Below are positions 1 through 64,000 of a DNA stretch of 64,000 nt, piece by piece. A program made the translations under genes and the position numbers. The number at the start of each line of letters is the position of its first letter. The first letter of the stretch is position 1. The notes beneath the pieces are model-generated. The model made no database searches, was not told where the DNA came from, and was given only the letters and a program-made list of their open reading frames with translations. This DNA is from Chitinophagales bacterium (GTDB taxonomy: Bacteria; Bacteroidota; Bacteroidia; Chitinophagales; Chitinophagaceae), in contig JAJPKJ010000036.1 of assembly GCA_021323755.1 (NCBI GenBank), forward strand, positions 62,001 to 126,000, in the 5' to 3' direction.

Positions 1-39
1 GAAATTAGGAGGTAATAATTCAAAATGAAGATAAGAAAA

Positions 40-918
40 TTATCTTGTTTTTTTTAGCGATGAATATACTAACCAGCTTTGCAAAAAAACCGAAATTACG
101 ATCAGAAAAAAGCCGATGTAAAAACCCTTACTGAATAGCCTATCTTCCCGGTAAATGATAAATGCGAGAAGGATTCCGTACAGTGGTTCCAGATTATAGG
201 TTAGATTTACAGTGAACGCTGATATTTTTTTTAGCGCATTCATTGATAGATTAAAGGCCAGTACGGTGCAAAGCCAGCCCAAAACCAATAACCATAATAA
301 ATCTGCGGTGGTGGGTAATATATGATCTGGGGGAGATAAGTTGAGATACTCCGGTAATAACAAAGTAAGAAACAAAAAACCTCCGCTCAACTCGTATAAT
401 ATTATCGTTTCTGAATTTATCGTTGCCAATAATTTCTTGTTCAGGATCGGAAAAAGACTTCCCAGCAAGGAAGAGATCATGCCAATGATAATGCCCTTTT
501 TATAGGAAGGGTCAAAATGAAAAATGAAGCTGATGCCGATCACGGCCAATAAGCCCAGGAATAATTCGCGTTTATTTAGCTTTGTTTTGAACAACAAAGG
601 TTCGAATAAGGCGGTAAAAAATCCAATGGCAGAAAAGCATACCAATGCGATGGATACGTTTGCATATTTAATACTTCCATAAAAACTCACCCAATGCAAA
701 GCAGCTATACAGCCAACGCCAACTATTTTGAAAAGGTTATTTAAAGAAATGGATTGAATTGATTTTTGGAACAAAGACAGTATCCATAAAGTTGCCGCAG
801 TGATCATCAACCTGTACCAAACCAATAATCCTTCATTCAATGTAATAAGCTTGCCAAGAATTCCGGTAAAACCTGCAAGCAATACGGCAATATGTAATTG
901 TATAAATGCCTTCTTCAT
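40..918 (-). CDS. EamA/DMT-superfamily permease, two-domain
   Basis: Predicted inner-membrane exporter or permease of the drug/metabolite transporter superfamily. The 292-residue protein is almost wholly hydrophobic and can be read as ten helices forming two EamA halves (about residues 5-135 and 145-285), the usual length for the family. The second half carries the typical Glu-Pro pair (NLEPLYGILLAF). The ATG start leads directly into the first helix. The substrate cannot be read from sequence; family members export amino acids, metabolites or nucleotides. It lies just downstream of the mannosyltransferase gene on the same strand, with 50 bases between them, so co-transcription is possible. 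Confidence 0.85.
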   Translation of the reverse strand: MKKAFIQLHIAVLLAGFTGILGKLITLNEGLLVWYRLMITAATLWILSLFQKSIQSISLNNLFKIVGVGCIAALHWVSFYGSIKYANVSIALVCFSAIGFFTALFEPLLFKTKLNKRELFLGLLAVIGISFIFHFDPSYKKGIIIGMISSLLGSLFPILNKKLLATINSETIILYELSGGFLFLTLLLPEYLNLSPPDHILPTTADLLWLLVLGWLCTVLAFNLSMNALKKISAFTVNLTYNLEPLYGILLAFIIYREDRLFSKGFYIGFFLIVISVFLQSWLVYSSLKKTR

Positions 919-968
919 TTAGGAAATAAGAAAAGAGAATTATAGTTGAGGGAGGTCAGCGCCTTTGA

Positions 969-1763
969 TTATTTGCTTTCAGCCATTACATTATTTGAAT
1001 ACGGCGACATGGTTACTACGTCATTATTTTTTACCCGCATGCGATAATTTTTAAATAAGCTTTGCCAGCGAAGATTTAAAACGCCAAGAATTCCTTCTCT
1101 GACAATTCCTTTGTTCATCTTTGATGAACCGAATTTCCGGTCTTCAAATATTATCGGAACTTCTTTAATGATAAAACCCAGTTTCCATGCGGCAAATTTC
1201 ATTTCTATCTGAAAGGCATAACCCACAAAATGAATTTCGTCCAGGTTTATGGTTTCCAAAACTTCTTTTTTATAGCAAACAAAACCTGCAGTAGGGTCCT
1301 GAACAGGCATCCAGGTAATCAGTCTTGTATAAATAGAACCGCCCTTTGAGAGAAAAACCCGGTCCCATGGCCAGTTTACATTACCCCCACCGGCAACATA
1401 TCTTGAGCCGACGGCTACATCTGCATTACCATTTTTACAGGCATCATATAGCCGGATAAGGTCCTTGGGATTGTGGGAGAAATCAGCATCCATTTCAAAA
1501 ATGAATTTGTAACCGCGATTGACCGCCCATTTGAATCCGAAGATATAAGCAGTTCCTAATCCCGATTTTTGAGGTCTTTCTTCAAGGAATAAAGAATCCG
1601 GATATTTTGATCGTAATTCTTCAACGATCAATGCAGTACCGTCAGGGGAACTGTCATCAATAACCAGAACATGAAAGTGCTGATTCAAGGAAAATATAGC
1701 CTCAATGATATTGGCAATATTCTCTTTTTCGTTGTAAGTCGGTATAATTACAATCTTTTCCAA
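969..1763 (-). CDS. Polyprenol monophosphomannose synthase-like glycosyltransferase (GT2)
   Basis: A 264-residue family 2 glycosyltransferase resembling Dpm1-type dolichol/polyprenol-phosphate mannosyl transferases. It opens with IVIIPTYNEKENI, the nucleotide-sugar binding start of this family, has the VIDDSSPDGT motif (about residue 35) and a metal-binding EMDADFSHNP motif (about residue 90), and ends with a hydrophilic tail without membrane helices, so it is the short soluble form. The expected reaction is transfer of a hexose, usually mannose from GDP-mannose, to undecaprenyl-type phosphate at the inner leaflet. The sugar donor is inferred from the family. Flanked by dnaQ-like exonuclease and EamA genes on the same strand. 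Confidence 0.85.
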   Translation of the reverse strand: MEKIVIIPTYNEKENIANIIEAIFSLNQHFHVLVIDDSSPDGTALIVEELRSKYPDSLFLEERPQKSGLGTAYIFGFKWAVNRGYKFIFEMDADFSHNPKDLIRLYDACKNGNADVAVGSRYVAGGGNVNWPWDRVFLSKGGSIYTRLITWMPVQDPTAGFVCYKKEVLETINLDEIHFVGYAFQIEMKFAAWKLGFIIKEVPIIFEDRKFGSSKMNKGIVREGILGVLNLRWQSLFKNYRMRVKNNDVVTMSPYSNNVMAESK

Positions 1764-1838
1764 CAGCGCTAAAAATTGATTATAAAGTTAGTATTTTTTG
1801 TAGTGCAGGAAAACCCGAACACTTATCGCATCAGCCAT

Positions 1839-2606
1839 TTATCCCTTTTTTAACAAGGTACGATTTAGAATTTCGGTAAGCTTTTGTTTGGTATGCATGG
1901 GGAAATCTCCCTTCATCATCCAATCGTAATATTGTGGTTCGTTCTTTAAGATGTCAGCAACTGCACGGCCTTTGTATTTACCAAAGTTAAATATTTCTAC
2001 GCCATTTTCAAGGGTAAATCTGCGGGCAAAATCAACAATCTGGTCTTCACCTGTGAATTTTACAATACTTTCCACATTATCCCCCAATTGCGGGTATTTG
2101 GTTACCTGTGCTTCTAATACCTCCCAAGTTGCCAGGGCATCCGCCTCGGCGCTATGAGCTTCCTCAAGGTTCTTATCGCAATAGAACTTATAGGCGGCGC
2201 TTAAAGTTCTTTGCTCCATCAAATGAAATATTTTTTGGGCATCGACCATGCTCCTTCCTTTACAGTCAAAATCCATCCCGATACGTAAGAATTCTTCGAC
2301 CAGTAAAGGGATATCGAAACGATTCGAATTATATCCCGCCATATCGCAGTTCTCAATAAATTGTTTCAATTCATTGGCAACTTGTTTAAAAGTTGGCGCG
2401 TCCCGCACCATTTCATCGGTAATGCCGTGAATGGCTGATGATGATGGGGGAATGAGCATTTCCGGATTCAGTAATTTACGCTTGACAATTTTTTTACCAT
2501 CAGGCATAATCTTCACAATGGCAATTTCTATAATCCGATCTGTGCCAGGGTTAACTCCTGTTGTTTCAAGATCAATGACTGCCAGCGGTCGTGTAAGTTT
2601 TAGCAT
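1839..2606 (-). CDS. DnaQ-family 3'-5' exonuclease
   Basis: A 255-residue DEDD exonuclease of the DnaQ (DNA polymerase III epsilon) type. Exo I is visible as AVIDLETTG near residue 9 (Asp and Glu ligands), Exo II as NSNRFDIPLL near residue 95, and Exo III as the HSAEADA stretch near residue 150, so all metal-binding acidic positions appear present. Residues after about 185 form an extra C-terminal region with a FNFGKYKG motif seen in Bacteroidota proteins of this size. It may act as a proofreading subunit or as a free DNA or RNA exonuclease; sequence alone does not decide. The ATG start is 8 residues before Exo I. Confidence 0.88.
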   Translation of the reverse strand: MLKLTRPLAVIDLETTGVNPGTDRIIEIAIVKIMPDGKKIVKRKLLNPEMLIPPSSSAIHGITDEMVRDAPTFKQVANELKQFIENCDMAGYNSNRFDIPLLVEEFLRIGMDFDCKGRSMVDAQKIFHLMEQRTLSAAYKFYCDKNLEEAHSAEADALATWEVLEAQVTKYPQLGDNVESIVKFTGEDQIVDFARRFTLENGVEIFNFGKYKGRAVADILKNEPQYYDWMMKGDFPMHTKQKLTEILNRTLLKKG

Positions 2607-2981
2607 GCAAACAGAAATATTAATTAAATTTTTGGGTACTCAAATGTTCGGCCTTTGTTGTTATTTCAACAAAGATTCTGACAAATGTAATTATATCCTC
2701 ATCATCAAAATCAAATCAAATTCTTTGGGGGCAAGTTAGCATTTTCATCATATTATTTAGCATTTCTTCTTTTCAAATACTTCAAAAACAATGTCTTAAA
2801 ATTCTATTATAAAAGGGCTCTGTTAAACTTGCATTTTTAAGATTTTTATATTTACTTTGACCTATTCCCTTATTCAATTCTCTCACTATCCTGCGAATAA
2901 TCCTTTTCAATTTTATTTTTCTCCCTGTGAATTACCTGTAAACAAAAGGAATCTTAATTTTTTAATACATACTCCACGAAA
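2607..2981. other. Gene-free gap between exonuclease and small lipoprotein
   Basis: This 375-base AT-rich divergent intergenic stretch holds no convincing reading frame. An 8-bp hairpin with arms CTTTGTTG (2653-2660) and CAACAAAG (2667-2674) is visible but has no T-run, so it is not a clear terminator. A promoter-like pair for the plus-strand lipoprotein is listed separately. The remaining 120 bases before that gene would form a long untranslated leader. Confidence 0.6.
2829..2859 (+). promoter_or_regulatory. Candidate Bacteroidota promoter for small lipoprotein
   Basis: TTG at 2829-2831 is followed after 20 bases by TTACTTTG at 2852-2859, one base from the Bacteroidota -7 consensus TAnnTTTG. 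Transcription would begin near 2866, leaving a leader of about 115 bases before the lipoprotein ATG at 2982. Inferred from consensus only. Confidence 0.4.
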
Positions 2982-3104
2982 ATGAAAAAAACATTTTTGA
3001 TCATCGGATTAATCGCTATTGCCGCCATTACTGTTACATCCTGCGCTTCTCAAAGAAGCGGTTGTAAAACAACCCAATATTATATTGGTTACGGAAGCCG
3101 CTAA
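2982..3104 (+). CDS. Small lipoprotein, 40 residues
   Basis: A 40-residue frame opening ATG AAA AAA ACA with a complete lipoprotein signal: a Lys-Lys n-region, a hydrophobic run ending in TVTSC and a lipobox Cys at residue 21. The mature peptide would have only 20 residues (CASQRSGCKT then TQYYIGYGSR), with a second Cys and Tyr/Gly-rich end. It is followed within 31 bases by a strong intrinsic terminator and preceded by a plausible promoter, so it looks like an independent gene even though it is very short. The function is unknown. Small secreted peptides of this kind are common near the Bacteroidota envelope genes but are usually unannotated. Confidence 0.7.
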   Translation: MKKTFLIIGLIAIAAITVTSCASQRSGCKTTQYYIGYGSR

Positions 3105-3134
3105 CGCCATTAATCGTTCATGCAAAAAAGCTAC

Positions 3135-3162
3135 GGTTATCATTATTTGATAACCTTTTTTA
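3135..3162 (+). terminator. Intrinsic terminator after small lipoprotein
   Basis: Perfect 8-bp stem GGTTATCA (3135-3142) / TGATAACC (3148-3155) with a 5-base loop, followed by a T-run from 3156. It lies 30 bases after the stop of the 40-residue lipoprotein and just before the end of the convergent EamA gene. Confidence 0.8.
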
Positions 3163-3174
3163 TTTGTGCGTTTT

Positions 3175-3609
3175 CTATTTCCAGATAATAACCATCATTC
3201 CAACGAATACCAATGCAACACCGATCAATACTTTTGGTGTTAAAGGTTCTTTTAAAAAAAGAAAAGATAACAATACTGTAAATAATATACTGCCTTTATC
3301 AATAATACTCACTTCAGACACTTTCCCCAATTGCAGAGCGCGATAATAAAATAGCCAGGATAAGCCTGTCGCCAATGCTGATAATATCAAAAAGAACCAA
3401 TTGCTTTTTGATAATGAATTTATATCACCAATATTTTTTTTGAAGAAAACTATGGACCAGGTCAGTATCAAAATTATTGCCGTACGAATGGCTGTCGCCA
3501 GATCCGGGTCTATATTCTTTAACCCTGCTTTTGCAAAAATTGCAGTTAGGGCCGCAAATAAAGCAGAGAGCAAAGCAAACAATAACCATGATGGCAGCGC
3601 AGGCATCAT
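3175..3609 (-). CDS. Single-domain EamA permease (five helices)
   Basis: A 144-residue membrane protein made of one EamA half, with about five hydrophobic segments and the Glu-Pro pair in the last part (FLKEPLTPKVLIG). Single-domain EamA proteins of about 140 residues are a known group and probably work as homodimers, mirroring the two-domain form found at the start of this window. The frame is open upstream to 3663, but the extra residues are polar and unlike the family; two adjacent ATG codons at 3609 and 3606 precede PALPSWLLFALL, so I place the start there. Substrate unknown. It ends on a TAG 13 bases after the T-run of the convergent lipoprotein terminator. Confidence 0.8.
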   Translation of the reverse strand: MMPALPSWLLFALLSALFAALTAIFAKAGLKNIDPDLATAIRTAIILILTWSIVFFKKNIGDINSLSKSNWFFLILSALATGLSWLFYYRALQLGKVSEVSIIDKGSILFTVLLSFLFLKEPLTPKVLIGVALVFVGMMVIIWK

Positions 3610-3686
3610 TCTGATTTTTTCGGATTGAAAAGAATAATTGCAAGATAAATGAAATTGATCCAATAAAAATAAAGAACGAAATCAAA

Positions 3687-6600
3687 TCACTTTATTTGAA
3701 GGATGCGTTTATTTCCTTTATCATCAATCACATCCACCGATGAAATATTTTCATCAATATTCAAAAATCGCGATGATTGCGATAAGAAGGAGGAGCCGTA
3801 ATATATTTCCTGTTTTCGTGATGAACCATTCTTATATTTAATGATCACCCCAACGTCTGCAGGTTGCAGCTGTTTGCAATGAATATTCTTTTTTAACTGG
3901 AAGATCTTTAACGGACCCCTGTTCTGTCCTGCCGCCAACAGACATTGATCGTTTGCGCTTTTCAATTTTACCAATGCCTTGCCATTGCCCGGAATAAAAA
4001 TTCCGCTTTGCAAAATAGATTCAGGAATAAAATTTCCTTTGCCATCACCTTTTAAGAACAATCCGTTGAATGCATCATATCTTCCCGTTGAGACCTCTGT
4101 CCCATAATCATTTCCGTTCATTACCACATCAAGATTTCCATCTCCATCAAAATCTTCAGCAACCATTCCATTAATAACCGAAAACTGAGCCTGGGCCGGC
4201 AAGGGTATTATGGAGAACTTTCCATTGCCATCATTTCTTATCAAAGATGTTTTAAAATTATTTGCCTGCAGAATTGTTGCGCCTTTTCTTTGCTCTTCAC
4301 TGAGTATATCATTCATGGTGGCAACCGCGTAAGATTTATAGTCAGGGAATTTTCTTCGCATGGTATTCATTTGCTTTAATAAGTCATCCCGCGTTTCTGC
4401 AGGAAATTCCTTTTTCTCACCATTCCTGTCGGGAAGATAAAGCGAGGTGATCATATCATATATCCCATTATTATCAAAATCTTTTCCATACACACGAACG
4501 GGATACTCTTCGCTTGCGCGATAAAAAGAATTTTGTCCGAGATTGCCAACTATATAATCTATGTCGCCATCATTATCGAAATCGCCGGCAACAATGGTAT
4601 TCCACCATCCTGTTTGGTTACTTATACCGGTCGAAGGAGTAATATTTTTAAAAACACCTTTGTCATTTTTTAAGAAGGTTACCGGCATCCATTCGCCCGC
4701 AAGTACTAAGTCGGGCCATCCATCATTATCAAAATCGGTCCAGGTGGCGTCGCAGACCATTCCGATATTAATAAGATCTTTCGCTACCTCCCTGGTTACA
4801 TCGGTGAATTTTATTTTCCCATTTTTTGAATCGTTGCGATAAATAAAACTTGAAACAGGTTGTGGATATTTCCCTGGTTCAACTCTTCCTGAAACAAACA
4901 GATCCAAATCGCCATCATGATCATAATCTGCTGCCCGAACACAAAATTTACTGCCAAAATTTTTTGGTAGTGCGGTTGAATCCAGCGTGAAATTTCCTTT
5001 GCCATCATTGATATACAATCTATCCTGGTAGGCATCACTATTTGCCGCATTTTCATAACCGCCGCTACATATATACAGATCAAGGTCTCCATCACCATCG
5101 GCATCGAATAATAAGATTCCTTCATCGTCTGCAAGTTTATTTGCTGCATCTGCGTCATTCAATAAAGCTTTTTGAATAAACCTGCCATCGGGTTGCTGCA
5201 GGAATATTTGAGCGCTATTAAAAGCAGATCCACCAGTGACGATGTCATCAAGTCCATCTCCGTTAATATCTCCTGTCGCCAGTGAAGGTCCATATTCCGA
5301 AAATTTGTGCGGCAGTAATTTTTGAACGTTGAAATCAATATAATCTCTTTCTTTTTGCTGGTAATGGATATTGACGGAATCTGTTATTTCTCTGAATAAG
5401 GTATTGGAAGCAATAATATTTTGTTTGAAAGAATAGGTAAGATTAGCGCTGGCGATATTTATTTTCAAAGCCTGATCTGCCTTTACGTTTACCAGCAATT
5501 GCATTTTGGCATTGGGCCATTTCACCAGTACGGAATCGACCATTGAAATATTCCCTAAGCCAAAATGAGCGATGTCCTGAATGGTTGAAAGGTATCCCCG
5601 GTAGGGTGTATTTTCGTAAACCTGTTGTTTGCCGTGATCGTAATGCAATTCAATAAAAGCGCCAAGTCCATTTTTATTCAAACTGTCGCCGATTAACTTA
5701 ACCTGTAAAAAATGATTATTCTCTTTATCTTTTTCCCGGGAAGTATTCCGTAAGATTATCGCTTCATCGTTAATATTATTGATCACAAGATCCATCGCGC
5801 CATCATTATCCAGATCTGCATAGGCGGCACCGTTAGAAAAAGCAGTGGTCATTAGTCCCCATTGCTGAGAAACATCAGAAAAACTAAGGTCTTTATTATT
5901 CTTAAAAGCGTATTTGTGAATTTTTACCTGCGGAATCTGATCCAACATTTCTTTTTTTGAAGTTAAGGCAATGGCTTTTGATCTGAAACTGATAAAATCA
6001 TGGTCAGTAACATCTTTTGGATATCCGTTGGTGATAATAATGTCTTTGTAGCCATCATTGTCGAAATCCACCACCAGTGGGGTCCAGCTCCAGTCGGTTT
6101 CTGCGATGCCGCTGTAAAAACTGATATCACTAAAAACAGGATCCCCAATAGAATCATTTTGATTTACTCTCGGGCCCTGGTTCAATTGTAATGTATTGCG
6201 TACATATTGATATTGATAACCGAAGCTTTCGGTGTTTTGGTAGATCAAATAATTATTCGCGTTGAGAAACATTTTTTTTCGATAGTTATCCTGGGGATCC
6301 ATATCCAGTTCAACCACATCAGGGAGTCCGTCGTTATTAATGTCTTCAATATCCTGCCCCATTCCATTTGCAGATGTGTGTTTGAAATAGGTTTTCACTT
6401 TATCTGTAAATGTGCCGTCGTGATTATTTATATACAGAATATCGTCGCCGGCAAAATCATTACTCACATAAATATCTTTCCATCCATCATGATTGATGTC
6501 GGCAATCGTAACATCGTGCCCCAGTCCTTCAATGGTAATTCCCGCTTGTTTGGAAACATCGGTAAATACCGGATGCTTTAATGAATCGTTCCAGTCATTG

Positions 6601-7277
6601 CGATACAAATGACCAGTGCTGGGAAATGATCCGTCGGTGACCCTGGGTTTGAAAATATTAGCGTTATAGCCTTTGGGGATTTCATTTACGGCAAGATACA
6701 TATCGAGGTCGCCGTCATTATCATAATCAAAAAAGGCAGCCATTGTAGAAAAAAGGGTATCATCCAATCCGTATTCCTTTGACATTTCTTTAAAATGAGG
6801 CACTCCATTTTTATCTACGCCCTGGTTGATGTATAATAAGTTTCTTCTTTGCTCCGGATTATTTTTAATTGTTGCGCAAACATAAATGTCCATCCACCCG
6901 TCATTATTAATATCTATTACTGAAACACCTCTGCACCATTTACCATCGCCGGAAACGCCGGCCTGATCGGTTATATCCTGAAATTTAAAACCGCCCTGAT
7001 TGAGATATAATTTATTTGAAACAAGGTTGCCGGTAAAATAAATGTCCTGCAATCCATCATTATTAAAATCTCCGATTCCAACGCCACCACCATTGTAAAT
7101 ATTGGTCATATCCAGTGGATTGATGGAATCATTTTCAATGATGCGGTTATTGAAATGGATGCCCGATTGATCTGATGAAATTTGTTGAAATAATGTTTTT
7201 TTGTTAGAGCAAGCTGAAAGCAGAATGACGATAATTAAAATGAACCAGAAATTATTTAATATGCTGCGAATATTCAT
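3687..7277 (-). CDS. FG-GAP/VCBS-repeat lipoprotein with ASPIC/UnbV domain
   Basis: A 1196-residue exported protein. The N-terminus has a lipoprotein signal ending LLSACSNK (Cys about residue 23). The body is filled with calcium-binding DxNxDGxxD repeats of the FG-GAP/VCBS type (for example DFNNDGLQDIY, DYDNDGDLDMY, DFDNDGWPDLV) in two blocks, about residues 55-500 and 660-1110, which should fold as beta-propellers. Between them (about 520-605) is an ASPIC/UnbV-like region with HFGLGN and VKWPNA motifs, as in CRTAC1 relatives. Such proteins often accompany SusC/SusD pairs in Bacteroidota and sit on the cell surface; their ligand is generally unknown. Here it follows susD after a terminator-like hairpin, so it may be read at a lower level than susCD. 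Confidence 0.88.
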   Translation of the reverse strand: MNIRSILNNFWFILIIVILLSACSNKKTLFQQISSDQSGIHFNNRIIENDSINPLDMTNIYNGGGVGIGDFNNDGLQDIYFTGNLVSNKLYLNQGGFKFQDITDQAGVSGDGKWCRGVSVIDINNDGWMDIYVCATIKNNPEQRRNLLYINQGVDKNGVPHFKEMSKEYGLDDTLFSTMAAFFDYDNDGDLDMYLAVNEIPKGYNANIFKPRVTDGSFPSTGHLYRNDWNDSLKHPVFTDVSKQAGITIEGLGHDVTIADINHDGWKDIYVSNDFAGDDILYINNHDGTFTDKVKTYFKHTSANGMGQDIEDINNDGLPDVVELDMDPQDNYRKKMFLNANNYLIYQNTESFGYQYQYVRNTLQLNQGPRVNQNDSIGDPVFSDISFYSGIAETDWSWTPLVVDFDNDGYKDIIITNGYPKDVTDHDFISFRSKAIALTSKKEMLDQIPQVKIHKYAFKNNKDLSFSDVSQQWGLMTTAFSNGAAYADLDNDGAMDLVINNINDEAIILRNTSREKDKENNHFLQVKLIGDSLNKNGLGAFIELHYDHGKQQVYENTPYRGYLSTIQDIAHFGLGNISMVDSVLVKWPNAKMQLLVNVKADQALKINIASANLTYSFKQNIIASNTLFREITDSVNIHYQQKERDYIDFNVQKLLPHKFSEYGPSLATGDINGDGLDDIVTGGSAFNSAQIFLQQPDGRFIQKALLNDADAANKLADDEGILLFDADGDGDLDLYICSGGYENAANSDAYQDRLYINDGKGNFTLDSTALPKNFGSKFCVRAADYDHDGDLDLFVSGRVEPGKYPQPVSSFIYRNDSKNGKIKFTDVTREVAKDLINIGMVCDATWTDFDNDGWPDLVLAGEWMPVTFLKNDKGVFKNITPSTGISNQTGWWNTIVAGDFDNDGDIDYIVGNLGQNSFYRASEEYPVRVYGKDFDNNGIYDMITSLYLPDRNGEKKEFPAETRDDLLKQMNTMRRKFPDYKSYAVATMNDILSEEQRKGATILQANNFKTSLIRNDGNGKFSIIPLPAQAQFSVINGMVAEDFDGDGNLDVVMNGNDYGTEVSTGRYDAFNGLFLKGDGKGNFIPESILQSGIFIPGNGKALVKLKSANDQCLLAAGQNRGPLKIFQLKKNIHCKQLQPADVGVIIKYKNGSSRKQEIYYGSSFLSQSSRFLNIDENISSVDVIDDKGNKRILQIK

Positions 7278-7329
7278 TTATGTAATTATTAGGGCAATGA
7301 TGATGAAGGTAAAAATAGTATTAAAAAAA

Positions 7330-7355
7330 AGAGGCAGAGTGTTAACTCTACCTCT
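7330..7355 (-). terminator. Intrinsic terminator after susD
   Basis: Stem AGAGGCAGAGT (7330-7340) / ACTCTACCTCT (7345-7355) with one internal mismatch and a 4-base loop. On the minus strand it is followed by a T-run (plus-strand A-run at 7323-7330), so it should end or attenuate transcription from susCD before the FG-GAP gene. Confidence 0.75.
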
Positions 7356-7382
7356 GTTATTTTCAGAAGACTGAAAAGAGAT

Positions 7383-9191
7383 TTATTGGTAACCTGGATT
7401 TTGTGTCAAAGCAGATTTACCACCGCCAAGACCTTCCGCATCAATCTGACTCTGCGGAATCGCAAAAATTTCATTTTTTCCTGCTGTAAAGGTTGAAGTG
7501 CCGTACTGAGTACGACCGATAGATGCTTCGTAAGTTCCATAAGCATTTAGAACAGCAGCCATACTTCCTGGCGCCGCTTTATCCCAGCGCTGCAAATCAA
7601 AGAAACGATGTCCTTCCTCAGCAAGTTCTAATCTTCTTTCCATTTGAATCGCATTCAGGGCATAGGCCTGACTGGGGAATGATGCGTACAATCCTATTTT
7701 ATAATTGTCCGCAGGTGTTGATCCTCCTTTATAAGTATAGGTAGCAGGGTCAAAAGCACCATTGGTATATACCCAATCAGTGGGGTCTGCAGCCCTGGTT
7801 CTTACCATATTAACGTAAGTCAAAGCAGTTGCCAGATCAGGACTAGACTGTCCTGCATAACATTCTGCTGCCCATAACAATACGTCTGCATAGCGAACTA
7901 CAGCATAGTTATCTGCAGTGATTTCAACAGAAGCCCAGTAGGTTCCGGTATTATCTGATAAAGAACCTTGTTGAGCTTTTGCATACACTGTTTTTTTAGG
8001 GCTGAAATGACCGTCCTGGGATACATCACGAATCCAACTATCACCAGGATGAAGTCCCCAATCCAAATATGGCACATTCTTTCTTCCGGCAGTTAAATCA
8101 ACTCTGGGATCCAAAGTTCCTGCATAAGATGTGGTATGTGCAGAATCAATATCCTGTCCATGGGTATTGTAAGAGCCATCTAATAAGGGCAATCCGTTAG
8201 CATCTGTCTTAAAAGCATTTACGAGACTTTGCGATGGGTTATTAAACCCGCAGCAAGCTCCAGGGCCGCCGCCATAAGGGAAATTCAAGGCATCGCCATA
8301 GTTTCCATTAGGAGTTCCCGTGGCTGCAGATCCATCATTGACTGACATCTGAACAGCAAAAACAGACTCAGGACCATTTTTTTGAGCCGGATTAAAATTA
8401 CTAACGAATGTTCCGAGGGCATATTTATCGCCATGAGCAGTAACTCCGTTGCTGATCAAATCATTGATCAAAGGCAATGCGGATGCATAATCCAATTTGT
8501 ACATATATACTTTTGCCAACAAAGCTTCGGCGGCATACTTATTAGCACGTCCAACCTGACCTTGGGTGGCCGGCAAATTATTCATTGCATATGTAAAGTC
8601 ATCGATGATCTTCGGAGTAATATCGTCTGTATTTGTGTATGTAAGAATATTACTGACGCTTGCAGCTTCGTCAATATAATAGACATTTTTAAACACTCTT
8701 ACAGCCTCAAAATGATAAAAGCCTCTTAGGAACCTTGCTTCAGCCGCAAACTCAGTAGTATCGGCTGCGCTTAAGCTGGGAATAGTTCTCATCAATTTAA
8801 GAACCGCATTTGACCTGTTCACACCGTCATAAATACTAGCCCACTTTCCGTCAGGGTAGCTGTTGGTTGAAGTGGCAGTCCATATTTCGAGGGCTTGTAT
8901 ATCGCCCTGATCTGATGCGGTAGAACCTTTATAGGCATCATCTGCTGCGACACCACCATATACCCAGTTATCGGAGGAAGCTGCCCAGCCTCCACCATTT
9001 CCACCCACGCCATCCAGGAGGGAATAAGCGCCGATCAGAATCCCATCCACACCGGCTTTATTGCTAAGTGCGTTTATACTAAGCGACCCTTGTGGCGGCC
9101 TAGATAAAAAGCTTTTGCCGCAAGCGTATAGAAGAATTAGCGCAGCTAAACTTCCGGCAATCAATTTCATATTTCTTTTTATTTTTTTCAT
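7383..9191 (-). CDS. RagB/SusD family nutrient-binding lipoprotein
   Basis: A 602-residue SusD-like surface lipoprotein. The signal peptide ends ILLYACGKS (Cys about residue 24). It shows the SusD pattern: helical TPR-like first half (AEARFLRGFYHFEAVRVF near residue 150), a NKYAAEALLAKVYMY helix (about 217), the VRYADVLLWAAECYA motif (about 425), and the C-terminal RRLELAEEGHRFFDLQRW motif (about 530). It would cap the SusC barrel and bind the imported nutrient outside the cell. The partner susC lies 36 bases upstream. No glycoside hydrolase or peptidase lies nearby, so the substrate class is not indicated. Confidence 0.95.
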   Translation of the reverse strand: MKKIKRNMKLIAGSLAALILLYACGKSFLSRPPQGSLSINALSNKAGVDGILIGAYSLLDGVGGNGGGWAASSDNWVYGGVAADDAYKGSTASDQGDIQALEIWTATSTNSYPDGKWASIYDGVNRSNAVLKLMRTIPSLSAADTTEFAAEARFLRGFYHFEAVRVFKNVYYIDEAASVSNILTYTNTDDITPKIIDDFTYAMNNLPATQGQVGRANKYAAEALLAKVYMYKLDYASALPLINDLISNGVTAHGDKYALGTFVSNFNPAQKNGPESVFAVQMSVNDGSAATGTPNGNYGDALNFPYGGGPGACCGFNNPSQSLVNAFKTDANGLPLLDGSYNTHGQDIDSAHTTSYAGTLDPRVDLTAGRKNVPYLDWGLHPGDSWIRDVSQDGHFSPKKTVYAKAQQGSLSDNTGTYWASVEITADNYAVVRYADVLLWAAECYAGQSSPDLATALTYVNMVRTRAADPTDWVYTNGAFDPATYTYKGGSTPADNYKIGLYASFPSQAYALNAIQMERRLELAEEGHRFFDLQRWDKAAPGSMAAVLNAYGTYEASIGRTQYGTSTFTAGKNEIFAIPQSQIDAEGLGGGKSALTQNPGYQ

Positions 9192-9227
9192 ATAAAATAA
9201 TTATTGTAGCGTTTTCAAATTTTTTGT

Positions 9228-12200
9228 TTAGAATGTTAGATTCACGCCAACAAGGAATTGTTTTTGATTGCTTGGATAATTACCAAAGTCAATTCCGAAA
9301 CTTGTGTTATCATTTTGTAGAGAGGTCTGTAATTCAGGATCCAATCCAGTATATTTTGTGATCGTAAACAAATTAGCTCCCTGAACATAGATTCTCAATT
9401 TGTCTATCCCTATTCTTTTCAGCATTGCAGGTTCTAGATTGTATCCAATTAGTAAGGTTTTCATTCTCAAATAAGAACCGCTTTCTTTATAATACGAATT
9501 AACTACCGTAGAGTTGCTAAAGTTTGCAGCTTGTTCGATAACTGGTACTGTAGCTCCCGGGTTTTTAACATGTGCTGTAGGGTCATTTACATTGGTCAGT
9601 TGTCCTGATGAATTTACCAGGATAGCAGAATTGTTCAACAAATTCTGACTTACATTCCCTTCAAACACTTGTGGGAAATCTGTCCAATATTTCACGTAGT
9701 TCAGTACATCGTTTCCATAAACTCCGTATAAGAACGTTGATAGATCAAAATTCTTATAGCTAACGCTTAAGGTAATTCCATACGTCAATTTAGGATTAGG
9801 ATTTCCGAAAAATACTCTATCATCAGGAGTTATTTTACCGTCATGATTTGCATCAAGATATTTAAATCTGCCTGGAGCAGCCTGATCCTGTGTAGGAGAT
9901 TTTGTTACATCAGCATAGCTCTGGAATAATCCAACTACCTGATAACCGTAGAAAGCTCCAATAGGGTGTCCAATTTCTTCACGAACAAAATTTGCTATAC
10001 GTGAAGAGCCATTACTGTTATAGTCTCTATAACCTGAAGCACCAGGAAGAGCAGTGATTTTATTGGTGTAGTGAGAGATATTGGCTCCAATATTATATTT
10101 CCAATCTCTGTTCACTGTTCCATGATAAGTAAGACCGAGGTCAAATCCGGTATTTTCAACGTTACCAAAGTTAACATCGGCATTTGTTCCCTGGTAAATA
10201 CCATAATAAGTCTGGGCAGGGAATAAAAGTCCGCTTATTGCCTTCTTATACCAGTCAAAAGAAACTTCAAGTTTGTTATTCACTAAGGCTGCATCAAATC
10301 CCACATCCGTTGTTATATCACTTTCCCAGGTAGTATTCTTATTTCCAGAAAAGGATTGGAAAAATCCTAAAGTTGAACTGGTGCTTGCTCCGGCGATATC
10401 ATAGTAGGACTGACCTGCAGCCGGCGTATAAATATTGTATTGATTTGTTGAAGGCACATTGCTCAAAGATCCGAATTTTCCCCATCCACCACGAATCTTC
10501 AAATCGTTAATAAATGTTACGTCCTTGAAGAAATCTTCTTTCGAAATTCTCCATGCAGCCGTAACTCCCGGGAAAACACCAAATTGATGACCTGGGGCAA
10601 AGTCAGAAGATCCGTCTCTGCGAATAGTTGCATTGATAAGGTATTTGTCTTTATAGCCATATTCTACTTTACCAAAGAGAGAATATAAAGTTGATCCGTA
10701 AGCAGTACTACCATTTGTTTGTCCTGAAGGAGAACCAGCATTAAGGGTCCATGTCAATGGATCGATTGTTTCACTGGCAGGATCTGTAACAACATAGTTG
10801 GATCTTGATCCGCTCATTCCTCTTCCGGAATATTCTTTCGCTTCTATTCCACCCAAGGCAGTGATCGTATGATCGCCAAAGGTGTTCTTATATGTTAATG
10901 TGTTTGTCCAGTCCCAATTGCTGTTATACCCTGAACCTTCAGTAAATGAGTTTGCATTGGTATTACCTTCTGCATTTTCGTAAGCGGTATAAGTGAAATA
11001 GTAGTAGTAATAATTATCTACGGTTCCGCCTATGCTGGTACGTGCAGTAAAATGTTTTAGAATGTCTATTTCAGCAAATGCATTACCAACAACCTGCCAG
11101 TCGTTTCCTTTATTATGACTCTGACGAGTTTGGTTGGCAACCGGGTTTTCACCATTGTTAACGGTGAAAGATTTTGTGCCGGCAAAATTTCCTGCTATGT
11201 CATAGATTGGAATTAACGGAGGAGTCCTGTAAGTCATGGAAATAGCATTTCCTTCATTTTGGTTACCTCCAGATAATTGAGGATTATCTTTAAAGAAAAC
11301 ATAAGCATTTTCGCCAACCCTGATATTGTCTTTCACATTAAATACGGTGTTGACTCTGACAGAATAGCGTTTTAGATAAGTATCGATCAAGGTTCCCTTC
11401 TGGTTGAAATAACCAAAGGAAAATAAATAAGAAGATTTATCGCCTCCGCCGCTTACCGTCAAATTGTGACTTTGAATCGGTGCGCTTTTGAAAATGTCTT
11501 TGTACCAATCATTACGCGTTTTATCAGTAGCGGTAATTTGATTGCTATTTATATCATAAGTGGTAGGATCTGCCGTACTTGCCCCCTTAGGTTGCAAATA
11601 ATTTGGCAGAACCGGTGCATTTCTTGTCGAGGTATCGCCAGGTCCAAACCATGCCTGCAATCCTGATGAGGGGTCTTGTCCGGAATTGTAAGCCTGATCG
11701 AAAAGTACATTTGCATATTGTTGACTGTTAGCCAACTTAAATCCGGCAACAGGGTTTTGAGAGCCATAATAAAAATCATAGCTGATCTTTGCCTTGCCTG
11801 ATTTACCTCTTTTAGTTGTAATTAATATTACCCCGTTTGAGCCCTGCACACCGTATATAGCTGCTGATGCATCTTTCAAAACCTGGATTGATTCAACATC
11901 ATTGATATTGATATCATGTAGCCCATTAATGGATTCAACACCATCAATGATAATTAGCGGAGTTACGTTTCCCAATGAAGTGATCCCTCTGATCTTAATA
12001 TCACTATAACCTCCGGGAGATCCTGAGTTTACTATGGTAACACCTGTTGCCTGACCCTGCAACAAATTATCAGCACTACCGCCCGGCACTTCTTTCATTG
12101 AATTTACATTTACAACAGCTACGGAACCTGTGATGTCCTTTTTCTTTTGAGCTGTATAACCCGTTACAACCACATCGTTTAGAGTAGAAGTGGATTGAAC

Positions 12201-12503
12201 CAGAAAAATCTCACCTACATCAGATCTGCCTGCAAGCGGGATTTCCATGTTTTCAAATCCAACAACTGAAATCGCCAGAATGCTGTTGTCTTTGGGAACT
12301 TTGATAGAAAACGTTCCATCAACGTTTGATTGAGTAGCAGTTTTTGTACCCCTCACCTGAATTGTAGCACCAGGTAAAGGCTGCTTGTCTGTGCCACTGG
12401 TGACTTTTCCGGTGACAGTTTTTTGAGCGAAAATGTTCAAGCTGAATAATAGCAATAGTACTGCAGGGGCATACCTGGCAAGTACGTTAGTTTTGAATGG
12501 CAT
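9228..12503 (-). CDS. SusC/RagA TonB-linked outer-membrane protein
   Basis: A 1091-residue TonB-dependent outer-membrane importer. After a signal peptide ending FSLNIFAQ comes a carboxypeptidase-like CarbopepD_reg_2 domain (about residues 28-110, VTGKVTSGTDKQPLPGATI), then a plug with TALDxVVVTGY-like STLNDVVVTGYTAQKKK and the SusC hallmark SIQVLKDASAAIYGVQGSNG (about residues 205-225). The rest is beta-barrel ending in FLVGVNLTF with a terminal Phe, as expected for Bam-dependent barrels. It works with the downstream SusD protein to import a ligand using TonB energy. No anti-sigma or sigma gene is adjacent, so regulation by that route is not indicated here. Confidence 0.95.
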   Translation of the reverse strand: MPFKTNVLARYAPAVLLLLFSLNIFAQKTVTGKVTSGTDKQPLPGATIQVRGTKTATQSNVDGTFSIKVPKDNSILAISVVGFENMEIPLAGRSDVGEIFLVQSTSTLNDVVVTGYTAQKKKDITGSVAVVNVNSMKEVPGGSADNLLQGQATGVTIVNSGSPGGYSDIKIRGITSLGNVTPLIIIDGVESINGLHDININDVESIQVLKDASAAIYGVQGSNGVILITTKRGKSGKAKISYDFYYGSQNPVAGFKLANSQQYANVLFDQAYNSGQDPSSGLQAWFGPGDTSTRNAPVLPNYLQPKGASTADPTTYDINSNQITATDKTRNDWYKDIFKSAPIQSHNLTVSGGGDKSSYLFSFGYFNQKGTLIDTYLKRYSVRVNTVFNVKDNIRVGENAYVFFKDNPQLSGGNQNEGNAISMTYRTPPLIPIYDIAGNFAGTKSFTVNNGENPVANQTRQSHNKGNDWQVVGNAFAEIDILKHFTARTSIGGTVDNYYYYYFTYTAYENAEGNTNANSFTEGSGYNSNWDWTNTLTYKNTFGDHTITALGGIEAKEYSGRGMSGSRSNYVVTDPASETIDPLTWTLNAGSPSGQTNGSTAYGSTLYSLFGKVEYGYKDKYLINATIRRDGSSDFAPGHQFGVFPGVTAAWRISKEDFFKDVTFINDLKIRGGWGKFGSLSNVPSTNQYNIYTPAAGQSYYDIAGASTSSTLGFFQSFSGNKNTTWESDITTDVGFDAALVNNKLEVSFDWYKKAISGLLFPAQTYYGIYQGTNADVNFGNVENTGFDLGLTYHGTVNRDWKYNIGANISHYTNKITALPGASGYRDYNSNGSSRIANFVREEIGHPIGAFYGYQVVGLFQSYADVTKSPTQDQAAPGRFKYLDANHDGKITPDDRVFFGNPNPKLTYGITLSVSYKNFDLSTFLYGVYGNDVLNYVKYWTDFPQVFEGNVSQNLLNNSAILVNSSGQLTNVNDPTAHVKNPGATVPVIEQAANFSNSTVVNSYYKESGSYLRMKTLLIGYNLEPAMLKRIGIDKLRIYVQGANLFTITKYTGLDPELQTSLQNDNTSFGIDFGNYPSNQKQFLVGVNLTF

Positions 12504-12923
12504 AAGCAGAGTAGTGTTTTTAATTTATTAAAAAACAGTATAAATCCAGTGTAAATTACATATAAACTGAAAAATAAATAATATTTTTTTAACTATTTCT
12601 TTACAATGTTGATGAATCTAAAATGTGTACATTTCACACGAAGAGCAAATAATGACTCTTCTTTCCGATCGCATTATATCGCTCCAAACTACCGACTGTA
12701 AAAGATTACAAGACATTTTAGTATTGCGCAAAGATTAAAAATCTACTAAGAAAGTAGAGAATTGGATGTCCGGAAAACAAGGGCAAAAATTTTTCAAAAT
12801 AAATATATTCACGAAAATACCTTTGCAGGTGAAAAATCATTCTCCAAAACCTGTTTTTGCGTGTTTTAGACCAGGTTGGCAATAATTTCAAATTCTAATT
12901 ATTTTAATTATTAAAATTGCTAA
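12504..12923. other. Gene-free divergent gap upstream of susC
   Basis: This 420-base AT-rich stretch should carry the susC promoter on the minus strand and the promoter of the small lipoprotein on the plus strand. A plus-strand TACCTTTG at 12818-12825 matches the Bacteroidota -7 consensus, but no TTG lies at the right distance. I see no reading frame, repeat or strong hairpin. Confidence 0.5.
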
Positions 12924-13229
12924 ATGAAAAATATTATTAAAGCCTGCCTGCTGTCAATCATATTTTTTTCGACGAGCTGTGAAAGGCATTTAACAATTGA
13001 AGAGACGCAAACTGCTCTTAAATCTGCCATGCAACATTTTTTAGATTCGCAAAATAACGTCGACACATCAAAAGTAAAATTCTCGGTACTCGAGGTTGAG
13101 TATTTTGAGGATAAAGCCAAGTATGATTGTGAGTTCAAAATAAAAATGAGGTTGCCTGATCACGACACTACCGGGATAATGGGCGCTTCGGTATCTAAAG
13201 ATTTCTCCACGGTAAAGAGAAAATTCTAA
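12924..13229 (+). CDS. Small hypothetical lipoprotein
   Basis: A 101-residue protein with a lipoprotein signal (IIFFSTSC, Cys about residue 19). The mature part is short and charged, with an amphipathic helix (ETQTALKSAMQHFLDSQN) followed by what looks like a beta-rich segment containing KVKFSVLEVEYFEDKAKYDC. It does not match a family I recognise. It ends inside the stop of the convergent pseudouridine synthase gene (4-base overlap), and stands alone on its strand opposite susC. Its start is an ATG preceded by AT-rich sequence with no ribosome-binding motif, as usual in this phylum. Confidence 0.7.
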   Translation: MKNIIKACLLSIIFFSTSCERHLTIEETQTALKSAMQHFLDSQNNVDTSKVKFSVLEVEYFEDKAKYDCEFKIKMRLPDHDTTGIMGASVSKDFSTVKRKF

Positions 13230-13948
13230 TTACCCCATTTTTTTAATTGTTGCAACAACGCCTTCATATCTTTTGGCAAGGGGGCCTCTATCGTATGCAC
13301 ATTACCGTTAGCCTCCTTAAAGCTTAACATATTTGAATGCAGTGCTAATCTTGACAATAAAGGTTTTTCTGCTTCGTCTGTTTTTGAAAGCTTAAATTTT
13401 TTTTTGAAAGAAGAAATAAAAACAGGTTCCCCGTCTCCATACAACTCGTCGCAGACAATGGGATGTCCGATATATTGCATATGCACCCTGATCTGATGTG
13501 TTCTCCCCGTAAGAATTTGAAATTTGACCAGGGAATAAGATCCAAACTCCTCAACCACTTCATATATTGTTAAAGATGGTTTTCCTTTTTTCCCGGCAAT
13601 CATAATATTTCTTTTTGTCGGGTGTTCTGCAATCGGTGCATCAATGCTTCCTTTCTTTTCTGTCAATATTCCCTTCACCATTCCCAAATAAGTCTTCTGC
13701 ACATTTCTGCTTTCAAATTCCTGCGAAAGAAACTTATGCGTTTTTTCATTTTTTGCAAATACAATGACTCCGCTGGTTTCACGATCAAGCCGATGAACAG
13801 TAAATATTGAATTGTATTTTTTTTTGAGTAGCTCTTTTAATGATGGCTCGCTGCCGTCACTTGCCGGAATGCTTAATAATCCTGATGCTTTATTGACGGC
13901 AACAAAATCTTCGTTCTCAAAAATGATCTCGTAAAATTGTTTTGCCAC
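13226..13948 (-). CDS. RluA-family pseudouridine synthase
   Basis: A 240-residue pseudouridine synthase of the RluA type without an S4 domain. The catalytic motif is VHRLDRETSGVIVFAK (about residues 50-66, catalytic Asp in HRLDRETSG) and the second conserved motif is LTGRTHQIRVHMQYIGHPI (about 140-160). It converts specific uridines in 23S rRNA or tRNA to pseudouridine; the target position is not readable. The start is a GTG at 13948 leading into AKQFYEIIFENEDFVAVNKASG, which aligns with the family N-terminus. It lies 5 bases downstream of the next pseudouridine synthase gene, so the two are probably one operon. Confidence 0.92.
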   Translation of the reverse strand: MAKQFYEIIFENEDFVAVNKASGLLSIPASDGSEPSLKELLKKKYNSIFTVHRLDRETSGVIVFAKNEKTHKFLSQEFESRNVQKTYLGMVKGILTEKKGSIDAPIAEHPTKRNIMIAGKKGKPSLTIYEVVEEFGSYSLVKFQILTGRTHQIRVHMQYIGHPIVCDELYGDGEPVFISSFKKKFKLSKTDEAEKPLLSRLALHSNMLSFKEANGNVHTIEAPLPKDMKALLQQLKKWGN

Positions 13949-13953
13949 GAAAT

Positions 13954-14883
13954 TTATTTGATAGAAGAATTGAGGTATTTCAAAATCCGTATTTCTTTCT
14001 CTGTGAGCAATCGCCAGTTACCACGCTGTACATTTTTTTTTGTAAGTCCCGCATACATAACTCTGTCCAGTCCTCGCACATCATAACCCAGATGTTCAAA
14101 AATCCTTCGAACAATCCGGTTTCTTCCGCTGTGAATTTCAAGTCCGATCTGAGTTCTGTCTTTCAAATCGGCGTAAGCAATAGCATCCACATGTGCCATT
14201 CCATCTTCCAATTCGATGCCGGCAGCAATCCTTTCAAAATCATTTTTTGTAAGCGCCTTATCCAACACAACATGGTACACTTTTTTTATTTCGTGTTTTG
14301 GATGAGCCAATTTTTGAGCGAGATCGCCGTCATTCGTCAATAATAAAACTCCGGAGGTATTTCTGTCCAATCTCCCCACCGGATAAACCCTTTCATTGGT
14401 TGCGTGTTTGATAAGATGGAGCACCGTTTTTCTTCCCTGCGGATCATCGGTTGTTGTAATGTAATCTTTGGGTTTATTAAGAAGAATATAAACCAGGTTT
14501 TTTGAAATAGTGATCTTCTTTCCGTTGACTTTAATAATATCGGTTGAAGAAACTTTTGTTCCCGGATCAGTGATTAATTTTTCATTCACCAAAACTTTTC
14601 CTTGTTTTACCAACTCAGCGGAATCGCGGCGGGAACAAATTCCACAATGTGCGATGTATTTATTAAGGGGGAGTACTTCGGAGTTGTTTGTCGGTCGTTG
14701 ACCCTGAGTAATTGGCTGTTGACTGTTGACCGTTAACTTCCTTCTTTTTTCTTCAAATCGTTTATCAATCGCCTGCTTTCTCTCTTTTTTTACCAGTCTC
14801 TTTTCCTGCTTTATTTCTTCTTTTATTGCACTGTTCCTTTTCTTATTAAAGAACTTGTTGAAGTTGTCTGTTTTTCTTTTCAT
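13954..14883 (-). CDS. RsuA/RluB-family rRNA pseudouridine synthase
   Basis: A 309-residue enzyme with a Lys/Arg-rich N-terminal extension (about residues 1-80, coil-forming, probably RNA-binding), an S4 RNA-binding domain (LNKYIAHCGICSRRDSAELV, about 75-135) and the RsuA-type catalytic motif VYPVGRLDRNTSGVLLLTNDG (catalytic Asp in GRLD). It makes pseudouridine in rRNA, most likely 23S as in RluB/E/F. The frame is open to 15036, but the upstream part is shared with the terminator region and unlike the family; ATG at 14883 (MKRKTDNF) is the natural start. It is followed after 5 bases by an RluA-type gene, pairing two rRNA-modifying enzymes. Confidence 0.9.
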   Translation of the reverse strand: MKRKTDNFNKFFNKKRNSAIKEEIKQEKRLVKKERKQAIDKRFEEKRRKLTVNSQQPITQGQRPTNNSEVLPLNKYIAHCGICSRRDSAELVKQGKVLVNEKLITDPGTKVSSTDIIKVNGKKITISKNLVYILLNKPKDYITTTDDPQGRKTVLHLIKHATNERVYPVGRLDRNTSGVLLLTNDGDLAQKLAHPKHEIKKVYHVVLDKALTKNDFERIAAGIELEDGMAHVDAIAYADLKDRTQIGLEIHSGRNRIVRRIFEHLGYDVRGLDRVMYAGLTKKNVQRGNWRLLTEKEIRILKYLNSSIK

Positions 14884-14929
14884 AATAATTGCTGTTTTAC
14901 AACAGTGGCGCAAAAGTATCGAATAAAAA

Positions 14930-14958
14930 ATAAAGTCCCGCCGAAAGCAGGACTTTAT
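14930..14958 (-). terminator. Intrinsic terminator after LTxxQ protein gene
   Basis: Minus-strand hairpin with arms ATAAAGTCC / GGACTTTAT (14930-14938 and 14950-14958 on the plus strand), extended by inner pairs, and followed on the minus strand by a T-run (plus A-run 14924-14930). It sits 20 bases after the stop of the LTxxQ protein and before the RsuA-type start. Confidence 0.75.
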
Positions 14959-14977
14959 ACCAACTATTGGATAAATA

Positions 14978-15757
14978 TCAATTACTGTCGTTTCTTTCCC
15001 ACCTTTCCCCAAATCTGTGTTTATGCATTTTTTCAAATTCAGAAAGCTGATCTGGCGTAAGCACAGATTTTATACCCGCTTCACGATTCGCCAACAATGA
15101 TTTCATCTGTTCTTTTTTCTGATACGGCAATAAATTATCGTTTTGATGAATTGCCTGCATCTGCGAACGAAGATTGGTTTGTTGCGATTTTATTTTTGCA
15201 GTTTGTTCATCGTTGAGATTTAATTTTATTTTCATTCTCTCCAAATTTGCGGCTGCCCGAATCTGCATTTCTTCTGAGGCATGTTTCTTCCATTTCTCCA
15301 TTTCATTTTTTTGTTCCGGAGTTAACAAAGCTTGCAATTTTGTTTTCTTGTCATTTTGCAATGCCAATAATTGCGATTTGTATTGGCCCAAAGTGATATT
15401 GTCCTCACCATACAAATCCTGTGATTTTTTCTTGTATTCATCATTAATTGAACGCATCTGTTTTCTTTGCCCGGCAGAATAATGAATATGCATGTGATTT
15501 GCAAAACCATTTCTGTTTCTGCGGAATGAGCGGAATCTGTCCATGCGGTCCTGTGAACGAAACCGATTATTGTTCATCGCTTGACCGCGAAATTGTCCAA
15601 AATTTTTGTGTAAAGAATCAATCCCATTTCGATTCCATTCCCGATGCATATAATGACGTCTTGAGGAATCGCTCATATTGTTAGTGCTTCCGCTAACCTG
15701 AGCCTGGGAACTGTGGAAAATCCATATGACCAAAGAAAGTGAAATTATTTTTTTCAT
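14978..15757 (-). CDS. Periplasmic LTxxQ-motif (Spy/CpxP-like) protein
   Basis: A 259-residue exported helical protein. The signal peptide is MKKIISLSLVIWIFHSSQAQ, cleaved near residue 20. The rest is charged and helical, with LTxxQ-type motifs repeated three times: LTPEQKNEMEKW, LNDEQTAKIKSQ and LTPDQLSEFEKM. Spy and CpxP of Proteobacteria carry two such motifs in a similar helical cradle and act as periplasmic chaperones or stress sensors, so a role in envelope stress or metal tolerance is inferred. The N-terminal third is Arg/His/Asn-rich. The frame is open to 15790 but the signal peptide fixes the start at 15757. Confidence 0.8.
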   Translation of the reverse strand: MKKIISLSLVIWIFHSSQAQVSGSTNNMSDSSRRHYMHREWNRNGIDSLHKNFGQFRGQAMNNNRFRSQDRMDRFRSFRRNRNGFANHMHIHYSAGQRKQMRSINDEYKKKSQDLYGEDNITLGQYKSQLLALQNDKKTKLQALLTPEQKNEMEKWKKHASEEMQIRAAANLERMKIKLNLNDEQTAKIKSQQTNLRSQMQAIHQNDNLLPYQKKEQMKSLLANREAGIKSVLTPDQLSEFEKMHKHRFGERWERNDSN

Positions 15758-15870
15758 CTTGAATAATTTTGAACAGGTATGACCGTACAAAATTACCCGT
15801 AGTTTAATTTGCTTTTTATATAGTTACCGGTTAAGTCAATGTGTCTACCGAAAAGAAGCGAGTTAGGAGT

Positions 15871-16914
15871 CTATTCTTTATTGGCTAACTGACCGCAGGC
15901 AGCGTCAATATCTTTGCCGCGGCTTTTTCTAAGCCTCGCATTCACCCTGTTTTTTTCGAGATAACGCATGAATTCTTCAATGGTCTTATCATCTGGTTTA
16001 GCAAAATTTGCAGCATCGATCGGATTGTATTCAATGATATTTACGAGATCTGCTGGAACTTGCCTGTAGATCTTTATCAATTCTTCCGCATCTTTTAGGG
16101 AGTCATTAAAATCTTTAAAAAGAATGTATTCAAATGTGATCTCGTTCTCGGTTTGTTTATAAAAATAATTCAACGCTTCGATCAGTGATTTGATATTATT
16201 GGTATCGTTGATCGGCATTATTTCATGGCGTTTTTTATCATTTGCCGCATGCAATGATAATGCAAGTTTGAAACGGACTTTATCGTCTCCCAATTGTTTT
16301 ATCATTTTCGCAACGCCCGCCGTAGAAACAGTAATGCGCCGTGGACTCATAGCTAAACCATCGGGCGAAGTAATGCGCTCTATTGCCTTTAATACATTTT
16401 TATAATTGAGTAATGGTTCACCCATGCCCATAAAAACGATGTTGGTCAATTTTTTTTCGTACACTCGTTGCGACTGTTGATTGATCAACACTACTTCGTC
16501 ATAGATTTCATCGTAATCAAGATTTCTTTTTTTATCCATGTATCCGGTTGCACAAAACTTACAGCTGAGTGAGCAACCAATTTGCGAAGAAACACATGCG
16601 GTCTTTCTTTCCTCGGTCGGTATTAATACACCTTCAACCAAATGTCCATCGAATGTCTTGAATCGGCTTTTGATGGTTCCATCCGCACTGTATTGAGTGG
16701 CATCGATTGATAATGCAGGAAAAGAAAAAGTTTCTGCTAAATGCGTACGTAATTCTTTGCTCAGGTTGGTCATATCATCAAAACTATGTGCATGTTTCAG
16801 CCAAAGCCATTCCCATATTTGTTTTGCCCGAAATTTTTTCTCCCCAATATCTTCGATATAATTTTCAACTTCATGTTGACTTAAATGTCTTATATTTTTT
16901 TTCTCTGTTTTCAT
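15871..16914 (-). CDS. rlmN: RlmN, 23S rRNA adenine-2503 C2-methyltransferase
   Basis: A 347-residue radical SAM enzyme with the CX3CX2C cluster motif CSLSCKFCATGY (about residues 112-123), the upstream CVSSQ, the glycine-rich GMGEPLLNY (about 162) and the C-terminal KSRGKDIDAACGQL motif whose Cys is the second catalytic cysteine (about 340). These are the family marks of RlmN, which methylates C2 of A2503 in 23S rRNA and A37 in some tRNAs. The length is typical. It is divergent from the beta-lactamase gene. Confidence 0.96.
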   Translation of the reverse strand: MKTEKKNIRHLSQHEVENYIEDIGEKKFRAKQIWEWLWLKHAHSFDDMTNLSKELRTHLAETFSFPALSIDATQYSADGTIKSRFKTFDGHLVEGVLIPTEERKTACVSSQIGCSLSCKFCATGYMDKKRNLDYDEIYDEVVLINQQSQRVYEKKLTNIVFMGMGEPLLNYKNVLKAIERITSPDGLAMSPRRITVSTAGVAKMIKQLGDDKVRFKLALSLHAANDKKRHEIMPINDTNNIKSLIEALNYFYKQTENEITFEYILFKDFNDSLKDAEELIKIYRQVPADLVNIIEYNPIDAANFAKPDDKTIEEFMRYLEKNRVNARLRKSRGKDIDAACGQLANKE

Positions 16915-17000
16915 TAGGCGGCAAAGATACTGGAGAATAAGTTTCCACTCTAAATATTAACGGTAACGCCGACAACTTTATCTTTACAAAAATTTTACTG

Positions 17001-17813
17001 ATGAGAAGAGGTCACTATGCTTTTTTATTGTTACCGCTAATACTAATAGGCTGTTCGCCCAATAATGTAACAGAAGAAAGCAGTTTGAAAAAATATTTTG
17101 ACGAAGCAAATGTTACCGGGTGTTTCGGCATGTTTGACAATGGGGCTGGCAATTTTACCATATATAATTTAAAACGTTATCGCGACAGTTCCTACACTCC
17201 TGCTTCCACTTTTAAAATTGTTAATTCACTGATCGGTCTACAAACGGGAAAAATAACCGATGAAAATATGATCATAAAATGGGATAGTGTCAAACGATGG
17301 AATCCAGACTGGAACAAAGACCTCACCATGGTGGAAGCGTTTAAAGTTTCGGCCGTTAATTATTACCAGGAAGTCGCGAGAAGAATTGGAAAAGATACCA
17401 TGAAAAAATGGATCGACTCGCTAGGTTACGGGAATAAGAATATTAGCGGACCGATTGACTCCTTTTGGTTGAATAATCACTTAAAAATTACTTCCGATGA
17501 ACAATTGGGACTAGTAAAAAAATTATATTTTACCCAATTGCCTTTTTATAACCGCACACAGGAAATTGTTCGCAAAGTAATGCTCCGTGAAGATAATGCC
17601 AACTATAAACTCAGTTACAAAACGGGTTGGGGCAACAAAGAAGATGGGAATGAAATTGGCTGGATCGTAGGTTGGATAGAAGAAAACAAGCATCCTTATT
17701 TTTTTGTTTTGAATATTGAATCCCCCGATCATAAAATTGACATGATGACTGTGCGAATGAAAATTCTTAAAAATATTTTATCTCAACTTGGCTTTTTCAT
17801 GGGTAAGAAATAG
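17001..17813 (+). CDS. Class D (OXA-type) beta-lactamase lipoprotein
   Basis: A 270-residue serine beta-lactamase of class D. All active-site elements are present: S69-T-F-K72 (PASTFKIVNS), S117-A-V119 (FKVSAVNYYQ), Y143-G-N145 and K207-T-G209-W. A Trp equivalent to the one that stabilises the carboxylated lysine in OXA-10 is visible in DSFWLNNHLKIT. The signal peptide ends LILIGCSPN, a lipobox, so the enzyme should be membrane anchored on the periplasmic side. The expected reaction is hydrolysis of penicillin- or oxacillin-type beta-lactams. No regulator, integron or transposase is near; base composition matches the neighbours, so it looks like a resident chromosomal gene. Confidence 0.92.
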   Translation: MRRGHYAFLLLPLILIGCSPNNVTEESSLKKYFDEANVTGCFGMFDNGAGNFTIYNLKRYRDSSYTPASTFKIVNSLIGLQTGKITDENMIIKWDSVKRWNPDWNKDLTMVEAFKVSAVNYYQEVARRIGKDTMKKWIDSLGYGNKNISGPIDSFWLNNHLKITSDEQLGLVKKLYFTQLPFYNRTQEIVRKVMLREDNANYKLSYKTGWGNKEDGNEIGWIVGWIEENKHPYFFVLNIESPDHKIDMMTVRMKILKNILSQLGFFMGKK

Positions 17814-17907
17814 AACTGACCAGTAAAAATAATTGCGAATTAATCTTTAAAATTGGTTTGGCTTTCTTTTTGCAGTTTGCAGTTCATTATATTGCGCTTT
17901 AATCATT

Positions 17908-18903
17908 ATGCGATTTCAACATCTCGAATATTTGGCCGGGTTACCAGCGACCATCTTTCTTATATTGATTTTTTTATTCATTCTGAAATGGAAGAAAAAT
18001 ACGATCAAAAAGATTGGTGATACCCGGTTGGTAAAAAAATTAATGCAGAATTATTCTCCGCTGCATTTTTTTTTAAAATTCTTAATGGTGGTGCTTGCCT
18101 TTGCGGCAATAGTGGTGGGCGCAGCTAACCCGCAAAAAGCAGGGAAAAGCGATAATGGAAATCGCAAAGGCGTTGATGTAATGATCGTGCTGGATGTGAG
18201 TAAGAGCATGCTGGCAACCGACATTAAACCAAGCCGCCTGGAAAAAGCAAAACAATTGCTCACCAAATTGGTTGACAAACTCCAAAACGACAGGGTTGGC
18301 GTAGTATTATTTGCCGGAAGAGCATATATGCAAATGCCTTTGACCATCGACCATGGTGCGGCAAAAATGTATATACAAGATGCCGGCCCCGATGTAGTCC
18401 CAACACAAGGAACAGTAATTGCGGATGCTTTACAAATGGCAAATGCCGCATTCAACAGTAAAGAAAAAAAATACAAAACGATATTGTTGATATCGGATGG
18501 AGAAGATCATGATCCGAATGCAGAGAAAGTCACAAAAACCCTTGCTCAAAATGGCGTAGTGATCAATACTGTCGGCATTGGCTCGCCGGAAGGAACTACG
18601 ATCATCGATCCTGATACAAAAGAAATAAAAAGAGATGCGCAGGGACAAACAGTGATCTCAAAACTGAATGAAGCTGAATTGCAACAGATCTCAAGTACAA
18701 CAAACGGATTGTACTTACGACTCGATAATATGGATGATGCATTAATAACTTTATCGCAACAGATAGACAGCATTGAGAAGAAAGCGTTGAGCGATTCCGA
18801 ATATATTGATTACAACAGCTATTTTCAATATTTGCTGGGGGCCGCGCTGCTTTTATTATTGATAGAATTTATTTTACCCGAACGAAAACTAAGACTTGCG
18901 TGA
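17908..18903 (+). CDS. BatB-like VWA-domain membrane protein
   Basis: A 331-residue inner-membrane protein of the Bacteroides aerotolerance (Bat) family. Two N-terminal helices (about residues 10-28 and 52-72) and one C-terminal helix (about 305-322) flank a von Willebrand A domain with a complete MIDAS: D96-V-S-K-S100, the Thr of PTQGTVIAD and the Asp of ISDGEDHD. The VWA domain is expected in the periplasm and binds partner proteins through a metal ion. It overlaps the downstream BatC-like gene by four bases, so translation is coupled. No second VWA gene (BatA), MoxR ATPase, DUF58 or BatD gene is present beside it, which is unusual. Confidence 0.9.
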   Translation: MRFQHLEYLAGLPATIFLILIFLFILKWKKNTIKKIGDTRLVKKLMQNYSPLHFFLKFLMVVLAFAAIVVGAANPQKAGKSDNGNRKGVDVMIVLDVSKSMLATDIKPSRLEKAKQLLTKLVDKLQNDRVGVVLFAGRAYMQMPLTIDHGAAKMYIQDAGPDVVPTQGTVIADALQMANAAFNSKEKKYKTILLISDGEDHDPNAEKVTKTLAQNGVVINTVGIGSPEGTTIIDPDTKEIKRDAQGQTVISKLNEAELQQISSTTNGLYLRLDNMDDALITLSQQIDSIEKKALSDSEYIDYNSYFQYLLGAALLLLLIEFILPERKLRLA

Positions 18904-19652
18904 AACCAAATAAAGAAATATCAACACTTACCCATAGCATGACTGCCGCTGAACCTATTGCAACCCAGCGGGAGCACAACCTGAATTACAAAAGCTGGTA
19001 TCTGAACAAAAAAAACAGTTCATTAATCCTGATATTTATTTTATCAGTGATCTATTCATCCGATTTATTTGCGCAAAAAGAAAACGTTCTGATCAGCAAA
19101 GGCAATCAATTGTACAAAGAAAAAAAATTCGACCAATCCCAAGAGCAATACCAGAAAGCAGTTCAGGAAGCCCCGGCAAATGCCACGGCAAATTATAATT
19201 TAGGAAATGCGCAATTCAGAAAAAATAGTTTTGACGACGCAGCAAAATCTTATAATGCAACGATCGAACATTCAGGCGATAAACCTGTTCAGCAAAAAGG
19301 ATATTATAATAAAGGTGTTGCATTAATAAAAGAACAAAAAACAGATGAGAGTATAGATTCATGGAAGAATGCTTTGAAACTTGATCCAAATGACAATGAT
19401 GCCAGGGAAAATTTAGAAAAGGCGTTGCTGGACAAAAAAGCAAAACAACCTAAAGATCAAAAACAAAATCAGCAACAGAATAAACAAAATCAGCAACAAC
19501 AGCAGAAACAACAACCGCCTCCGCGTAGCAAATTAAATAAACAGCAGGTTGAACAATTATTAAAAGCCCTGCAACAACGCGAAAATGACGCTCAGGAAAA
19601 GATGAACCAGAACAAAACAAAATCGCTCACTCAACCGGATAAAGACTGGTAG
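18900..19652 (+). CDS. BatC-like TPR protein
   Basis: A 250-residue exported protein with tetratricopeptide repeats. A hydrophobic signal segment lies at about residues 40-59 (LILIFILSVIYSSDLFAQ), preceded by an unusually long polar leader. TPR units follow: NQLYKEKKFDQSQEQYQKAV, ATANYNLGNAQFRKN and GYYNKGVALIKEQKTDES, then a Gln/Asn/Lys-rich low-complexity stretch (about 190-215) and a helical tail. The start is a GTG overlapping the batB stop (GTGA); an internal ATG at 18939 would shorten the leader and is a fair alternative. It probably binds BatB in the periplasm. It ends directly beside the convergent hydrolase gene. Confidence 0.85.
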   Translation: MKPNKEISTLTHSMTAAEPIATQREHNLNYKSWYLNKKNSSLILIFILSVIYSSDLFAQKENVLISKGNQLYKEKKFDQSQEQYQKAVQEAPANATANYNLGNAQFRKNSFDDAAKSYNATIEHSGDKPVQQKGYYNKGVALIKEQKTDESIDSWKNALKLDPNDNDARENLEKALLDKKAKQPKDQKQNQQQNKQNQQQQQKQQPPPRSKLNKQQVEQLLKALQQRENDAQEKMNQNKTKSLTQPDKDW

Positions 19653-20594
19653 CTAATAATGACGGCCCACCAAGAAAGGAGAGCTTTGCAGGAACAATTG
19701 AAAATTATCAGGAGTAAAAATGATATCGTTATGTTCTCGCGTCGTATGAATAAAAATAATTCTTGCCGCGGAGAGTAATCTTTGATCAATATTTTTTTCT
19801 TCGCCGGTTAAAAAAGAAACGTTTTGTTTCTTTAATTCGCTCATCATTTGCTCAGAAACATTCTTAGTTCCGCCACTATCGGTATAAATATCAATAAACT
19901 TGTTTAAAGAATCTTTTTTTATCCATTGCATAAACTTATCCGTTTCACTGTACAGCGCATCAAAGAGATCTACTTCGCGGACTTCCATTCCGCCATTTTG
20001 TAAAATATAAGCCATCACACGATAAGCGCCGCTGTGCCCTGCCAATATTATGTTTCCGGCTTTCCCCGTTCTTGAAATGATCTTGTTTCTTTGAAGATCG
20101 GTCAGTACATCTTCCAAAAGATTTTTGAACACCCCAGGTTGTTCCAATTTACCACCATAGGAATCAGGGGCATTTTTTGCTGCCTCCGCCAACACTAAGA
20201 CTGCATTTCTATTTGAAGCAATGAACTGTGATGCGAGATGATAATAACTGAGTGCGGTATCAATATTATTCCGCCATCCGTGAAACCAAAAAATGATATC
20301 AACCTTATCTTTTTCATTTCTTAGCTTATCGGGCACAACCAGTAATACGGAACTGTCATTATAATGATTCGAAAAATCATAAAGTTGTCCATCATAGTTA
20401 TATCCATTCAAACGCTTTGTTTCCGGAAAACAGGTATATGATGAAGTGAAATGAAATATTTTAGCACCATTAACTGTTTGACCAAAACATTTATTAACCG
20501 TTAACGCAAAATTCAATAAGAGAAAAAACGTTAAGAGATAAGAACACCATAATTGTTTAAACCTTATCGGAATTCTCTTGTTATTTTTGTGCAT
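19653..20594 (-). CDS. Exported alpha/beta-hydrolase-like protein
   Basis: A 313-residue protein with an N-terminal hydrophobic signal (YLLTFFLLLNFALTVNKCFGQ, about residues 18-39). The body shows alpha/beta hydrolase features: an oxyanion-type IIFWFHGWRNN (about 100) and a nucleophile elbow ILAGHSGAYRVM (about 185, Ser in GHSGA). The acid and a C-terminal His (TTREHNDI, about 285) are in sensible places. The closest broad family is esterase/poly(3-hydroxybutyrate) depolymerase-like; the substrate is unknown. Its stop codon abuts the batC stop with no spacer, and its start lies 19 bases from the divergent ispG start, so its promoter must overlap the ispG control region. Confidence 0.7.
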   Translation of the reverse strand: MHKNNKRIPIRFKQLWCSYLLTFFLLLNFALTVNKCFGQTVNGAKIFHFTSSYTCFPETKRLNGYNYDGQLYDFSNHYNDSSVLLVVPDKLRNEKDKVDIIFWFHGWRNNIDTALSYYHLASQFIASNRNAVLVLAEAAKNAPDSYGGKLEQPGVFKNLLEDVLTDLQRNKIISRTGKAGNIILAGHSGAYRVMAYILQNGGMEVREVDLFDALYSETDKFMQWIKKDSLNKFIDIYTDSGGTKNVSEQMMSELKKQNVSFLTGEEKNIDQRLLSAARIIFIHTTREHNDIIFTPDNFQLFLQSSPFLVGRHY

Positions 20595-20613
20595 ACCTGA
20601 AATTAAGCAATTT

Positions 20614-22647
20614 ATGCAATTGTACTGCGAATCATTATTTCAATACAAAAGACTAAGAACTCTTGAAGTAAAAATCGGCGATTTGCTGCTCGGCAATTTT
20701 CATCCTATTCGTGTGCAAACCATGACGACAACTGACACGATGAATACCATCGCCACTGTTGAGCAATCCATCCGTTGCATTGAAGCTGGCGCAGAAATGG
20801 TTCGGATCACGGCGCCCAGCAAAAGAGAAGCAGAAAATTTACTCAACATAAAAAATGAATTAAGAAAAAGAGGATACACTACACCGTTGGTTGCGGATAT
20901 TCACTTCACTCCGAATGCTGCTGAAATTGCCGCGAGGATTGTAGAAAAAGTGAGAATCAATCCCGGGAATTATATAGACAAAAAAAAATTTGAATTTATT
21001 GAGTACACTGACACAGAATACAATGATGAGATGGAAAGGATCCGCGATCGTTTCACTCCATTAATAAAAATTTGCAAAGAATATGGAACGGCGATGCGTA
21101 TCGGCACTAATCACGGCTCTTTGAGCGATCGCATCATGAGCCGTTATGGAGACACCCCCATGGGCATGGTTGAAAGTGCCATGGAATTCTTGCGCGTTAC
21201 CCGGAATGAAAATTATCACAACATTGTATTGAGCATGAAATCCAGCAATCCGCTGGTGATGGTGGAGGCATACAGATTACTGATTCAAAAAATGAATGAA
21301 GAATTTGAAGCTTGCTATCCCCTGCATCTTGGTGTCACTGAAGCTGGCGATGGAGAAGATGGAAGGATCAAATCCGCAATCGGCATCGGAACATTATTGG
21401 AAGATGGAATTGGTGACACCATCCGGGTATCTTTAACCGAAGACCCGGAATTTGAAATTCCCGTTTGTAAAGATCTGGTAGAGAGATACCAGCTTAGAAG
21501 CCGGGAACCGCGTGTTGGTGGCGAGCCGGACTCCGACCCTTTCAATTCTGAAAACATCAAGCTTCCTTATTCCCCATTTGCTTATTCAAGAAGAAAAACA
21601 TTCTCTATTTCTAATATTGGCGATCATCATGTTCCCGTTGTAATTGCCGATTTCATGCAGGCTGAGACCATTACCCATAATGATTTACAGGCGATCGGAT
21701 ACGCTTATAACAGGGGGTTGGATAAATGGAATATCGGGGATGGCGCCGCCGATTATATTTACACCGCTAATAAGATTTTACATTTTGAATTGCCCGGTAC
21801 ATTGAAAATTATTTGTAATTATGAAACATGGCTGCGTGTAACGGATAAAGAAAAATATTTCCCATTATTCAAATCAAATGAATTCATCACTGCAACTCAA
21901 CATGCTGCTTCAATGAATTTTATTGCCGTTGATGCAAACGATAATGAATCTGCCACCGAATTATTACAATCAATCAGAAATAATGACAACGTTGTCATTT
22001 GCGTATGGTCATCCTCAGTCAATGCAATGGCTTCTGTTCGTAGTTTCATTATTACCTTGATGAATGAAAATATTCAATGTCCGGTGATTATTTGTGTGGA
22101 AAGCCATCACTCCACAATTGATGAACAACTGATCCATTTTTCAACCGAGGCCGGCGCCTTGTTATTGGAAGGAATGGGCGATGGGATCTGGTTAATGAAT
22201 GATCCTAAAAAAATCATCAACACAAAAATCAGCGGTCGCATTTATCTGGAAACAAAAAACAATCATCAGTTCATTAATAACACTTCTTTTTCCATTTTAC
22301 AGGCGACGCGAACAAGAATTTCAAAAACAGAATATATTTCCTGTCCATCTTGCGGAAGAACACTTTTCGATCTGCAGGAAACGACTGCGAAGATCCGCGC
22401 CATGACCAATCATTTAAAGGGAGTGAAAATTGCCATCATGGGTTGTATCGTAAATGGTCCGGGCGAAATGGCTGATGCAGATTTTGGCTATGTCGGGAGC
22501 GGTCCCGGGAAAATTACTTTATATCGCGGTAAAGAAATTGTAAAAAGAAATGTGAACAGCGAGATCGCCGTTGAAGAACTCATCAGCATTTTAAAAGAAA
22601 GTGACGTGTGGATAGAGCCTGAATTAATAACCGAAAAGATTTTGTAA
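20614..22647 (+). CDS. ispG: IspG, 4-hydroxy-3-methylbut-2-enyl diphosphate synthase, large form
   Basis: A 677-residue GcpE/IspG of the MEP isoprenoid pathway, converting MEcPP to HMBPP with a 4Fe-4S cluster. It is the long three-domain form known from plants, Chlamydiae and Bacteroidota: an N-terminal TIM barrel (VRITAPSKREAENL, NPGNYIDKKKF), an inserted domain (about residues 300-560) and a C-terminal cluster domain with CPSCGRTLFDL and MGCIVNGPGEMADADFGYVG. The frame is open through a TTG at 20578, but ATG at 20614 gives the normal N-terminus. A plus-strand TATTTTTG lies at 20582-20589, just upstream. Confidence 0.95.
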   Translation: MQLYCESLFQYKRLRTLEVKIGDLLLGNFHPIRVQTMTTTDTMNTIATVEQSIRCIEAGAEMVRITAPSKREAENLLNIKNELRKRGYTTPLVADIHFTPNAAEIAARIVEKVRINPGNYIDKKKFEFIEYTDTEYNDEMERIRDRFTPLIKICKEYGTAMRIGTNHGSLSDRIMSRYGDTPMGMVESAMEFLRVTRNENYHNIVLSMKSSNPLVMVEAYRLLIQKMNEEFEACYPLHLGVTEAGDGEDGRIKSAIGIGTLLEDGIGDTIRVSLTEDPEFEIPVCKDLVERYQLRSREPRVGGEPDSDPFNSENIKLPYSPFAYSRRKTFSISNIGDHHVPVVIADFMQAETITHNDLQAIGYAYNRGLDKWNIGDGAADYIYTANKILHFELPGTLKIICNYETWLRVTDKEKYFPLFKSNEFITATQHAASMNFIAVDANDNESATELLQSIRNNDNVVICVWSSSVNAMASVRSFIITLMNENIQCPVIICVESHHSTIDEQLIHFSTEAGALLLEGMGDGIWLMNDPKKIINTKISGRIYLETKNNHQFINNTSFSILQATRTRISKTEYISCPSCGRTLFDLQETTAKIRAMTNHLKGVKIAIMGCIVNGPGEMADADFGYVGSGPGKITLYRGKEIVKRNVNSEIAVEELISILKESDVWIEPELITEKIL

Positions 22648-22769
22648 TGGGCATTAATGATTCTCTTCAACATCGACGCTTCCACGCTTGTGCTGCAACA
22701 ATTCCATTGGGCAAAACCTCGGTCACTGTCGTGAAAATAATCAGGGAACCCGTGATTGTTTACTGATCT

Positions 22770-23918
22770 TCAATAATCTATCCTTTTTGCTCCGTCTTCA
22801 ATTTGTGTAACATAGATCTCTGGTGCTTTATTAAATTGTCTTTGATATAGCTTTCCTATAGACTCCGAGAAATCATTTACCGCATCATTATTGATAATAT
22901 TAATGGTACAGCCACCAAAACCCCCGCCCATCTGCCTTGCACCAACCACACCATTAAATTGTTTGGCTTGCTCTACCAAAAAATCGGATTGCAGACAACT
23001 CACTTCATACCATTTGCTTAATCCTTCGTGCGCAAGAAACATTATTTCCCCAAAAGATTGAAGATCCCCCTTTTTTAAAAAATCGCAGCCATGCAATAAT
23101 CTCTTATTTTCATTCACAATAAAACTGCAACGTTTAAAAACTATTTCGCTTAAATCTTTTTTATGCTCCTGTAATTGCTCCCCCTGCACATCCCGAAGGG
23201 AATTTATTTCAGCATAATATTTTTTTAACACAGCAACGCCTTCTTCGCATTGTTTCCTACGAACATTATATTCTGAAGATGCGAGAGAATGTGTGACCAT
23301 GGTATTTACCAGTACTATTCTATAATCGGGAAAATTAAAAGGGATAAATTCATATTCTAAACTTCTGCAATCCAGTTTAATAACATTACCGGCTTTCCCG
23401 TACAAACTGGCAAACTGATCCATAATACCGCATTGGAGTCCAGCAAAATTGTGTTCGGTTTTTTGTCCGAGCAATGCTAGTTCCATTCTCGATAAACCCA
23501 ATTCAAAAATTGAATTAAGCGCAAATCCAAATGCAGAACAGATCGCAGCGGATGAACTCATTCCTGCGCCGACGGGAACATTGCCGTCGACTACGACATC
23601 AATACCGGAAATGGAAAATCCTTTTTCCTGCAGGTTAAAAATCATGCCCAACAAATAAGTTGCCCATCCCTTTACCGGCTTAATATTTTGTAAGGCAAAA
23701 GAAGCAGCCTGTTGAAATTGACATGCATAAACATTCAATACATTTTCATTATTTTTTGCGATCGCTACCAAAATTTTTTTATCGATCGCGCCTGGCAAAA
23801 CAAATCCATTATTATAATCGGTATGTTCACCTATTAAATTAACGCGACCAGGAGCTGCAAAAACAATCGGTTCTTTTTTGAATCTTTGCAGAAATTGAGC
23901 GCGAATATTCCTTTCCAT
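22770..23918 (-). CDS. galK: Galactokinase
   Basis: A 382-residue GHMP-family sugar kinase with all galactokinase marks: the galactose signature GRVNLIGEHTDYNNG near residue 25, the ATP loop PVGAGMSSSAA near 115 and the C-terminal MGGGFGGCT near 335. It phosphorylates alpha-D-galactose at C1 in the Leloir pathway. The frame extends to 23996, but those residues match nothing and ATG at 23918 (MERNIRAQFLQRF) fits the family. It is divergent from an aldose-1-epimerase gene with 51 bases between starts, a natural pairing because the epimerase supplies the alpha anomer used by the kinase. Confidence 0.95.
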   Translation of the reverse strand: MERNIRAQFLQRFKKEPIVFAAPGRVNLIGEHTDYNNGFVLPGAIDKKILVAIAKNNENVLNVYACQFQQAASFALQNIKPVKGWATYLLGMIFNLQEKGFSISGIDVVVDGNVPVGAGMSSSAAICSAFGFALNSIFELGLSRMELALLGQKTEHNFAGLQCGIMDQFASLYGKAGNVIKLDCRSLEYEFIPFNFPDYRIVLVNTMVTHSLASSEYNVRRKQCEEGVAVLKKYYAEINSLRDVQGEQLQEHKKDLSEIVFKRCSFIVNENKRLLHGCDFLKKGDLQSFGEIMFLAHEGLSKWYEVSCLQSDFLVEQAKQFNGVVGARQMGGGFGGCTINIINNDAVNDFSESIGKLYQRQFNKAPEIYVTQIEDGAKRIDY

Positions 23919-23969
23919 GTCTGAAAAATAATGATTTTTTCTACATTGCATCAGCTTAATAATAATTGA

Positions 23970-24923
23970 ATGCGTTTTTCTACTACTACAGAACAAAAAA
24001 ATGATCTGGATCTTATCATTTTAAAGGATGAATCGTCAAAAACGTCAGTAGCAATATTACCGGAATATGGCTCAGCCTTACATGAATTTTGCGTTATCAT
24101 TAATGACAAACCATTTAATATTATCGACAATTATGGAAATAGAGCAGAAATAGAAGCCGGGTTGGCATTATCATTTAAAAGTTCAAAGCTTTCTCCGTTT
24201 ACCTGTCGCATTAACAAGGGGAAATATTTTTTTGAAGGAAAAGAGTTGGAGTTTGAAAATAAATTCATTGACGGAAGCGCCATTCACGGGCTATTGTACA
24301 ATAAAAAATATTTGATACTTGATAAATCCGCTAATGATAATGAAGCAAGTGCAACCATGAAATACGATTATAACAAAGATGATGCAGGATATCCTTTTCA
24401 TTATTCCTGCACCATAAAATATATTTTGCAAACAGGCAGTTCCTTACGCATTGATACGACCATAACAAATAACAGCAACAAGATCATTCCGATGGCTGAT
24501 GGCTGGCATCCCTATTTTCGGTTAGGCGAAACCGTTAACAACTGGTTACTCCAATTCGCATCTGACTCAATTATTGAATTTGATGAAAACCTTATCCCGA
24601 CTGAGAAATTATCAGCTTACCACAAGTTCAATTCACCAAGGTTAATGGGAGAAACACAATTTGATAATTGTTTCTTTTTGAAAAAAAACACAAAAGAAGC
24701 CGTTTGCGAAATCCTTAATCCTCACAACAAATTAAAAATTTCTTTTTTTACAAATGGAAGTTACCCTTATCTGCAAATCTACACACCACCCCATCGAAAA
24801 AGTATTGCTGTAGAAAATCTCAGTGCAGCGCCGGATTCTTTTAACAACAACATGGGGTTGCTGCTTTTAGAGCCGGGAAATTCACAAACTTTTACGGTGG
24901 TTTATCAGTTAAGCTTAGGCTAA
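23970..24923 (+). CDS. Aldose 1-epimerase family protein
   Basis: A 317-residue cytosolic galactose-mutarotase-like protein with the family beta-sandwich pattern: GSAIHGLLYNKKY (catalytic-type His, about residue 108), DGWHPYFRLG (second His, about 178) and a C-terminal LLLEPGNSQTF with the likely catalytic Glu (about 306). It would interconvert alpha and beta anomers of galactose or a related aldose. It lacks a signal peptide. It is divergent from galK and followed 32 bases later by a lipoprotein gene on the same strand. Confidence 0.85.
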   Translation: MRFSTTTEQKNDLDLIILKDESSKTSVAILPEYGSALHEFCVIINDKPFNIIDNYGNRAEIEAGLALSFKSSKLSPFTCRINKGKYFFEGKELEFENKFIDGSAIHGLLYNKKYLILDKSANDNEASATMKYDYNKDDAGYPFHYSCTIKYILQTGSSLRIDTTITNNSNKIIPMADGWHPYFRLGETVNNWLLQFASDSIIEFDENLIPTEKLSAYHKFNSPRLMGETQFDNCFFLKKNTKEAVCEILNPHNKLKISFFTNGSYPYLQIYTPPHRKSIAVENLSAAPDSFNNNMGLLLLEPGNSQTFTVVYQLSLG

Positions 24924-24955
24924 ATAACTATCTTGCTGACAAAAATTTTCACACC

Positions 24956-25723
24956 ATGAAACTTGCAAAATTTTTACTGCCGGCTTTCCTTTTGTTTTCG
25001 CTGGCAAGTTGTTTTGATATTGATGAAGAAATCGACATCAATAAAAATGGAAGTGGTCAATGGCAGATGCATATTGATATGAGCCAGCTGGTAGATCTCA
25101 TGCAAACCTACATGAACAAAGATGATCTTGAAAAACAATTCCCTCAGAAAAAAATGGACACGGTCATTCTGATGAAAGATGTTATTGATACTGCAAAGAA
25201 TGTGTCTGCAGATAAAAAAGCATTATTGCACGATGGCAAAGTTCATTTACTGGTGAATATGGATGAAAAAGTTTTGAAGACAGATATGCAGTTCCCTTTC
25301 AGCAATCTTAATGACATGAAACAATTGCGCTCTTCACTGGGGAATACCAATTCCGGGACAGGACAATTGTTTAAAGGATTAAGCGGAGGTAAAACCGGCG
25401 ATGATACATCAGCAGGCCCTGATCTGAGTATGTTCACTTCTTTGTATGATTTCAATATCAGTGATGGAAAAATCTCCAGCACCATCAACAAAATGAAGTG
25501 GGATTCGGTGCAAAAAAATCCGCAGTTCAGTCAAATAAAAGATGCTGCAAATACGGGTATTGATGTTCCGTATTCGCTCACCATTAAATTACCGCGACCG
25601 GTCATAAAAGTTGATAATCCGGTCGCCAAAATCTCTGAGGACAAAAAGACTGTCATCATTAAATACAATATGATGGAGATCTATGATAAGCCTGAAAAAT
25701 TTGAATATCATATCGAGTACTAA
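24956..25723 (+). CDS. Hypothetical lipoprotein
   Basis: A 255-residue protein with a lipoprotein signal ending LFSLASCFD (Cys about residue 19). The mature part starts with EEIDINKNGSGQWQMHIDMS, a beta-hairpin-like start also seen in unnamed Bacteroidota lipoproteins, and contains a Gly/Ser/Thr linker around residues 120-155. No catalytic motif is visible. It follows the aldose epimerase and precedes nadB by 47 bases, so it may share a transcript with either. I do not recognise a function. Confidence 0.75.
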   Translation: MKLAKFLLPAFLLFSLASCFDIDEEIDINKNGSGQWQMHIDMSQLVDLMQTYMNKDDLEKQFPQKKMDTVILMKDVIDTAKNVSADKKALLHDGKVHLLVNMDEKVLKTDMQFPFSNLNDMKQLRSSLGNTNSGTGQLFKGLSGGKTGDDTSAGPDLSMFTSLYDFNISDGKISSTINKMKWDSVQKNPQFSQIKDAANTGIDVPYSLTIKLPRPVIKVDNPVAKISEDKKTVIIKYNMMEIYDKPEKFEYHIEY

Positions 25724-25770
25724 GAGTGACTGGCTAATATTGGTGATCAGAAAATTGTAAATCGTAACAA

Positions 25771-27369
25771 ATGTTGCAAACAGATTTTTTAGTGATAGGT
25801 TCAGGAGTTGCCGGATTGAGCTATGCATTAAAAGTTGCGCAGTATTATCCTGAAAAAAAGGTGATGGTCATTACCAAGACGCGTGCGGATGAAACGAACA
25901 CAAAGTATGCCCAGGGTGGAATCGCCGGCGTCACTGACCTCGAGAATGATAGTTTTGAAAAACACATCGAGGACACATTGATTGCGGGCGACGGGCTTTG
26001 CAATCCCGAAACTGTTGAGATCGTGGTAAAAGAAGGTCCGGAAAGAATCCAGGAAATGATTGAGTGGGGAACACGGTTTGATAAGGATGCCGAAGGCGAT
26101 TACAAGCTCGGAAAAGAAGGCGGACACTCCGAGTTTCGCATTTTGCATCATAAAGATATCACCGGAAAAGAAATTGAGCGTGCATTACTCGAAGCTGTTT
26201 CAAAGCAAAAAAATATCGAGCTTATTAATCATTGTTTTGTAATCGATATTTTAACACAACACCATCTCGGCTTTTTAATAACCAAATCAACCCCGGACAT
26301 AGAGTGTTACGGAGCTTATGCATTAAACCTCCATACCAATAAAATCGAAAAAATCCTTGCGAAAATAATTTTATTAGCAACTGGCGGTAACGGTCAGGCA
26401 TACCGCACAACAACAAATCCGAAGATTGCAACCGGGGATGGTGTGGCAATGGTATATCGTGCAAAAGGAAGAATTGAAAATATGGAATTCATCCAGTTTC
26501 ATCCCACCGCATTATTCGAGCCCGGAGTTAGTCCATCTTTTTTGATCACCGAAGCGGTTCGTGGCGATGGAGGTATTTTGCGCAACAAAAACGGTGAAGC
26601 ATTCATGGAAAAATATGACGCAAGAAAGGATCTTGCCCCTCGTGATATTGTTGCGCGTGCGATAGATAATGAAATGAAGAAAGGAGGAACAGAACATGTG
26701 TATCTTGATTGTCGTCACATGAATAAAGAAAAATTTATCGAACATTTCCCGAATATTTATCAAAAATGTATGTCGATCGGAATTGATATTTCCGATGGCC
26801 TGATTCCCGTGGCGCCAGCAGCACATTATAGTTGCGGCGGCATTAAAACCGATGAATGGGCGCATACGTCAATAAAAAACCTGTACGCCTGCGGCGAGTG
26901 TGCTTCAACCGGGCTTCATGGTGCAAATCGTTTAGCCAGTAATTCTTTGCTCGAAGCACTGGTCTTCAGCCATCGCTGTTATCTGGATAGCGTTCAACGC
27001 GTCAGTGAAATTGAGTTCAATCAAAATATTCCGGATTGGAATGCCAAGGGAACCACCGAGCCAAAAGAAATGATATTAATAACCCAAAGCCTGAAAGAAT
27101 TGCAATTATTGATGAGCGATTATGTTGGCATTGTAAGAACCAATGTTCGCTTGCAACGTGCCATGAAGAGGCTTGATCTATTACATGAAGAAATTGAGGC
27201 GTTATATGAAACAACAACGTTATCACCGCAACTTTGCGAAGTTCGCAACCTGATTACTGTTGGATATTTGATCGTGAAAGAAGCGCAATTTCGTCATGAA
27301 AGTCGCGGGCTGCATTTCAACACAGATTTTCCGGGAAAAAGTGAATTGGTGCAGAATATCATTTTGTGA
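25771..27369 (+). CDS. nadB: L-aspartate oxidase
   Basis: A 532-residue flavoprotein of NAD synthesis that oxidises L-aspartate to iminoaspartate. The FAD dinucleotide fold is at the N-terminus (VIGSGVAGLSYALKVA), followed by the TKYAQGGIAGV motif (about residue 45), the GGHSEFRILHHKDITG substrate region (about 115) and the ACGECASTGLHGANRLASNS flavin region (about 375-393). The C-terminal helical domain is complete. Length and motif order match NadB. nadA and nadC are not in the window. Confidence 0.95.
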   Translation: MLQTDFLVIGSGVAGLSYALKVAQYYPEKKVMVITKTRADETNTKYAQGGIAGVTDLENDSFEKHIEDTLIAGDGLCNPETVEIVVKEGPERIQEMIEWGTRFDKDAEGDYKLGKEGGHSEFRILHHKDITGKEIERALLEAVSKQKNIELINHCFVIDILTQHHLGFLITKSTPDIECYGAYALNLHTNKIEKILAKIILLATGGNGQAYRTTTNPKIATGDGVAMVYRAKGRIENMEFIQFHPTALFEPGVSPSFLITEAVRGDGGILRNKNGEAFMEKYDARKDLAPRDIVARAIDNEMKKGGTEHVYLDCRHMNKEKFIEHFPNIYQKCMSIGIDISDGLIPVAPAAHYSCGGIKTDEWAHTSIKNLYACGECASTGLHGANRLASNSLLEALVFSHRCYLDSVQRVSEIEFNQNIPDWNAKGTTEPKEMILITQSLKELQLLMSDYVGIVRTNVRLQRAMKRLDLLHEEIEALYETTTLSPQLCEVRNLITVGYLIVKEAQFRHESRGLHFNTDFPGKSELVQNIIL

Positions 27370-27495
27370 TGTATGATCTATAATAATGCGATTTTGCTTT
27401 GGAACAGAATTTTGTAATGCCATTGGTTATCATGGGGTCGCACCCTTTAGGGTAAAAAATCATTCAAAGAATCAACAAATAAATCCATCAACTTA

Positions 27496-28209
27496 ATGCA
27501 AGCAATGATCTTCGCCGCCGGAATAGGGACACGCTTCAAACCGTGGACGGACAAGCATCCTAAAGCTTTAGCATTGGTTAATGGTAAGACTTTGCTGGAA
27601 CGAAATATAAAATTCTTACAACAATTTGACATTACCGAGGTCATTGTCAATGTCCATCATTTTGCAGAACAAATAATCGAAACAATAAAAAAAAATGCCG
27701 GTTGGGGAAGTGTTATCACCATAAGTGATGAATCTGATGAAGTGCTAGAGACGGGCGGCGGATTAAAAAAAGCAAGTTGGTATTTTAATGATGATTCTTT
27801 TGTTGTCCTCAACGTTGATATTCTTACAGATCTTGATCTGCAGACAATGATAAACTTTCATCAACAACACAAACCCTTAGCAACACTTGCCGTAACGAAC
27901 AGAAAAACATCCCGATATTTTTTATTCGATGAAAATGACAATTTATCCGGCTGGCGAAACATTAAAACCGGCGAAGAAAAAATAAGTCGTAAAAGCAACG
28001 CATTGGTTGAAAAAGCTTTCAGCGGAATTCACATTATCGATCCCAAGATTTTTTCATTGATGTCCCAAACAGGAAAGTTTTCGATAGTTGATACTTATCT
28101 TGAACTTTCGAAATCACAGACCATAAAAGGTTTCGATCATAATCATTCAAAGCTCATTGATGTCGGCAAACCTGAATCTGTTGCAGAAGCAGAAAAATTA
28201 TTTGTATAA
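27496..28209 (+). CDS. MurU-like sugar-phosphate nucleotidyltransferase
   Basis: A 237-residue NTP transferase. It opens with the nucleotide-binding loop AMIFAAGIGTRFKPWTDKHP and has PKALALVNGKTLLE, the metal-site VLNVDILTD (about residue 104) and ETGGGLKKA (about 83), which resemble the MurNAc-1-phosphate uridylyltransferase MurU of the peptidoglycan recycling route. Related enzymes in heptose or mannose activation look similar, so the sugar is uncertain. The protein lacks any C-terminal acyltransferase domain. It sits alone between nadB and a phosphoesterase gene. Confidence 0.75.
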   Translation: MQAMIFAAGIGTRFKPWTDKHPKALALVNGKTLLERNIKFLQQFDITEVIVNVHHFAEQIIETIKKNAGWGSVITISDESDEVLETGGGLKKASWYFNDDSFVVLNVDILTDLDLQTMINFHQQHKPLATLAVTNRKTSRYFLFDENDNLSGWRNIKTGEEKISRKSNALVEKAFSGIHIIDPKIFSLMSQTGKFSIVDTYLELSKSQTIKGFDHNHSKLIDVGKPESVAEAEKLFV

Positions 28210-28288
28210 ATTATCTTGCCATTAATTTTTCGCCCTTAACAAACTTTGCGCACGAATTAATAATAAATTTGTTTTCCAAACAGCGCGC

Positions 28289-30724
28289 ATGAAAAATTTC
28301 ATTTTCATCATTCTGGTGCTTTTAGTAACCACTTCATTTTCTCAGCAGGCAGAAAAAGAATCATTAATAAAAAAAAGAATTACGCTTCCCAACGGATGGT
28401 CATTAACTCCGGTTGGCAACAGTTTGCCATTAGGTGACCTCCCATTGAACATCGCCGTTAGTTCCTCAAAAAAATATATTGCGGTTACCAATAATGGGCA
28501 GAGCACCCAATCACTCCAACTCATTGATGTCAAAAACGAAAGACGGCTTGACAGTATCAATATTCCAAAATCCTGGCTGGGACTGAAATTCAGCGATGAT
28601 GAAAAATTTTTGTATGCATCCGGGGGCAATGACAACTGGATATTGAAATATGCAATTAACAACAACAAACTTTTTTTGAAAGACTCTATTAAATTAGGTG
28701 AAAGGTGGCCCACAAAAATTTCCCCGGCGGGGTTGGATGTTGATGACGCAAATCATTTGATGTATGTTGTTACCAAAGAAAATAATTCGCTTTATATTAT
28801 TAATCTGCTTACCAAATCAGTAATTCGAAAATTTTCTCTTGGTGGTGAAGGATATACCTGTGTTCTTTCTCAAAACAAAAAAGAACTGTACATCAGTTGC
28901 TGGGGCTGCGATAAGCTTTTGATTTTTAATACGCAACTTCAAAAATTCTCCGGTCAAATATCAGTGGGAGACAACCCAAACGATATCTGCCTCTCCAAAA
29001 ATAATCAGTACATTTTTCTAGCTAACGCAAATGATAATTCCGTTTCCGTGATCGATCTTTCCAAAAGAAAAATTCTTGAAACATTGAATGCCGCCTTATA
29101 TCCGGATGCTCCGACAGGTTCAACAACTAATGCGCTTGCACTGAGTGAGGATAATAAGACCTTGTACGTTGCCAATGCAGATAATAATTGTCTTGCGGTC
29201 TTTGATGTGAGTGTTCCGGGAAAAAGCAAATCGAAAGGATTCATTCCGGTTGGTTGGTATCCAACAGCGGTAAAGATTGTTGGCAAAAAAGTTTTTGTTG
29301 CGAACGGAAAAGGGTTCTCTTCTATGGCAAATCCCTACGGACCAAATCCAATTGAAAGGAGTCAACATGTAAATTATCAAAACGGCGATAAAGAAAAACC
29401 AAAAGAAGTGCAATACATCGCGGGACTTTTCAAAGGGACCATGAGCATTTTCAATGAACCGAATGAAAAAGAACTAAGCTTTTACTCGCAATTGGTATAC
29501 CGGAACACGCCATACACAAAATCCAAGGAGTTACAATCGCCAGGTGAACCCGGAAACCCAATACCGATGCGTGTCGGCGACGTATCTCCCATCAAATATG
29601 TTTTTTACATTATCAAAGAGAACCGAACATACGACCAGGTTCTTGGCGATATAAAGGAAGGCAATGGTGATACCAGTTTGGTTTTATTTGGCAGCCATAT
29701 TACACCCAATCAACATGCCATTGCCAAAGAATTTGTGTTGCTGGATAATTTTTATTGTGACGCGGAAGTCAGTGCCGATGGACACAATTGGAGTATGGGT
29801 GGTTATGCTGATGACTATTTAGAAAAAACCTGGCCGACCAGTTATGGGGGCCGCGGCGGAAGTTATGATGGTGAAGGAAACCGGGCAATCGCCAATAATA
29901 AAAATGGATTTATATGGGATTATTGCTATCGTGCTAAAGTGAGTTACAGAACTTATGGAGAATTTGCCGATGATTATAAGCCAAATATTAAAGTATTGAA
30001 AAATCATCTTTGTCCTTATTATACCGGTTGGGATCTGGGTGTCAAAGACACACTGAGATTTAAGCAATGGAAAAAAGATTTCGATTCGTTGCTTGCCATT
30101 CACGCGTTGCCGCATTTTAATACGGTTCGTTTTGGAAATGATCATACAGAAGGAATCAGAAAAGGCAAGCCCTCTCCTTTTGCGCATGTTGCCGATAATG
30201 ATTTAGCCGTTGGTGAATTTGTAGAATATCTAAGCAATAGTTCTGTATGGAAAGAAAGTGTTGTTTTTATTTTAGAAGACGATGCGCAGAACGGCCCAGA
30301 CCACGTGGATGCGCATCGAAGTCCGGCATACATCGCGGGTGGATTTGTGAAAAGGCATTATGTCGATCACACCATGTATTCAACAACTTCGATGTTGCGT
30401 ACTATCGAGCTGATATTGGGCATACCGCCAATGAGTCAATATGATGCGGCTGCAACGCCGATGTGGCGTAGCTTTTCTTCAACAGCAGATCCTACCGTTT
30501 TTAGATCAATGCCGGCAAATATTGATCTTAATGAAAAAAACATGGCTTGGAATGAGATGGCAAAAAAATCGGAAGGATTTGATTTTGCAAAGGAAGATAA
30601 AGTTCCAGAAGATCAATTCAATGAGGTGTTGTGGAAAGGAATAAAAGGGATGGACGCCATTGTTCCCGTGCCAAAACGCGCCGCTTTTGTCAAAGCCAAT
30701 AACAAAAAAGATGATGACGATTGA
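28289..30724 (+). CDS. Secreted YncE-propeller/phosphoesterase fusion
   Basis: An 811-residue exported protein with signal peptide FIIILVLLVTTSFSQ. Residues about 45-350 are a YncE-like beta-propeller (repeats such as YVVTKENNSLYIINLLTKSV and LYVANADNNCLAVFDVS). Residues about 430-730 are an alkaline-phosphatase-superfamily phosphoesterase domain of the acid phosphatase/phospholipase C type: FYIIKENRTYDQVLGD, DNFYCDAEVSADGHNWSMGG and a metal-site EDDAQNGPDHVDAHRSP. It probably hydrolyses a phosphodiester or phosphomonoester outside the inner membrane, with the propeller guiding substrate or localisation. This fusion recurs in Bacteroidota. A TAAATTTG -7-like element lies 18 bases before the ATG. 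Confidence 0.85.
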   Translation: MKNFIFIILVLLVTTSFSQQAEKESLIKKRITLPNGWSLTPVGNSLPLGDLPLNIAVSSSKKYIAVTNNGQSTQSLQLIDVKNERRLDSINIPKSWLGLKFSDDEKFLYASGGNDNWILKYAINNNKLFLKDSIKLGERWPTKISPAGLDVDDANHLMYVVTKENNSLYIINLLTKSVIRKFSLGGEGYTCVLSQNKKELYISCWGCDKLLIFNTQLQKFSGQISVGDNPNDICLSKNNQYIFLANANDNSVSVIDLSKRKILETLNAALYPDAPTGSTTNALALSEDNKTLYVANADNNCLAVFDVSVPGKSKSKGFIPVGWYPTAVKIVGKKVFVANGKGFSSMANPYGPNPIERSQHVNYQNGDKEKPKEVQYIAGLFKGTMSIFNEPNEKELSFYSQLVYRNTPYTKSKELQSPGEPGNPIPMRVGDVSPIKYVFYIIKENRTYDQVLGDIKEGNGDTSLVLFGSHITPNQHAIAKEFVLLDNFYCDAEVSADGHNWSMGGYADDYLEKTWPTSYGGRGGSYDGEGNRAIANNKNGFIWDYCYRAKVSYRTYGEFADDYKPNIKVLKNHLCPYYTGWDLGVKDTLRFKQWKKDFDSLLAIHALPHFNTVRFGNDHTEGIRKGKPSPFAHVADNDLAVGEFVEYLSNSSVWKESVVFILEDDAQNGPDHVDAHRSPAYIAGGFVKRHYVDHTMYSTTSMLRTIELILGIPPMSQYDAAATPMWRSFSSTADPTVFRSMPANIDLNEKNMAWNEMAKKSEGFDFAKEDKVPEDQFNEVLWKGIKGMDAIVPVPKRAAFVKANNKKDDDD

Positions 30725-30885
30725 TAATGGATAATTTTGCAAAAAAGTTCAACGCCTAATAGCAATGCTGCTGATGCAGATCATGCACAGCAACGATGAA
30801 GATCAAATGAATGTTGGTAATAAAACGCCATGAGCTATTGAATCTTTCTTATCTTCGCCGCAGAATTTAACCGTTCCCCATACGA

Positions 30886-30914
30886 AAAAAGCCCCACCGA
30901 AAGTGGGACTTTTT
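30886..30914. terminator. Bidirectional terminator
   Basis: Hairpin with arms AAAAAGCCCCAC (30886-30897) and GTGGGACTTTTT (30903-30914), one mismatch, loop CGAAA. The A-run on the left and T-run on the right let it end transcripts from both sides: the phosphoesterase gene (plus) and the small exported protein (minus). Confidence 0.75.
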
Positions 30915-30933
30915 ATTTTAGTAAGTGATTTTT

Positions 30934-31269
30934 TTACCATCTGCGAAAATGTCTTACTCTTGATTCGCGATAATGGTCGCGGCTATAATAATGACGATAA
31001 GCGGGATAGTGATTATACATTGAATAAGAATTGTAAACATTAGCTCCAACAACAATTCCATTATCATAACATGGCGCAGGAGAATTCACAATAACTCCAT
31101 TATCGTAATAAGGATCAGGTGAATTATAAACTACCTGCGGTGCAATATACGCCCGATGAATAGGTAATCTTACTCCGAAATGCGCTCCGATATATACCTG
31201 CGCTTTGACACTGGTAGCAATGGCAGAAATGCCGGTGACCAATATTAATGATAAAAATAAACGTTTCAT
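30934..31269 (-). CDS. Small exported Tyr/His-rich protein
   Basis: A 111-residue protein with a clear signal peptide (MKRLFLSLILVTGISAIATS then VKAQ). The mature part is Pro/Tyr/Asn-rich and contains an imperfect internal repeat (YNSPDPYYDNGVIV and VNSPAPCYDNGIVVG), followed by a His/Tyr/Arg-rich tail (YPAYRHYYSRDHYRESR). Such tails are typical of small unnamed Bacteroidota secreted proteins. The start at 31269 is chosen because the signal peptide begins there. No function recognised. Confidence 0.65.
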   Translation of the reverse strand: MKRLFLSLILVTGISAIATSVKAQVYIGAHFGVRLPIHRAYIAPQVVYNSPDPYYDNGVIVNSPAPCYDNGIVVGANVYNSYSMYNHYPAYRHYYSRDHYRESRVRHFRRW

Positions 31270-31420
31270 AATTGTAGATTTAAAGTGATTAATCATTACT
31301 GCTGATTTTATTTTTTCAGCCTGGTATATTGGATTAATGATTGATCAAAAGATTTAATCCACAACCCTAAAGTGATTGTTAAATAAAATGATGCTGTTAT
31401 CGGGATGTTATGGCCAACAG

Positions 31421-31451
31421 AAATATCCGGGTTTATACAACCCGGATATTT
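31421..31451. terminator. Strong palindromic terminator-like hairpin
   Basis: Perfect 12-bp stem AAATATCCGGGT (31421-31432) / ACCCGGATATTT (31440-31451) with a 7-base loop. It lies 37 bases after the methyltransferase stop on the minus strand and upstream of the small exported protein. The run of T after it is short, so strand is uncertain. Confidence 0.6.
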
Positions 31452-31487
31452 ATTTCTCCTTTCTCATCTAATATTTATGCAGAAGGA

Positions 31488-32087
31488 TCAATATTTATAT
31501 CCTACAACGGCAATGGCAGTGCCGGTAAGCATTTCACGGAAGGCAAAACGCACGTCAGCAAAGCCGGCTTCGGTGATTTGTTCCTGCGTCTTTTCTGCAA
31601 GGTTCCATATTTCTTTTTCGCTTAAAGCTTGCTGGGGATGAAACACAATGATCAGTTTCCCACCATCCTTTAATAACGAATATAACTGCATGAACTTGTA
31701 TTGGGGTTCATTCCATGTATTATAAACATTGCCTGCGTAGATACTATGAAAATAATGTGCGGGATATGATAATGATTCAACCGTTCCCAAATGCAATTGC
31801 ATCAACTGCGTCTCAACAAATCTTTTGTTTCTGCGGTTTGCCTGTTGATACATAGCAACAGACTCATCAACTCCTGCAACAAATCCAACCTCTAATTTTT
31901 TCGCTACTTCCAATAATGTATTCCCACTATTGTAACCAATTTCCAAAATGTGCTGGTATGGATGAATGTGCAATTGTTCAACGATCCAACTTGTCATTGT
32001 TCTATTAACAGAAACTTTGAGCCAGGATTTTACTTTTTCAATAATGCTGTCGTTATTTAATGGTCGAGTATATGTAGCAGTTTGCAT
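31488..32087 (-). CDS. Class I SAM-dependent methyltransferase
   Basis: A 199-residue methyltransferase with the SAM-binding motif I ILEIGYNSGNTLLEV (about residues 45-60), an acidic end of strand 2 (VAGVDES) and a GGKLIIVFHP post-motif strand (about 147). Small soluble enzyme of the UbiE/Methyltransf_11 kind; substrate unknown. The ATG start is followed by QTATYTRPLNNDS, a plausible free N-terminus. It stands alone, with a strong hairpin after its stop. Confidence 0.8.
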   Translation of the reverse strand: MQTATYTRPLNNDSIIEKVKSWLKVSVNRTMTSWIVEQLHIHPYQHILEIGYNSGNTLLEVAKKLEVGFVAGVDESVAMYQQANRRNKRFVETQLMQLHLGTVESLSYPAHYFHSIYAGNVYNTWNEPQYKFMQLYSLLKDGGKLIIVFHPQQALSEKEIWNLAEKTQEQITEAGFADVRFAFREMLTGTAIAVVGYKY

Positions 32088-32183
32088 AAAATGATTTTGT
32101 GATTGCTTTGAATCGGGAATGGTCAGTAGTTAATGGTGAAAATCAAATCGCCAGTTTCCGATTTTCCTATTCAACTTTTATTC

Positions 32184-32555
32184 TTACCCTTGATTATCAG
32201 CGGTTTTTTGCTCTTCAAAAGGTCTTTCAAATCCTCTTCCAAAGCTACGACCACAGCGTTTTTCCCATTCTCCGCGAAATTTTTCTTTTTCTTCGGGAGT
32301 CATATTATCCCAACGTTGCATCATTTTTCTTTTCCACTGATGTTTGCCCCATTGTGCTCCGCGAAATCCGCCGAATAATATTTTGCTTAATATCAATAAG
32401 CCCAATGCCTGCCAAAAATTAATCAGTCCAACATGAACAACTGCAGCAAGCACATTATTCCAAAGTAACATTACGATCACTGAAAAAGCGGCCACCCCCA
32501 ACAATGCAAATGGAATAATTAAAAAAAGTTTAGGTCCTCTAAATCCTCGTTTCAT
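32184..32555 (-). CDS. Small membrane protein encoded after ECF sigma factor
   Basis: A 123-residue protein with two hydrophobic segments (LFLIIPFALLGVAAFSVIVMLL and NFWQALGLLILSKILFGG) and a charged C-terminal helix containing MTPEEKEKFRGEWEKRCG, which resembles the LTPEQ-type motif of Spy/CpxP-like envelope stress proteins. It starts 12 bases after the ECF sigma gene stop, so the two are almost certainly one operon. It could be an anti-sigma-like membrane partner, but it has no known anti-sigma domain; this is inference from position. Confidence 0.75.
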   Translation of the reverse strand: MKRGFRGPKLFLIIPFALLGVAAFSVIVMLLWNNVLAAVVHVGLINFWQALGLLILSKILFGGFRGAQWGKHQWKRKMMQRWDNMTPEEKEKFRGEWEKRCGRSFGRGFERPFEEQKTADNQG

Positions 32556-32567
32556 AAAAATATTTTT

Positions 32568-33152
32568 TTAATAATTAATAATCTCGTTATACAATGTTTG
32601 TAATCGTTCGCGCAAATGCAACACTGCATAGCGTTTGCGCGAGATGAGCGTGTTGATCTGTTCACCCGTTCTTTCCGCAATTTCTTTGAATGGAATATCC
32701 TCGAGTTCATTCCAAACAAAGACTTTCTTTTGTTCTTCAGGCAATTCGTCAAGAGCTTTATCCATGGTATCCCAAAAAATATTGCGCAAATATTCTGTTT
32801 CAGGGTTGTTGCTCTTGTCCATTAATATTTCCCGAAAATTGATTTCGCCTTCCTCGTTCTCAAGTGTGAGCGCATCTTCAAGCAATTCGGGCTTTTTCTT
32901 CCGGTAACTGTCAATTATCTTATTGCGCGCCACCTTAAACAGCCAACTGCTAACCTGCTCAATCGGTTCGCTGTCAACAGTTGCGGTCAGCTGGTACCAC
33001 ACATCCTGCAAAATATCTTCTGCATCTGCTTCATTATTCACCCGTTGGCGAATAAATCCAAAAAGCCGCTTGCCGAACTGGCTAATAACGCTGCTGATAT
33101 TTTTTCGCGATGGGTTGGTCATTACCGGTTGTATCGTCAACATCTCATCCAT
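32568..33152 (-). CDS. ECF-type RNA polymerase sigma factor
   Basis: A 194-residue sigma-70 family protein of the extracytoplasmic function type. Region 2 is seen as RLFGFIRQRVNNEADAEDIL and VSSWLFKVARNKIIDSYRKK (about residues 30-80); region 4 as LDELPEEQKKVFVWNELED then IPFKEIAERTG (about 135-170). It would direct RNA polymerase to a small regulon of envelope genes. The frame has two possible ATG starts (33152 and 10 residues on). Its downstream partner is a small membrane protein. Confidence 0.9.
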   Translation of the reverse strand: MDEMLTIQPVMTNPSRKNISSVISQFGKRLFGFIRQRVNNEADAEDILQDVWYQLTATVDSEPIEQVSSWLFKVARNKIIDSYRKKKPELLEDALTLENEEGEINFREILMDKSNNPETEYLRNIFWDTMDKALDELPEEQKKVFVWNELEDIPFKEIAERTGEQINTLISRKRYAVLHLRERLQTLYNEIINY

Positions 33153-33322
33153 GTAAAAAAGAAGACGAGTGAAGAAGATTTATATTTTAAAGTTCGGAAA
33201 AGAAAATTCAGTTAAGGTCTTTCAATTAGTAATCAGAAAATATCAATTACCACGATTATCCCACAGTTCTCATATTCCGGATAGAAAAAATATTTAACTT
33301 CATTGTCACTTAACAAGGTACT

Positions 33323-34423
33323 ATGCCTATATATATGGATGTTCATATTGTTCCCGGGGTTAAATCAAAAAGTGTGGCCGAAGCACATCAGAAAGATTTG
33401 CACCACCAGGAAGAATTTGGCTGCAATTGTATGACTTATTGGGTAGATGAAGCCCGCGAAAGCATATTTTGTTTAATTGAAGCGCCTGACAAAAAAGCGG
33501 TTGAGGAAATGCATAGCAAAGCGCATGGCCTTGTGCCTAATAAAGTAATAGAAGTCAACAGTTCATTGGTACAATCTTTTTTAGGCCGCATTTATGATCC
33601 TGCAGATGCAATAGTTTCAGATGAAGGTCTGAAGGTTTTTGGTGAACCATCCTTTCGCATTTTATTGGTAACAAGAATCACCGATCCCAATCTGTTAAAA
33701 CATAAACTCGGCAATGAAAGAGCCGATGAATTGTTGAATACATATAATACTGTCATCAGAAAAAATATTTTGCAATATGGAGGAAGGGAGGCCGAACATG
33801 AAGGAAGCAGCTTTATTGTTTCTTTTGATTCGGCTGCAAAAGCCGTAGCATGTGCGTTGGATATTCAAAAAGAAATGCATAATCCGATTTTAAGTCATCT
33901 TGATTTCAGCATTGCGATCAATGCCGGCGAGCCTGTTGAAAACAGCAATAAACTATTTGGCGACACCATTCAATTTGCTGTAAACATGTGCAATATTGCA
34001 AAGGATTTCAAAATCGTGATCGCATCAGCCGTGAAGGAACTCGTTGCAAAGGATTTTTTTCAAGACAGAAGAAAAAATTTGTTAAGCCTGCCTCCACAAG
34101 ATGAAAACCTGTTGAAATTGTTATTTTCAAAATTGGAAGAAAACTGGCAGAATGCAGATTTCGATATCACCCATTATTGCAAAGCAACGGCCATGAGCAG
34201 CTCACAACTGTACAGGAAGACAATCTCCCTGACGGGTTCTTCACCAAATGCGCTTTTAAAAGATTTCAGACTTGAAAAAGCAAAAGAGCTTTTGCGAAAA
34301 CAACATTATAATATTGCTCAAATAACTTTCGATTCTGGATTTACCAGCGCTTCTTATTTCACCAAATGTTTTAAAAAGAAATACGGCTTGCTTCCGATGG
34401 CCTATCTCGACCTGCTTCATTGA
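33323..34423 (+). CDS. DUF4242 - degenerate cyclase - AraC regulator
   Basis: A 366-residue predicted cytoplasmic transcription regulator with three parts. Residues 1-88 are a DUF4242 domain (SCO4226-like, a family with a nickel-binding member): MDVHIVPGVKSKS, LHHQEEFGCNCMTYWVDE and a C-terminal HGLVPNKVIEV. Residues about 110-243 resemble a class III nucleotide cyclase domain (REAEHEGSSFIVSFDSA, FSIAINAGEPVENSNKLFGD, TIQFAVNMCNIA) but both metal-binding Asp positions are replaced, so it should be inactive and may bind a ligand or dimerise. Residues about 265-366 are an AraC-type helix-turn-helix pair (YRKTISLTGSSPNA, FDSGFTSASYFTKCFKKKYG). The next gene downstream encodes an exported DUF4242 protein, with long direct repeats between the two. 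Confidence 0.85.
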   Translation: MPIYMDVHIVPGVKSKSVAEAHQKDLHHQEEFGCNCMTYWVDEARESIFCLIEAPDKKAVEEMHSKAHGLVPNKVIEVNSSLVQSFLGRIYDPADAIVSDEGLKVFGEPSFRILLVTRITDPNLLKHKLGNERADELLNTYNTVIRKNILQYGGREAEHEGSSFIVSFDSAAKAVACALDIQKEMHNPILSHLDFSIAINAGEPVENSNKLFGDTIQFAVNMCNIAKDFKIVIASAVKELVAKDFFQDRRKNLLSLPPQDENLLKLLFSKLEENWQNADFDITHYCKATAMSSSQLYRKTISLTGSSPNALLKDFRLEKAKELLRKQHYNIAQITFDSGFTSASYFTKCFKKKYGLLPMAYLDLLH

Positions 34424-34444
34424 TCATCTCTTATGCGGTTAAAT

Positions 34445-34502
34445 TTTACCATTTATTGAATGATTTGTTTTATATCGTTTACCATTTATTGAACGATTTG
34501 TT
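34445..34502 (+). repeat. Two 25-bp direct repeats, 33 bp apart
   Basis: Copies at 34445-34469 and 34478-34502 begin TTTACCATTTATTGAA and end GATTTGTT, differing at one base (T or C). The period is 33 bp, about three helical turns, which places both copies on one face of the DNA. They lie between the AraC-type regulator gene and the exported DUF4242 gene, where an AraC operator would be expected. Operator function is inference. Confidence 0.75.
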
Positions 34503-34565
34503 ATAGGCTATAGCGATATGTTGATAGTAACTTCAATTATTCTTTTAACTATTAAAAAAAATGTT

Positions 34566-34955
34566 ATGAAAACAATTACCAACAGCGTTATGCTTCTTGC
34601 CACTTTTCTTTTCACTGCTTTTGTTGCAAAAGCACAAACAACGACCGCAACAAATTCACAAACAACAAAATCAGCAACAATGAAAACCTATCTCATCGAG
34701 AGGGACATACCTGATGCAGGTAAATTAACTCCCGAACAATTAAAAGCGATCTCGCAAAAATCATGCAGTGTCCTCAAAGACATGGGTCCGCAAATTGAAT
34801 GGCTACAGAGTTATGTGACCGGTAATAAAATTTACTGCGTTTACAGAGCTGAGAACGAAGATCTGATCAGAGAACATGCAAAAAAAGGTGGATTTCCGGC
34901 TAATGTGATCACCGAAATTTCAACAACAATCAGTCCTGCTACCGCCAAAGAATAA
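34566..34955 (+). CDS. Exported DUF4242 protein
   Basis: A 129-residue protein with a signal peptide (ITNSVMLLATFLFTAFVAKAQ) and a Thr/Asn/Gln linker, then one DUF4242 domain: MKTYLIERDIPDAGKL, TPEQLKAISQKSCSVLKDMG, IYCVYRAENEDLIREHAKKG and GFPANVITEI. The cluster of Cys and His (SCSVLKDMG, YCVYR, REHAKKGG) fits a metal- or ligand-binding role, as reported for the nickel-binding SCO4226, but the ligand here is unknown. It begins after a pair of 25-bp direct repeats and follows a regulator that carries the same domain. ATG at 34566 is chosen because the signal peptide begins there; the frame is open to 34518. Confidence 0.85.
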   Translation: MKTITNSVMLLATFLFTAFVAKAQTTTATNSQTTKSATMKTYLIERDIPDAGKLTPEQLKAISQKSCSVLKDMGPQIEWLQSYVTGNKIYCVYRAENEDLIREHAKKGGFPANVITEISTTISPATAKE

Positions 34956-34982
34956 GTTGAGAAATTTCTTTTATTGCATTCA

Positions 34983-35012
34983 AAAACCCGCTTGACGCGG
35001 GTTTTATTTTTT
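34983..35012. terminator. Intrinsic terminator between convergent genes
   Basis: Perfect 9-bp stem AAAACCCGC (34983-34991) / GCGGGTTTT (34997-35005), 5-base loop, with T-run after it and A-run before it. It can end transcription from both the exported DUF4242 gene (plus) and the OsmC gene (minus). Confidence 0.85.
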
Positions 35013-35031
35013 GCATATATTTTTTTGCTTT

Positions 35032-35538
35032 TTAGGAAGAATGATATGTCGTTTCTACTGCAACGCCTTGCGTGAGCGTTTGATAAACGACACAATATCT
35101 TTCTGTAAGTTTTTTTAATGCAGTCATCTGTTCTTCTCCTGCACCCGAATCCAAAATAAACTCCAACCGGATTTTTTGAAATCCCACCGGAGATTCTTTC
35201 GAAACGCCTAATGTGCCTTTGAAATCGAGATCGCCTTCTGCCTTCACTGTTCCGCTTTTGATTTCAACTCCGATTGCGGTTGCTACTGCCTGCAATGTTA
35301 CCCCCGCACAAGCCACCAGGGCTTCCAGAAGCATGTCGCCGGAGCAGGCGAGCATTCCTGTTCCGCCTGTTGCGGGATGCAGGCCAGCTTCGACCATTGC
35401 GCGACCTGTTTCTACATTACAGGATATTCCTTCGCCGATCTTTCCTTCAGCTTTTAATGTGATAATAGCAGACTCTGGTTGGTCGCGATATTTTTCTTTA
35501 AGAGGAGCCTGCAGGTTTTTTAGTTCAGTTGCATTCAT
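35032..35538 (-). CDS. OsmC-family protein
   Basis: A 168-residue member of the OsmC/Ohr peroxiredoxin-like superfamily. The family pattern is visible: GEGISCNVETGRAMVEAG (first conserved Cys about residue 40) and the GGTGMLACSGDMLLEALVACAGVTLQAVA helix with the second Cys pair (about 64 and 77). Members reduce organic or fatty hydroperoxides or act in osmotic stress. Subtype is not clear. Convergent with the exported DUF4242 gene; the shared terminator suggests separate transcripts. Confidence 0.85.
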   Translation of the reverse strand: MNATELKNLQAPLKEKYRDQPESAIITLKAEGKIGEGISCNVETGRAMVEAGLHPATGGTGMLACSGDMLLEALVACAGVTLQAVATAIGVEIKSGTVKAEGDLDFKGTLGVSKESPVGFQKIRLEFILDSGAGEEQMTALKKLTERYCVVYQTLTQGVAVETTYHSS

Positions 35539-35622
35539 GATGACAAGTTTAATAAAAAAACCTGAGCGAGTTTAAAAAGTTTTTTTGCACAGTCATTTTC
35601 ACTCAGCAATTTCTTTTCTTTC

Positions 35623-36903
35623 TCAACTCACTTCAAACAATTCCTCCCATCTTGTACTATATCTTTCGGAACGAAGTTCCTGGCGCATTTTCCAATCTTT
35701 ATTAACGCCGGACGCGCCAAATTTTACTACATCATCCCGCATGCTGAAATTTACATTATCAACTGCGCTCATTAAAAAACGATGAACTCCTTTCGATCCG
35801 TCTGAAAAAAAATTTCCCTGGATAGATCTATCCGGAACCAATCCGCTCAGCATTACTCCGGCTTTTTTATATGCTCTTCCATTCTCAAAAATATCATCGA
35901 GCAATCTTACTGCGGGTTTTATCAATTCATTGGTAAAAGAGGTCGCCGACTCCAGGTTTGCATGTGAGCTGATTGAAGCACCATGATGAAAATCTGCCGA
36001 ATGACTTTCTTCTTTCGGCACAATAAAAACGCTGATCGTGTTTGCCGCACTGTGTTGCCGGCGTAATTTTTCTGCGGCGCGCGATGTATAAGTAGCAATC
36101 GCTTCTTTTAATTCGAATAATTCCGTGACCGGTCTTCCAAACATGCGGGTTGTCGCAATCATTTTTTTTGTTTCCAATTCCTTCTTCATAATAATTGATG
36201 GAATGCCCATCAACTCTTTGACCAAGCGAACGCCAACTACTCCGCCCATATTGGTGTGAGCCCATTCGTCGGGCATGTTGCGCAAATCCCATGCGCTCGT
36301 GATTCCCCAGTTGATGAGTTTATTGGCATACGCACCCCCAACGCCCCATATCTCATTGACACGAGTTTGTTGCAATGCAGTTCTTTGTTGTTCTTCAGTT
36401 ATCAATAATGTAACACAATTTGTTTTTGCCTTATCCTTTTTTGCAATGTGATTGGCAATTTTTGCTAATACTTTTGTGGGCGCAACGCCAACTGAAACAG
36501 AAATACCCGTCCACATTTCGACTGTTTCTTTTAATTCATTTGCAAATTTTTCCAATTGCTCAAATGGGATCTTATCAAGATTCAAAAAAGCTTCGTCGAC
36601 AGAATATACTTCTACATTTTCTTTTCCAACCAGTTCGCGTAATGTGTCCATTACGCGCATACTCATATCTCCGTACAAATGATAATTGGATGAAAAAACC
36701 TTTACGTTATTTTTTTCGATGACGTGCTTTGCCTGAAAATAGGGTCCCGCCATCCTTACCCCAATTTTTTTTGCTTCATCACTTCTGGAAACAATGCAGC
36801 CATCGTTATTGCTTAAGACAACAACGGGCTTGTTCCATAATTCCGGCTTAAACACGCGCTCGCAGGAACAATAAAAACTGTTGCAATCAACAATTGCGTT
36901 CAT
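35623..36903 (-). CDS. umuC: Y-family DNA polymerase, UmuC-like
   Basis: A 426-residue translesion polymerase of the UmuC type. The first acidic motif is AIVDCNSFYCSCERVF (catalytic Asp6), the second is EVYSVDEAFLNL (Asp-Glu, about residue 100), followed by IWGVGGAYANKLINWGITS as the helix-hairpin-helix thumb (about 165-185) and a C-terminal little-finger region. All catalytic acids are present, so it should be active in error-prone bypass of lesions. Its start overlaps the end of the umuD-like gene by four bases (ATGA-type), so the two are translationally coupled. Confidence 0.93.
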   Translation of the reverse strand: MNAIVDCNSFYCSCERVFKPELWNKPVVVLSNNDGCIVSRSDEAKKIGVRMAGPYFQAKHVIEKNNVKVFSSNYHLYGDMSMRVMDTLRELVGKENVEVYSVDEAFLNLDKIPFEQLEKFANELKETVEMWTGISVSVGVAPTKVLAKIANHIAKKDKAKTNCVTLLITEEQQRTALQQTRVNEIWGVGGAYANKLINWGITSAWDLRNMPDEWAHTNMGGVVGVRLVKELMGIPSIIMKKELETKKMIATTRMFGRPVTELFELKEAIATYTSRAAEKLRRQHSAANTISVFIVPKEESHSADFHHGASISSHANLESATSFTNELIKPAVRLLDDIFENGRAYKKAGVMLSGLVPDRSIQGNFFSDGSKGVHRFLMSAVDNVNFSMRDDVVKFGASGVNKDWKMRQELRSERYSTRWEELFEVS

Positions 36904-37337
36904 TGGGGAATATGAATATTATACGTCACCGTCCCCCAAACCGAAAATTCTGCGCTTGAGGTATCAATATCAATCGGCGCCAGCTTATCGGTCTCTGGTA
37001 CCAATCGAATTTTATTGAGTGTTTTTTCAAAACGCCTGATAAGCATTTCCCCATTCAATGTAGCGATCACCACTTTACCATTTGCCGCTTTTATTGAGCG
37101 ATCAACAATTACAATATCCCCATCAAAAATTCCAGCGCCAGTCATCGCATCACCTTTCACACGCATAAAAAAAGTTGCTGGTTTGTTTCGAACCAATTGT
37201 TCATTCAAATCAATGCCCCGCTCCATATAATCATCCGCAGCTGCTGTGAAGCCTGTTGCATTGGCCGTGCGCACATCGCGCTGTGAATAACCCTTAGAAC
37301 CTTTATAGGCTGCTCCATAAAAAATTTCTCCATCCAT
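36900..37337 (-). CDS. umuD: UmuD-like protein lacking the Ser-Lys dyad
   Basis: A 145-residue S24/LexA-family protein in the umuD position upstream of umuC. Fold and alignment are clearly UmuD: AAADDYMERGIDLNEQLVR, KGDAMTGAGIFDGDIVIVD and VVIATLNGEMLIRRFEK. The self-cleavage serine expected in GDSM is Ala64 (codon GCG in KGDAM), and the catalytic lysine expected two residues after the ENGE... strand is Arg101 in NGEMLIRR. The Cys-Gly cleavage site is Thr28-Gly29. By comparison with E. coli UmuD (Ser60, Lys97) it should not cleave itself. It may be a fixed-form polymerase accessory protein, or the activating cleavage is lost. The fold alone is well supported. Confidence 0.85.
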   Translation of the reverse strand: MDGEIFYGAAYKGSKGYSQRDVRTANATGFTAAADDYMERGIDLNEQLVRNKPATFFMRVKGDAMTGAGIFDGDIVIVDRSIKAANGKVVIATLNGEMLIRRFEKTLNKIRLVPETDKLAPIDIDTSSAEFSVWGTVTYNIHIPQ

Positions 37338-37353
37338 AAAATTATTTTTGATA

Positions 37354-37372
37354 TTACTAATTATTTTAGTAA
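37354..37372 (-). promoter_or_regulatory. Candidate operator upstream of umuD
   Basis: Perfect inverted repeat TTACTAA (37354-37360) / TTAGTAA (37366-37372) with a 5-base spacer, starting 17 bases before the umuD start. A second partial copy, TTTAG...CTAAA, overlaps it on the left. Inverted repeats of this spacing often bind dimeric repressors. No SOS box consensus for this phylum is certain, so the binding protein is unknown. Confidence 0.4.
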
Positions 37373-37442
37373 ATTTATGCTAAATTATTAATCAGTCAAA
37401 TTTATTTATTAAAAGGATGGTAGCGTAGCATCATCTCAGGAC

Positions 37443-37456
37443 CTGCCTGCAGGCAG
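37443..37456. repeat. GC-rich 14-bp palindrome in umuD/GxxExxY gap
   Basis: Perfect palindrome CTGCCTGCAGGCAG inside a GC-rich patch (about 37425-37490) of an otherwise AT-rich 245-base gap. Similar short palindromes recur dispersed in some Bacteroidota genomes, so this may be one copy of a repeat; only one is seen here. Confidence 0.55.
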
Positions 37457-37582
37457 CTGGCGTCGCCGCGCTAAGGAGGACACGCATCAGCGGTTATTAA
37501 TCCGTACCCTATAAAATTCAATTGAAAAATAAAGACAGAATATTGCTATTCCGTGATTCCGTAACTAAAAATAAATTTCAAG

Positions 37583-37996
37583 ATGTCGCAAAATATAGTT
37601 CAAAGAAATTTTAAACCGATCAGTGATCAAGAGCAATTGCTCACCGGGCAATTGATGAATATTGCCATTACTATTCATAAAACTTTGGGACCTGGTCTGC
37701 TGGTGAGCATTTACGAAAAATGCTTTTGTTACGAGCTTGGCAAAAGGAATATTCCTTTTGCAAGGCAAAAGCCTCTGCCTATTGTTTATCATGATATGGA
37801 AATTGAAGATGCGTTGAAAATTGATTTCTTAATTGACGGATTGATTATCGTTCAGCTAAAAGCGCAGGAGAATCATCATCTTGTCTGGGAAGCACAATTA
37901 TTAAGTTATTTAAAACTCACCGGCAAACGCCTGGGTTATATTATGAACTTCAATGTTCCTTTGATGAAAGATGGAATCAAGCGAATGATATTGTGA
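37583..37996 (+). CDS. GxxExxY-like protein with degenerate active site
   Basis: A 137-residue protein of the GxxExxY family, a PD-(D/E)XK nuclease-like fold found widely in environmental bacteria and usually of unknown role. The name motif is present as GPGLLVSIYEK (residues 36-46), with the Glu of the usual GPGLLESVYE replaced by Val41. The core DFLIDGLIIVQLKA has Gln91 where the nuclease Glu of VELKA is expected, while Asp81 and Lys93 are kept. The fold is therefore likely kept but metal-dependent cleavage is doubtful. Start is ATG after a GC-rich intergenic patch; no neighbour suggests a partner. Confidence 0.75.
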   Translation: MSQNIVQRNFKPISDQEQLLTGQLMNIAITIHKTLGPGLLVSIYEKCFCYELGKRNIPFARQKPLPIVYHDMEIEDALKIDFLIDGLIIVQLKAQENHHLVWEAQLLSYLKLTGKRLGYIMNFNVPLMKDGIKRMIL

Positions 37997-38108
37997 ATGA
38001 TCAAAGCTGAATAGAATCAAAGCTTTTCCAAGGCAACTCACTACTTATTTTTCCCCTCCGTGTTCTCCCTGTCTCTTTGGCTCAAAAAATATTTTTAAAA
38101 TCATTTAC

Positions 38109-39218
38109 ATGTCAGACAAGCTACAACAAGATCATTTCAAGGTATCCGCAAAAAAACAAGAACAAACACAGCAATACCTGGCAGGTCGCGGCGCGCAGAT
38201 CAACACAAAAAATCGCTTTTTAAAAGATGAAACCACTAAAGAACACATCGAAGCCATTGATGATTGGGAAGAAACGAATGCGCCGACCCAGTACATTGAA
38301 CAGGAATCGAAAACCATCGTGAATAAAGTCGAAAGCCCCGACGTAGGCATGAGCTACAGCATGAACCCGTATGCCGGTTGCGAACATGGCTGCATTTATT
38401 GCTACGCGAGAAACGTACATGAATACTGGGGCTACAGCGCAGGGCTGGATTTTGAAAGAAAAATAATCGTGAAAAAAAACGCCCCAAATCTGTTGCGCAA
38501 ATTTCTGATGCACCCGAAATGGCAATGCATTCCCATTATGCTCAGCGGAAACACCGATTGTTACCAGCCCGCAGAACAAAGGTATCGCCTCACCCGCGGC
38601 CTGCTTGAAGTGTGCAATGAATTTAATCAGCCCGTCGGCATTCTCACAAAAAATTCATGGATATTAAAAGACAAAGATGTGCTGCAGGAAATGGCGAAAA
38701 AGCGGCTTGTCTCAGCCATGGTTTCCATCACATCGTTTAATGAAGAATTGAGAAGAACAATGGAGCCGCGAACAACGACTGCAAAACAAAAACTAAAAGT
38801 CATTAATGAACTGAGCAGCGCCGGAGTGCGCATGGGCGTTATGATGGGACCGATGATTCCTGGATTGAATGAACATGAGATGCAAAGAATCATGAAGGAG
38901 GCGAGAGACAATGGCGCAACATTCACCGCGTACACTTTTATCCGGTTGAATGGCGCGATCAAATTTCTATTTCACGACTGGCTGTATAAAAACTTTCCGG
39001 ACCGTGCCGACAAGGTCTGGCATCTGGTTGAGCAAAGTCATGATGGCAAAGTGAATGACACACGCTGGGGTGTGCGCATGCGTGGCGAAGGAAATATTGC
39101 GCAGATGGTAGCTCAGCAGTATAAAAAATACGGCAAGCTTTATGGAATGAATGCGGAAGAATGGAGTTTGGATACCACACAGTTTAGAAGACCCGGACAG
39201 CAGGGGAAGTTGTTTTGA
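38109..39218 (+). CDS. PA0069-family radical SAM protein
   Basis: A 369-residue radical SAM enzyme. The cluster motif is CEHGCIYCYARNVH (Cys at about residues 90, 94, 97) in MNPYAGCEHGCIYCYAR. The rest matches the PA0069/SplB-like group: DFERKIIVKKNAPNLL, LSGNTDCYQPAEQRY and WGVRMRGEGNIAQM. The reaction is not known; relation to spore photoproduct lyase suggests action on a nucleic acid base. It overlaps the next small gene by four bases if that gene starts at TTG, but ATG at 39227 is more likely. Confidence 0.88.
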   Translation: MSDKLQQDHFKVSAKKQEQTQQYLAGRGAQINTKNRFLKDETTKEHIEAIDDWEETNAPTQYIEQESKTIVNKVESPDVGMSYSMNPYAGCEHGCIYCYARNVHEYWGYSAGLDFERKIIVKKNAPNLLRKFLMHPKWQCIPIMLSGNTDCYQPAEQRYRLTRGLLEVCNEFNQPVGILTKNSWILKDKDVLQEMAKKRLVSAMVSITSFNEELRRTMEPRTTTAKQKLKVINELSSAGVRMGVMMGPMIPGLNEHEMQRIMKEARDNGATFTAYTFIRLNGAIKFLFHDWLYKNFPDRADKVWHLVEQSHDGKVNDTRWGVRMRGEGNIAQMVAQQYKKYGKLYGMNAEEWSLDTTQFRRPGQQGKLF

Positions 39219-39226
39219 TTTTCACT

Positions 39227-39409
39227 ATGGAGCTATTTATCAGAGAACGATTGATAAACATCATTGCTGAGCATATTCATGCTGAAGATAATAATGCAAC
39301 AATAAACTTCATTTTTGCAAGCTCCTTTTTTAGTGATGAGTTCAAAGACTATTTATTGAATGATGAGTGCGCGGATGAAGTTTTAAGCAATCAAATAATA
39401 TATCTTTAA
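39227..39409 (+). CDS. Small acidic protein
   Basis: A 60-residue acidic protein (ELFIRERLINIIAEHIHA..., then FKDYLLNDECADEVLSNQ). No signal or membrane segment, no family recognised. A TTG at 39215 overlaps the PA0069-type stop; I prefer ATG at 39227. It lies between two convincing genes on the same strand and would share their transcript. Confidence 0.5.
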   Translation: MELFIRERLINIIAEHIHAEDNNATINFIFASSFFSDEFKDYLLNDECADEVLSNQIIYL

Positions 39410-39430
39410 CCTGAAAAAATCCTTCAGGTT

Positions 39431-40351
39431 ATGCAACGCAAAAAATTTCTTCAATCCTCATTATTGGGTAGCGCTTCATTATTAGCAGCTGGCATCGCAA
39501 AGGCATCCTCTAACAAAAAAGATTTTGTAATTAATGACAAGCCATTCCATTTGAATTACGGAATTCATGACGGCATGTTCAAAAACCATGCAGGCGATGA
39601 TTTTATTGAGCAGATAAAATTTGGTTACGATCATGGCTTTCGCGCAATTGAAGATAATGGTATGATGGAAAGAATACCTGAGCAACAACAAAAAATAGGC
39701 GACGCATTGGCTAAGCTTGGAATGGGTATGGGCGTTTTCGTTCTGGATAAAGGTGGCAACGGAGCAAATACGCTAGCCGCTGGCAAACCAGAATTTGTAG
39801 ATATATTTTTGAAAGGATGTCGTGGTGCAGTGGAAACCTCCAAGCGCTGTGGTGGCAAATTGACGACTGTTGTCCCCGGCGATTTTGAAAGACATTTGCC
39901 AATCGGCATTCAAACTGCAAATATTATTGATGCGTTGAGAAAGGGTGTTGAGATTTTAGAACCTCATGGAATCATTATGGTTCTTGAACCACTGAGCGAC
40001 ACGCCGGATCTGTTTTTGCGTACATCCGACCAGGCCTATGCAATCTGCAAGGCAATCAAAAGTCCATCGTGCAAAATATTATTCGATATGTATCATATTC
40101 AGCGCAACACGGGCAACCTGATCAAAAATATTGATTGGGCATATGATGAAGTAGGCTATTTCCAAATCGGGAATAATCCTGGAAGAAACGAGCCGGGCAC
40201 GGGTGAGATGGATTATAAAAATATCTTTTCACATATTTACAATAAAGGCTTCAAAGGAATTCTGGGAATGGAACATGGCAATGCGAAGCCCGGAAAGGAA
40301 GGCGAACTCGCATTAATAAAAGCTTATCGCGACGCCGATGATTTTATATAA
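39431..40351 (+). CDS. Exported TIM-barrel hydroxypyruvate isomerase-like protein
   Basis: A 306-residue xylose-isomerase-like TIM-barrel protein. The N-terminus MQRKKFLQSSLLGSAS then LLAAG is a twin-arginine-like or Sec signal, common for this family in Bacteroidota. Metal-site acidic residues are visible in VLEPLSDTPD, LFDMYHIQ and GMEHGNA. The closest enzymes are hydroxypyruvate isomerase and related sugar isomerases/epimerases; the substrate is not known. Its start lies directly after an 8-bp hairpin that overlaps the upstream stop codon. Confidence 0.8.
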   Translation: MQRKKFLQSSLLGSASLLAAGIAKASSNKKDFVINDKPFHLNYGIHDGMFKNHAGDDFIEQIKFGYDHGFRAIEDNGMMERIPEQQQKIGDALAKLGMGMGVFVLDKGGNGANTLAAGKPEFVDIFLKGCRGAVETSKRCGGKLTTVVPGDFERHLPIGIQTANIIDALRKGVEILEPHGIIMVLEPLSDTPDLFLRTSDQAYAICKAIKSPSCKILFDMYHIQRNTGNLIKNIDWAYDEVGYFQIGNNPGRNEPGTGEMDYKNIFSHIYNKGFKGILGMEHGNAKPGKEGELALIKAYRDADDFI

Positions 40352-40492
40352 GGTCAAAATGGGGAAAATCCGAATTTCGGCAAGTTTGTCACTTTAGGAT
40401 TATTTTGATCCAGTTTACCTTCCATCTATAATTGCAACTGCCCAAACTTAAATCATAGTTCTGAATACCCATGGAGTATCATCTTAAAAAAT

Positions 40493-40519
40493 AAGCCAGG
40501 CTTAGAAAAGCCCGGCCTT
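40493..40519 (-). terminator. Terminator after T9SS protein gene
   Basis: Hairpin with arms AAGCCAGGCTT (40493-40503) and AAGCCCGGCCTT (40508-40519), one bulge and one mismatch. On the minus strand it is followed by a T-run (plus A-run at 40486-40491), 31 bases after the stop of the T9SS-sorted protein. Confidence 0.6.
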
Positions 40520-40550
40520 GATTAGTCGTACCTTGAAAAACCGAATATGT

Positions 40551-41870
40551 TTAATTTATTTTAATAAATTTTTGAGTAGTGTTATCGCTTCCGTTTGTTG
40601 TATTAATAATATAAACACCTTTGGAAAGATCAGCTATGCCAAATGTTTCCGTTTGTTGCGCGTTATTATTTGTCTTTGCTTTTACTAAACTTCCGTTTAA
40701 ATTATAAATAGAATAGCTAACCATTTTATTCTGCCAACTATCCGGGATGGTCACACGTATTTCAGCTGTTGCCGGATTAGGGTAGGCAATCACTTTTACT
40801 AGATCTTGTGATTGTTCTAACCGGATAAGATCAATATTTGAATATTTGAATGTTCCATCCATGTCAACCATTTTTAAACGATAATAAATCAATCCTGCAT
40901 TTTGCAGATTCACATTATCACTGTAGTTATATGCTCTTTGCAAACTGCTGTTACCTTCCTGTGTAAATACAACTGCCTCATCATCATAATTGGTTCCATC
41001 GGCGCTGCGCTGAACCACAAAATGACTTGCATTTATTTCTGTAGAAGTTGTCCAGTTAAGATTCACTTTGTCAGTGCTGTTATTTAATTGAGCAGTGAAT
41101 GAAGTTAATGTGATAGGAAGTGTTCCTGTAACCGGTGCAGAATAATTAAACGATTTGAACCAGAGCGAATATTGACGACCGTTATTACTTATATTAATTG
41201 GTCCAGTCGCCTGACCACCGGTACGAACCGTAAATGTGTTTGTTAAAAGATATGTGGTGGTAGCCATTACCTGAGTGGCTGTTACGTCGATGCCACTATA
41301 TTCAGTAGTTGCGCCATCAAATCTTTTTCCCAGTATGTTGCTTCCGGAAAGTATATTCGAAACTGTAAGCGCAGTCGGGCTTTCTAAAATATATGTATTT
41401 AACCCATAGAAAGAAACATATTCATGCAAACTAGAATTACCATCATCATCCAGCACAGTTGCATTGAAAGCCGCAACGATCGTTGGCAAATTCGTGGATG
41501 CCGTTACAAATGAAATCTGGAATTCAAGATACCAATCAGTAACAACATTGTTTTTAATATTAGACCCATTGGTATAATTTACTAAAGGCTGAAAAGCACT
41601 ATCGTAACCGGTGTTATTTATATCTATATCAGAGAGGACAACATTTGTTGAAGACCTTCCATTAATTTTTAATAAAGCATCTACTCCGGTTGTAACATTC
41701 GGGAATCTATAAACAGCATTATCGGCCCCTGCAGTTCCTGATACCAAGCTCGGGTTTCTGAAAGACAGATGCGGTATTAAGCTTTGAGCAAAAGAAAAAT
41801 TACATATGATAGCAAGAATAAAAACTGATAGGATTTGGCTTGTTTTTTTGATTGAATAAAATTGTTTCAT
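40551..41870 (-). CDS. T9SS-sorted secreted protein
   Basis: A 439-residue secreted protein. Signal peptide ends NFSFAQ. The middle holds a TLPITLTSFTAQLNN linker with NWTTSTEINASHFVVQRS, a block that recurs before type IX sorting domains in this phylum. The C-terminal about 80 residues (VIAYPNPATAEIRVTI, YSIYNLNGSLVK, GIADLSKGVYIINT, QKFIKIN) form a type A T9SS C-terminal domain, so the protein is exported to the cell surface by the Por/type IX system. The N-terminal part has no recognised catalytic domain. No other T9SS gene is in the window. Confidence 0.88.
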   Translation of the reverse strand: MKQFYSIKKTSQILSVFILAIICNFSFAQSLIPHLSFRNPSLVSGTAGADNAVYRFPNVTTGVDALLKINGRSSTNVVLSDIDINNTGYDSAFQPLVNYTNGSNIKNNVVTDWYLEFQISFVTASTNLPTIVAAFNATVLDDDGNSSLHEYVSFYGLNTYILESPTALTVSNILSGSNILGKRFDGATTEYSGIDVTATQVMATTTYLLTNTFTVRTGGQATGPINISNNGRQYSLWFKSFNYSAPVTGTLPITLTSFTAQLNNSTDKVNLNWTTSTEINASHFVVQRSADGTNYDDEAVVFTQEGNSSLQRAYNYSDNVNLQNAGLIYYRLKMVDMDGTFKYSNIDLIRLEQSQDLVKVIAYPNPATAEIRVTIPDSWQNKMVSYSIYNLNGSLVKAKTNNNAQQTETFGIADLSKGVYIINTTNGSDNTTQKFIKIN

Positions 41871-42028
41871 GAGTGTACGATTTAAGCAAGATCAATTAGT
41901 CCAATTTGCTGCCAATAATATATATTATTGATAATCAAATTTTTATACAATTTCAATTAATTGGATTTTTCCACCATTTGGAATAATCAGTGTGTTTGGG
42001 AATAGAAATCCTGTATTGACTTCCGGAT

Positions 42029-43120
42029 TCAATTGATGGCTTTATGCAGATCCATGCGGAGATTTATTGCGAACTGGTCTGTTTTGATCTGAATTTTCAA
42101 TTCATGACTTTGCGGATATAGCAGATTAAGTCGTTTACCGATATTTTGTAGAAAAGTACTGTCATTATTGGTAAGTGTTGAAGTATCGGTTGGTTTACTC
42201 CACGCAATCTTTAAAGAAAAAACTCCTTCAGCTACGCGCGATTCAAGGTTAATGAATTTATTTTTCAAATTAAGTGATGAGAGTTGCCTGAAACTATTTT
42301 CGATAAGTGGTAAAATAATAAAGGGTGCAATATGTTCCCCATCGGTGTTACCAATCATCTTCATATTCACGCTGATATCATCATTTCCGGTTTTTTCAAG
42401 TTCAACGAATTCTTCCAGTAAACGTAATTCCTTTTCTAAACTGACCTGCGGTTGATTATTATCATAAATAACGTAGAGCAAAAGATTTTTTATTTTTTTT
42501 GTCATCTCTGGAATGACAGAGGGCTTTTGAATAGCAAGTCGTTCTATTTTGTCCAATGCATTTACCAAAAAAACCGGCTGAATCTTTCCATTCTCCGCAG
42601 GCTCAATTTTTTGCTTTTCGCTCTTGAGTATATTCAACTCCTGTTGTTTGATATACCACATCTTACCCAGTTTGATGGCAGCAGCAAGAGATGCTTCCAT
42701 AGTCAATTCAGTGAAAATAAAAAAGAAGGTCCACAAGAAACTTCTTGAATGAACACTGTAAGGCAGGTGATATGCTGATCGTATTATTGGGACAACGTCA
42801 TCGCTGTACAATCTGTAACATCCTATACAAATCAAACTAAATACGACCCATAACAATACCATTAATATATACCTTCCTTTAAAAAGGAATCGGGGAATCA
42901 AAAAATAAACAACCGAATAGCAAAAAAGAATATCCAATGGCATGGCGAGTGCTTCTTCAAAAAAAGAGGCGGGGAAACTTACTGAGAAAGGATATTTGTC
43001 GATCCAGGAAAGGGTCATGAAAGTAGTATAATATCCAATCAGCGCCATCCAGAAAATGATGTGCCGCGAAATACGGTATTTAGAATTATTTGAAAAAACC
43101 AACGGATAAATACTCATCAT
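42029..43120 (-). CDS. LytS-like protein without phosphoacceptor His
   Basis: A 363-residue protein with several N-terminal membrane helices and a His_kinase/HATPase-like C-terminus of the LytS/YehU type. The family phosphoacceptor motif (typically INPHFLFN) reads IQPVFLVN here, with Val183 in place of the His. The N-box is kept as LPLIENSFRQ, but the glycine-rich G-box seen in LytS (GIGLxN) is degraded to LQNIGKRLNLLY. It should therefore not phosphorylate itself and is best read as a pseudokinase. No LytTR regulator follows it; it is divergent from an intact LytS/LytTR pair 564 bases away. Confidence 0.8.
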   Translation of the reverse strand: MMSIYPLVFSNNSKYRISRHIIFWMALIGYYTTFMTLSWIDKYPFSVSFPASFFEEALAMPLDILFCYSVVYFLIPRFLFKGRYILMVLLWVVFSLICIGCYRLYSDDVVPIIRSAYHLPYSVHSRSFLWTFFFIFTELTMEASLAAAIKLGKMWYIKQQELNILKSEKQKIEPAENGKIQPVFLVNALDKIERLAIQKPSVIPEMTKKIKNLLLYVIYDNNQPQVSLEKELRLLEEFVELEKTGNDDISVNMKMIGNTDGEHIAPFIILPLIENSFRQLSSLNLKNKFINLESRVAEGVFSLKIAWSKPTDTSTLTNNDSTFLQNIGKRLNLLYPQSHELKIQIKTDQFAINLRMDLHKAIN

Positions 43121-43176
43121 GTATAGTTAAAAGAAAATTTTTCTTTCCAATAAGATAAGTTTACATAAAGTTAACA

Positions 43177-43203
43177 CAAACCTATATCACATAAGTTCTG
43201 CAA
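43177..43203 (-). promoter_or_regulatory. Candidate promoter for LytS-like pseudokinase
   Basis: On the minus strand a TTG (plus CAA at 43201-43203) is followed after 16 bases by TAGGTTTG (plus 43177-43184), a full match to TAnnTTTG. Spacing is slightly short. Transcription would start about 50 bases before the gene. Confidence 0.35.
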
Positions 43204-43312
43204 GCGATACTCAAACACGTTTTCTTTGGAAAATTTAAAAATTACTTCTAAAGCAGGAATTATTACTACTGAAGTCGTATTAATCGTTACTGTGATTCTT
43301 ATTTAATAAAAA

Positions 43313-43334
43313 GCAGGTGGTGGAAACCACCTGC
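43313..43334 (-). terminator. Orphan intrinsic terminator
   Basis: Perfect 9-bp stem GCAGGTGGT (43313-43321) / ACCACCTGC (43326-43334), loop of 4 (GGAA). On the minus strand it is followed by a T-run (plus A-run 43306-43312). No gene ends at it, which points to a short minus-strand transcript from the 43335-43560 side. Confidence 0.75.
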
Positions 43335-43684
43335 GGGTCACATGAGAAAACTTCTGTTGACAACTTGGATGTTGCCAGGTAGAAATATCCTTCGAAAATG
43401 AGAATATGAATTTATAGCTAAATCAAATCCATAGTTTGAAAACTGTACCGAACAAGTATTTTATTTAAGTGAAGCAGCATTTATAGTTACTAAATATGCC
43501 TAACAAAAGGAAACATTGAGAAAATGATTTTGTAAACTTTTTTCCAACCTTAAAAATATCCTTTTATAACAATTAACTTTTTTATGAAAGCTTTAGTAGA
43601 TTATTTAGAGGTATCGTTCTACTACACCATTTCTAAAGTTGAAAACTAGATTGCTCAACCAGTAGTTATATAAGCTAAGCTGCT

Positions 43685-44719
43685 ATGAATAATGAAGAAG
43701 CATTAAAAGACAGAACGATAAAATTGTTTGGCATTCCGTTATTCGGTATTGTTATTCCCAATATTACCGGCCTTATCCATAATTATCACTATTCATTTCT
43801 TGAACTACTTGCATGTTATGCATACTTTGTTTTTCTGTCATTTGTAATATGGCAAGGAAATGTATTGCTGATGCAATACATCCGTGAAAAACTAAAATGG
43901 AGATATAATAAATATTATAAATTCATTAGTGTTCTTTTCTTATCGATTATCATTTATTCCGGAGCATCATCCGTTTTGTTGCTCAATATCTGGAAATTGT
44001 TCTCGAAAGAAATCTATACTAATTTCGCACCTGTCTTAAATTCCACACTCATCATTATTATTTCCGCGCTTTTTATAACCAGCATTTATGAAAATATATT
44101 TCTTAATCAGCAGCGCATTTACAATCTTTCCACTGTTGAACAATTGAATATTGCCAAAGCGCAGGCGGAACTGGAAGCATTGAAAAATCAGATCGACCCG
44201 CATTTTATCTTCAATTCTTTAAACACGCTGTCCTACCTGATTACAAAGGATCCGCCAAGTGCAAGATTATTTAATGATACGCTCGCAAAAGTGTATCGAT
44301 ATATCTTAACAAATAAAGAAAAAGATCTTGTGTTGCTAAAAGAAGAAATAGAATTCATCTCTAATTATTTCTACCTCATCAAAATCCGTTTTAGCGATGC
44401 AGTGAATATGATGATTGAGATCACCGATCTTTCTGCTGAGGATTTTTTAATTCCCCCTATTTCCATGCAGGCATTGGTTGAAAATGCTATAAAACATAAT
44501 GAATTCAATGATAGAATACCACTAGGAATTAATATATCCGTTTCTTCAAATTATGTTATCGTAAAGAATCAGATCAATCCTAAAAGCTATGCTGTGCCTA
44601 CATCTGGCATTGGCTTGAACAATCTTGACAATCGTTATAAGCTTATAACAAAAAGAAATATCATCATTGAAAACAACTTTAAAATGTTCAGTGTGAAATT
44701 ACCCATCTTAAAATTTTAG
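43685..44719 (+). CDS. LytS-type sensor histidine kinase
   Basis: A 344-residue membrane histidine kinase. About four N-terminal helices are followed by a coiled stretch and the kinase core: phosphoacceptor ALKNQIDPHFIFNSLNTL with His173, N-box MQALVENAIKHNEF and G-box TSGIGLNNLDNRYKLI. All catalytic elements are present. It senses an unknown signal and should phosphorylate the LytTR regulator encoded 3 bases downstream. The length and layout are typical of the His_kinase family that pairs with LytTR proteins in Bacteroidota. Confidence 0.93.
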   Translation: MNNEEALKDRTIKLFGIPLFGIVIPNITGLIHNYHYSFLELLACYAYFVFLSFVIWQGNVLLMQYIREKLKWRYNKYYKFISVLFLSIIIYSGASSVLLLNIWKLFSKEIYTNFAPVLNSTLIIIISALFITSIYENIFLNQQRIYNLSTVEQLNIAKAQAELEALKNQIDPHFIFNSLNTLSYLITKDPPSARLFNDTLAKVYRYILTNKEKDLVLLKEEIEFISNYFYLIKIRFSDAVNMMIEITDLSAEDFLIPPISMQALVENAIKHNEFNDRIPLGINISVSSNYVIVKNQINPKSYAVPTSGIGLNNLDNRYKLITKRNIIIENNFKMFSVKLPILKF

Positions 44720-44722
44720 ATC

Positions 44723-45478
44723 ATGAAAGTATTAATCATTGAAGATGAAAAGCCCGCTTATGAAAATCTGGTAGAAGAATTAATGCAAACAGAAGAGAAT
44801 ATTCAGTCCATTTCTTCCTGTAGCAGCGTTGATGAAAGTATCAAATGGTTAAGTGAAAATCAGCAACCGGATCTCATTCTAATGGACATTCAATTGTCCG
44901 ATGGTTTATCATTCAATATTTTCAAGTCCTGCAATATTAGTTGTCCTGTGATTTTTACAACAGCATTCGATAAATACCTAACTCAGGCTTTTGATTATAA
45001 TAGCATAGATTACTTACTAAAACCCATCGGGCAACACAAATTAAGAACGGCGATACGTAAATATAAAAATCTGCAAAATCATTTTGTCAATAATCATACG
45101 GCATTATTTGATTATTTGAATAATCACGATAAGAAAAAATCACGCATCATTGTAAAAAAAGGTCTAGAGTTTCAAACGGTGAAGCTTGAAGATGTTGTTT
45201 ATTTTTTTACCGAACATAAACTTGTTTTTTTAGTTGATAAAGACAATAGAAAATATCTTGCCGACAAAAATAATTTGAGTGATCTGGAAGAAGAGCTTGA
45301 TAAAAATGTATTTTATCGCGCTAACAGAAAATACATTATCAATGCAAATTTCATTAAACGTTTCAAGCCGCTTGAACGCAGTAAAATAAGTGTGGAACTC
45401 TTATTACAACTGAATGAAGAAATTATTGTAAGCCAGGAAAATGCTGCATCCTTTAAGAAATGGATCAGTGAATTATAA
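44723..45478 (+). CDS. LytTR-family response regulator
   Basis: A 251-residue response regulator. The receiver domain (residues 1-120) has the acidic pocket (IEDEKPAY), phosphoacceptor Asp55 in DLILMDIQLSD, and the Lys in YLLKPIG (about 105). A LytTR DNA-binding domain follows (about 145-250), with FQTVKLEDVVYFFTEHK and FYRANRKYIINANFIKR. It starts 3 bases after its kinase. LytTR regulators bind direct or inverted repeats near their targets; none was clearly identified here. Confidence 0.95.
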   Translation: MKVLIIEDEKPAYENLVEELMQTEENIQSISSCSSVDESIKWLSENQQPDLILMDIQLSDGLSFNIFKSCNISCPVIFTTAFDKYLTQAFDYNSIDYLLKPIGQHKLRTAIRKYKNLQNHFVNNHTALFDYLNNHDKKKSRIIVKKGLEFQTVKLEDVVYFFTEHKLVFLVDKDNRKYLADKNNLSDLEEELDKNVFYRANRKYIINANFIKRFKPLERSKISVELLLQLNEEIIVSQENAASFKKWISEL

Positions 45479-45671
45479 TTTTGACGCAAAAAATAGAATT
45501 AAAAATTCCGTTATTGTAGTTTAACAATAACTTAACCGGGATCAGGAAATATCCACAACCACCTTCGCGCCCCTTTTTTCTTGCTTAAGATTATTTTTGT
45601 AGTCCTTCAGAATTTACAATCAAAACTCAATTTTCATCTTCGAAAAAAGCGAACCGCACGAATATATTCAC

Positions 45672-45702
45672 TTGACTTCGGCATTTCATTGATCTACATT
45701 TA
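45672..45702 (+). promoter_or_regulatory. Candidate promoter for PepSY-like protein
   Basis: TTG at 45672-45674 followed after 20 bases by TACATTTA at 45695-45702, one base from the Bacteroidota -7 consensus. Transcription would start near 45709, about 33 bases before the ATG of the exported protein. Confidence 0.5.
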
Positions 45703-45741
45703 TTGCGTAAATAATTTTCTTACACAATAAATAGCACAGCC

Positions 45742-46188
45742 ATGAAGAAGTACTTAGCCATATTTATCTGCATCATCTTATGCAGCTTCACCATCGCCGG
45801 TTACAGCAAAACAGTAAATGAAAAAGTGTTGAAATCATTTAAAGAAACTTTTCCTACTGCAGAAAACGTCAGCTGGCAAACCCAGGCAGAAAAATATATT
45901 GCACAGTTTCAGCAAAACGGAATTCGCACCATAGTAAATTATGATGAAGATGGAAATTTTTTAGGCGCCACAAGATATTATGGTGAAGAAAATTTACCGG
46001 TTAATGTGATCTGCAAACTAAAAAAGAAATATCCCGCAAAGAAGATTTATGGAGTTACAGAAATTTCAACCACCGAAACGATCAACTATTATATAAAACT
46101 TGAAGATGAAACAAGCTGGACAACCATTAAATCCGACGCAGAAGGAAACACAGAGCTTGTTGAAAAACTAAAAAAACAAGCTCAATAA
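45742..46188 (+). CDS. Exported PepSY-like protein
   Basis: A 148-residue protein with a Sec signal (MKKYLAIFICIILCSFTIAG) and two PepSY-like repeats (VNEKVLKSFKETFPTAENVSWQ and VICKLKKKYPAKKIYGVTEI), each a helix followed by a beta-strand pair. Proteins of this build (DUF2874-like) are common in Bacteroidota periplasm, often beside two-component systems, and may inhibit or fold another protein. Here it follows a LytS/LytTR pair by 263 bases with its own promoter. Confidence 0.75.
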   Translation: MKKYLAIFICIILCSFTIAGYSKTVNEKVLKSFKETFPTAENVSWQTQAEKYIAQFQQNGIRTIVNYDEDGNFLGATRYYGEENLPVNVICKLKKKYPAKKIYGVTEISTTETINYYIKLEDETSWTTIKSDAEGNTELVEKLKKQAQ

Positions 46189-46214
46189 ATTTTTAAAATT
46201 GATTTATAAAGATA

Positions 46215-46238
46215 AAACCGCAATGTTGATTGCGGTTT
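46215..46238. terminator. Terminator between PepSY-like gene and tRNA
   Basis: Perfect 9-bp stem AAACCGCAA (46215-46223) / TTGCGGTTT (46230-46238) with a 6-base loop, T-rich on the right and A-rich on the left. It can end both the plus-strand PepSY-like transcript and the minus-strand tRNA transcript. Confidence 0.7.
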
Positions 46239-46268
46239 CTTGTTTATCGGTGTTTGAAATATGGTTGT

Positions 46269-46338
46269 AGCCTCGCCTGGAATCGAACCAGGATCTGGAG
46301 CTTCGGAAACTCTTATACTATCCATTGTACTACGAGGC
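46269..46338 (-). tRNA. tRNA-Arg (CCG)
   Basis: Minus-strand cloverleaf: acceptor GCCTCGT / GCGAGGC (G-U at the seventh pair), D-arm TAC...GTA, anticodon arm with loop TTCCGAA giving anticodon CCG, a 4-base variable loop and T-arm CCTGG TTCGATT CCAGG. The outermost anticodon-stem pair is A-C. CCA is not encoded, normal for this phylum. The discriminator base reads U. Confidence 0.9.
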
Positions 46339-46428
46339 CTGGTCAAATTGAAAAATTGAAGCTGTTGAAAACCCAATATTCTCCAAGTCAAATCAAAAAT
46401 AAATTTATTTAAACCGTTCCGTAAATAA

Positions 46429-47022
46429 TTATTTTATCAAACCGTTGGCATTGGTTGCAAAAATCTTAACTGCGATTGCAAGCAAAACTACACCAAAAAA
46501 TTTTCGTACAACCATCAATCCGCTCGGACCTAAGGCTTTTTCAATCCAGCTCAATGACTTCAACACGAGATAAATCACTATACAGTTGATCAAAATGCTT
46601 ATCAGAATATTGATATCTGCGTAATTCGCTTTCAGGCTCATTATGGTTGTTAATGTTCCGGAACCCGCAATTATCGGAAAGGCAATTGGAACGACACTAC
46701 TGCCTTGTGTGTTCTTATCGGTTTTAAAAAATTCAATTCCCAAAACCATTTCTAATCCCAAAATAAAGATGACGATGCTTCCTGCCACTGCGAAGGATTT
46801 TACGTCTAAAGAAAGAATATTCAAAAATTGTTGCCCAAAAAATAAAAAAATGATCATCAATGCGCCAGAAACAAATGTTGCTTGCGTGGAACGGATGTTT
46901 CCGCCAATTTTTTCTTTTAGCGAAACCAAAACAGGAACTGACCCAAGCATATCAATCACGGCAAACAAGGTGAATGTAATGGTAAGAATTTGCTTGAATG
47001 ATATTTCGCTGAAATTAAGCAT
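46429..47022 (-). CDS. MarC-family inner-membrane protein
   Basis: A 197-residue membrane protein with six helices and the MarC pattern (FAVIDMLGSVPVLVSLK near residue 18, VPIAFPIIAGSGTLTT near 115). MarC/UPF0056 proteins are inner-membrane proteins of unknown function, once wrongly linked to multidrug resistance. ATG at 47022 is chosen over an upstream ATG at 47079 because the family N-terminus begins there. Confidence 0.85.
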   Translation of the reverse strand: MLNFSEISFKQILTITFTLFAVIDMLGSVPVLVSLKEKIGGNIRSTQATFVSGALMIIFLFFGQQFLNILSLDVKSFAVAGSIVIFILGLEMVLGIEFFKTDKNTQGSSVVPIAFPIIAGSGTLTTIMSLKANYADINILISILINCIVIYLVLKSLSWIEKALGPSGLMVVRKFFGVVLLAIAVKIFATNANGLIK

Positions 47023-47112
47023 GTAAAGAATTTTGGCAAAGATAGGTTTCTGATCAAAACGATGATATGGCAGATTCACTGAACAGCAACCTCAAATCCG
47101 GAGAAGAAAATC

Positions 47113-47331
47113 TCATTCAAAAATGAATTTTTCTTTGAATGTTGTGTATTCATTTTTTAGTTCCTGCAAACAATTTATGCATAAGCAATCTGAGAATCTG
47201 TTTTCAACATATACCCGTTCTTCCAAAGTTAATCTGACCGCATAGCACTGACACTGCATAATGGTCCCGGCCTTACATTCAAATATACTATTGCAACGCT
47301 CGCATTTTTTGGACTCATGAAAACACATCAC
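47113..47331 (-). CDS. Cysteine-rich CWC-family protein
   Basis: A 72-residue cytosolic protein with eight Cys, arranged as CFHESKKCERCNSIFECK, MQCQCYAV and CLCINCLQEL. It matches the small CWC (cysteine-rich, C-x-C) family, probably binding zinc or an iron-sulfur centre. It starts 50 bases after the BtuG-like gene stop on the same strand, so it may be the last gene of the riboswitch-controlled B12 operon. No role in B12 uptake is known to me. Confidence 0.75.
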   Translation of the reverse strand: MMCFHESKKCERCNSIFECKAGTIMQCQCYAVRLTLEERVYVENRFSDCLCINCLQELKNEYTTFKEKFIFE

Positions 47332-47381
47332 TACTTGGTGTTAAGAAGTTAATAATATCTATTGCTTAATTCCTGGTCTCG

Positions 47382-48449
47382 TTAATGTTGAATCAATACT
47401 GTTTTCACCGGACTTGCAGTTGGAGAGGTTGAAAAAGAAAATTTCTTATTGCCATTTTTATCAAAACAAAAGATTTCTCCTGATGAAACATAGTCTTTTG
47501 AATCACCTACGTATACATCACCGGTACTTGGATCAATATCCAGGGCATAAGGGGTTGTAATTAGGGTTCCATCGCTGATAAAGTTCGATTTAATAGCACT
47601 AAAATCCGTTGTACTCAGTACTCTTACATAAGCAATACCGAGATAACCGCCAGTGACAAACAGATTGTTATTATAATATCGAACTGTACCGACTGCCGTA
47701 TCGGCTGATTTCGTAACGGTATTATTATTTGTATTCACTTTTACTAATGATGGTGCAACAGTGCTATAATCGCCAGTGCAGGCAACATATATGTTACCAG
47801 CATTGTCGGCAGCGATACAACCCGGATTTATACCCACAGTTATTTTTCTTGTTTCTGTGAGTGTAGTAAGATCAATAACAGAAACGGTGGAATCAAATTG
47901 CGCACTAAAACCTCCGGTATTACTTACATATAAATTGCTGCCTGAAATGATCATCTGGGCAGGGTTTTCTCCAACCGTTATTGATTTTTCGATTGCAAGA
48001 GTTGTGGTGTCGATAACAGAAACAGTTCCATCCGTTGAAGAAACGAATACCTTACCTCCATAGGAGGCAATATTTTCTGGACCTTTATTGGTACCGCCTG
48101 CGGTGAAGCTGATTGTATCAATGTATTTTGCAGTCACCGCATCAGCCACCGCGACGTTTCCGGAAACATTCATCACAATATAAATTTTACTCCCATAGAT
48201 AATGAAATCACTTCCTGTATCACCAAGTCCAAAACCATTTACCGTTTTAAAGAAGTCAGTCGTTGCAGATGCTTTAGTAAAATCATAATAAGTAAGCGTT
48301 GTATTGTTACTACCATAATTACCTTGGTTTAAAGAATAAACGCCTGTAGTGGTTTTCGGTGGCGTTGTGTTTGGCACATTATCTTTTTTACAAGAAATAA
48401 TACCGAATGAGATCATCACTAAACTAAAGAAAAATTTTCCTGATTTCAT
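47382..48449 (-). CDS. BtuG-like surface beta-propeller lipoprotein
   Basis: A 355-residue lipoprotein (signal ending FGIISCKKD) made of YncE/YVTN-type repeats (KVFVSSTDGTVSVIDTTTLAI, NLYVSNTGG then FSAQFDSTVSVIDLTTL). It matches BtuG, the surface vitamin B12 binding propeller of Bacteroides that hands cobalamin to BtuB. It starts 10 bases after the BtuB-like gene stop and lies behind the same cobalamin riboswitch. The seven-bladed fold is inferred from repeat number. Confidence 0.85.
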   Translation of the reverse strand: MKSGKFFFSLVMISFGIISCKKDNVPNTTPPKTTTGVYSLNQGNYGSNNTTLTYYDFTKASATTDFFKTVNGFGLGDTGSDFIIYGSKIYIVMNVSGNVAVADAVTAKYIDTISFTAGGTNKGPENIASYGGKVFVSSTDGTVSVIDTTTLAIEKSITVGENPAQMIISGSNLYVSNTGGFSAQFDSTVSVIDLTTLTETRKITVGINPGCIAADNAGNIYVACTGDYSTVAPSLVKVNTNNNTVTKSADTAVGTVRYYNNNLFVTGGYLGIAYVRVLSTTDFSAIKSNFISDGTLITTPYALDIDPSTGDVYVGDSKDYVSSGEIFCFDKNGNKKFSFSTSPTASPVKTVLIQH

Positions 48450-48459
48450 TTGTTGAGAT

Positions 48460-50499
48460 TTATAAATTATTAATTATGATGTTGATCTTATAAGATCTGC
48501 CGGGCATTGGATAATAATTGATAACGGCATACCTTTCGTTAAAAAGATTATCTGCTTCCAGTTTTATAGTTGTTTGAAAATGCTGCATTTTGAGGTTGTG
48601 TGCAACAAATACATCGTGTGTACCCCATCCCGCTAATTGATTGGCGGGATTGTTTTCTCCGAGCGTATATCTCTCCCCTGAAAATAAAAAACTGTAACCT
48701 GTACTCCAGTTCTTATAAAAAAAAGTGGCGATAGCAGATCCTGAATTATCCGGCGTGTATGGAATTTCATTCTTGTATTCACTACTCGATGGATCAGTTA
48801 CATCCAGCGCATGTTGCACAGTGTAGGCAATACGCGCAGACCATTTTATCAATGAAGAAAGTTTTCCGTTTGCTTCTCCGGAAATATCTATTCCCTGGAT
48901 ACGAACTTTACCGAGATTTTCCATCGTCCAAATAAAGAGGTTTTGAGCAGGAACGGCAATGATCTTATCTTTCACGGCGCTGTAATATCCATCGACACTT
49001 ATGCTGAACTGTTGTACGCTTCCCGTAAATCTTTTCGAATAAATAATCCCCGCATCATATTCCTGCGAATATTCCGGTGATAATTTTGGAGCAACGCTTT
49101 GCGTGTATGTGTAATATAGATCGTTGAAAGTAGGCAATCGAAATATCTTTTTATAAAAGATCCGGAACAACAAGGGACTTTCAGTGCCCGGTTTATAACT
49201 GGCCGAAATGGTTGGCGTTATTTCATTTCTGTTTGCTGATCCGGTTTGCGTGCTCGATTTATCATTAACGGTCGTGTTTAGTAATGTTGCATTCACTTGC
49301 CACTTCGATTTTGTGAATTGAGCCGCGATGCTATTCCACCATACGTCACGAGTAGGCGTAGCAAAAGGAGTAATATTTGCTGAAAGATGCGTCGATGCAA
49401 AATCCGAAGCTGCAGAAAATAAAAAATATTTCCCGACATGCTGACTTAAGGCAACGCTGGCATAAACTTCCTGCTGAGTATATCGATCATCCAATCCGCC
49501 GGCATTATTCAAAAAATCAGGATCGCGATAACGAGTGAACAGGGAGCTGAGTTTTACTGAAATCAACAGCAATGTATATTCGCTTATTTTTTTCTTATAA
49601 CGGCTTTGAACAAAGAAATCTTTATCCCACAAACGCTGATTGGAAATGTTGTTAAAGAAGACTATACTGCCCGGCAATCCTCTGTTAGCAGTATAACCCC
49701 ACAATTTTGTTTGCCATTGAGAGCTATCGGAAAACTGTTTCGTGATATTCATTTCTCCCTGGAAAGAACTAATATCTGAATTATGACGATCGGCCTTTTG
49801 AGAAAGAATTCCATTATTGATATAGTAAGGATAATCACCTTTATCCCAGATCGCTTCTGCATTTGCACTGATCACCATATTCTTTCCGGTCGGGAAATAA
49901 ACTCCGGCAAATGGTTGCCACAAACCGAAAGAGCCTTGCTTAAAACCAGCCTGCCATTTTGTTTGTTGAAAATTTATCGGATCAAAAACATTGGTGGTAA
50001 TTGCCAAAACCGCAGCAGATGAATAAGCTCGGGCCGGCAAAAGTATTTGTTGCGGATTAGCCTGCGATAATTCAAGTGATTGGACAAAAGTGGATGAATA
50101 TTTACTCAAATCTATTTGCCCGGTTTGCGCATCTGCAACGGGCACACCATCATACATTACTCCGGTATTCAATGCGCCCAGACTTCTAACAGAAATTGTT
50201 TTCAATCCCCCAACTCCTCCATAATCTTTTATCAATACCCCCGAAAAATATTTTGCAGCATCAGCAATTGATTCTGCACTGATCTGTTGCAATGTTTCAT
50301 GATTTAATAATTGCGCGGGGATATTTGCAATAAATGCATTCGGTTTTTTTTCTGCAGAGATAACCACCCTTTGCAAAAGCTTGCTGCTGTCATGTTGAGC
50401 ATAAGAACCCCTCAGAAAAAATATCATCGTTAGGGTGAAAACAAAAACACGCTGTCCAAAATTTTTGACCCGTTGATATATGTGTCGCCTGCAAATCAT
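48460..50499 (-). CDS. btuB: BtuB-like cobalamin TonB-dependent receptor
   Basis: A 679-residue TonB-dependent outer-membrane receptor. Signal peptide FVFTLTMIFFLRGSYAQ, TonB-box-like region RVVISAEKK, a plug (ESIADAAKYFSGVLIKDYGGVGGLKTI, GVMYDGVPVADAQTG) and a barrel ending YKINIIINNL. The gene is directly downstream of a cobalamin riboswitch and upstream of a BtuG-like propeller, so vitamin B12 import is strongly supported by context. The frame is open to 50577 (GTG) with an ATG at 50559; I take ATG at 50499 because the best signal peptide starts there. Confidence 0.88.
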   Translation of the reverse strand: MICRRHIYQRVKNFGQRVFVFTLTMIFFLRGSYAQHDSSKLLQRVVISAEKKPNAFIANIPAQLLNHETLQQISAESIADAAKYFSGVLIKDYGGVGGLKTISVRSLGALNTGVMYDGVPVADAQTGQIDLSKYSSTFVQSLELSQANPQQILLPARAYSSAAVLAITTNVFDPINFQQTKWQAGFKQGSFGLWQPFAGVYFPTGKNMVISANAEAIWDKGDYPYYINNGILSQKADRHNSDISSFQGEMNITKQFSDSSQWQTKLWGYTANRGLPGSIVFFNNISNQRLWDKDFFVQSRYKKKISEYTLLLISVKLSSLFTRYRDPDFLNNAGGLDDRYTQQEVYASVALSQHVGKYFLFSAASDFASTHLSANITPFATPTRDVWWNSIAAQFTKSKWQVNATLLNTTVNDKSSTQTGSANRNEITPTISASYKPGTESPLLFRIFYKKIFRLPTFNDLYYTYTQSVAPKLSPEYSQEYDAGIIYSKRFTGSVQQFSISVDGYYSAVKDKIIAVPAQNLFIWTMENLGKVRIQGIDISGEANGKLSSLIKWSARIAYTVQHALDVTDPSSSEYKNEIPYTPDNSGSAIATFFYKNWSTGYSFLFSGERYTLGENNPANQLAGWGTHDVFVAHNLKMQHFQTTIKLEADNLFNERYAVINYYPMPGRSYKINIIINNL

Positions 50500-50604
50500 T
50501 TTGCTTTTTAAATTAAAAGCGTACAGGCAATAGTGAAAGAAATACAATATTGAAATCATATTCTCTCCGCTTTTCACCCGAAAGCTTTGAAATAAATTAG
50601 AATT

Positions 50605-50880
50605 GATTATGGCAGGTCTTCTGGCTTGCTCTGCTGTTCAACACCTTCCCATCGTTGATAATAATTCGACAGTGGTATGCAGATTGAACAGCTTTAGCTT
50701 ATGGTTTGCATTATTGGTCTTCAGTTCTGGTATCCAAATTTGAGTACAAATTCGGCATTCAGGAACCCCAGTAACGAATAAAACGCCACAAACTAAAAGA
50801 GCTTACAGCTACGGGGATAGCGCCGGAATTACACCGGCTTCCCTTTTCATCATTTCGTTTTAGCGAAATGAACCGTAATC
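50605..50880 (-). ncRNA. Cobalamin riboswitch (class I type)
   Basis: On the minus strand a long leader carries the conserved AAAAGGGAAGCCGGTG..., ...AATTCCGGCGCTATCCCC and GTAGCTGTAAGC (B12-box-like) elements, and ends with GCCAGAAGACCTGCC. The outer P1 stem pairs GATTA (plus 50876-50880) with TAATC (plus 50605-50609). A 7-bp CATTTCG / CGAAATG hairpin (50851-50870) sits just inside. It should bind adenosyl- or related cobalamin and shut off the BtuB/BtuG operon. Confidence 0.92.
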
Positions 50881-50950
50881 GGATACAAATATCTTATTAA
50901 AGAATTAGAAACAAAAAATAGATGTGCACACTCTTGTTGAAAAAATAAAA

Positions 50951-50979
50951 AAGCTGCTACACTGATAGCGTAGCAGCTT
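50951..50979 (-). terminator. Terminator after outer-membrane barrel gene
   Basis: Perfect 10-bp stem AAGCTGCTAC (50951-50960) / GTAGCAGCTT (50970-50979), 9-base loop. On the minus strand it is followed by a T-run (plus A-run 50941-50950). It separates the barrel gene from the riboswitch leader. Confidence 0.8.
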
Positions 50980-51000
50980 CGCAAAAATTATTTTTGATAA

Positions 51001-51558
51001 TTAGAATTTGAAAGAGACCCCTAAGGCAAGAATATAAAAACTTCCAATACCCAATTCGGCAAAAGCCCCTATACCGGGATTAAAATAATATCTAACGCCG
51101 CCGTGTATCCCAAATCCAAGTCCGCTTCCTTTGGAACCGCTGAAAGTTGCGCCATTAGTAGAGCTGCTGCTATAACTTGTAATTACATACCCCAGGTCAG
51201 CGCCTGCATAAGGATCAATCTGATCAGTGGTTAAAAAATGATAAGAACCCCGAGCGCCAATTAAAATACCGGTGGCTTTATCTTTAAAGCTAACTGTGTT
51301 TCCGCCAGAAGTATACGTACCTGAATACGATGAACCGGAATAACCCAGTATCCCTCCTACGCTAATGTTATCTGTAACTCCGTGTTCATAACTGCCTACT
51401 AAACTTACGCCATTCGAATAACCTGACCCCCAGTAAGTGGCACCTAATCCGATACCTGCATTAATAACATTGCTTCCTTCCTGATATGCTTTTTGCGCAA
51501 ATGTCAAAGATGATAATCCTATCAAGGCAACAAAAACTAATAATAACTTCTTCTTCAT
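51001..51558 (-). CDS. Small outer-membrane beta-barrel protein
   Basis: A 185-residue protein with a signal peptide (LLLVFVALIGLSSLTFAQ) and a pattern of alternating beta-strands (VINAGIGLGATYWGSG, GSYEHGVTDNISVGG, FGIHGGVRYYF) ending LALGVSFKF with a terminal Phe, typical of OmpW/OmpA-like 8-strand barrels of about 180 residues. Function unknown. The frame is open to 51630 but the signal peptide starts at 51558. Confidence 0.75.
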   Translation of the reverse strand: MKKKLLLVFVALIGLSSLTFAQKAYQEGSNVINAGIGLGATYWGSGYSNGVSLVGSYEHGVTDNISVGGILGYSGSSYSGTYTSGGNTVSFKDKATGILIGARGSYHFLTTDQIDPYAGADLGYVITSYSSSSTNGATFSGSKGSGLGFGIHGGVRYYFNPGIGAFAELGIGSFYILALGVSFKF

Positions 51559-51655
51559 AATTGATATTTTAAGGTAAATGTGTGGAGCAAAAATAGGCAA
51601 AAATAGCACCGAAGTTTTACTATTTAACAAAAAAAAATAAACGGAAGAAAAAGTT

Positions 51656-53731
51656 CTATTTAATGAACTTAATAATTATTCCGCCAAAATAATTTCTTCC
51701 TGCGGCTGCATTATAATATCTGCCGGCAGCAGCGTTGATATCATTTCCTAAACTGTATTTAGTATCGGCAAGATTATCTCCACCAATAAAAATTTCTGCA
51801 TTTATTTTTTTTGCGTGAATTTTCTTATATCCCAACCTCGCTCCAATCAAATTAAAAGCACTGGCACGGCCGGTATTTGCATCATTCAATGCGATGGATG
51901 AAGTATAATTATATGTTGCGTTGAGATAAATTCCCATTTTCGAAATAATGTCAAAGCCTGCTATTACCGTGTGCGGGGCAACGCCGGGCATTTCATTATT
52001 GGAAAAATCAGATGTCACTTGCTTGAAACTGCCGTAATGAAAATCGTGCCAGGCATAACTCACAAATACTTTTGCATTGCTGATAAATTGTTTTGCGTTA
52101 TCAGCAAGTTCATAAGAAACATAGGATTCAACTCCATTTTGTTTTGTGGAACCCGCGTTCACATAATAATACACGCCATTGGTATCAATACGCTGAACAA
52201 TGGTGTTGTGCAGATGAAATAAAAAACCACTGATGTCGAAATACAATTTATCATGAAGCAAGCTTCCACGCAGTCCGATTTCATAATCCATTCCATCTTC
52301 CGGCTGAAGATTTGTCCCCAATAGTCCGTCTGAGCGAAGTAGTTCAGAAGAAGTCGGCGTTGAAAATCCGCGGGAAATATTTGCATAGACAGAAACTGTG
52401 CCGCTGAGTTTTTTTAACACCCCAAGATGTGGCGGAAATTTATTTTCAAAGGTTCGTGCTTGTGTTGTTGCATTTGAAGATGGCCGCGTAAACAAATTAA
52501 TAAATTGAAGAGAAGATTTATTCAAGCTGCCGCCGGCAGTAATGATCCATCCATGATTAAATTCCAGGTCCAACTGAACAAAAACCGAGTATTGCCATAA
52601 ATTAATATTTTCATCTGTTTCCAGGGAATCCGCAACGCCGGCATTATTACCATAATCTCTTGTATTGAAAAATCCTTTCTGTGCCTCGGCTCCAAGATTT
52701 AATTGCAATCGTGTCTGATCAATTTGTTTTTTAAATTGGAAAACACTCCTACCGCCAAAATGCGGTTCTTTCCTCAATTCATAAACGCGCAAACCGGGAT
52801 TTATGAAATCGGTGTAAGATCCATACACAGCAGTTACATTTTGCCAGTTATCATTAAAATGATATTCATTACTAAAGCCGCCAATAAACGTTTTTTGAAA
52901 GATTGCTGCCTGTGCCCGAATAGCCCCCGGTCTTGCCTGCCTTGCGTTGGAATCGTACTGCGCTTTGGTTAATGCGCCAGGGGTTTGATAATACAGATCG
53001 CCATAGAACATGAAAGCATGTAGGGTTTGTTGATCCGACAGTTTTAACCCGGTTTCCCAGGAAAGAACATCTCGCCGCATTTGGGTTTGTTGCCGATAAC
53101 CATTACTGGTCTGGTGAGAATAATTAAAAATATTCTCATGATCGCTATCGCCCAGTCTGAGGTTTGCATTGATATTATTAGTAGCAAAACTGCCCGCTGA
53201 ATAATCAACACTGGCACCGCTTTGCCAGGCAACTGGCAATGTGTGGATGAGCATTGCCCCGCCAATATTTGCACCATATAGACTCCCAGCCGGACCTTTA
53301 ATAATTTCAGCAGATTGGAAATTATAAAAACTCAATTGATTAAGATAGGTATTGCCACTCGGATCAGTTAAAGGCACATCATCAAGATAGATCTTTACGT
53401 CACGCACGCCAAAAGGAGAACGTAATGAACTTCCTCGGATATTTAAACGATAACTTCCCGGTGAACGTTCTTCCATACTCACTCCCGGAGTAATATTGAG
53501 CGCAGGCAAAATACTCATGTTGCTAAAACGATTTAATTGCGCCTGACCTGTAAATGAAACCGGCGCCGCAACGTCGATCAACCTGCGATTTTGCTCATAG
53601 GCTTTTATCACGATCTCGCTTAATGTTTTTGCATCGGATGAATCCTGTTCAGAAAATGAATTGGAAGTTTGAGAGAATAATGAAACTGAATAAAACATTA
53701 ATGCAGTAAACGTAATGGTTCGTTTCATCAT
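51656..53731 (-). CDS. TonB-dependent receptor
   Basis: A 691-residue TonB-dependent outer-membrane receptor. Signal peptide ends SVSLFSQ, followed by a TonB-box-like TLSEIVIKAYEQ, plug motifs (IYLDDVPLTDPSGN, AEIIKGPAGSLYGANIGGAML) and a barrel ending FGGIIIKFIK. The closest types are siderophore or metal receptors (FecA/CirA-like), but the ligand is not clear. It lies alone and is divergent from the amino acid permease gene. Two adjacent ATG codons are possible starts. Confidence 0.9.
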   Translation of the reverse strand: MMKRTITFTALMFYSVSLFSQTSNSFSEQDSSDAKTLSEIVIKAYEQNRRLIDVAAPVSFTGQAQLNRFSNMSILPALNITPGVSMEERSPGSYRLNIRGSSLRSPFGVRDVKIYLDDVPLTDPSGNTYLNQLSFYNFQSAEIIKGPAGSLYGANIGGAMLIHTLPVAWQSGASVDYSAGSFATNNINANLRLGDSDHENIFNYSHQTSNGYRQQTQMRRDVLSWETGLKLSDQQTLHAFMFYGDLYYQTPGALTKAQYDSNARQARPGAIRAQAAIFQKTFIGGFSNEYHFNDNWQNVTAVYGSYTDFINPGLRVYELRKEPHFGGRSVFQFKKQIDQTRLQLNLGAEAQKGFFNTRDYGNNAGVADSLETDENINLWQYSVFVQLDLEFNHGWIITAGGSLNKSSLQFINLFTRPSSNATTQARTFENKFPPHLGVLKKLSGTVSVYANISRGFSTPTSSELLRSDGLLGTNLQPEDGMDYEIGLRGSLLHDKLYFDISGFLFHLHNTIVQRIDTNGVYYYVNAGSTKQNGVESYVSYELADNAKQFISNAKVFVSYAWHDFHYGSFKQVTSDFSNNEMPGVAPHTVIAGFDIISKMGIYLNATYNYTSSIALNDANTGRASAFNLIGARLGYKKIHAKKINAEIFIGGDNLADTKYSLGNDINAAAGRYYNAAAGRNYFGGIIIKFIK

Positions 53732-53822
53732 TTTAGTTTGGGTTTACCGCCTAAAGTTAGTACAGAATAATTCGTTATCTTGACCGACATTAAAAAAACA
53801 ACTGCACCCCACCTTAGAATTT

Positions 53823-55163
53823 ATGAATAAACAGAACAAACTGAACCTTTTCGACCTAACGATGATTGTGATAGGATTGGTGATCGGATTGGGAATTTTC
53901 AGAACTTCCAAAGATGCAGCAGAGGCCGCGCTGACACCTTCTGTTTTCTTTGCAGCCTGGATCTTTGGAGGATTGATCGCTTTTTGCGGCGCGCTGACCT
54001 ATGCTGAAATCGGAAGTCGTTACCCGATCACCGGCGGCTATTATAAAATATTTTCCTACGCTTATCATCCCTCTATAGCGTTTGCTATTAATTGTATCAT
54101 TCTTATTTCAAATGCAGCCTCGCTTTCAGGAGTGGCATTGATAGGCAGCGAATATATTTCACAAATTGTTTTTGCGAGCGAGCCCTCCTCTTTTGTAAAA
54201 TCGTTGATTGCCATGAGCGCCATTGTCGCATTTTATGGAGTAAATATGATGGGGCTTCGCATCAGTTCAAGAGTATTGAACATATTAATGCTAATTAAGG
54301 TAGGCATGCTGGTAATAATCATTTCGGCATTATTCTTTCCTCAATTATATCATCCGGCAACACATAACGATACAATACATAATGCAAGCCTATGGGCAAT
54401 TGTATTGTCATTTGGCATTGCGCTCAAAGCCACCTCATTCACATATGGAGGCTATCAGCAAACAATAAATTTTGGTGAAGAGATCGAGAATCCTAAAAAA
54501 AATATTCCGCGCGGAGTATTTATTGGGATCTTAATAATCATCGCTCTTTATCTATGCGTCAGTTATTCTTACTATAAAATAATTGGTTTTGAAGAATTGA
54601 AAGACGCAAAAGGTATAGCGTCTATTGTTGCCGAAAAGATGTTTGGACAAACCGGGAGAAATGTGGCCTCCATTTTATTATTCATTGCAGTACTGGCTTA
54701 TGTGAATGTAATATTACTGAGTAACCCGCGGGTAATGTATGCCATGAGTGAAGATGGAATTCTTCCGCGGGCATTTAAGAAAAAGGATGAAAAAAAAGAC
54801 GTTCTTACCGTTAGCTTAACTGTTTTTGCCATCGTATGTGTGGTCGTTTTGTTTTTTGCAGACACCTTTGATAAGATATTGAGTTTTTCGATCTTTCTGG
54901 ATTCCATTGGCATGGCCACATCGGCTGCCACAATATTTGTGCTTCGCAAAAAAACCAAACATCTTAATAATACCGGAATCTATTCCATGAAATTTTACCC
55001 CTTGCTGCCAATCGTATTTGTAATCACTTATATTTTCGTAGGAACTATCATTGCCATCACTTTCCCACAATATGCGATCATTGGCTTTTGTGTCTTTATT
55101 GTTTTCCTCATTTTGTATTTCATCATCAAAAAAATCAGCAGCGGCAAAATTGAGCAGAAATAA
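53823..55163 (+). CDS. APC-superfamily amino acid permease
   Basis: A 446-residue inner-membrane permease with 12 helices. Family marks: IVIGLVIGLGIFRTSKDAA at the first unwound helix, GGLIAFCGALTYAEIGSRYP and a YGGYQQTINFGEEIENPKKNIPRG substrate-loop region. It resembles the LAT/basic amino acid/polyamine antiporter branch. Substrate unknown. It follows a TonB receptor on the opposite strand and precedes an efflux pair with its own promoter. Confidence 0.88.
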   Translation: MNKQNKLNLFDLTMIVIGLVIGLGIFRTSKDAAEAALTPSVFFAAWIFGGLIAFCGALTYAEIGSRYPITGGYYKIFSYAYHPSIAFAINCIILISNAASLSGVALIGSEYISQIVFASEPSSFVKSLIAMSAIVAFYGVNMMGLRISSRVLNILMLIKVGMLVIIISALFFPQLYHPATHNDTIHNASLWAIVLSFGIALKATSFTYGGYQQTINFGEEIENPKKNIPRGVFIGILIIIALYLCVSYSYYKIIGFEELKDAKGIASIVAEKMFGQTGRNVASILLFIAVLAYVNVILLSNPRVMYAMSEDGILPRAFKKKDEKKDVLTVSLTVFAIVCVVVLFFADTFDKILSFSIFLDSIGMATSAATIFVLRKKTKHLNNTGIYSMKFYPLLPIVFVITYIFVGTIIAITFPQYAIIGFCVFIVFLILYFIIKKISSGKIEQK

Positions 55164-55333
55164 TATGTTTTTTTAATGTGGGTGAATGCCAAAGAAAATT
55201 TATTCTCTTTTTAACCTTTCTTTTTGCTGGCCAATGACGTATGATTGATTATTTTAGCGAAATTTTTTACCAAAACCGATTATCATAAAATCTGTGGTGG
55301 TTGCAGACAAGTTTATAAATTTGAGCATTGACC

Positions 55334-56761
55334 ATGAAAAAACTTTCCTTTTTACTAATAAGCTGCTTGTTGGTTCTTTCAATTTCAGCACAGGACAAAT
55401 GGGATCTGAAACGTTGCGTTGAATACGCCGTAAGTAATAATATATCCATTAAGCAGGCCGATGTGCAGGCAAGATTAGCTGAACTCACTTTTAAACAATA
55501 CCAATTATCACAAATTCCAACACTTGCCTTTGGTGGAAATCTTGGGTACAGTTCCGGGCAGAGCCAGGATCCGGTAAACTTTACATTGATCACATCGGGG
55601 CTTTGGTCTAACCAATATTTCATTCAATCCGGAGTGAATATTTTTAACTTTAATAGCCTTAGAAATAATATCCAGGGAAGCAAATTGGCGATGCAAGCAG
55701 CCGACGCAGCCACTGACAAATTAAAAAACGATGTTTCATTAAATGTTGCAAATGCTTATTTACAGGCACTTTTAGCCGTTCAAACAGCCAATGCGGCGCA
55801 ATTGCAATTAAGGCTTTCGCAATCACAATTGGACATTACCCGAAAACAGGTCAATGCGGGGACCTTGCCGGAACTGAATGCTGCAGAAATAGAAGCCCAG
55901 GTAGCACAGGACAGTTCAACTTTTGTAACAGCAAAGTCAAATTCCATACAAGCCGTATTAACATTAAAGGGCTATATGAGTCTGGATGCAGCAGTTGCCT
56001 TTGATATCGCAACTCCGCCGATTGAACAAATCCCGATAGAAAATATAGCTGACCTGCAGCCTGAAGTAGTTTATGTTCTTGCTTTGCAAAATCAGCCATT
56101 GCAAAAAGAAGATGCACTCAATATTATTGCTTCCGAAAAATATGTAGCATCGAACAAAGCTGCCATGCTTCCTACCCTTTCATTATTCGGACAATTCTAT
56201 ACAACCTTTACCAATCAATCTTTCACTTATTCAAAGCAAGCGCCCGTCACGCTCTCACAATTTTCAGGTATCGTGAAAAACACCGGTGATTCCGTTTTTT
56301 TGTCATATCCATACCAGGGAATTAATAGCACAAAAACTCCTTATTTCACCCAGCTAAACCAAAACTTTAGACAATCGGTCGGTATTAGTTTGAATATTCC
56401 CATCTTAAACGGAGGTACTTTGCGCACCAATTATCGTCGCGCCCAGCTCAATTTGAGGAATTACCAGTTACAGCAGCAATCCGATAACCTTACACTGAAA
56501 CAAAATATTTACCAGGCTTATGCACTGGCAATAGCTGCGATGCAGAAATTCGAATCTCAGAAAATAACATTGGAAGCTACAAAAAAGAGTTTCGACTTTG
56601 CGCAGAAAAGATATAATGTAGGATTACTGAACACCATCGATCTGCTGACCAATCAAAATAATTATTTTAAAGCGAAGCTTGATTTGCTTTCGGATCAGTT
56701 TGATTTTGTTTTTAAAATGAAAGTGCTTGAGTTTTATAAAGGCATGGGAATTAAATTATAA
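55334..56761 (+). CDS. TolC-family outer-membrane efflux protein
   Basis: A 475-residue outer-membrane protein with signal SLFLISCLLVLSISAQ-like start (ATG at 55334; the frame is open from a TTG at 55328). The TolC pattern is clear: WDLKRCVEYAVSNNISIKQADV near the start, NVANAYLQALLAVQTANAAQL (about 135) and repeats in the second half (LKQNIYQAYALAIAAMQKFESQ then KRYNVGLLNTIDLLTNQNNYF). It forms the outer-membrane channel for a type I or tripartite pump. It is coupled to an HlyD-like adaptor 22 bases downstream, but no pump gene follows. Confidence 0.92.
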   Translation: MKKLSFLLISCLLVLSISAQDKWDLKRCVEYAVSNNISIKQADVQARLAELTFKQYQLSQIPTLAFGGNLGYSSGQSQDPVNFTLITSGLWSNQYFIQSGVNIFNFNSLRNNIQGSKLAMQAADAATDKLKNDVSLNVANAYLQALLAVQTANAAQLQLRLSQSQLDITRKQVNAGTLPELNAAEIEAQVAQDSSTFVTAKSNSIQAVLTLKGYMSLDAAVAFDIATPPIEQIPIENIADLQPEVVYVLALQNQPLQKEDALNIIASEKYVASNKAAMLPTLSLFGQFYTTFTNQSFTYSKQAPVTLSQFSGIVKNTGDSVFLSYPYQGINSTKTPYFTQLNQNFRQSVGISLNIPILNGGTLRTNYRRAQLNLRNYQLQQQSDNLTLKQNIYQAYALAIAAMQKFESQKITLEATKKSFDFAQKRYNVGLLNTIDLLTNQNNYFKAKLDLLSDQFDFVFKMKVLEFYKGMGIKL

Positions 56762-56782
56762 AAAGAATAACCTTAAAATATC

Positions 56783-58189
56783 ATGAGCAAAAAATTACTT
56801 TGGATCATTATTAGCCTGGTAGTAATGATCATTTTGTTGGTCGTTTTAAAAAAAGCCGGCGTTTTCGGAAAAGATGAAGGGATCAAAGTTTCTTCGGAAA
56901 AAGTGATAAAAAGAAACATCACCGAAATTGTTACGGCAAGCGGAAAGATATATCCCGAAGTGGAAGTGAAAATAAGTCCGGATATTTCCGGGGAGATCGT
57001 AGAATTAACTGTACAGGAAGGTGACAGTGTTCATAAAGGGGAAGAGTTGGCAAAAATATATGCTGATATTTATACAACGCAGCGCGATCAGGCTGCGGCA
57101 CAGCTAAATCAGCAACAAGCCGTGGCTTCCAATAGCAGCGCGCAATTGCCTGGATTGAAAGCCGCAATGGATCAGGCTCAAAAAAACTACGACCGTGAAA
57201 AGCAATTATTGAGCGACAAAGTAATCTCACAATCAGAATTTGATCAGGCAGAAAGCACCCTGTTATCTGCACAAGCAAACTATAATGCGGCTCAACAAAG
57301 CATTATTGGTAATCAGGCTGGTGCGGCTAGTGCAAGAGCAAATCTGTCAATCGCAGCAAAAAATCTTAGTCGTACGACTGTTTATTCGCCCATAACGGGA
57401 GTAATCTCATTATTGAGTGTAAAAAAAGGTGAGCGTGTTGTGGGTAATTCAATGATGGCGGGAACAGAAATGATGCGCGTAGCAGATATGAACAAAATAG
57501 AAGCAATAGTTGATGTTGGAGAAAATGATATTCCTAAAGTACATTTGGGCGATTCAGCGAACATTGAAATTGATGCGTATAATAATAGAAAATTCAGAGG
57601 TGTGGTTACCCAAATTGCCAGCAGCGTTGCCAGTGCGGGCAGTACATCCAGTTCATCCGTATCAACCAATGATGTCACGAATTATAAGGTTCATATACGG
57701 CTTTCCCCCGAATCCTATAAGGATTTGGTTAATAGAAAAATTCCGAAAAACCTCCCATTCAGACCGGGGATGAGCGCAAGCGCTGATATTCAAACCAACA
57801 CACACAGTAATGTTCTATCAGTTCCGATCAACTCCGTCACCACAAGAGAAAAAAACAGTGACAGCACAGCTGCACAAAAGAAAAATACAAAGAGCGACGA
57901 CCAGGCAAACAACGGTAATAACGGTAATAACGGTGATAATGCCCCCAAAACCACTTCTTCAGCAGATCTTGATGAAGTTGTATTTGTTTTAAAAACGGAT
58001 GGGACTGTAAAAAAAGTGAAAGTAAAAACAGACATACAGGATATAAATTACATCGAAATAACAGATGGTTTGAAAGAAGGCGATGAGATCATTACCGGGC
58101 CTTATGGCACCATAAGCAAGATTTTGAAAGATGGTACAAAAGTGCAGGTTGTGGCAAAAGACAAATTGTTTGAGCAAAAAAATAACTAG
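56783..58189 (+). CDS. HlyD/MacA-like periplasmic adaptor
   Basis: A 468-residue membrane-fusion protein. An N-terminal helix (LLWIIISLVVMIILLVVL) anchors it, followed by a biotinyl-lipoyl-like region (SPDISGEIVELTVQEGDSVHKGEELAKI), a helical hairpin (about residues 95-190), a beta-barrel part and a Ser/Asn/Gly/Thr-rich linker at about residues 352-395 (NNGNNGNNGD core, from a 9-base DNA period), then a C-terminal domain (FVLKTDGTVKKVKVKTDIQ). MacA-type adaptors of ABC pumps look like this. No MacB or RND gene lies beside it; the next gene is gpsA after a terminator. Confidence 0.88.
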   Translation: MSKKLLWIIISLVVMIILLVVLKKAGVFGKDEGIKVSSEKVIKRNITEIVTASGKIYPEVEVKISPDISGEIVELTVQEGDSVHKGEELAKIYADIYTTQRDQAAAQLNQQQAVASNSSAQLPGLKAAMDQAQKNYDREKQLLSDKVISQSEFDQAESTLLSAQANYNAAQQSIIGNQAGAASARANLSIAAKNLSRTTVYSPITGVISLLSVKKGERVVGNSMMAGTEMMRVADMNKIEAIVDVGENDIPKVHLGDSANIEIDAYNNRKFRGVVTQIASSVASAGSTSSSSVSTNDVTNYKVHIRLSPESYKDLVNRKIPKNLPFRPGMSASADIQTNTHSNVLSVPINSVTTREKNSDSTAAQKKNTKSDDQANNGNNGNNGDNAPKTTSSADLDEVVFVLKTDGTVKKVKVKTDIQDINYIEITDGLKEGDEIITGPYGTISKILKDGTKVQVVAKDKLFEQKNN

Positions 58190-58239
58190 TCTGTCAAATT
58201 AAGATTCAGTAAATACTTCCGGTAAAAAATATAATTTAG

Positions 58240-58272
58240 AGTTTGAAGAGTACCCCTTTTCAAACTTTTTTA
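58240..58272 (+). terminator. Terminator after TolC/HlyD pair
   Basis: Stem AGTTTGAA (58240-58247) / TTCAAACT (58259-58266) with an 11-base loop and a T-run after it, 50 bases after the adaptor stop. It sets the pair apart from gpsA. Confidence 0.7.
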
Positions 58273-58296
58273 TTTCTATAAATATAATTTCACCAA

Positions 58297-59334
58297 ATGA
58301 GATTTGCTATTCTTGGAAGCGGAAGCTGGGCAACAGCGTTAGCAAAAATTCTTACTGACAATAAAATTCATATCAATTGGTGGATAAGAAATGAAAACAT
58401 TATCAGGCATTTTGAAAAGAGACATCATAATCCCAATTATATCAGTTCAGTTTATTTTAAAAAGAATTTACTTTCTCTCAGCAGTGATATCAATTCCGTG
58501 ATCAATAATTCCGACCACATCATTTTTGCAATTCCTTCTGCATATATCATCAATACTTTAAAACCGTTGAAAAAAAATGTTCTTGCCAATAAAAAAATAA
58601 TATCTGCAGTAAAAGGGATCCTGCCACAGAGCAATCAATTGCTTAATGAATTTCTGCACCAACAATTCAAAGTCTCACTCAATGATTATTTTACGATCAT
58701 GGGACCTTGCCATGCAGAAGAAGTTGCTGATGAAAAACTCTCTTACCTCACTTTTTCGGGAATTGACGAAACCGTCAATCGCAAAATTGCGTCTCATTTT
58801 ACAACACATTATTTGAATACGGTCATCAATAATGATATTTATGGCGTCCAGTTTGCTGCGGTGCTTAAAAATATTTATGCGTTAGGGGCCGGCATTGCAC
58901 ACGGGCTCGATTACGGCGATAATTTTTTAAGTGTTTTGATAGCAAACTGTGCAGACGAGATGGCCGGTTTTCTTCGTAAAGTTGGTATTCAGCACATTGA
59001 GGTCGGCGTGCATAATGAAGAAGATCCGGTATCGCATAAAAAGAGAGCAAACTATGCAGCATCTGTATATCTGGGCGATCTGTTAGTAACCTGTTATTCG
59101 CCTTACAGCAGGAACAGAACTTTTGGAAACATGATCGGCAAAGGATACACGGTCAATGCAGCTCAGCTTGAATTGAATATGGTTGCTGAAGGTTATAATG
59201 CCAGCAAGTGCATTTACAACATTAACAAAAAAATAAAAGCAGAAATGCCAATAGCTGAAACCATTTATAAAATTTTGTGGAAGAATATTAAATCTGCAAA
59301 AGGTTTTAAACAAATTGAAGAAATACTGGTCTGA
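58297..59334 (+). CDS. gpsA: Glycerol-3-phosphate dehydrogenase [NAD(P)+]
   Basis: A 345-residue cytosolic enzyme that reduces dihydroxyacetone phosphate to sn-glycerol 3-phosphate for phospholipid synthesis. The NAD-binding fold opens with ILGSGSWATALAKIL, the GPCHAEEVA motif is at about residue 133, and the catalytic-domain signature FAAVLKNIYALGAGIAHGLDYGDN includes the active-site Lys (about 190). Length and motif order fit GpsA. Confidence 0.95.
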   Translation: MRFAILGSGSWATALAKILTDNKIHINWWIRNENIIRHFEKRHHNPNYISSVYFKKNLLSLSSDINSVINNSDHIIFAIPSAYIINTLKPLKKNVLANKKIISAVKGILPQSNQLLNEFLHQQFKVSLNDYFTIMGPCHAEEVADEKLSYLTFSGIDETVNRKIASHFTTHYLNTVINNDIYGVQFAAVLKNIYALGAGIAHGLDYGDNFLSVLIANCADEMAGFLRKVGIQHIEVGVHNEEDPVSHKKRANYAASVYLGDLLVTCYSPYSRNRTFGNMIGKGYTVNAAQLELNMVAEGYNASKCIYNINKKIKAEMPIAETIYKILWKNIKSAKGFKQIEEILV

Positions 59335-59358
59335 TATTTTGAAACAATAACGTGAATC

Positions 59359-59490
59359 ATGATGCCGCTCTCATTTCAAGGATTTGGTTTTACAGCAATA
59401 ATGCTGATGTTGGCGGTTCTTACCATTAACCAGGCAATTCGATCGCTCAGGAATTATTTTCACAACAATAAGCACCAAAAAAATTATTGA
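59359..59490 (+). CDS. Possible small membrane protein, 43 residues
   Basis: A 43-codon frame with one hydrophobic segment (FTAIMLMLAVLTINQA) between a Phe/Gly-rich start and a basic tail (RSLRNYFHNNKHQKNY). Two adjacent ATG codons start it 24 bases after gpsA. It overlaps the hemW stop on the other strand by seven bases. Possible small transmembrane protein; its composition also fits chance, so confidence is limited. Confidence 0.4.
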   Translation: MMPLSFQGFGFTAIMLMLAVLTINQAIRSLRNYFHNNKHQKNY

Positions 59491-60626
59491 TCTTTTGGGT
59501 CTTCAAAAAAAAGATCAGCCGCAATTCCATCCGCAAATAATTTTCCTTCATCAGTCAATATCATTTTTGAATCCTGAATGATCAATAATGATTTTTTACT
59601 CCAATCGTTGGCAGATCCCTGCAAAATACGGCTTCGGTTTTCACCAAATTCTTCTTTGACATAATGCAAATCGCATCCTTCAACCGTTCGCAACGACGTC
59701 ATAATATATTCGTTAAGTTTTTGAATCGGCGATAATGCTTCTTTTTCAAAATTCAATTCATTTTTTTGCAAAGATTGAATGTATTGCATATTGTTGGCAA
59801 CATTCCATTGCCGTGAGTTTCCATTAAATGAATGAGCCGAAGGGCCTAATCCCAAATATTTTTTGCCTTGCCAGTATGAAGAATTGTGTTTGCTTCTAAA
59901 GCCTGATTTCGCAAAATTTGATATTTCATAATGCTCGTAACCAGCAGTCCTCAGCCAATCCATTAATAGCAAAAATTGTCGTGCCTGATCTGATTGATCA
60001 ATAGCCTCTGTCCTTTTTTCTTTTATCATCTTTGCAAGCGTCGTTTTCGGTTCAACGGTTAATGCATAGCAGGAAAGATGAGGAATATTTAATTCAGTTG
60101 CCCGGTCAATATTCCTTTTCCAGTTTGCCTCACTCAGTGTCGGTGTTCCATAAATAAGATCAATGGTAATATTTTCAATGCCTTCGTCAGCGATGGCATG
60201 AATACTATTGATCGCCTCTGTGGAATTATGGGCCCGATTCATCCATTGCAAGTCCTCGTCAAAAAAAGATTGAATACCGATACTGAACCTGTTTATTTCA
60301 GATAATTTCCATTGTTTGACTTTTCCCGTGTTGATATCATCGGGATTTGCTTCCAGTGTTATTTCCACATCTTCCTTTATGGTAAATGTTTGGTGCAGCG
60401 TTGAGATTATTCTATTTATATCATCAAATGTTAATAAAGATGGTGTTCCGCCGCCAAAATAGATGGTTTCTATAAGTTCGTGTTGCAAATATTCCTGTTG
60501 AAGTTTTATTTCTTTCAATAAAGCAGAAACAAAATCGTTTTTGTATTTCAAAGAGGTGGAAAAATGAAAATTACAATAATGGCATGCCTGTTTGCAAAAC
60601 GGTATATGAAGATAAATGCCTGCCAT
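59484..60626 (-). CDS. hemW: HemW, radical SAM heme chaperone
   Basis: A 380-residue radical SAM protein of the HemW (formerly HemN-like) group. The cluster motif FCKQACHYCNFHFS (CX3CX2C) is at the N-terminus in GIYLHIPFCKQ, followed by YFGGGTPSLLTFDDINRII (about residue 60). HemW lacks the catalytic arrangement of oxygen-independent coproporphyrinogen dehydrogenase and delivers heme to proteins. ATG at 60626 (MAGIYLHIPF) is chosen over an open frame to 60656. It overlaps the divergent BamA-like open frame but not its likely start. Confidence 0.9.
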   Translation of the reverse strand: MAGIYLHIPFCKQACHYCNFHFSTSLKYKNDFVSALLKEIKLQQEYLQHELIETIYFGGGTPSLLTFDDINRIISTLHQTFTIKEDVEITLEANPDDINTGKVKQWKLSEINRFSIGIQSFFDEDLQWMNRAHNSTEAINSIHAIADEGIENITIDLIYGTPTLSEANWKRNIDRATELNIPHLSCYALTVEPKTTLAKMIKEKRTEAIDQSDQARQFLLLMDWLRTAGYEHYEISNFAKSGFRSKHNSSYWQGKKYLGLGPSAHSFNGNSRQWNVANNMQYIQSLQKNELNFEKEALSPIQKLNEYIMTSLRTVEGCDLHYVKEEFGENRSRILQGSANDWSKKSLLIIQDSKMILTDEGKLFADGIAADLFFEDPKDQ

Positions 60627-60669
60627 GCGGTTGAATTGTTTTAGCGAATATAACAAGCTAATGTGCTTA

Positions 60670-62463
60670 ATGACAAAATTTAAACCATACTGTTTTTTGT
60701 GTGCGATAATACTATTGAGTTATGGAAAAGGTTTTTCCCAATATAAATTGCAAGTAAAATCCGTAGACAAGGACTCTTCGTTTTTCGATAAAAATCTGCC
60801 GTTACAAACTTTATTCAAGAGCAAATCCGTTTGCCTGGAATATATTTATGAGCTACCCACACTATTGCAATCAAAAGGTTTTATTAATGCATCCATTGAC
60901 AGCATGAAGGTTGATTCAGCAAAAGCAATGGTTCAATTGTATGTCGGCAATAGCTTTAAATGGGCTTATATAGATACCAAATATATTGACAAAGCAGTTT
61001 TAGAAGCAGTAGCCTGGAATGAAAAGAATTTCGCGGGAAAGCCTATCAATTTTGAACAATTACAGCATGTTGAGCAAAACATGCTGGATTATATGGAGAA
61101 CAACGGTTACCCATTTGCCAAGATAGAATTAGACAGTGTTAATTTGAATAACGATGACCTAAAAGCAAACTTAAAAATTGAAAAAGGTCCATTATACAAG
61201 ATCGATAGCATTCGCGTGTATGGATCGGCAAAAATATCTGCCGATTTTTTACAGCATTACCTGAATATTCCCAATGGCGGCATTTATAAGAAAGAAAAGC
61301 TTCAGCAAATCAGCAAGAAATTATTAGAGTTGCCATACGTGCAGGAACAACAACCATGGAATCTTACATTACTGGGAACCGGATGCGTAATAAACGTTTA
61401 TCTTAAACCTAAAAAAAGCAGCCAGATAGATGCTCTTGTTGGTTTTATGCCGAGCAATAATGCGTTAACCTCGAACAAGATATTGATCACGGGTCAGGCG
61501 ACCATCAGTTTACAAAATGCGCTGGGGAATGGAGAAGGGATCGGACTTAACTGGGAGCAGATTCAGCAAAGTTCCCCCCGGTTGAATCTATCTTTCAAAC
61601 AGCCCTATTTGTTTAATTCGCCATTTGGCGTAAATACCTCTTTTGATCTTTTCAAAAAAGATTCTTCCTACATAAATATCAATCTGTTATTAGGCTTGCA
61701 ATATGCTGCCTCTGCAACTCAAACCAGCAGCATTTTCATCCAAAGTTTCATTTCCAATTTACTTACAATAGACAGCGCGCAGATAATAGCCACCCATCAA
61801 TTACCAAACCAAGCAGATGTAAGCTCAGTGAATATCGGGCTTAGTTATGAATTCAATAACACCAATTACCGGTTTAACCCGCAGAGAGGCAATGAATTTT
61901 CTTTTACCGGTTCAACCGGCATAAAAAAAATAAAAAAGAATGCGACGATTGTTAAGCTTATAGATCCTCTGGATTCAGGTTTTTCATTCAACGCGTTATA
62001 TGATACCATAAAGCTAAGTTCATACCAATTTAAATTGCAAAGTTCGGGTGCACATTATTTTCCGCTTGGGCATGCGACAACACTTAAACTCGGCTACAAT
62101 GCCGGTTTATTCCAAAGTCCGAATAATTTTTTAAATGAACTTTTTCAAATCGGAGGTTATAAATTATTACGCGGTTTTGATGAAGAAAGCATTTATGCAT
62201 CGAAATATGCAGTGGGCACTGTAGAATATCGTTACCTTATCGGGCAAAATTCTTTTCTGTTTTCTTTTGTTGATTATGGATGGGCCAATAATAATTTGTC
62301 TGGATATAATTTAAACAGCATTTATTTAGGAATTGGGCTCGGGCTTGCATTTGAAACGAAAGCCGGCATTTTTAATCTCTCCTATGCGATCGGAAAACAA
62401 GATGGCAGCAGTTTAAATTTCAGGCAGGCGAAAATTCATTTGGGTTATGCAACTTTTTTTTAG
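60670..62463 (+). CDS. BamA/TamA-like outer-membrane protein
   Basis: A 597-residue protein with signal LCAIILLSYGKGFSQ, POTRA-like repeats in the first third (VEQNMLDYMENNGYPFAKIELDSV and GPLYKIDSIRVYGSAKI) and a beta-barrel with the Omp85 pattern (YRFNPQRGNEFSFTGS, GGYKLLRGFDEESIYAS, then a strand ending YATFF). It is shorter than BamA and more like TamA or another surface-antigen insertase. It probably helps insert or export outer-membrane proteins. Start ATG at 60670 fits the signal peptide; an ATG at 60661 is possible. Confidence 0.85.
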   Translation: MTKFKPYCFLCAIILLSYGKGFSQYKLQVKSVDKDSSFFDKNLPLQTLFKSKSVCLEYIYELPTLLQSKGFINASIDSMKVDSAKAMVQLYVGNSFKWAYIDTKYIDKAVLEAVAWNEKNFAGKPINFEQLQHVEQNMLDYMENNGYPFAKIELDSVNLNNDDLKANLKIEKGPLYKIDSIRVYGSAKISADFLQHYLNIPNGGIYKKEKLQQISKKLLELPYVQEQQPWNLTLLGTGCVINVYLKPKKSSQIDALVGFMPSNNALTSNKILITGQATISLQNALGNGEGIGLNWEQIQQSSPRLNLSFKQPYLFNSPFGVNTSFDLFKKDSSYININLLLGLQYAASATQTSSIFIQSFISNLLTIDSAQIIATHQLPNQADVSSVNIGLSYEFNNTNYRFNPQRGNEFSFTGSTGIKKIKKNATIVKLIDPLDSGFSFNALYDTIKLSSYQFKLQSSGAHYFPLGHATTLKLGYNAGLFQSPNNFLNELFQIGGYKLLRGFDEESIYASKYAVGTVEYRYLIGQNSFLFSFVDYGWANNNLSGYNLNSIYLGIGLGLAFETKAGIFNLSYAIGKQDGSSLNFRQAKIHLGYATFF

Positions 62464-62484
62464 AAGTTCTTTATAATAAAACGA

Positions 62485-62514
62485 TTGTTGAATTAAACTA
62501 CTATAATATTTTTG
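62485..62514 (+). promoter_or_regulatory. Bacteroidota promoter for DUF4271-hemD operon
   Basis: TTG at 62485-62487, 19-base spacer, TATTTTTG at 62507-62514, a full match to the Bacteroidota -33/-7 arrangement. Start of transcription is expected near 62521, about 11 bases before the GTG start of the DUF4271 gene. Confidence 0.6.
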
Positions 62515-62531
62515 TAACGCAACTACAAACC

Positions 62532-63491
62532 GTGATTAAATTCTTCCTCTCCTTTTTTACTGCGATCTTTTTTACAACCGGCCTGGTTGCGCAAACCAGT
62601 AATGATTCAACCAAAAAAGACTCTCCGGTTGAAACTAAACTCGCACCCATCCGGGATTCAACGAACAATACAAAAGACAGTACCATAATAAAACCGGATT
62701 CTTCAACTTTCCCAAATAAGGGATCAGAGTTCCCAGACGAGATTGTCTTATTCAAGAAAGTATTATCAATGAATGCTTATTTTAATTTTTTAGGGAAAAG
62801 ACAAGTCCAGTTATCTCAGGAGCACAATTCATCATCAACAGATTATTTATTCTATTTGCTGGTAAGCATCCTGCTTTATTTTGGACTGATACGTGTGTTC
62901 TTTGAAAAATACATGAACAACCTTTTTCAACTTTTCTTCCGGATTTCCATGCGCCAGCAACAGATACGGGAACAACTCTTGCAAACGCCATTGCCTTCAC
63001 TATTGTTAAACGTATTGTTTGTCATTTCAGGCGGATTATATGGCTGTTTTCTCATTGAATATTATCGGATGACCGATCAATTTAATTTTCCTTCATTATT
63101 GGCTTATTGTTGCGGAAGTCTGTTCTTACTGTACCTGGTAAAATTTGCCTTGCTCAAATGCTGCGGCTGGATATTCAATATAAAAAAGGCAGCGGATGCC
63201 TATATTTTTGTTGTTTTCCTGATTAATAAAATGCTGGGCATATTACTGATCCCCTTCCTCATTATAATGGCCTTTGCGAATAATAATGATGTTGACCAGA
63301 TCATCATTACCATTTCTTTTATCCTTTTGATCATATTATTCATTTATCGCTTTAGTGCAGGTTACAGGCAAGTAAGAACAGAAATAAAAATAAGTATATT
63401 CCATTTTTTTATCTACCTTTGCGCCTTCGAAATAACGCCGCTTATATTGATTTATAAGTTGTTCTTGTCGAATTTGGAAAAAGCTTTTTAA
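62532..63491 (+). CDS. DUF4271 membrane protein
   Basis: A 319-residue membrane protein with a signal-like first segment (FLSFFTAIFFTTGLVAQ), a Ser/Thr/Lys/Asp-rich linker (about residues 22-65), then about six helices including LLYLVKFALLKCCGW and LGILLIPFLIIMAF. DUF4271 proteins sit next to hemD in many Bacteroidota, as here, and may assist tetrapyrrole or heme-related work at the membrane; the role is not proven. The start is GTG at 62532, matched by the promoter spacing. Confidence 0.85.
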   Translation: MIKFFLSFFTAIFFTTGLVAQTSNDSTKKDSPVETKLAPIRDSTNNTKDSTIIKPDSSTFPNKGSEFPDEIVLFKKVLSMNAYFNFLGKRQVQLSQEHNSSSTDYLFYLLVSILLYFGLIRVFFEKYMNNLFQLFFRISMRQQQIREQLLQTPLPSLLLNVLFVISGGLYGCFLIEYYRMTDQFNFPSLLAYCCGSLFLLYLVKFALLKCCGWIFNIKKAADAYIFVVFLINKMLGILLIPFLIIMAFANNNDVDQIIITISFILLIILFIYRFSAGYRQVRTEIKISIFHFFIYLCAFEITPLILIYKLFLSNLEKAF

Positions 63492-63518
63492 CTTTGCAAA
63501 ATCTTATAGCTAATTCAC

Positions 63519-64000
63519 ATGATTAAAAACGGTGAAAAAAACGCTGGCAATTTATCGTCCGCTAAACTCATCAAGAAAATTTTAATCACCCAACCCAGGC
63601 CGGAAACTGATAAGTCTCCATATTTTGAATTGACCAGGAAATATGAGGTTGAATTGGCGTTTCATCCCTTCATTCGTCTTGAGCCTGTTGCCGCAAAAGA
63701 CTTTCGTAAGCAAAAAATAGATATTCTTAATTACACGGCAATCATTTTTACCAGCCGTCATGCAATTGATCATTTTTTCAGGATCTGTGAGGAAATGAAG
63801 ATAAATGTATCTCAGGACACGAAGTATTTTTGCATCACCGAGGCGGTAGCATTATATCTCCAAAAGTTTATTTTATATAGGAAAAGAAAAGTATTTTATG
63901 GTGCTGACGGCACCAATAAAAGCATGTTTGATGTGATCAATAAACACAAAGAGAATGAAAAATTTCTTTATCCCGGGTCCGAAAATCAGCAGGATAATGA
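63519..64000 (+). CDS. hemD: Uroporphyrinogen-III synthase (partial)
   Basis: The first 160 codons of a gene that runs off the window. The sequence KKILITQPRPETDKSPYFEL and AIIFTSRHAIDHFFRICEEM, followed by GTNKSMFDVI, matches HemD, which closes and inverts the D ring to make uroporphyrinogen III. It lies 27 bases after the DUF4271 gene stop, the usual Bacteroidota order. The C-terminus is not visible. Confidence 0.85.
   Translation, partial: MIKNGEKNAGNLSSAKLIKKILITQPRPETDKSPYFELTRKYEVELAFHPFIRLEPVAAKDFRKQKIDILNYTAIIFTSRHAIDHFFRICEEMKINVSQDTKYFCITEAVALYLQKFILYRKRKVFYGADGTNKSMFDVINKHKENEKFLYPGSENQQDN

Follow-up and report, generated by a model that had tools for sequence, protein, structure and literature searches.

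The window analysed here, a 64,000-nucleotide stretch of a Chitinophagales bacterium genome, encodes what is very probably a dedicated one-component activator of the AraC type together with the neighbouring gene that it controls, as judged from its domains, a dead cyclase that would serve as relay, a predicted operator and an exported partner protein. The regulator gene (33323..34423, + strand) codes for 366 amino acids that join an SCO4226-like (DUF4242) domain, a class III cyclase-like pseudoenzyme and an AraC-type helix-turn-helix (HTH). The partner gene (34566..34955, + strand) codes for a 129-residue SCO4226-like protein that is predicted to be exported. What is new is a variant architecture of the AraC-type one-component regulator, and no description of a combined SCO4226-like, cyclase and AraC architecture was found in the open-access literature, with subscription papers and preprints outside this coverage.

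The three-part regulator proposed in an initial annotation of this DNA was borne out by Pfam, phmmer and AF2/Foldseek analysis. The SCO4226-like domain (residues 1-88, 33323..33586, by Pfam match and regulator alignment) was matched by Pfam over residues 4-78 (E 3.4e-18), and the PF14026 gathering score of 28.5 was passed by both the regulator (66.0 bits) and the partner (96.9 bits); the 4.08 Mb genome gave no further SCO4226-like match at E <= 0.001. The AraC-type double HTH (residues 258-362, 34094..34408, by Pfam, phmmer and the model) included HTH_18 at residues 285-362 (E 1.7e-19; 70.3 bits against a cut-off of 33.6) and HTH_AraC (33.3 bits against 26.6), placing the protein in the tandem HTH families PF12833/PF00165. 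The middle domain (residues 112-250, 33656..34072) was not callable from Pfam alone, as its Guanylate_cyc score fell below the Pfam cut-off (11.9 versus 21.9 bits, E 0.17). A phmmer search of the PDB matched residues 113-250 to the Rv1900c/LipJ structure 1ybt (E 4e-11) and to Ma1120 at about 1e-7 (5d0g, 1.4e-7). The AF2 model, built on 59 aligned regulators (pLDDT 92.8, pTM 0.90), matched class III cyclases in its middle domain (5d0e, TMt 0.69, rmsd 3.5 over 134 columns by Foldseek). Cyclase-likeness of this region had been named at the outset as one of two points on which the proposal would stand or fall; phmmer and the predicted fold agree on it, and by both measures the class III cyclase relationship of residues 113-250 is genuine.

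Alignment of 85 regulators, with ORFs below 340 amino acids left out (relative loci L092, L105, L137 and one L143 ORF), showed that the SCO4226-like domain was the most conserved by mean column entropy (1.29 bits), followed by the HTH (1.66 bits) and the cyclase-like domain (2.33 bits). The regulator frame was broken into two ORFs in L105 (4001-5097) and L137 (1858-3054), which may reflect decay or misassembly. A scan of species genomes with the N-terminal pattern returned at least 563 stretches encoding relatives, partial relatives included, and the best 80 of these were nearly all Bacteroidota by title, while viral contigs gave one pattern match and no relative. Two to three such regulators stood in tandem in four Flavobacteriaceae loci (L108, L110, L114 and L116; 4001 onward). 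The row in L114 was followed by a SoxA/TsdA-type cytochrome c gene with homologues in L108 and L116, and a Tat-type protein gene followed the row in L114 and L116.

The cyclase-like domain had also been predicted to lack both metal-binding Asp residues of class III cyclases, and this was correct, as the regulator carries R118 and S162 at these columns. Across the alignment the first metal column was Asp in 4/85 regulators and both columns were Asp in a single one, from a Bacteroidales MAG (L134) that lay among the first regulator branches, at an unresolved fork of a rooted quick tree. The first two domains of the regulator also occur, without an HTH, in four plasmid-encoded proteins of Alphaproteobacteria, three of them from Rhizobiaceae and one from Azospirillum; the three Rhizobiaceae proteins retained FTDIVGST and KHTGDG, the Azospirillum protein had FTDIVDFT and KRTGDG, and the Ensifer two-domain protein scored 49.1 bits for Guanylate_cyc. 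Named 'nickel-binding protein' (Ensifer WP_057206949, Agrobacterium WP_080830418), such alphaproteobacterial proteins hold the SCO4226-like and class III cyclase domains in the same order as the regulator, with identities of 39.5% over residues 1-217 and 36.4% over residues 1-234, but unlike the regulator these two have intact catalytic motifs and no HTH. The simplest reading of these two-domain relatives is that catalysis was lost and an AraC output gained together. The nearest solved relatives of residues 113-250, the cyclase domains of Rv1900c/LipJ and Ma1120, likewise differ from the regulator in being active enzymes with the metal-binding Asp residues. The photoactivated cyclases OaPAC and bPAC, which were the top Foldseek rows, place a small ferredoxin-like domain before a class III cyclase fold; they differ in having a BLUF photoreceptor, an active enzyme and no HTH, and since the whole-chain TM was about 0.3 the likeness appears to be an analogy in layout only.

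The second DUF4242 protein that the initial annotation had placed beside the regulator and outside the cytosol was supported by the PF14026 match (E 8e-28 by Pfam) and an N-terminal hydrophobic segment, from which export is predicted. A candidate signal peptide covers residues 1-23 (34566..34634), judged by eye from the hydrophobic run and an AKA/Q junction, and a hydrophobic N-terminal segment was present in 55/60 partners by a simple count. The partner model (pLDDT 84.3, high only in the domain) matched SCO4226 structure 4oi6 (TMt 0.86, rmsd 1.6, 18% identity). An OsmC-like gene (window 35032-35538, Pfam 64 bits) lies convergent with the partner gene, followed by a translesion-polymerase pair at 35623-37337 composed of IMS/DUF4113 (UmuC-like) and Peptidase_S24 (UmuD-like) genes. 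Divergent from the regulator, positions 32184-33152 encode a sigma-70-like factor (regions 2 and 4) and a small membrane-like protein.

Full-length regulators were found in 17/147 genomes of the same family (18 copies) and the exported partner in 13/147, in all 13 cases downstream of a regulator and within 1.6 kb, so that the pair was present in 13/17 family genomes with a regulator; the partner was near the regulator in 12/17 fetched loci. In 27 other family genomes the best partner match did not start before model position 13 and lacked most of the signal part. Among the best 80 of the at least 563 relatives, which are the top-scoring ones and no random sample, a partner accompanied the regulator in 60/80 loci, as the next same-strand ORF in 55, two to four ORFs down in 4 and upstream in 1, and 55/59 downstream partners began within 350 bp of the regulator. 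The regulator occurred in 15/33 genomes of a genus sample and in 14/296 genomes of a phylum sample. Conservation of the pair in related genomes, the other point named at the outset, was therefore upheld for the family and the best relatives but not across the phylum-wide sample, where the partner was adjacent in only 6/14 regulator genomes (downstream in G000, G034, G241, G326 and G431; upstream in G275). The gap between the genes was unusually long in L034 (7144-8461; 1.5 kb) and was filled by clusters of repeats with an 8-bp period and by a duplication at a spacing of 541 bp. A lipoprotein-like gene followed the partner in L065 (5660-6370) and L076 (7094-7723), with a homologue in 13/80 loci by clustering, and the examples scanned gave no above-cut-off match in Pfam or NCBIfam. 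Neither short SCO4226-like homologues in family genomes (17 loci) nor plasmid homologues (5 of 11 records found) had a consistent partner among their neighbours.

The gap between regulator and partner contains the sequence TTTACCATTTATTGAAYGATTTGTTwTA twice, 33 bp apart, and most relatives carry similar sites within the same gap, conserved across Bacteroidota. Alignment of 26 hand-picked sites yielded direct-repeat half-sites approximating TGAAYnAawTTnnTAynA with a 21-bp period. Predicted operator 1 (34436..34474, + strand; PWM 39.3 bits) comprises two direct-repeat half-sites 21 bp apart, the second at 34457-34474, and predicted operator 2 (34469..34507, + strand; 18.8 bits) overlaps it 33 bp downstream with a strong proximal half-site (34490-34507) and a weak distal half. 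A PWM trained on 13 sites was tested on 71 held-out loci against the 99% level of dinucleotide shuffles, with 8 loci from training genomes and L092 (contig end) left out. Downstream of the regulator the operator passed in 39/52 held-out loci with a partner and failed in 13/52, and passed in 9/19 loci without a partner, the held-out loci being related to the training loci and hence not fully independent; in the control, 1/306 regions upstream of other genes passed. Regions upstream of the regulator itself also passed in 14/71 loci, mainly of Flavobacteriaceae, and as these sites lay 44-96 bp before the regulator start they suggest autoregulation in those loci. By sequence, then, the target promoter appears to carry the direct-repeat operator of an AraC/XylS-type system.

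Within the whole genome the 21-base operator core was found without mismatch only at the two sites in the regulator-partner gap. A further 13 matches with 2-3 mismatches were detected, 12 of them inside mechanically picked ORFs, and a reversed-pattern control gave 1 match versus 15, so that not every weak match need be due to chance; the window held 3 core matches against 0.06 expected. One candidate regulon site at 39348-39368, before an AP_endonuc_2-fold gene, was rejected, as its TATCTTTA box lay 44 bp from the half-site start instead of 37/38 and the site was absent from the top window matches of the full PWM. Minus-strand PWM matches at 45450 (16.4 bits) and 27449 (11.1 bits) were also set aside, being without a -7 box.

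The Bacteroidota -7 consensus is given as TAnnTTTG at -12 to -5 (PMC9723704). Of 80 regions examined on the downstream side of the regulator, 60 had a half-site, and in 40 of these 60 the motif TAnnTTT[GA] lay exactly 37/38 bp from the proximal one, with only 5 occurrences elsewhere between 18 and 62 bp; the half-site model includes some of the scored loci and the -7 box was no part of that model. The strict box was missing at 37/38 in 20/60 regions, the window among them, which has the non-strict TAACTTCA at 38 bp from the proximal half-site start (34528..34535, + strand), near the consensus, as do L066 and L069. Upstream of the regulator, a strict box at this distance was present in 0/21 regions. 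A -7 box at -12 to -5 would put the proximal half-site at about -50 to -33, where class II activators bind. In the window, transcription would then begin near 34540, which speaks for 34566 as the start codon. The listed start of the partner ORF, 34518, is probably too early, since it lies 5' of the inferred -7 box whereas relatives conserve the start at 34566. The expectation that the regulator sets expression through its DNA-binding parts is supported by the conserved AraC-type operator and the fixed promoter spacing at the partner gene.

The operator, the fixed -7 spacing and a core that is perfect only at this locus make activation of the neighbouring gene the most likely role of the regulator. 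The N-terminal SCO4226-like domain would be the probable input domain and the middle domain, a descendant of class III nucleotidyl cyclases, most likely a dimerising relay from the input to the DNA-binding domain. The C-terminal HTH pair would bind the intergenic direct repeats, with their half-sites 21 bp apart, and the bound dimer, with its proximal half-site reaching the -33 region, would recruit RNA polymerase to the promoter of the partner gene, whose putatively exported product belongs to another SCO4226-like subfamily than the regulator domain. We infer from these features DNA binding, activation rather than repression, the dimer relay and the input role of the first domain. The AraC/XylS one-component activators AraC, RhaS and RhaR share the C-terminal HTH_18 with the regulator. 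The araI site of AraC also consists of direct-repeat half-sites with a 21-bp period, and its proximal half-site extends to the -33/-35 region, as at the operator described here. Arabinose-bound AraC occupies araI1 and araI2, and its binding to araI2 is what brings in RNA polymerase (PMC4760080). In contrast to AraC, the regulator has no AraC-type sugar-binding input and possesses the SCO4226-like domain and the dead cyclase instead. A more far-reaching version, in which the cyclase pseudoenzyme is an allosteric relay defining a new regulator class and the secreted SCO4226-like protein under its control acts on the same chemistry outside the cytosol, is unlikely in our judgement.

With respect to the signal, a cassette for homeostasis of nickel or another metal, with the regulator as cytosolic metal sensor and the exported copy acting on the metal outside, was judged very unlikely despite several points that favour it. 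Among solved structures, SCO4226 of Streptomyces coelicolor alone is related in sequence to the first domain of the regulator, sharing its family (PF14026) and fold and M5, D6, H8, H23, D26, W41, C51 and H65, and its structure was also matched by the partner model. It is a stand-alone protein of 82 amino acids, reported to have four nickel ions at the dimer surface, a Kd of 10 uM and a gene induced by nickel; the sites were seen after a soak in 0.8 M NiSO4 (PMC4186839), and their surface position, Kd and soak weigh against the metal reading. In the regulator domain D6, H8, D25, C50, H64 and H68 were fixed in 85/85 sequences and H22 in 84/85, a His/Asp/Cys set that hints at a site for a metal, a cofactor or a small ligand and that includes the Ni-2 ligand His23. 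Of the seven alignable nickel ligands of SCO4226 (H3, H12, H20, H23, E38, D43 and S46), the regulator keeps only H23 and D43 and has lost five. The Ni-1 site is given as D43, S46 and H76 in the same source (PMC4186839); its columns held Asp at D43 in 78/85 and Arg at S46 in 73/85 regulators, and H or Q at D43 in the partner. This ligand set was retained by neither protein, with H76 unaligned as the SCO4226 fragment ends before it. The NCBIfam nickel-binding model NF033706 scored the regulator at 45.7 bits against a cut-off of 125 and gave no partner match at E <= 1. Nickel as the specific ligand was thus not supported by the two ligands kept or by the NCBIfam model. Nor did the idea that both copies bind the same ligand survive alignment of 85 regulator and 61 partner domains with the SCO4226 fragment. 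At the D6, H8, H22 and D25 columns the partner domains had I (61), R (61), S (59) and S (61), and SCO4226 agreed with the regulator; at the C50 and H64 columns the partner domains had C and H. As the two domains differ at fixed polar residues, they appear to belong to distinct SCO4226-like subfamilies, and the alignment does not point to a common ligand site. A zinc-type ABC importer (ZnuA, 183 bits; ABC-3, 141 bits) was encoded near the regulator in one relative only (L046, 1911-3698), four and five ORFs past it on the opposite strand, and no recurring metal-transport gene was found among the neighbours in clusters of at least 3 of the 80 loci.

The genes near the regulator in other lineages are consistent with a detoxification or redox regulator sensing an oxidant, NO or an organic compound, with a target that varies by lineage; this concerns the signal and is compatible with the activator mechanism, and we hold it tentatively as a fair contender short of an even chance. 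Single-linkage clustering placed a truncated-haemoglobin gene near the regulator in 10/80 loci and an FAD-linked oxidase in 5/80. Pfam confirmed Bac_globin in L125, L128, L132, L138 and L045 and FAD_binding_4/BBE in L047, L048, L049, L126, L144, L228 and L229, the last with a carbon-nitrogen hydrolase gene besides, while L143 had an N-terminally extended tandem SCO4226-like protein instead. The 9/19 held-out loci that passed the operator test without a partner also favour this reading, as does the regulator tree (89 rows), where all 8 globin and 3 FAD rows fell in one 18-row group (SH-aLRT 92) with 3 partner rows; L128 was labelled a partner locus although a globin gene is also present. This tree required 11 changes between six label groups versus a mean of 29 in shuffles, indicating that targets track regulator clades but switched several times. 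A globin and a non-exported SCO4226-like gene follow the regulator in L135 (5241-5916) and L128 (5565-6254), in opposite orders. A short SCO4226-like gene on an Ilyobacter plasmid (L226) lies near hcp, rubredoxin and MBL-fold hydrolase genes, a hint of NO or oxygen stress, and another stands beside an OsmC homologue in L188, by eye. OsmC homologues were clustered close to the pair in 13/80 relatives and one is present in the window, but there it lies on the opposite strand, no globin or oxidase is directly beside the window pair, and adjacency does not give the ligand. Taken together, the targets found in the different lineages speak for chemistry of oxidants, NO or organic compounds no less strongly than for nickel. 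The further alternative, that the cyclase-like domain binds ATP, cAMP or a similar nucleotide and is itself the sensor, a receiver and not an enzyme, would agree with the cyclase fold of the high-confidence model and with G154, F168, G202, P204 and F212, fixed in 85/85 regulators. We consider it decidedly unlikely, as the metal Asp residues are not retained, most regulators have other residues where the rhizobial proteins have Lys and Arg (K in 9/85 at 158, R in 22/85 at 221) and this domain is the least conserved by the entropies given above.

In this regulator, read as an activator of its neighbour, a nucleotide cyclase has clearly been recruited into a transcription factor, and two-domain relatives in which the catalytic motifs are retained still exist. 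The fixed His/Asp/Cys set of the regulator gives an entry point to the function of SCO4226-like domains, and through the predicted operator and promoter spacing the link between regulator and target can be tested directly.
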